Shown here: positions 1 through 21,299 of the stretch, piece after piece | Numbering within the stretch: the first letter of the stretch is position 1 | Layout of the letters: each line of letters opens with the position of its first letter | Virus record (IMG/VR): IMGVR_UViG_3300027833_000246 | Coordinates: 1-21,299 of that record | DNA length: 21,299 nt | Source of the DNA: a virus | Strand: one strand, 5' to 3' | Program-made: the position numbers and the translations under genes | Notes under the pieces: generated by a model | The model's input: only the letters and a program-made list of their open reading frames with translations | Databases searched by the model: none | What the model was told of the DNA's origin: nothing

Positions 1-243
1 ATTTTTAGGGCCGAAATCAGGGCTTTCCAAAACGTCTACGCGCCTACGGGAACCCAATCAGCCCCTTCATACGGGACAAAAATCCACGAAAAAACAACGC
101 ATTACGCGAAACGGTGACGAAAACGGGACAAAAAGAAGGATAGGGGGGGCTACGACCCGACCCGCGAAGTGCATTTTCGCCAATCGCCATCTCGGGTCAC
201 TCGAGAAATCTGAGCAAATTTGAAAACGTCAGGATCAACATCA
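1..243. other. Upstream intergenic region before terS
   Basis: I see no convincing gene here. Frame 2 is open from the window edge to a TGA at 221-223 and frame 1 is open to a TGA at 115-117, so the tail of an upstream gene cannot be excluded. However, the frame-2 codons include runs such as AGA-AGG-ATA-GGG-GGG, unlike the codon use of the genes downstream. The stretch holds a 12-bp direct repeat (71-82 and 123-134), a G7 run near 144-150 and a 17-bp imperfect palindrome centred near 198. A site next to the small terminase gene could be a packaging or regulatory site; that is positional inference only. Confidence 0.5.
71..134. repeat. 12-bp direct repeat pair ACGGGACAAAAA
   Basis: The 12-mer ACGGGACAAAAA occurs at 71-82 and again at 123-134, start to start 52 bp. 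Both copies lie in the apparently non-coding leader upstream of terS. An exact 12-bp repeat in about 240 bp is unlikely by chance. A protein-binding role (TerS/pac or a regulator) is speculation. Confidence 0.6.
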
Positions 244-597
244 ATGAGCACACCAAGAAAGCGCAAGAACCCCAAATGGCAGCAAAGCCCAGAGGCTTCT
301 AAGCTCACGCCCCTCCAAGTTTCACAGCTACGCCGCCGCTTATTCGAGCATGTCGACGATCAGGTGGACGAAGCCCACTCAGTTGTCATGGGCCGCAAGC
401 AATGGTCGCCCACACAGGCCCGTGTCTTCTCCACAATGCTGAATAAGGTCATGCCCGACCTCACAGCGTCGTTTACCCAGCATGAACACACCATCTCCGA
501 CGCACCAGAGAAGCTATCTCGCGCTCAACTAGAGGCCATCGCTTCCACAATGGGCGACATCATCGAAGGTGAAGCTACAGAGGAGGAAGATAAATGA
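244..597 (+). CDS. terS: Terminase small subunit (probable)
   Basis: A 117-residue, mostly helical, charged protein that immediately precedes and overlaps terL by 4 bp (ATGA). The N-terminus is basic (MSTPRKRKNPKWQ), consistent with DNA contact. The central segment, with a TPAQ-like SPTQARVFSTMLNKVMPDL stretch at about residues 55-75, resembles small-terminase oligomerisation helices. The C-terminus is acidic (EGEATEEEDK), as is common where TerS meets TerL. In the family, TerS recognises viral DNA and regulates the ATPase and nuclease of TerL. I chose ATG 244 because an AGGA lies about 10 bases upstream; an in-frame TTG at 220 would add 8 residues but has no clear ribosome site. TerS sequences diverge quickly, so the call leans on position. 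Confidence 0.75.
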   Translation: MSTPRKRKNPKWQQSPEASKLTPLQVSQLRRRLFEHVDDQVDEAHSVVMGRKQWSPTQARVFSTMLNKVMPDLTASFTQHEHTISDAPEKLSRAQLEAIASTMGDIIEGEATEEEDK

Positions 598-2243
598 CCC
601 TCACGCCTCAGAAAGCCGCTCGCCATCTCCTAAAGCTCAAGGCCGCAGAGGATAACTTCCTCGGGTTTGTCAAAGCCGCCTTCCCAAGCTGGGAGCTCCC
701 CGACTTTCACCTCAAGATGATCGACGCGCTCGACAAGTTAGAAAAGAACACGCTCACATCTCACTTCGGGCGAACGCCATCCGAGTGTAAGGGCGTAGAG
801 GAAGTTCCTGTCCGAAACATTCTCATCACCATGCCGCCAAGGCACGGCAAGTCCACCTATGGCTCTGTCATTTTCCCCGCCTACTTTATGGCGAAGAAGC
901 CGTCGCGCTACATGATGTCCACATCCTACAACTCTCAGCTCGCGACTGACTTCGGGCGCCAAGTCAGAGACCTTGCCAACGAGCCTATTACCCAGCAGGT
1001 CTTCCCTGACTTTGAGATGAGCCAAGACAGCCGTGCCGTAGACCAATGGCGCACCACCGCTGCGGGTGCCGCCTACTTCATCGGCGTAGGTGGTACGACC
1101 TCGGGACGTGCCGCTAATCTCCTACTTCTTGACGACCCACTCAAGTCACGCGAGGAAGCAGAGAGCGCGACCCAGCGCAATAAGATTTGGAACTACTACG
1201 TCTCCGCTTTATCCACCCGCCTTCAGCCTGACATTGACAACATACCTCCGGCCCAGATTGTAATCCTTACTCGCTGGCATCCCGACGACCCTGCGGGTCG
1301 CCTCATGGAGACGGAGGATTGGAAAGAAGGGCGCTGGATACACATTAACTTCCCTGCCGTATCAGAGAAGCGAGGGGAGCCCATTTCGCGCGCCTATCTG
1401 CCTGAGGATCACCCGGATCACCTTCCATCGAACGAGGTTTCCAAGCTCACCAAGTCTAAGCGTTACATTTACAAGACGGAACGCACGGCCCTCTGGCCCG
1501 AACGCTTCCCACTTGACGACTTAGAGCGCCGTGAACGTCTAAATCCCCGCGAATTTGCCAGCCTTTACCAGCAATCCCCTTTCATCCAAGGCGGTAACTT
1601 AATTAAGTCTAGTTGGTGGCAGACATATCCACCCGATATGAAGCCTGAGCGGTTCACATCCCTCATCATCGCCGCTGACACGGCCTTCAAGGCCAAGCAG
1701 AACAGCGATTACAGCGTAATGATGGTCATGGGTCTCGATACAAACGGCGATATTTACATCGTAGACGCTGTTCGAGAGCGATTTGAGTTTCCAGACCTCA
1801 AGCGGCGCATGATTATGCTTAATACTGAGTGGCGCGGCAGGGGTCTTCGCGGCATTTACGTCGAGGATAAGGCTTCTGGGCAGTCTCTCATCCAAGAGCT
1901 CAAGCGAGAGAGTGGTGTTTCTGTCATTCCGTACCGCGTTGCCGCCGATAAGGTATCGCGTCTGAGCGCTGTGCTCCCTCTTATCGAGGGTGGTCGCGTA
2001 TTCCTTCCCGAAGTAGCCCCGTGGCTCGACCCATTTATGGACGAATGCCAGACTTTTCCCTCTGGGAAGCACGACGACATGGTGGACGCCTTGGCTATTG
2101 GTCTCGACGTTCTCGCACGCACGCCCACAACGGGTTCGTATTACGTCCCTCCTACATTCAGTACGGACGACAAGTCATCTGTGTTCATCGCAAAGTCAGA
2201 CTTGAATGTTTCCGGCTCGCAGTGGCGCGGTTGGGGGGAGTGA
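594..2243 (+). CDS. terL: Terminase large subunit (packaging ATPase-nuclease)
   Basis: This 549-residue protein has the full two-domain layout of large terminases. In the N-terminal ATPase, Walker A is PPRHGKS at residues 81-87, Walker B is LLLLDD at 176-181, and the coupling motif is ILTRWHPDDP at 224-233. In the C-terminal RNase H-like nuclease, acidic metal ligands are visible at D362 (AADTAF), E424 (YVEDKASG) and the HDDMVDAL stretch at 493-500. The protein would dock on the portal, pump DNA into the prohead and cut the concatemer. Length is normal for the family and no key motif is missing. It starts inside the terS stop codon, so translation of the two is probably coupled. Confidence 0.97.
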   Translation: MTLTPQKAARHLLKLKAAEDNFLGFVKAAFPSWELPDFHLKMIDALDKLEKNTLTSHFGRTPSECKGVEEVPVRNILITMPPRHGKSTYGSVIFPAYFMAKKPSRYMMSTSYNSQLATDFGRQVRDLANEPITQQVFPDFEMSQDSRAVDQWRTTAAGAAYFIGVGGTTSGRAANLLLLDDPLKSREEAESATQRNKIWNYYVSALSTRLQPDIDNIPPAQIVILTRWHPDDPAGRLMETEDWKEGRWIHINFPAVSEKRGEPISRAYLPEDHPDHLPSNEVSKLTKSKRYIYKTERTALWPERFPLDDLERRERLNPREFASLYQQSPFIQGGNLIKSSWWQTYPPDMKPERFTSLIIAADTAFKAKQNSDYSVMMVMGLDTNGDIYIVDAVRERFEFPDLKRRMIMLNTEWRGRGLRGIYVEDKASGQSLIQELKRESGVSVIPYRVAADKVSRLSAVLPLIEGGRVFLPEVAPWLDPFMDECQTFPSGKHDDMVDALAIGLDVLARTPTTGSYYVPPTFSTDDKSSVFIAKSDLNVSGSQWRGWGE

Positions 2244-2281
2244 GGACGACGGGCCTCATTAGATAAGAGTAAATAGAAAAC

Positions 2282-4195
2282 ATGGCCTCTAATTACACCA
2301 ACTACCGCGCAGAGTTTACACCACTGAACGACGGCATTGTCGTCGACCTCTCCGACCACGCTGACGCGCTAACCCAATACGAAGACATTTCCTCTCTCCT
2401 TACGGATGAGCAGGAGCAGCGTCTTGTCCAGTATGTTAAGTCTGCGATGCAGATGTCTTACGACCGCATCTCGAGGCGATACGATCATTGGAAGCAGGCA
2501 GACCGAGCGCACGACGTGTACGTTCGCCCGGACGCTACATCTTTTAAAGAGAAGGCGGTCATTGCAGATACGAGAGCAATCGCCGACACCGTTCTTACAT
2601 ATTTGATGGCAGCTCTAACTGGCCGCAATCCAATGTTCCAACTTGAAGGTCTCAATAGAAAGTCGCGGAAGTCTTCTGCGATCATCGAGCGCCTTCTCCA
2701 TCAGCAAATGCGCCGCACGGCAGGGGAGGCCCGAATTGCCCAACACCTTTTGGACTGTATCAGGTATGGGTACGCGCCCACCAAAGTCACATGGAACGCC
2801 AACACCCGATCAAACGAAATTACCAACTTCGACCCGCGCCGCGTATTCCACGACCCCAGATGCCAATGGGGAGATTGGGAGCGGATGCAGTACATCATCT
2901 TTTCTGATTTCTCATCTTATGACGCTCTACTCCAGACAGGCCTATACCCCAAGCTCGCCAAGTACCCAGCCCTCCGCAACCGCCTCACACCTCCGGCTGG
3001 TGGCTGGGACGGACACCGCTGGCACGCCGAAGCTGGAAGAGGACTAAGCATTGACCCTGCCGAGAGGAACCGCCGAGAGAACGGTGGCTCCTTCTTCACA
3101 TTGGGTGACAGCCGCATCGTAGACGAATGCTGGATACGTTTGGCCGGCTACGAGGTGAACCTACCGCAGCTTGACCATCTTTACATGGTCGTAACTATTC
3201 TGGACGAAGGCGTAGTCATCCGTGCCCAGCTCAATCCCTACGGGCGACAGTTCCCTACGGTCATCGGTGGCCTCTATCACGACGCCCACAAGACCTACGG
3301 CCAGTCCCTCTACGACTTGCTACTTCCTCTACACGATATTTCCACATGGCTACTTCGCTCTCGCATCGACAATGTTCAAGCGAGCCTTACCAACTTAATC
3401 TTTGCTGACCCTACACAGGTCGCAATCAACGACCTCATTGACCGCAACCCTCATGGGATCGTGCGAACAATGCCGGGAGTTGAACCCGGTAAGGGCGTAT
3501 TCATAGCCAACGTACCTGATGTAACCAGAGGCCACTGGAATGACATCGGCGCCATGTCTGAATTAAAGCAGAGACTTAGTGCCGCTTCCGACGCCCAGCA
3601 GGGTATGCCTACTGCCGAAGGTGGTGTTCGTACTGCTACGGAAATCCAGCGACTAACACAGCTTGGCTCCCAACGCCTCGGCGTTCTATCTCGGATTATT
3701 AGCGCTACGTCCGTTCGTCCGATGGTTCGGATGATGACATCGAACATCCAAGACTTCTTTTCGAAGGATGGTTCCATCCGTATCAGCGACGGTGATAGCG
3801 CATCTGCTGTCTCCTCGATGGTCGAAGACGGCTACCTCGACTTCAACATATCTGAAATCCAAGGCGACATTGACTACCTTGTCGTAGACGGCACGCTGCC
3901 ACTTGAGCCTACCCGTAATGCCGAGACATGGATCAACATGCTGAAAACACTCAACGAAACTGGCATGGCGATGGAGTACAACAGCGGAAAGATCGTTGAA
4001 GAGGCTATCCGCTCAATGGGCGTTTCTGACCTCGACCAGTTCAAGATAGGCAAAGAACAGCAAGCCGAAGGTCCAACGCCTTCTCAACAAATGATGCTGA
4101 TGGAGAAAGCTCGCGGAGCATCCGTACAGCCTCAGCAGCAAGTTGAGAATGAAGTTCAGAAGGGCAACCTCGTTCCGATAGGAGATAAGCGATGA
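2282..4195 (+). CDS. Portal protein
   Basis: A 637-residue protein directly after terL, the usual place for the dodecameric portal through which DNA enters and leaves the head. Portal-like features are the helical N-terminus, the stretch QHLLDCIRYGYAPTKVTW at 154-171 and NFDPRRVFHDPR at 182-193, a layout seen in large portals of short-tailed phages. The C-terminal roughly 50 residues are Gln/Met-rich (SQQMMLMEK, QPQQQ) and could be flexible or line the barrel. The ribosome site is weak: AAGAG lies about 12 bases before ATG 2282 in the 38-bp gap after terL. The 3' end overlaps the next small gene by 4 bp. Confidence 0.92.
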   Translation: MASNYTNYRAEFTPLNDGIVVDLSDHADALTQYEDISSLLTDEQEQRLVQYVKSAMQMSYDRISRRYDHWKQADRAHDVYVRPDATSFKEKAVIADTRAIADTVLTYLMAALTGRNPMFQLEGLNRKSRKSSAIIERLLHQQMRRTAGEARIAQHLLDCIRYGYAPTKVTWNANTRSNEITNFDPRRVFHDPRCQWGDWERMQYIIFSDFSSYDALLQTGLYPKLAKYPALRNRLTPPAGGWDGHRWHAEAGRGLSIDPAERNRRENGGSFFTLGDSRIVDECWIRLAGYEVNLPQLDHLYMVVTILDEGVVIRAQLNPYGRQFPTVIGGLYHDAHKTYGQSLYDLLLPLHDISTWLLRSRIDNVQASLTNLIFADPTQVAINDLIDRNPHGIVRTMPGVEPGKGVFIANVPDVTRGHWNDIGAMSELKQRLSAASDAQQGMPTAEGGVRTATEIQRLTQLGSQRLGVLSRIISATSVRPMVRMMTSNIQDFFSKDGSIRISDGDSASAVSSMVEDGYLDFNISEIQGDIDYLVVDGTLPLEPTRNAETWINMLKTLNETGMAMEYNSGKIVEEAIRSMGVSDLDQFKIGKEQQAEGPTPSQQMMLMEKARGASVQPQQQVENEVQKGNLVPIGDKR

Positions 4196-4446
4196 ACTCG
4201 AACAGCCGAGTATGGGCATCACAAGTTGACAGCGTGACCCGCGAATACGTCAACGCTCGCATCAATGAAGAATTAAAACCAATTCGGGACGACATGACCG
4301 CTCTTCGCAGTGCATTGTTAGGCATACGCGAAGGTTCTCAAGGCGATGTCGGCCAGCTTACCGCCCGCGTTAATGACGTAGAGGAGCTTCTTCGGATGTC
4401 CTCATCTCGGGTTGCAAAGCTACGTCAACTGGCAAACGAGGAGTAA
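4192..4446 (+). CDS. Small coiled-coil protein, unknown function
   Basis: An 84-residue protein whose start overlaps the portal stop (ATGA), so it is probably translationally coupled to the portal. The sequence is almost all helix-forming and charged, with heptad-like spacing of Val/Leu/Ile from about residue 10 to 80 (INEELKPIRDDMTALRSAL, then VNDVEELLRMSSSRVAKL). No transmembrane segment and no catalytic motif are visible. It could be a portal-associated or fibre-attachment factor. I do not recognise a named family. Confidence 0.85.
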   Translation: MNSNSRVWASQVDSVTREYVNARINEELKPIRDDMTALRSALLGIREGSQGDVGQLTARVNDVEELLRMSSSRVAKLRQLANEE

Positions 4447-4449
4447 ACG

Positions 4450-4986
4450 ATGGCACGCACGCGCGTCCCTTCAGAACAGTTAAACTTCCGCTCCGCTAAC
4501 ACGGGGATACATCTTCTTGATACCTATCTCGAAGATGCGGAGATGGGCGACCTTACGCTTGCTCAACTTATGGGCAAGCTGTTCGACGAAGTGACCGGCG
4601 AGATCGACGCCTTTACGTTTACCTACGACAGCACTAGCGGCGCTGAGAAGATGAACCTTCAGATCGGTGAGGGTGGGGCGATTACTGAGATTGCTTCATT
4701 CACACAGCTCTTCTCAGACCTAAACTCTTTCAAAACTACAGCCCTTGCCGACATGGAAAGCAAGCGTGCTGACGCAGAGGCTAGTGCTTCTGCTGCCGCT
4801 ACTTCGGAGACGGACGCCCAGACTGCGCAGACCGCTTCTGAGGCTGCTCTTGCCGCCGCGCAGGCAGCTCGTAACAGCGCTCAGACTTACGCGAACCAAG
4901 CGTTCCAAACAACACCAACGGTCATCGCACAGGGCATTCTTCTCGCACAACTGCACGGCGACCTTTTTGACGGGAGTACCCTATAA
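4450..4986 (+). CDS. Fibre-like protein with Ala-rich coiled coil
   Basis: A 178-residue protein with a GAGGAG ribosome site just before ATG 4450. Residues 1-50 form a conserved-looking head ending in MGDLTLAQLMGKLFDE, which matches the N-terminus of the 522-residue tail fibre at 14963. Residues 100-155 are an Ala/Ser/Thr/Gln-rich heptad-like stretch (SASAAATSETDAQ, AALAAAQAARNSAQ) typical of phage fibre shafts. It ends in a short hydrophobic tail. The likely role is a trimeric fibre base or shaft that other adhesin subunits sit on. It overlaps the next gene by one base (TAATG). Function is inferred from composition and the shared head module. Confidence 0.85.
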   Translation: MARTRVPSEQLNFRSANTGIHLLDTYLEDAEMGDLTLAQLMGKLFDEVTGEIDAFTFTYDSTSGAEKMNLQIGEGGAITEIASFTQLFSDLNSFKTTALADMESKRADAEASASAAATSETDAQTAQTASEAALAAAQAARNSAQTYANQAFQTTPTVIAQGILLAQLHGDLFDGSTL

Positions 4987-5354
4987 TGCCAAGCATTTCA
5001 GTTGCAGACCAACAGGCCTTAGCCGACCAGTTAAGCACGCGCCTAAACGGCTTGGATGCTTCTACACCTAACGCTGATCTCGTTTATCTCTCAAGGATGA
5101 TCGAAATCTTCAACGGCAACGCGAACCTCTCTGCGGTCTCCGCCGAGGGTACAGCTCAGATCGCTGCCGTTCAATCTTCTAGCGCGGATAAGACTGCCTT
5201 AGTTACGGCAGAAGGCGCTACCCAAGTTGCAGCGGTACAGGCTGCATCTACAACAGAGCAAGCCGCTCTTAACGGACTACAGACAAGCATTCAGTCGGCT
5301 CTCAACGCCTATCAAATGTCTCCGTCCAAAGTCTACTTCCTGTCACAAAGTTAA
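4986..5354 (+). CDS. Small fibre/coiled-coil protein with 11-residue repeats
   Basis: A 122-residue protein starting on the last base of the previous stop (TAATG). Two near-identical 11-residue motifs, AEGTAQIAAVQ at 53-63 and AEGATQVAAVQ at 75-85, are spaced exactly 22 residues apart. This fits a hendecad (11-residue) coiled coil rather than a heptad one. The N-terminal half has an LDASTPNADLVYLSRMIEIFNG segment, a style common near fibre-associated proteins of marine phages. The C-terminus is MSPSKVYFLSQS. It is probably a structural partner of the flanking fibre proteins. I cannot name a family. Confidence 0.8.
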   Translation: MPSISVADQQALADQLSTRLNGLDASTPNADLVYLSRMIEIFNGNANLSAVSAEGTAQIAAVQSSSADKTALVTAEGATQVAAVQAASTTEQAALNGLQTSIQSALNAYQMSPSKVYFLSQS

Positions 5355-5363
5355 GAGGATAAC

Positions 5364-7202
5364 ATGGCAAACGGATTATTAGGAAAGAAAGTCGTCGGAA
5401 GTCGCGATACGGAAGTTGTTTATACGGTTCCGGCATCCCGCGTTTCGACAATGAATGTAAACATTGTTAACAATGGTTCTGAAACTGGCAACGTATTCCT
5501 TTACGTTTCAGACAAGAATTACCAAGCTGTTGACTTTGAGGGTTACACACCTCTCGATGATAGCTGGACGCTGGACGCGGAAGACTACTTAGATATTGTA
5601 GGCTTCGACCAGTCCTCCTTGATGGCTACCTTGAAGAACACATCTCGCGACGTGACAAACACAGGCACAGTCGATGTTGAGGTTACTCGGAAGATTTCAG
5701 TGGACAACACTGCTGGAACCATGACGGTTTCCGCTGTGAACGCCGCACAGAATGGAATGCCTTTGCCATTCCTTGACGACACCGAATGGTATGTCCGTTC
5801 CGCTAACAATGGTTATGTTTACACCCTTGCGAACTTCTTATCCAACGGCGGCGGAACACAAAGTGCAAGCACATGGGGCCAAAGCGCGACTGACAACAAT
5901 CGTTGGGCTACCAACGTAGATGGAAAGACTGGCCTCTGTTATGTGAACGGTACGCCTGCGTCTGGTTCCACGACAGTTTCGTTTATTACTGACTACCGCC
6001 GCAAGGACCAAGCAACTTACACAAACACGAATTGGGCCGCTGGTGCTATCTCTAGCTGCGTGGGCATTAAGACAACGGGTGAATACTTCCTTACTGGTGT
6101 TGTTTTCGGTACTGTCTACATTTCGTCTAATGGCAACCCAACAACCACAACCATGTTGCAGAACTCTCAGTTCTCTCTCTCGGCAGTTTCAGCCGCAGCG
6201 GGCGGTATCATGGTGGGTGCTACAGCATGTGAAGGCGGGTCTGCTGGATCGGGCTACATCTACATGGCTTTGTCTTCTGATAAAGTTATCTACTCGACTT
6301 ACGACGGCACCACTGCGGTTTCGTCTACGACTTCTGATTGGGAGTACGCATTTGACTTCCCATCGGGCGTCACTTGGGAAGACCTCGTAGATGTGCGTTG
6401 CGGTAGTGCAGCAAACGAATTGCTCTTAGTTACCGATAAGAAGGTATATCGCACAGTCGATCTGGGTGTCACTTGGACTAACACTCCTAACGCTGGCACT
6501 ATGCCTTACAAGATTACAGTCGCGGCTGACGCCGCTGGTGCTAACAAGTACAACGTGAACAGCATCCTTGCTGGTGAAGTTGAGTTGATCCGTGGCCGCA
6601 CATATCGTTTCTATGTTCACGATAGTACCGTCAACACGCATCCATTCTTGTTCTCCACAACCGAAAACGGAACTCATGCGACGGGTGGGGCAGCTTACGA
6701 CACTGGCGTAACCTACTACCTTGGCGACCCAGATGATGATGGGGATACGACGCAGAAGTACGATACTGCTTCTGACTACACCACGAACTTCGCCACCTAC
6801 AACGGCCAAGTAAGGTTTGTAGAAGTTGTAGTAGCTTCGGACGCGCCTGATACGCTTTACACTTATTGCCATACTCACAGCGGTATGGGCTTCAAGGTAA
6901 ACGTAGCAGATGCGCCGACCACGGCTCCAAACGATGATGAGACAATCATGGTCGCAGCCTCGATTTGGGCAACGGCAAGCGGTGACGTAACCAAGAAGTT
7001 TGATCTCTTTAAGAACGGCGAAACATACAGCCGTGAAAAGCGGTTCTTTGAGCTTCCCGAGGTAGACCTCTACGACAAAGCTGGACTTGGATCAGGTGCT
7101 CTCTTGGAGCGCACTGCAATCATGGCGTCTGCTGGTGAGCAAATCATCGTCAAAACATCGGGCGAAAACGTAGTCGTCCGAGTACATGGAATAGAGGAGT
7201 AA
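5364..7202 (+). CDS. Virion adhesin-like protein with cupredoxin-like insert
   Basis: A 612-residue, Thr/Ser/Gly-rich, beta-strand-rich protein with a clear AGAGG ribosome site. Residues 1-115 look like a small beta-sandwich, and the last roughly 35 residues (LERTAIMASAGEQIIVKTS, ending VRVHGIEE) look like its closing strands. The middle may thus be inserted into one domain; this is inference. Residues 140-380 contain repeated beta motifs with a WTNTPNAG/VYRTVDLG stretch reminiscent of propeller or sialidase-like repeats. Residues 382-515 resemble a cupredoxin: H426 (THPFLF) and C502-X2-H505-X2-M508 match the type-1 copper ligand order, with amicyanin-like spacing at the C-terminal loop. A DxDxDG loop lies at 455-460. 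The gene sits in a fibre cluster, so a virion surface role is likely. Confidence 0.85.
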   Translation: MANGLLGKKVVGSRDTEVVYTVPASRVSTMNVNIVNNGSETGNVFLYVSDKNYQAVDFEGYTPLDDSWTLDAEDYLDIVGFDQSSLMATLKNTSRDVTNTGTVDVEVTRKISVDNTAGTMTVSAVNAAQNGMPLPFLDDTEWYVRSANNGYVYTLANFLSNGGGTQSASTWGQSATDNNRWATNVDGKTGLCYVNGTPASGSTTVSFITDYRRKDQATYTNTNWAAGAISSCVGIKTTGEYFLTGVVFGTVYISSNGNPTTTTMLQNSQFSLSAVSAAAGGIMVGATACEGGSAGSGYIYMALSSDKVIYSTYDGTTAVSSTTSDWEYAFDFPSGVTWEDLVDVRCGSAANELLLVTDKKVYRTVDLGVTWTNTPNAGTMPYKITVAADAAGANKYNVNSILAGEVELIRGRTYRFYVHDSTVNTHPFLFSTTENGTHATGGAAYDTGVTYYLGDPDDDGDTTQKYDTASDYTTNFATYNGQVRFVEVVVASDAPDTLYTYCHTHSGMGFKVNVADAPTTAPNDDETIMVAASIWATASGDVTKKFDLFKNGETYSREKRFFELPEVDLYDKAGLGSGALLERTAIMASAGEQIIVKTSGENVVVRVHGIEE

Positions 7203-7206
7203 TCTC

Positions 7207-8805
7207 ATGGGTCGCACACTTATCGGGGGTACGGCTGTAGCTACAGTCGCGCCCACACCAGCAGCAGCAGCAGGCGCAGCAGGCGCATCGGACAGTTCGG
7301 ACCCTCGCAAAGAAGGTCTGCCAATGTTTGCAACTTGGACGATGCACGACGACAACTTTCGTGGCGTCCAGTGTGCTACTTACGATAGCAACCAAATGCA
7401 GACGAATAACCCTTGGGCTTACTCTCTCCATAGTAGCCCCGGTTCTAATTACCACGGCGGGGTAATGACCGATAAGTTTTTTGGACGCGACAGCGACAGG
7501 CCATCTTGGTATCGCACGAACAGTGAGACAAGCACTAATAGCAACAGCTATATGATTGCTCGTACTCAAGAAAACTGTCACTGGCCCTCTGCACATTCGA
7601 TGAATATTGGCCCTACGGGCCAGTTCGCTTCTAATGTTATTGACAACCAGAACCACCGCATTCGAGCGCACTGTTACGCGACCACTCAGGTTCTTCCCGA
7701 AGGTGTCCGTCCTCGTATTTTCTTAGGTAGCTTCAACTCAAAAATATATAGAACACAAGCTCCAGCAGCAGGCGCACGCTATGGTGTTGGTGGGCAAGAA
7801 TTCGAGTTCTATGATGCTGAAATGACGGCAGCATTCCCTGATCTAGCCAACCGCCGTTACGGTGATAGCTACGGCATGTCTGGCTACAATGAGAAAACTG
7901 GCTACTATGTCTTGTTCACCAAGACCTCTAACGGCAATGTCGATATGTTCAAGTGGAAGATCGGTGCTGAATACCGCCTTACTGACCCGAAGGTAAATAT
8001 AAAAGAAGCCTTCCTCAACGCGACTGATTTTGAATATCGTCAGATGGACAGTGCGAGGAACCTTTCAACTGGTGAAGGCTACTATCGTGGCACTATTACT
8101 GTTGGTGACAATGGTTACTGCCGCTGGACGCGAATGCAGGAAAGCGACAGGATACAAACCCACTTGTTCCATTTGGACAGTTCGGTAGCCAGTAGTTTCA
8201 TCCACTCTAATACGCCTGACAGCACGGGTGAAAATTACGGTGCGCAGAGCAGCAACTACAGCTATTATATGAGCTTAACCACCTCGTATGGTTACGAACA
8301 AGGGCAGAGCCATATCGGCATACAGTATAATTCCACATGGGACAACAAATGGCATATGCACTTCTGTCAATACTACTATTACGGCTGTGGCCTAATGGCT
8401 TACGTTACCAGCACAGCCGACCCGCGTGTTTGCTATAGAATAGAAAGTCAAAACAGTAGCTATGGCATTTCTCCTATTGCATCGGGTACAACTGGTTTTA
8501 TCCTTAGTAGGTCTCAAAACTCTGACGGTCAAAACCATTACTGGCATAACTTCAATATGTTAGGTGCGGCGACGACATATGAGCAGATCGCGGCTAATAC
8601 CACTGCTGGTATGACTTACCCCAGAGGCAAGCTATTCACCTACACCAATGTTAATCTTACGGGGAATTACCAAACCATCCCCCAAACTGACCAAGGCGGT
8701 TTAGTTCCGTCTCACGGCTATCACTCCACCAACTACCCTGCGATGTTGAACGTAAACTGGTGGCCCACTAAAGACGGCATCATGCAATACCCAGGAGAAT
8801 ACTAA
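7207..8805 (+). CDS. Probable virion surface/tail protein, Tyr- and Asn-rich
   Basis: A 532-residue protein with a GAGGAG site 7 bases before ATG 7207. The N-terminal 30 residues are a Gly/Ala/Pro linker (ATVAPTPAAAAGAAGA) encoded by GCA-rich repeats near 7258-7290. The rest is rich in Tyr, Asn, Ser, His and Trp (for example YYYYGCGLMAY and NSNSYMIART), a composition seen in receptor-binding beta-structured proteins. No enzyme motif and no signal peptide are visible. It lies between the cupredoxin-bearing protein and a small acidic gene that starts on its stop codon, so it probably belongs to the same adhesin module. I do not recognise a specific family. Confidence 0.8.
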   Translation: MGRTLIGGTAVATVAPTPAAAAGAAGASDSSDPRKEGLPMFATWTMHDDNFRGVQCATYDSNQMQTNNPWAYSLHSSPGSNYHGGVMTDKFFGRDSDRPSWYRTNSETSTNSNSYMIARTQENCHWPSAHSMNIGPTGQFASNVIDNQNHRIRAHCYATTQVLPEGVRPRIFLGSFNSKIYRTQAPAAGARYGVGGQEFEFYDAEMTAAFPDLANRRYGDSYGMSGYNEKTGYYVLFTKTSNGNVDMFKWKIGAEYRLTDPKVNIKEAFLNATDFEYRQMDSARNLSTGEGYYRGTITVGDNGYCRWTRMQESDRIQTHLFHLDSSVASSFIHSNTPDSTGENYGAQSSNYSYYMSLTTSYGYEQGQSHIGIQYNSTWDNKWHMHFCQYYYYGCGLMAYVTSTADPRVCYRIESQNSSYGISPIASGTTGFILSRSQNSDGQNHYWHNFNMLGAATTYEQIAANTTAGMTYPRGKLFTYTNVNLTGNYQTIPQTDQGGLVPSHGYHSTNYPAMLNVNWWPTKDGIMQYPGEY

Positions 8806-9071
8806 TGACTAGATACGCGATGGTATGGACCGAGGAAAATAAAATCACCCTGATCGGTGACGATATTGAGGCTATGGATGGTCATACTCTCTTGGAGTTA
8901 CCAGCCGACTTAGAGCCTTGGCGTTTTTCGGTGGATGATGACGGTGATCTTGTAATCGCCTATGAGGGAGAGGACACCGAAACAGCCCTTGCCAGCCTTA
9001 AAGCCGATCAGGCGGCGTCTAAAGCCGTCAATGAAGCCGCAGCCGCCGAAGGTAGGATTGATGGCGACTAA
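8805..9071 (+). CDS. Small acidic protein, possible fibre-assembly partner
   Basis: An 88-residue protein starting on the last base of the preceding stop (TAATG). The first 60 residues are acidic and probably beta-rich (MVWTEENKITLIGDDIE, WRFSVDDDGDLVIAYEGEDTE). The last 25 are Ala-rich and helical. A small acidic gene directly after a large tail gene is the usual place for a tail-fibre chaperone, but I see no sequence match to the known chaperone families. It overlaps the next basic gene by 11 bases. Confidence 0.8.
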   Translation: MTRYAMVWTEENKITLIGDDIEAMDGHTLLELPADLEPWRFSVDDDGDLVIAYEGEDTETALASLKADQAASKAVNEAAAAEGRIDGD

Positions 9072-9321
9072 GCGCGTCAACAAAAAGTCTATGCCGTGCA
9101 ACAAGCCTCGCCGTGCGGCGGCGGGGTCTAGCAAAAAGTCTGTTGTGAAGGCGTGTTCTGGCGGCAAGGAAAAGATCATTCGTTTTGGTGACAAGAAAAT
9201 GTCCATCAAGAAAGGCACCCCTGCCCGTAAAAAGTCTTACTGCGCAAGGTCGGGCGGGATCAAAGGTACTAGCAACAAGTTGAGTGCAAACTACTGGTCA
9301 CGAAGAGCGTGGGACTGTTGA
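9061..9321 (+). CDS. Lys/Arg-rich small protein with KACSGGKEKIIRFGDKK motif
   Basis: An 86-residue, strongly basic protein. I start it at ATG 9061, inside the end of the previous gene, because the sequence from there (MATKRVNKKSMPCNKPRR) agrees with a small-protein type I recall from marine phages and algal viruses: CNKPRR, then VVKACxGGKEKIIRFG, then PARKKSYCAR, then ending SANYWSRRAW. Upstream in-frame starts, such as 8962, would overlap the previous gene heavily. Three Cys and an aromatic C-terminus are notable. It could bind nucleic acid or the virion, but the function is unknown to me. The stop TGA is followed one base later by the next ATG. Confidence 0.85.
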   Translation: MATKRVNKKSMPCNKPRRAAAGSSKKSVVKACSGGKEKIIRFGDKKMSIKKGTPARKKSYCARSGGIKGTSNKLSANYWSRRAWDC

Positions 9322-9322
9322 A

Positions 9323-9595
9323 ATGGGCGACCTCAAAGTACCCCTCGCCTTGGTTCTTGCAATGGCGGCACAGCTTGTCGGTGGTGTTTGGTGGATCAGT
9401 GAACAGGCCCATAGGATCGGACAACTTGAGGTTCAAGTTTCGTCTATGAATGCAGACATCGGCCAACTGACTTTAAACACTAACAGTCTGATAACCTTTG
9501 CTACTTTCACTGAAAACAGATGGGCAGAGGCGTACACAGACGACATGACTTATGTACGGTTATTTGGAAGTAAAGACCCAAGGGGGGCGCAATGA
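9323..9595 (+). CDS. Single-helix membrane protein, holin- or spanin-like
   Basis: A 90-residue protein with one strong hydrophobic segment at residues 5-24 (VPLALVLAMAAQLVGGVWWI). A helix with coiled-coil-like spacing follows (ISEQAHRIGQLEVQVSSMN), then a polar tail. I start it at ATG 9323, which follows the previous stop by one base; the in-frame ATG at 9284 would bury the start in the upstream gene. One membrane helix plus a soluble coiled coil fits small holins, inner-membrane spanins or a virion membrane anchor. No lysin gene is seen nearby, so the lysis role is only a guess. Its stop overlaps the next start (ATGA). Confidence 0.8.
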   Translation: MGDLKVPLALVLAMAAQLVGGVWWISEQAHRIGQLEVQVSSMNADIGQLTLNTNSLITFATFTENRWAEAYTDDMTYVRLFGSKDPRGAQ

Positions 9596-9723
9596 GTTTA
9601 TACAAGAACATGAATGCTCGCAAGAAGGCTGGAACCAGCCGAACTAAAGCGAAGTCAACCGTTTCCCCGAAAGCCTACAAGAATATGCAAAAGGGCTTTC
9701 CCAAAAAAAAGGTGAAAAAGTAA
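9592..9723 (+). CDS. Lys-rich mini-protein (43 aa), MSLYKNMNARKKAG type
   Basis: A 43-residue basic protein, starting MSLYKNMNARKKAGTSR and ending PKKKVKK. It is joined on both sides by overlaps: ATGA with the membrane-protein gene and TAATG with the next mini-gene. This tight coupling, plus an N-terminus that I recall as a recurring marine-phage small protein (SLY-N-NARKKAG), supports it as real despite its size. About a third of residues are Lys or Arg. The role is unknown; nucleic-acid binding or capsid interior binding is possible. Confidence 0.75.
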   Translation: MSLYKNMNARKKAGTSRTKAKSTVSPKAYKNMQKGFPKKKVKK

Positions 9724-9833
9724 TGCCGACAGTTGGAAAAAAGAAATTCCCGTACACCAAGGCCGGAAAGATCGCAGCCAAAAAGGCTGCTGTTAAGACG
9801 GGTAAGCCTGTCAAGAAAAAGAAGGGATATTAG
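9723..9833 (+). CDS. Lys-rich mini-protein (36 aa), VGKKKFPYTKAGK type
   Basis: A 36-residue, very basic protein beginning MPTVGKKKFPYTKAGKIAAK and ending VKKKKGY. It starts on the last base of the preceding stop (TAATG). The GKKxFPYTxxGK pattern is one I recall from other small phage proteins, which supports coding. The function is unknown. It is probably co-translated with its neighbours. Confidence 0.75.
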   Translation: MPTVGKKKFPYTKAGKIAAKKAAVKTGKPVKKKKGY

Positions 9834-9834
9834 C

Positions 9835-9906
9835 ATGGCTAAGTCTCCCTTGAAAAAGAAAGGTTGCTCAACCGTTATGGCGGGAAAGCCCATTCTAAGA
9901 AAGTAG
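9835..9906 (+). CDS. Lys-rich micro-protein (23 aa), tentative
   Basis: An ATG one base after the preceding stop opens a 23-codon frame (MAKSPLKKKGCSTVMAGKPI and three more residues). It continues the run of coupled Lys-rich mini-genes, and its composition matches them (6 Lys and 1 Arg in 23). On length alone it would not be called. Position and composition are the only support. Confidence 0.45.
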   Translation: MAKSPLKKKGCSTVMAGKPILRK

Positions 9907-9918
9907 AACACCCTCACC

Positions 9919-10194
9919 ATGAAGATTAAAAATCAAATTAAAACCCTAATCGCCCTAAACGAAAGCAGCGGTTGGTCTACGCTTAACGAAGTTATGAAAG
10001 AGGAAGTCCTCCAATTAGCTTTGAATATGGCTCGCTCCAAAGAGATGTCTCAGCAAGAGATGGATTTTCACAGGGGCGCAATATGGGCGGCGGAGCAAAT
10101 GCTCAACTTACCCTCTCGGCTCATCCTCAAACTAGAGGGTGAGCTTTCATTCGAAGAAGCACCGTCCCGCCAAGGCCGGACAGAAGGAGAATAA
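9919..10194 (+). CDS. Small helical protein upstream of scaffold, unknown
   Basis: A 91-residue protein, mostly helical, with a QEMDFHRGAIWAAEQMLNLP segment near residues 46-65 and an acidic end. The HRGAIWAAEQML pattern is reminiscent of small proteins found beside scaffold genes of other phages, but I cannot name a family. The ribosome site before ATG 9919 is weak. Its stop TAA is one base before the scaffold start, and the scaffold ribosome site (AGGAG) lies inside its last codons, so the two are probably translated together. Confidence 0.8.
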   Translation: MKIKNQIKTLIALNESSGWSTLNEVMKEEVLQLALNMARSKEMSQQEMDFHRGAIWAAEQMLNLPSRLILKLEGELSFEEAPSRQGRTEGE

Positions 10195-10195
10195 C

Positions 10196-11197
10196 ATGGA
10201 AGATCAATTAGCACGCATGGCAGCGAAACAACTAGGCGGGCCAGCGCCAGCTCCCGCAGCTCCAGCTAAACCAGCCGAGGCACCCACCACAGTACAGGAA
10301 GCCGCAGAGCAAAAAGGCTCACCTAAAACTGAAGGCGACCGCGTACAGCAAGACCCGCTTGTTTACAAAGTTAAGATGGGCGATGAGGAACGTGCCTTAA
10401 CACCAGAACAAATTTCATCGACGTTCTCTCGCTACAAAGACTTGAACTATCGCAATGCCCAAATGAAGCCTATCAACAGCATTGCTGAAAAGCTGATGGA
10501 AACATCTGGCGGAAGCCCTGAGCAAATTGCCAAGCTGATGCAAGCATCCTTGGCGGCGTTTACTAAGAGCCCTCAGATGGGGCAGAACCGCCCAGCGCAA
10601 CAAGGCGTAGCTAACCCACAGCAACCTAGCCCCGGTGCTATGCAGCCGGACATCGAAGGCGAGTTTGCCAAGTACGAAGATGACAACGCGATCTCTTTAC
10701 CTCCGGGTTATCGTGAGGGCATGGATCGCATTCAGCGCATGGAGCAACAACTTCAGCAGCAAATGGGCGCAATGAACCAAATCTTACAGCGTAGCCAACA
10801 AGGTGCGCAGCAAGGAATGAATGCAGCTCAAGGCGCACAGACTGATCGCAATACTGCCATCAAGCAAACCATTGCTAACAACCTTGACCGAGCGCAGCAA
10901 CAAGCCGGACTTCCTGATGAGGAGGGTAAGAACTTCATGAGTTACGCCGGAGAGCGCGGCTACACCATTGAAGATTTTGCGGATGCGTCTCTTGCGTCTA
11001 AAGTAATTAACGACTTCAAGAACGAGCGCAACACTCCAGAGTTTGCTCGCTTGCAGGAAATGGCGTCTCGCCGAGAAGCCTTCCTTAAAAACCAATCGGG
11101 CGGTCCCACCTCTTCTGCGGGGTCTCTCGGCGGTGACGACACTCTCACTCGCTTGGGAGCTCAGGCGTTATCTAAGAACATAGCGGGCGTTCGTTAA
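10196..11197 (+). CDS. Scaffold/capsid assembly protein
   Basis: A 333-residue, highly charged, Gln-rich, helical protein directly before the major capsid gene. Residues 15-40 are an Ala/Pro linker. Residues 55-100 (VYKVKMGDEERALTPEQ, RYKDLNYRNAQM) are a conserved-looking helical region typical of scaffold proteins of short-tailed marine phages. Residues 173-205 form a Gln-rich coiled coil (MDRIQRMEQQLQQQMGAM). The C-terminus carries basic residues that could contact the shell. I chose ATG 10196, preceded by AGGAG; an upstream in-frame ATG at 10139 lies inside the previous gene. A scaffold templates the prohead and is then lost or cleaved. Confidence 0.85.
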   Translation: MEDQLARMAAKQLGGPAPAPAAPAKPAEAPTTVQEAAEQKGSPKTEGDRVQQDPLVYKVKMGDEERALTPEQISSTFSRYKDLNYRNAQMKPINSIAEKLMETSGGSPEQIAKLMQASLAAFTKSPQMGQNRPAQQGVANPQQPSPGAMQPDIEGEFAKYEDDNAISLPPGYREGMDRIQRMEQQLQQQMGAMNQILQRSQQGAQQGMNAAQGAQTDRNTAIKQTIANNLDRAQQQAGLPDEEGKNFMSYAGERGYTIEDFADASLASKVINDFKNERNTPEFARLQEMASRREAFLKNQSGGPTSSAGSLGGDDTLTRLGAQALSKNIAGVR

Positions 11198-11203
11198 AAA
11201 AAC

Positions 11204-11248
11204 TGCACGAGGGACGACCACAAAGTCACCCTCGTGCATATTTGTTTT
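11204..11248 (+). terminator. Hairpin terminator between scaffold and capsid genes
   Basis: A perfect 10-bp inverted repeat, TGCACGAGGG at 11204-11213 and CCCTCGTGCA at 11229-11238, encloses a 15-base loop that can form a further GAC/GTC pair. It is followed by the T-rich TATTTGTTTT. The T-tract is interrupted, so termination may be partial, which would alter capsid versus scaffold transcript levels. An A6-7 run just upstream (11196-11202) is compatible with some bidirectional activity. Confidence 0.7.
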
Positions 11249-11371
11249 ACACGGTGAGCGCTACGGCCCTCTTAGCCGGGTAAACATGGGACTAAGGATA
11301 CGGCTGCGTGACAATCCGAGCCGAAATCTGATGGCCCTCGCAAATGAAACTATAGCTGAAAGGATATACCC
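11249..11371 (+). promoter_or_regulatory. Structured leader of the major capsid gene
   Basis: There are 123 bases without a credible gene between the terminator and the capsid ATG. I see a small hairpin CGGC/GCCG (11264-11267 with 11275-11278). I also see a possible H-type pseudoknot made of GGAT 11296-11299 with ATCC 11314-11317 and CGGCT 11301-11305 with AGCCG 11319-11323. The heptamer GGCCCTC occurs at 11265 and 11333. A ribosome site (AAAGGA) lies just before the start. No clean sigma-70 promoter is visible. A promoter for a phage-specific polymerase or a translational control element is possible. Confidence 0.4.
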
Positions 11372-12541
11372 ATGGCTGGTATTCAAGGCTTGCGGGGCAC
11401 AGGTACGTTCGACGTAGACTTCCGCCCTAAAAATTATCGGGAGCTTTTTACGCTCTTGGAACCAAACGGCAATGCACCCCTCAACGCATTGTTGTCAATG
11501 ACTTCTTCTGAAGCCACTGACGATCCCGAGTACAAAAACTTTCGCGACGAACTTCCTGAGCGTAAGTTGACCGTAGACGGTGCGGTAGCTTCGGCTTCTA
11601 CAGCTACGATCACTACGGACGCTGGCAATGACAATATGTTCGCTGTTGCTGGTACTATCTTGGTAAACTCTGCAACTGGCGAAGTAATGCGAGTTACTGC
11701 TGACAGTACGGCCACTGGCTTGACTGTTGAGCGTAACATTGGCGGCACAAGCCACACTATCGCAGACGGCGCCGCTCTCTTCATCTCAGGTTCAGCCTTT
11801 GAAGAAGGGGCATCTAGCCCAACTGGCGTCAGCTTCGACGCGACAGTAGCAACGAATTATACACAAATTTTCCGCACCGCATTTAAGGTGACAGAAACTT
11901 TGCGTGCAACTAACTTGCGCACTGGCGACAAAGAAGACGAGATGGCTACAAAGGCACTCAAGCTCCACATGCAAGACATTGAACGCTCAATGTTTTTCGG
12001 TAAGAAGCATGAGAGCAACGGTTCGTCGGCACAGCCACGTCGATTTACTGGCGGCTTGACTAACGCTATCTCAAACGTACTGGATCGCTCTACTGCTTCT
12101 GGCGTTATGACTGAGGATCAGTTTGACCGCGCATTGATTGAAGACATCTTTGCATTCGGTTCCAAACAGAAAATCATGTTCTGTGGCGCTAAGGTTGCTG
12201 GTCACTTGCAGAAGTTCGGCAAGGACCGTTGGGCACCGACTGTCGTAGAAGGGGCTTACGGGGTCAATCTTACCTCTTATAACACCTTCGCGGGTGATTT
12301 GATGGTGCACCTGCACCCTCAGTTCCGTCAGGTTCCGGGCATGGAGAATGCGGCGATTATCATCGACTTCCCATACCTCAAGTACCGCTACCTCGACGGT
12401 CGCGACACGTCTCTACTGCGTGATCGCCAGAGCGCTGATGAGGATGCAGTCAAGCACGAGTTCCTGACCGAGTGTGGTTTGGAAATGTTGCAAGACAAAA
12501 CTCACGCCTACATCAAAAACTGGAACGACATCGCTGCCTAA
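11372..12541 (+). CDS. Major capsid protein (SU10/DUF5309-like, HK97 fold)
   Basis: This 389-residue protein is the main shell subunit. The N-terminal arm (1-60) is followed by a beta-rich inserted module at about 68-145 (ATITTDAGN, GEVMRVTAD, GLTVERNIGGTS), as in capsid proteins of the SU10/DUF5309 type. The HK97-like core begins around 150. The helix KALKLHMQDIERSMFFGKKH at about 194-213 corresponds to the spine helix segment that is well conserved in this family. The C-terminal part is a beta/alpha P- and A-domain. It has its own leader with AAAGGA before the ATG and is closed by a strong terminator, consistent with high, separately controlled expression. Confidence 0.9.
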   Translation: MAGIQGLRGTGTFDVDFRPKNYRELFTLLEPNGNAPLNALLSMTSSEATDDPEYKNFRDELPERKLTVDGAVASASTATITTDAGNDNMFAVAGTILVNSATGEVMRVTADSTATGLTVERNIGGTSHTIADGAALFISGSAFEEGASSPTGVSFDATVATNYTQIFRTAFKVTETLRATNLRTGDKEDEMATKALKLHMQDIERSMFFGKKHESNGSSAQPRRFTGGLTNAISNVLDRSTASGVMTEDQFDRALIEDIFAFGSKQKIMFCGAKVAGHLQKFGKDRWAPTVVEGAYGVNLTSYNTFAGDLMVHLHPQFRQVPGMENAAIIIDFPYLKYRYLDGRDTSLLRDRQSADEDAVKHEFLTECGLEMLQDKTHAYIKNWNDIAA

Positions 12542-12561
12542 GCGATAATCCAGACGGTGTT

Positions 12562-12590
12562 AAGGGGGCTGCTTCGGTGGCCCCTTTTTT
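12562..12590 (+). terminator. Strong intrinsic terminator after the capsid gene
   Basis: An 11-bp stem (12562-12572 with 12577-12587, including a few G-U pairs) closes on the very stable C(UUCG)G tetraloop and runs directly into six T residues. It lies 21 bases after the capsid stop. This is a textbook Rho-independent terminator. Confidence 0.93.
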
Positions 12591-12653
12591 CATGTGGGAC
12601 GACAGTAAAGCTCTTTCCGACCATAAATAGTTAGAACCACTCAGGAGACTTCA

Positions 12654-13013
12654 ATGGCACGCAAACGCGCACGCACAACTACGGGTCACTACCAAGCAGA
12701 TGATCCATCAACGCCAGATGTAAACGAGGCATTTGAACAGGAAGAGGCTCCCAAAGAACCTTCTCCTCGCACAAAGGCTCGCCAGAAGAAGGCTCCGAAA
12801 AACGAAAACAAATCTCAATTCGTTTTCTACGTTTCCTCCGAGCCTGAGAACGGAGCGTTTGACCTACGGATTACAGACGATGTTCGTGTCTCTGGTCGCT
12901 GGGACGCAGAACGCTCTTACGTTCACTGGCGTATTCCGCGTGACGTATCGGAGCTTGCGAAGCTGCACCACCATATTTGGTCGGGCCGTATCATTTGTTG
13001 TGAGGACGAATAA
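12654..13013 (+). CDS. Head-region protein with DDPSTPDVNEAF N-terminus, unknown
   Basis: A 119-residue protein with AGGAG before ATG 12654. Residues 1-60 are basic and disordered-looking, with QADDPSTPDVNEAF near residues 14-27. I recall this pattern from many marine phage proteins encoded after the capsid gene. Residues 65-119 form a compact acidic domain with FDLRITDDVRVSGRWD and a His-rich KLHHHIWSGRIICCEDE end containing a Cys pair. The position between capsid and adaptor suggests a capsid decoration or head-completion role. No function is established from the sequence. It overlaps the next gene by one base (TAATG). Confidence 0.88.
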   Translation: MARKRARTTTGHYQADDPSTPDVNEAFEQEEAPKEPSPRTKARQKKAPKNENKSQFVFYVSSEPENGAFDLRITDDVRVSGRWDAERSYVHWRIPRDVSELAKLHHHIWSGRIICCEDE

Positions 13014-13441
13014 TGGTTGAGAAGAGCGTACAAAAACCTTTCGCAGCGGGCCTAGAGAAATTTAGCCCGCTTGAAGACTTAGTGCGCTCGGCTCTTGTTC
13101 GGGCTGGCAACTTCTCGCCATCTCGCGTTGACGGCGAAGTCATGATGATGATGATAGAGCTCGCTAACCGCGTGGTCGAAGATATTCGGAAGCACCCATA
13201 TCATGATGGGTCAGACATAGACTACTACAACGACCCAACCGAGTTTCGCAAAATTCCCGACATGATTATGATTGACGGTCTTACTTCTCACTACTTGATC
13301 CAACAGGGATCAGAGAAGGCCATCATGTTCTTGCAGATGTATCAGGCTACAATGACTGACACCCTGCTTACAAGAATGGATGGGAACAAGCGTTATTTCG
13401 CTAAGGTCATGGATGGCGGAAGTAACTCAAGGTATAACTGA
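13013..13441 (+). CDS. Probable head-tail adaptor protein
   Basis: A 142-residue, mainly helical protein with a Met run (EVMMMMIELANRVVEDIRKHP) and a GLTSHYLIQQGSEKAIMFLQMYQ helix near residues 90-112. Its size, helical content and place directly before the tail nozzle match head-to-tail adaptor proteins of short-tailed phages (the P22 gp4 or T7 gp11 role), which form a ring under the portal. I assign it by position and fold-like features, not by a signature motif. It overlaps the nozzle gene by one base (TGATG). Confidence 0.65.
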   Translation: MVEKSVQKPFAAGLEKFSPLEDLVRSALVRAGNFSPSRVDGEVMMMMIELANRVVEDIRKHPYHDGSDIDYYNDPTEFRKIPDMIMIDGLTSHYLIQQGSEKAIMFLQMYQATMTDTLLTRMDGNKRYFAKVMDGGSNSRYN

Positions 13442-14961
13442 TGGCGAGACTTACCTACGCACCCATTGCAATAAACTCTCAAGCCACGACCTACTATGGG
13501 TTTCGTGGCATTGATCGTTCGCGTGATATTACAGCAATGGAGCGCCAGAAAGAGCAAAACTTCTGGCTCCTAGACAACTGTTTTGTTGACTATCGAGGTC
13601 AGCTTATTCGCGATCCTAAATTCTTTTTACACAGTGGCTCCAACCGCTTCCCTGTAAAAGCGTTGCGTTTCTATAACCGTGAAGGCGTTGTCTTTGCGGA
13701 GGAAGACGCAGCGGAGACGCACCTTGCCTCAGATAGAGGACACCGAGTTGACGGGGCTTTCCCCAAGGACGCAATCGTCACAATGACGAACTTCAAAGGC
13801 AAGGTGCACATTTTCTCAGATGATACTCGGATGTACCGCTACGACGGCTTTGAGTTCTCTACGTCTACGGCTTCCATTAAGCCTAGCTTCGGAGTTCCAA
13901 TCCAGCGGCGTCTTGCGGTTTCTGGCTTTAAAGATCGCCCTACGACCATTGAGTTCTCTCGTGTAGATAACCCGGATATTTTCTTGAAGGAGGAAGCTCC
14001 TACCGAAGAGGTTACTCGCGCCAGCTTCATCGACATCTCCAACCTAATCGGTACTGCCGATGAGATCACGGGTCTTGGTACTTTTGAAGCCAACCGCCTA
14101 GCGGTTTTCACCAAAGACCAAACGCTTGTTTACGTTATCGACCCGGACTTCGAGCAGTGGCAGCTAGATAGCAGGGCAAACTTGCGCATCGGTTGCATTG
14201 GGCACAACACAATCGTGAACGCTGGATCAGACCTTCTTTTCTGTTCTCGACGCGGCATCCACTCAATTATGCGTTCTGAGCAAAACGGTATTACAATTGC
14301 TGAAGCGTCTTTGTCCGATGAGGTCGAGACGCTGTATCAAGAGTTGGTCAAGAGCACACCTGACCCTCGTATGATCTCAGCGGTCTATGACCCTGACGCA
14401 TTGGTCTACCACATATTCTTCCCGAGACCCGGCGGCACTCAAACCGTTCGGCTGTCTATGAACTTCCGGGCGGGCTACGAGATGCGAAACTTTCAGCTTG
14501 GCGACACTCTATTGCCGCGCTGCGGCACGTTTCTGGGTGGTCGCTTAATGTTCGGCACGGCTGATGGAGTTTATGAAGCTACGGACCGTGCCTTCGAACA
14601 GGACACGGGCATCGCTGATCTAAGACGTTCACCTATGGTTGCCGAAACTCCTGTTTTGTGGCTTGGCGACTTTATAGGAACAAAGAGAACACACACTCTA
14701 GTTCTCCAAGCCACAGGCAAGGGGCGTTTCTTTATCGACGCCGTAGACGAAGATGACCGACCGATGGGAAGTATAGAGGTCAACCTAGACCGCTTGCCCG
14801 GCGATCCTCATTGGGGCGATGCGCCCTTGAAGTCCGACTACACATTTCCATTCAATCACTTGTTTCGTGGCGTTCGTCTTCGCTTCCGAACAGAAGAGCA
14901 AGATGTAAACAGCGAAGTAACCATCATCTCGTTCGCCTTTCTAATGCACAAGGAGCGCTAA
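13441..14961 (+). CDS. Tail nozzle/hub protein, P22 gp10-like
   Basis: A 506-residue beta-rich protein. The N-terminus includes FWLLDNCFVDYRGQLIRDP (41-59), the opening seen in stabilisation/nozzle proteins. EFSRVDNPDIF (171-181), EITGLGTFEANRLAVFT (208-224) and the segment at 251-276 with GCIGH and LLFCSRRGIHSI are the repeated propeller-like blades expected of the gp10 family. In that family the protein forms the tail tube below the adaptor and helps keep packaged DNA in the head. This call, with no tail-tube or sheath gene present, is the main reason for calling the phage short-tailed. The gene is complete. Confidence 0.82.
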   Translation: MARLTYAPIAINSQATTYYGFRGIDRSRDITAMERQKEQNFWLLDNCFVDYRGQLIRDPKFFLHSGSNRFPVKALRFYNREGVVFAEEDAAETHLASDRGHRVDGAFPKDAIVTMTNFKGKVHIFSDDTRMYRYDGFEFSTSTASIKPSFGVPIQRRLAVSGFKDRPTTIEFSRVDNPDIFLKEEAPTEEVTRASFIDISNLIGTADEITGLGTFEANRLAVFTKDQTLVYVIDPDFEQWQLDSRANLRIGCIGHNTIVNAGSDLLFCSRRGIHSIMRSEQNGITIAEASLSDEVETLYQELVKSTPDPRMISAVYDPDALVYHIFFPRPGGTQTVRLSMNFRAGYEMRNFQLGDTLLPRCGTFLGGRLMFGTADGVYEATDRAFEQDTGIADLRRSPMVAETPVLWLGDFIGTKRTHTLVLQATGKGRFFIDAVDEDDRPMGSIEVNLDRLPGDPHWGDAPLKSDYTFPFNHLFRGVRLRFRTEEQDVNSEVTIISFAFLMHKER

Positions 14962-14962
14962 A

Positions 14963-16531
14963 ATGGCCCGTCTAAAGGTTCTATATCCCGGCAACCACAC
15001 GTCTAGCGGCAATATCGGCGCTGACATTGAGAACATTGTTCGTTATCTCAACTCTTCTGAGCTGGGCGACAGTACCCTATCCGAGCTTATGCGAAAGCTA
15101 TTCGATGGCGAAGGCATTTTAAAAGCTCCCGTGGAGCTCCGTAATGATCCCATCCAAGGCTTGCAGTACCGCGTGGGTGAATACACTGAAGCCGAACAAG
15201 GGTGGCAAGCTCTCGCGACCGTAGCTGAGATACGAGGCGCAGCAGGTAGCGACGTAGGTACAATCGGCGCTCCACTGTTCTCTGCCCGACAAGACTTGGT
15301 TATCGGCGCTGCTGACGAAAACGGCGTTGTCACTTATTCTGCTGGTGCGGTAACATTCAATTTCATCCACGAAGCAGCGGATGCTATTGTAATATACTTA
15401 AACGGCGCCTTACTTGCAGCCGCCGACTACACCAGTTCCGCCAGTGCAAATTCAGTAACGCTTAACGACGCCACTGCTGATGCTGATGTTCTTACTATCT
15501 ACAAAGTACAAAGCGCCAACGACAGCGGATTTACTCGCCAAGACGTAGCCGCAGGCCAATCTCAGGCGGTGTTCCCTTTTGTTCACAGCGAGGATCAAAA
15601 AGTCTTGGTGTACCGAAATGGCGTATTGCAGCGTTCCGGCGGTACGAACGACTACACTCAACAGCCTGCCAACTCCACAATCACATTCACGAGCGCCTTG
15701 ATTGAGAATGACCTAGTAACATTCATCATCGTAGAAGATACTTCTCAGGTTCGGGTCTCAGGCCTAATGACAGAGGATAAGTTCACCAACTCAGATGGGC
15801 TTATTCCTTATCAAAAGTTAGCCGTACAGGATGCAGAAATTCCCCGCGCTAAAGTAGAGGGTGTAACGGAACTTCTCGCCAACCGTGGCAGAGTTTACGT
15901 TTCGGCCTCGGAGCCAGCGTATGCAAACGCTGGTGACTTTTGGGTGGACACAGCCTCTAGTCCAAACGTCTTAAAATTCTACAACGGTACAGGCTGGCTC
16001 CTTACTTCACCTGACACAGGCATCCCTGCCTTCGGCACAACCAACGCTCTCCAGTTCTTGCGTATTAACTCTACGGGCGGTGGTCTTGAGTTTGCTAACG
16101 TAGACTTTACTGCTGTTGTTCCAAAGACTTATATTGGAGCTGCCGATGGCGTAGCGGGTCTCGATAGCACCGGGCGACTTCCGATTGCGCAGCTACCCGA
16201 TACCTTCGCCACTCGTTCGTTCTTCTTCAAGCAGACTGGCTCCGTAGGCAACGGCGCCTACACTATCACCCGCGCATTCAAGCAGAATGTAAGGATCGAC
16301 GCTATCGCCGCCAAGTCCACTTCGGGCACTGCAAACATTCAAATGAAGATCAACGGCATCAATGCTGGTGACGTTATCCCGGTTAGTTCCGCTCTTACCG
16401 AGCAAAACCTATCCGCATCCATTGCTATCGACGCAACAACTACCTCCCGTGAGGTGGCTTTCGAAGTTACATCCGCAAGCTCTCTTACAGATATAGAGGT
16501 AACGCTCGCGGCGGTTATCACCAACGTCTAA
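14963..16531 (+). CDS. Tail fibre protein
   Basis: A 522-residue modular fibre. Residues 1-50 share a head module with the protein at 4450 (GDSTLSELMRKLFDGEG). Residues 105-182 and 195-258 are two copies of a beta module of the type VIYLNGALLAAADYT and VLVYRNGVLQRSGGTNDYT, the common fibre repeat. GDFWVDTASSP and KFYNGTGWL follow at 324-346. A link segment GAADGVAGLDSTGRLPIAQ is at 392-410, then a C-terminal beta domain at 415-522 that is probably the receptor-binding tip. The start is one base after the nozzle stop. The exact receptor cannot be read from the sequence. Confidence 0.88.
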   Translation: MARLKVLYPGNHTSSGNIGADIENIVRYLNSSELGDSTLSELMRKLFDGEGILKAPVELRNDPIQGLQYRVGEYTEAEQGWQALATVAEIRGAAGSDVGTIGAPLFSARQDLVIGAADENGVVTYSAGAVTFNFIHEAADAIVIYLNGALLAAADYTSSASANSVTLNDATADADVLTIYKVQSANDSGFTRQDVAAGQSQAVFPFVHSEDQKVLVYRNGVLQRSGGTNDYTQQPANSTITFTSALIENDLVTFIIVEDTSQVRVSGLMTEDKFTNSDGLIPYQKLAVQDAEIPRAKVEGVTELLANRGRVYVSASEPAYANAGDFWVDTASSPNVLKFYNGTGWLLTSPDTGIPAFGTTNALQFLRINSTGGGLEFANVDFTAVVPKTYIGAADGVAGLDSTGRLPIAQLPDTFATRSFFFKQTGSVGNGAYTITRAFKQNVRIDAIAAKSTSGTANIQMKINGINAGDVIPVSSALTEQNLSASIAIDATTTSREVAFEVTSASSLTDIEVTLAAVITNV

Positions 16532-16545
16532 GATAGGGGCACCTA

Positions 16546-18087
16546 ATGTCACAAGACCTAAGCCCACAGCAAATGCAAGCTATCGCAAAACATATGTCCG
16601 AAATGGGCAGGAACGGCGATAGCCAGCTAATACACGTTATGCCTGAGGAGGTTAAGTTCCTTGAGAAGATTGGCGGTGCGGGCACCGTCAATCCTCAAAC
16701 GGGCTTGAAGGAGTTTAATACCACTCAAGATAAGATCAATTCTGCGCTCAAGGAGAGTGGTGGAGAGTGGACTTCGGAGATCAACGATCTCGCGAAGGAG
16801 CGTGACGCCGATAAAGGTCAGGTCTACAATTCCAGTACGAAGACCTATACGTCCACTTCCAATAACAACAGCAGCTCTAACAATAGCAGCTCTGACAATA
16901 GCAGTGGCACCAATACTATTCGCCAAAGTATCGCGAACACCTTTACGCCCAACGACGGGATGAAGTACGTCAATGGCGTTCTAGTTAACGAGAATGGTAG
17001 CCGGGTTAATAGTAACACCTCGTATCAAGACGCGGCCAACCTTTCGACACCAAACGACGGTAAGCAGTATGTTAACGGCCAGCTAGTCAACGACGACAAT
17101 CAGCCCGTCAATGGAAACCACGAAAACATTTTCTCCACGGCTTTAAACGTGGTCGGTCTCATCGCCAGCCCCGCAGCGTTCATTACATCCAAGATCATTG
17201 GTAACGTGAAAAATTCTCTTATGGATGGCTCTAGTAATCTGAGCGGTGCAACGCAAAGCTCAAACAACCCATACGTTCACTCGACCAATAACGATGACGA
17301 CAATCGCAGGTCTAGTTCCGCCTCTACTGCTACGGCAGAAACAGATACGAGCTCAAACAGCGATACCGACACTACGGCTTCAGAAGCAACGGAGCTATCT
17401 ACGGAATTTGGCTACAGCACCACAAGCAACTTCAGCTCTAGGCTAAATGGCACCAGCTTGATCGAATACGACTATACAGACGGCACCGGGCAAAAGGTTG
17501 GGACTTACAACGGCAACGAAAAGCCATTCCACATCACCACGTCAGCCGAAAACTCTCGTGCATATGCGATGACAGAACAGGGCTCCAACATGATTGAGCA
17601 GTTAGTATCACAACTGCCAAGGGATGTAATGGAGCAGCTTCAAGGTAACGTATCAATGTTTACGACAGCCGATAACAAGGTGGCTCTCGTAGCTGGAGAT
17701 CAACAAACGGGACTTGTTGAGGCTACCTACGACGCAACCAAGGATGGCTACACTAACGCAATGAACGATGTGGGGGCAATGCTCGAGTATGCTCGCGTTG
17801 AAAATGACACTAATATCGACGCAGGTTATATGGGCCGTGTTTCTTCGTATCAAAGGTACAAAGGGTACGAAACTCCGGGCCTACAAATCGAAAGAAGTAG
17901 ACTGATGATAGAGTTGCAGGACTACGACGAAGGTAGCCCGCAATACAACTCAGCAATGACAGCACTTGCTTCATTGGACCGAGAGATACAGCGGCGCACT
18001 CGTGACGGAAGTGAGGTTACGACTGCATACTCTGTTGACGGCGTTACAGAGCAAATCAGTCAAAGCATTAGGGACGAAGTGGCGTAA
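16546..18087 (+). CDS. Probable internal/ejected virion protein with GRNGD module
   Basis: A 513-residue protein. Residues 16-68 carry a GRNGD...IGGAG..NPQTG..EF module also found in the 82-residue protein at 18149. An Asn/Ser-rich linker lies at 101-124. Two copies of TPNDGxxYVNGxLVN are at 134-148 and 168-182. A hydrophobic segment IFSTALNVVGLIASPAAFITSKIIG at about 195-219 could insert in a membrane. A long Ser/Thr/Asp-rich linker runs from 230 to 300, and the end (430-513) is helical and charged. The place after the fibre gene is where short-tailed phages encode proteins that leave the head with DNA. The role is inferred and there is no enzyme motif. Confidence 0.8.
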   Translation: MSQDLSPQQMQAIAKHMSEMGRNGDSQLIHVMPEEVKFLEKIGGAGTVNPQTGLKEFNTTQDKINSALKESGGEWTSEINDLAKERDADKGQVYNSSTKTYTSTSNNNSSSNNSSSDNSSGTNTIRQSIANTFTPNDGMKYVNGVLVNENGSRVNSNTSYQDAANLSTPNDGKQYVNGQLVNDDNQPVNGNHENIFSTALNVVGLIASPAAFITSKIIGNVKNSLMDGSSNLSGATQSSNNPYVHSTNNDDDNRRSSSASTATAETDTSSNSDTDTTASEATELSTEFGYSTTSNFSSRLNGTSLIEYDYTDGTGQKVGTYNGNEKPFHITTSAENSRAYAMTEQGSNMIEQLVSQLPRDVMEQLQGNVSMFTTADNKVALVAGDQQTGLVEATYDATKDGYTNAMNDVGAMLEYARVENDTNIDAGYMGRVSSYQRYKGYETPGLQIERSRLMIELQDYDEGSPQYNSAMTALASLDREIQRRTRDGSEVTTAYSVDGVTEQISQSIRDEVA

Positions 18088-18115
18088 GGGACGACCGCAT
18101 ATGCGATCTGTCCTT
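18086..18115. repeat. Nested inverted repeat around CGCATATGCG
   Basis: A perfect 10-bp palindrome CGCATATGCG at 18096-18105 sits inside flanking AAGGGAC and GTCCTT that can also pair with one bulge. There is no T-run after it, so it is a weak terminator candidate. It could be a protein-binding site or an mRNA processing hairpin in the 61-bp gap before the 82-residue gene. Confidence 0.45.
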
Positions 18116-18148
18116 ATGATCTAAAATAAGCACTTGAGAGGAAAGTAC

Positions 18149-18397
18149 ATGGCATTTTCAACAGAGGTCTTCGGACCCAACACAGGTAAGTCCATAAAGG
18201 CCCGTAAAGAGGCGGCGCTTATTGGCGACAAACTCGCAGATGAGGGCCGTAACGGCGATACAATGATGGTTCACGCATCTCCATTTACGATGAAGTTGCT
18301 GCAAGACATAGGTGGCGCAGGCTCCTTCAATCCCAAAACTGGAATGCTCGAGTTCTATAACGTGGATGAGATGATGAAGAAGAGATTAGGCTACTAG
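18149..18397 (+). CDS. Small GRNGD-module protein
   Basis: An 82-residue protein made almost entirely of the module seen at the N-terminus of the 513-residue protein. EGRNGDTMMVHASPFTMKLL starts at residue 32, then IGGAGSFNPKTGMLEF (54-69) and a short helix. I chose ATG 18149 with GAGAGGA upstream; an in-frame TTG at 18134 is less likely. I recall this module, with variants of GDTxxAHxTPxE...GGxGTxNPxTGxxEF, at the start of large virion proteins of marine phages. A stand-alone copy could be a partner or a decoy for the same binding site. The function is unknown. Confidence 0.88.
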   Translation: MAFSTEVFGPNTGKSIKARKEAALIGDKLADEGRNGDTMMVHASPFTMKLLQDIGGAGSFNPKTGMLEFYNVDEMMKKRLGY

Positions 18398-18399
18398 CC

Positions 18400-18810
18400 A
18401 TGTCTAAGTTTCGCGATGCTCTTTCGATTTGGACAACGGATGAGACCTACAAGGATTACCGATCAGAGGTAATTAACTGGCGTCTTGTACCTGCGGATGA
18501 AAATGAGAAACTTCGCGTTTACTATAGAGAGACTGGTGAGCCCTACGCAATGTTGACCTACTGCTTCCTTAAAGAAGATGAGGCTAAGTCAATGGATTGG
18601 TGGGGCGACGAAGCCTTCAGCCGCGAAAGCGGCGATCAATTATGGGTGATCGACATGATTGCTAGCGGTGGAAAAGACGACGTTTTGGCTGTCTCAAAGG
18701 ACATAAGAAAGTTCTTCTACGAGACATATCCAGAGTTCGAGACAGTCTACGCAATGAGAGGAAACGGTAGCCGCCGAGGGTGGTATCCAAATAAGGGTCT
18801 GAACACATGA
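18400..18810 (+). CDS. HlyC-like (toxin-activating acyltransferase family) protein
   Basis: A 136-residue protein resembling HlyC/ApxC acyltransferases, which add fatty-acyl groups to lysines of RTX toxins and share the GNAT fold. The match is the core SGDQLWVIDMIASGG (77-91), with D85 at the place of the functional Asp of that family, preceded by GEPYAMLTYCFLKEDEA (46-62), the RPVAYCSWAxLS-like strand. The family's catalytic N-terminal His is missing: the matching region reads TTDETYKDY and the protein has no His at all. It may therefore use different chemistry or only bind. No RTX toxin is seen; the direct neighbour is the LysM protein, whose start overlaps this stop (ATGA). Confidence 0.7.
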   Translation: MSKFRDALSIWTTDETYKDYRSEVINWRLVPADENEKLRVYYRETGEPYAMLTYCFLKEDEAKSMDWWGDEAFSRESGDQLWVIDMIASGGKDDVLAVSKDIRKFFYETYPEFETVYAMRGNGSRRGWYPNKGLNT

Positions 18811-21062
18811 ACACTTTCGCACAACTGATCGGCTTGAGCAAAATTAAACCTCAAATTCTCTACGGCGGCGGTGGTGACAGCGGTGGAGGAGGTGGTGGCG
18901 GTAACGACGATAAACCATCTCCAGCTCCAGCTCCAACTGTCTTTAAGAATGATTACAGCGACCCTTCCAATCCGAAGCTCGATACTTCGTCGGCTGTCTC
19001 CGCGCGGCGCAACGACAGCAACAATTCTAGCAGCTCTAATAACTCCAGTTCGGCCAATGCTATGACAGTAGGACCAGCGCCAACACAAGCTCAAAAAGAT
19101 AGCGGCGGCAGCAAGGGTGGGGGCTCTAAACCTGCGCCTAGCAGCGTTACGGTTGGCGCGGGCGATACCCTTTCAGAGATTGCGGAAGCCAACAACACGT
19201 CTGTTCAATCTATCATGGAACAGAACAACATTACAGATGCGAATAAGATTGCGGCTGGCGCAACTCTTAATCTTAGCAATACTACACAAGGTGCGAGTAC
19301 ATACGCTGGCGGTGTAGGCGCTACGCCAGTTTCTTCTAGCTCCAGTAACTCCAACAGAAGCAGCGCAGACGATTACTTTGCCAAGCTACAAGCGGCAGGC
19401 GAAGCCGATCAGAGTGCGCTAGATGCAGTAGCGGCTCCGTACACACCTGTCGCCTCTACGCCAGCGACCGTATCTGCGGTTAACGAATACTACACGGGCG
19501 GGGCTGGCGCTGCTGGCGCAACCTCTGCCGTAGATTACAGCACTACGAGCTCTGGCAACAATTATGTGGCGGCAGCTCAGGCTGATGACAACACTGGCGG
19601 CGTCGAAGGCAATAGCTTCGTAGAAGCTGCGATAGTAAACCCTTCAGCTAATCCTACTGTTTCAAATAGCGGTACAGAAAACATAGAAGTTGGGGCCGTA
19701 AATGTACCCGGAGCTCCGGGTCAATTTGGTGCTGGATACGACTATGCGGAAGATGAGCTTAGTGCACTCGATCAGATTGCCGAGACAAATTTCAATAATA
19801 ACACATCAGGCATATATGAAGCTTTGAAAAATTCTCAAAACACAAACACAGACAGTTTGTATTTAAACGGGGACAGCGTTCTAGGAGCGGGCGCGTATGC
19901 TCAGGGGGATCAAACCCAAAGCATAGACTATATAAGCACGAACTCGGGCAACAACTTCAACGAAGCTGCGGAAGCGGATACTGGAAACCTTGGTGCTGAT
20001 ACAAGTTCCCTTAGCGTGGACTTGACTGGTCAGGATAAGTTCAGTGGTTACGACAATGGCATCTACTTCCAGAACGGGGTGCCGTTGAATGGATACCGGG
20101 ATGGCGTCTATTACTACAAGGGCCAAACCTACAACAATGGCTCAGATTACACCGCCGCTAAAAATGCAGACGAAGAGACCGTAATGTCCCAAGAAGTCAC
20201 GGGCACTGGCACAACCAATACTGGTACAAATACTGGTACAAATACTGGTACAAATACTGGTACAACCAACACAGGCACGACCAATACGGGTACAACCAAC
20301 ACAGGTGCAACTAATACTGGCTCAACAAATACGGGCGGTGGTGACACCAATACGGGTGGCGGTGATACCAACACCGGCGGAACTGTAACTAATGAAGAAG
20401 CCGAAACTGTCACGGAAGTAATCACAGGTGGCACTGATGAGGCTGATGTAGATGGATCAACCACCACGCCTTATACGGGCGATGATGGCTTGATCTATAA
20501 CGCGGATGGCACCCTCTATGAGGGTGAGTACACCTACAACGGCGTAACATATATTCTTGCTGGCGGTGCAGTTATTGGCACGGCAGGCGTCGAGATAGAT
20601 TATCAAGGCGGTGGGTCGACAACAGCGGGCGACGGGTCAGCGGGCGGCGCTTCGGGCGACGCAGCTTTTGTAGATACAAACCAAGACGGTGAAATATCTT
20701 CACTTGAGCAAGAGATCGCAAACTTGCGGTCGCAGTTAGCCCAGCTCACAGGGGCGTCCACTAACGAAACATCGGGCATGACGCGAGAAGAGATAATATC
20801 TGCAATCAACTCTGCGATGCAGAACTATAACTCGAACAACTATGATCCTCTCGCATTCCAAAACGCATTTGGCTTTTCAACTAACCCGACTTTCTTTGGG
20901 AACACGATCTCAACCATGTCTCAAGATGGTGTTTACAGGCGTCAAGCGGTTAAGGATCGCGACACTGGAGAAATCCGCTACGTCAATGTTCCTATCAATC
21001 CTCAAGGCGGTATAAACTCCTACCGCAAAGAGCGCCGTGGTGGTTTTGGTAGCTTAATATAA
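18807..21062 (+). CDS. Large virion protein with LysM, TNTG repeats and EF-hand loop
   Basis: A 751-residue, low-complexity-rich protein. In order: a Gly-rich N-terminus (20-33); a Ser/Asn linker (69-84); a LysM-type peptidoglycan-binding domain at about 113-157 (TVGAGDTLSEIAEANNTS, IMEQNNI); two copies of a DYxxTxSGNNxxxAAxAD motif (243-260 and 374-391); a GxYxxNGxPLNGYRDGVYYYKG segment (417-439) echoed at 558-587; a TNTG repeat tract (466-525); a canonical EF-hand loop DTNQDGEISSLE (623-634) running into a short coiled coil (634-650); and a basic end. It has no signal peptide. It is likely an ejected or tail protein acting at the cell wall. It starts within the HlyC-like gene's stop. Confidence 0.82.
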   Translation: MNTFAQLIGLSKIKPQILYGGGGDSGGGGGGGNDDKPSPAPAPTVFKNDYSDPSNPKLDTSSAVSARRNDSNNSSSSNNSSSANAMTVGPAPTQAQKDSGGSKGGGSKPAPSSVTVGAGDTLSEIAEANNTSVQSIMEQNNITDANKIAAGATLNLSNTTQGASTYAGGVGATPVSSSSSNSNRSSADDYFAKLQAAGEADQSALDAVAAPYTPVASTPATVSAVNEYYTGGAGAAGATSAVDYSTTSSGNNYVAAAQADDNTGGVEGNSFVEAAIVNPSANPTVSNSGTENIEVGAVNVPGAPGQFGAGYDYAEDELSALDQIAETNFNNNTSGIYEALKNSQNTNTDSLYLNGDSVLGAGAYAQGDQTQSIDYISTNSGNNFNEAAEADTGNLGADTSSLSVDLTGQDKFSGYDNGIYFQNGVPLNGYRDGVYYYKGQTYNNGSDYTAAKNADEETVMSQEVTGTGTTNTGTNTGTNTGTNTGTTNTGTTNTGTTNTGATNTGSTNTGGGDTNTGGGDTNTGGTVTNEEAETVTEVITGGTDEADVDGSTTTPYTGDDGLIYNADGTLYEGEYTYNGVTYILAGGAVIGTAGVEIDYQGGGSTTAGDGSAGGASGDAAFVDTNQDGEISSLEQEIANLRSQLAQLTGASTNETSGMTREEIISAINSAMQNYNSNNYDPLAFQNAFGFSTNPTFFGNTISTMSQDGVYRRQAVKDRDTGEIRYVNVPINPQGGINSYRKERRGGFGSLI
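20202..20381 (+). repeat. TNTG-coding minisatellite
   Basis: An in-frame tract of 12- and 15-base units coding TNTG, TTNTG and GGDTNTG. It includes three consecutive identical 12-mers (ACAAATACTGGT, about 20223-20260), then more diverged 15-base units with TTNTG and GGDTNTG. The tract is prone to slippage and keeps frame when whole units are gained or lost. Confidence 0.85.
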
Positions 21063-21072
21063 GGAAGCCGCT

Positions 21073-21299
21073 ATGAGCTTTTCATCAATAATCGACGCAA
21101 TCACCGATAACCCTCTCGATGCTATAGAGGGCATTCTTAAAATCCGAGGGGCGGTGCAGTCCAATAACGCTGCATCTGCCGCTGGTGACGCGAGCGCAGA
21201 ATTAACTGCGGCTGAGATTGACAGAAATAATGAGATTGCAGCTCTGTATGCAGAGGGCGGCACTCAGCTTGAAGAAAACATTCGGCGCTTACTGGACGA
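21073..21299 (+). CDS. Truncated gene, probable virion protein (3' end outside window)
   Basis: An open frame starting MSFSSIIDAITDNPLDAIEG, with AAGGAA eight bases before ATG 21073, runs off the right edge after 75 codons. The visible part is Ala- and Glu-rich and helical (NNAASAAGDASAELTAAEID, EENIRRLLD), as in coiled internal virion proteins. It is on the same strand and spaced 10 bases after the LysM protein. No family can be named from this fragment. Confidence 0.75.
   Translation, partial: MSFSSIIDAITDNPLDAIEGILKIRGAVQSNNAASAAGDASAELTAAEIDRNNEIAALYAEGGTQLEENIRRLLD

Follow-up and report, generated by a model that had tools for sequence, protein, structure and literature searches.

Type-1 copper proteins hold their metal with a His, Cys, His and Met in that order. 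In most cupredoxins a complete type-1 set is an electron-transfer site, and its Met is the kind of soft ligand that copper sites typically have. The closest described relatives of the domain analysed here are amicyanin (PDB 1aac) and plastocyanin, both of PF00127, which share with it the H-C-H-M order, a Cys at a strand end, His and Met in the next loop and then the last strand; the C-X2-H-X2-M spacing is that of amicyanin. Unlike these proteins, the phage family has its domain built into large phage structural proteins. Rusticyanin, AcoP and the fused cupredoxin domain of copper nitrite reductase, which gave the best fold matches, are soluble or enzyme-linked electron carriers, unlike the phage domain, and rusticyanin also has different ligand-loop lengths. 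Cyanophages carry plastocyanin (petE) as an auxiliary gene; this too is a cupredoxin from marine phages, but it is a stand-alone photosynthesis gene, whereas the present cupredoxin is one domain within a virion-type protein from a structural gene cluster. To our knowledge, phage-tail metal sites are known mainly for iron and zinc, and our search of open-licence papers found no report of cupredoxins in phage virions. HxH motifs bind iron in phage tails, as in the fibres of T4 gp37 and Alteromonas phage R22Y (PMC11705849), which likewise place a metal site in an adsorption protein but hold octahedral iron between His pairs, whereas here H-C-H-M lies within one domain.

We analysed a window of 21,299 bases, a single virus record, in which a preliminary description had seen a cupredoxin-like domain with a type-1 copper ligand pattern inside a phage adhesin. 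The cupredoxin fold and the type-1 ligand set stand, on the evidence of structure models, fold searches, profiles and conservation; the word adhesin is an attribution from relatives in tail fibres and baseplates. We give a probability of roughly 0.6 to the reading that the domain is a true cupredoxin whose type-1-like site is complete, that it belongs to a probable surface-exposed virion protein of a marine phage, and that it acts in the role proposed below.

A cupredoxin domain in a structural gene cluster

The window is an SU10-like marine phage contig, in which family searches identified a terminase together with a portal and a major capsid protein, both of SU10 type. A 612-amino-acid open reading frame lies between the portal and capsid genes, and the features of this region are:

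2282–4195, portal protein (SU10-type), from a family match
5364–7202, plus strand, 612-amino-acid probable virion protein with a cupredoxin domain, from the reading frame, its translation and orthologues
5364–6479, plus strand, N-terminal part (residues 1–372), of no known family
6492–6908, plus strand, cupredoxin domain (residues 377–515), from the AlphaFold2 model and its Foldseek matches to cupredoxins
6639–6641, plus strand, H426, first predicted type-1 copper ligand, in THPFLF
6714–6815, plus strand, loop segment with an insertion of about 25 residues (about residues 451–484), from the His-to-Cys spacing relative to compact members
6867–6869, plus strand, C502, predicted type-1 copper ligand, in YCHTHSGMG
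6876–6878, plus strand, H505, predicted type-1 copper ligand, in the same motif
6885–6887, plus strand, M508, predicted axial type-1 copper ligand, in the same motif
6909–7199, plus strand, C-terminal part (residues 516–612), conserved among orthologues by alignment
11372–12541, major capsid protein (SU10-type), from a family match

Outside the cupredoxin domain, Pfam and tblastn searches against phages recognised no family. The N-terminal part matched nothing in either search and contains one Asp-box-like motif, TVDLGVTW (residues 364–371); the C-terminal part weakly resembles a tail fibre-like protein of phage AcaML1 (tblastn E = 0.05). Five orthologues (L001–L005) match the window protein at 97–100% over the domain, and two diverged full-length orthologues (L155 and L156) retain the whole architecture in alignment and cluster with the window domain in the domain tree (support 0.94). 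Judging from gene neighbourhood and relatives, the 612-residue protein is probably carried on the virion.

Conservation of the ligand set

The four residues named in the preliminary description occupy exactly those positions in the translated reading frame, and the spacing it had likened to amicyanin matches C92, H95 and M98 of 1aac in both the PDB sequence and the alignment. A scan of IMG/VR with the pattern TLYY[YIV]CxxH[SA], which leaves only H426 and M508 free to vary, yielded 79 aligned domains among the matches listed, and each of the four ligands is present in all of them. Because this pattern fixed the Cys and the second His, we rescanned with two patterns from the N-terminal half of the domain, [FL]STT[SA][ND]G[TS]H and [GS]G[SA]xY[TNS][TS]GVT, neither of which contains a ligand; among the matches listed, 83 of 83 distinct copies have the His and C-X2-H-X2-M. 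The His, Cys, His, Met order of type-1 copper proteins therefore holds in every copy of both sets, and because of this invariance we dismiss a chance origin of the four ligands. The residue after the first His is Pro in 76 of the 79 domains, resembling the HP motif of multicopper oxidases in alignment, whereas amicyanin and plastocyanin have Asn. An iron site of the HxH type was considered and rejected, as H503 of the local HTH is His in only 8 of the 79; a multicopper oxidase was rejected as well, given a single domain, absent type-2/3 ligands (HxH motifs) and no match to a multicopper oxidase family.

The distance from the first His to the Cys is 76 residues in the window copy, 50–51 in 69 of the 79 relatives and 39 in amicyanin. 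An insertion had been guessed from the long gap between H426 and C502; it is real, amounting to about 25 residues relative to compact relatives, and comprises the acidic loop D455PDDDGD461 and a helix predicted by AlphaFold2 at residues 469–479. The DxDxDG loop described earlier lies within it (D455-x-D457-x-D459-G460). A calcium-binding DxDxDG loop as a family feature is unsupported, the acidic loop being unconserved in L155 and L156.

In annotated phages the four-ligand set is retained or lost nearly as a whole. It is intact in gp9, in the first copy of gp10-like proteins, in the second copy of P-HM2 gp7 and in tail fibres; neither the second gp10-like copy nor the first copy in P-HM2 gp7 has it in full, and in the PSS2 protein Met is the sole ligand left. 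In some virion copies three ligands, or all four, have gone together. The profile alignment ends before the C/H/M loop in three of the four degenerate gp10-like copies, and residues there were read by eye; the copy in L015 still has the first His. Selection has very probably maintained the metal site, and the persistence of ligand-free virion copies indicates that the fold can serve without metal. The gp10-like proteins (L014–L017) have tandem cupredoxin-like domains, of which the first has every ligand and the second lacks the C/H/M set.

Predicted fold and sequence link to cupredoxins

Template-free AlphaFold2 models were obtained for window residues 373–518 (nucleotides 6480–6917; pLDDT 86.2, pTM 0.83) and for a compact relative, L051 (pLDDT 97.8, pTM 0.90). 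In Foldseek searches of the PDB the great majority of the best matches were cupredoxins. These searches matched the window model to CueO (3.8e-4), AcoP (5.8e-4), plastocyanin, laccases and nitrous oxide reductase, and the compact model to nitrite reductase, rusticyanin, McoA, CueO and amicyanin, with three non-cupredoxins among its top 50. All E-values for the compact model exceed 0.001, so its weight lies in the consistency of the matches; TM-scores to solved cupredoxins are moderate (0.4–0.6). The models and their PDB matches indicate a Greek-key β-sandwich of cupredoxin type, and the segment almost certainly has the cupredoxin fold, as had been claimed; amicyanin and plastocyanin, the suggested structural references, are among the solved proteins matched. 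In the compact model the first His stands just before strand 49–52, the Cys ends strand 93–97 and the His and Met lie within the loop preceding strand 105–108, which is the ligand layout of amicyanin. These secondary-structure positions and the profile alignment, the two lines of evidence here, suggest that the four ligands could lie within bonding distance. BFVD matches to the model include A0A481Z6J5 and A0A481YVH3, β-sandwich proteins from Pithovirus and Marseillevirus LCPAC/LCMAC genomes, so giant viruses may have this domain or one that resembles it.

Single-sequence searches of the window domain against Pfam and the PDB returned nothing significant, so its link to cupredoxins runs through the family profile. 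Alignment of the family with amicyanin and plastocyanin by hhalign gave P of about 4e-4 with Cys, His and Met in register, and hmmsearch of the PDB ranked a copper nitrite reductase first (E = 0.0074). We give no weight to an HMM search of the PDB with a larger alignment, which matched one pseudoazurin and, without significance, antibody chains. PF00127 (Copper-bind) is the commonest family match among members, reached by 16 of 79 at E up to 1 (best 9.8e-5). The expected cupredoxin profile match is thus found in the family but not in the window copy itself: neither the window domain nor record G000 matched PF00127, and as the curated cut-off was missed, we file the domain under the cupredoxin superfamily and not under Copper-bind. 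NCBIfam gave weak halocyanin and amicyanin matches, each in one relative. Some members of alignments A1/A2 match PF25489, an At5g54830-like domain (best 1.1e-4), hinting at a possible eukaryotic relative.

Distribution in marine phages and bacteria

Similar HSGMG stretches had been suggested for marine phage structural proteins, and they prove to be real and widespread. By tblastn, the window domain matched 198 phage records, all of them, by their names, cyanophages, pelagiphages or other marine viruses, and a compact relative matched 118; the C-terminal copy of cyanophage gp9 matched 338, almost all of them cyanophage and one named Actinomycetia. Plasmids yielded no relative of the domain. 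Two IMG/VR pattern scans each returned at least 600 rows, so the domain family is very common there. Annotated relatives are T4-like baseplate wedge proteins, the gp9 fibre connector, tail fibres and virion structural proteins; cyanophages have the domain in baseplate proteins and tail fibres, and pelagiphages in tail fibres. The cyanophages S-TIM5 and P-SSM2 are among those with the domain in virion-type proteins. One relative has a T7-type tail fibre N terminus (PF03906, 3.8e-37), and one is a fibre with collagen repeats. Pfam and PHROGs leave the domain unnamed, and our reading, if true, would supply a functional label.

We also found 56 loci with the domain in marine bacterial and archaeal assemblies. 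At least 24 bacterial proteins start with a lipobox and then glycines and are predicted lipoproteins, which indicates that the domain works beyond the cytoplasm; such exported proteins would fit a copper site that is loaded there. Marine Gammaproteobacteria such as SAR86, Woeseiaceae and K189A are among the carriers of these lipoproteins. Some of these lipoproteins have cadherin-like repeats or an HEYYH protease-like motif ahead of the domain, as read by eye, and some of the remaining assembly loci resemble phage genes. The lipoprotein copies do not form a single clade in the domain tree, which therefore does not fix the direction of transfer. In the lipoproteins L137, L127, L138, L126, L136 and L108 the family domain lies at or near the C terminus, and L136 and L108 have an additional HEYYH/HEYFH metalloprotease-like motif.

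Proposed role and alternatives

The identity of the cupredoxin domain is strongly supported. Copper binding by the domain is likely, judging from sequence and models, and copper is probably the metal bound. We propose that the domain would acquire its copper once out of the cytoplasm, either during lysis or in seawater, and that the bound metal would tie the strand end (Cys), the next loop (His and Met) and the neighbouring strand (first His) into a rigid knob. Such a knob would help the virion attach to the surface of its host or help the adsorption apparatus assemble; it would not act as an electron carrier. The domain is thus, we infer, most likely a copper-stabilised surface module of the adsorption apparatus, although we consider the odds of a surface-binding or stabilising role rather than a redox one to be about even.

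We considered several other explanations. The copper-loaded domain might mimic the bacterial cupredoxin lipoproteins, docking as a Trojan horse to their partner or to a copper-uptake receptor and so starting adsorption. The presence of the same domain in lipoproteins of SAR86, Woeseiaceae and K189A speaks for this, although we know of no such partner, and the hosts of isolates (Synechococcus, Prochlorococcus, Pelagibacter and Methylophilales) are mostly other taxa than the lipoprotein carriers. Even with an analogous idea for iron and the HxH motifs of phage tails (PMC11705849), we regard mimicry as unlikely. Slightly less likely still is that the site exchanges electrons with the host surface or performs copper chemistry on it, as its complete type-1 set and its fold matches to rusticyanin and plastocyanin might suggest. 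Against this, nothing in a virion supplies electrons, the neighbouring genes in the window showed neither a partner redox protein nor a second copper centre, and the domain lacks the type-2/3 copper ligands that multicopper oxidases have.

We assign the same low likelihood to a β-sandwich in which the four residues hold a different metal or act in folding alone. Ligand-free copies do persist in cyanophage gp10-like proteins, P-HM2 gp7 and PSS2, but a purely structural role would not need the invariance of all four ligands, Met included, in intact copies. Chance resemblance within an unrelated Ig-like domain, to which the empty single-sequence searches and weak profile matches to antibody domains might point, is contradicted by four-ligand conservation, fold matches and Copper-bind matches, and we consider it very improbable.

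A type-1 copper site invariant in most copies of this baseplate and fibre-protein domain would tie virion function, in phages that infect the ocean's most abundant bacteria, to a trace metal, copper, that is both scarce and toxic at sea. More tentatively, and with somewhat less than even confidence, blue-copper domains loaded with copper may be widespread on the adsorption apparatus of marine phages and shared with surface lipoproteins of marine bacteria, in which case virions would be a copper-binding pool and copper an adsorption factor.

Other genes in the window

Adjoining the cupredoxin protein, positions 7207–8805 encode a 532-residue protein without a Pfam or PHROG match. A 506-residue protein (13441–14961) matches phrog_5107, labelled amidase (3.8e-11); Pfam finds no enzyme domain in it, and the amidase label is possibly misleading. 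A 751-residue protein (18807–21062), distal in the structural cluster, has a LysM domain (5.8e-10) and TNTG repeats and is possibly a peptidoglycan-binding virion protein.
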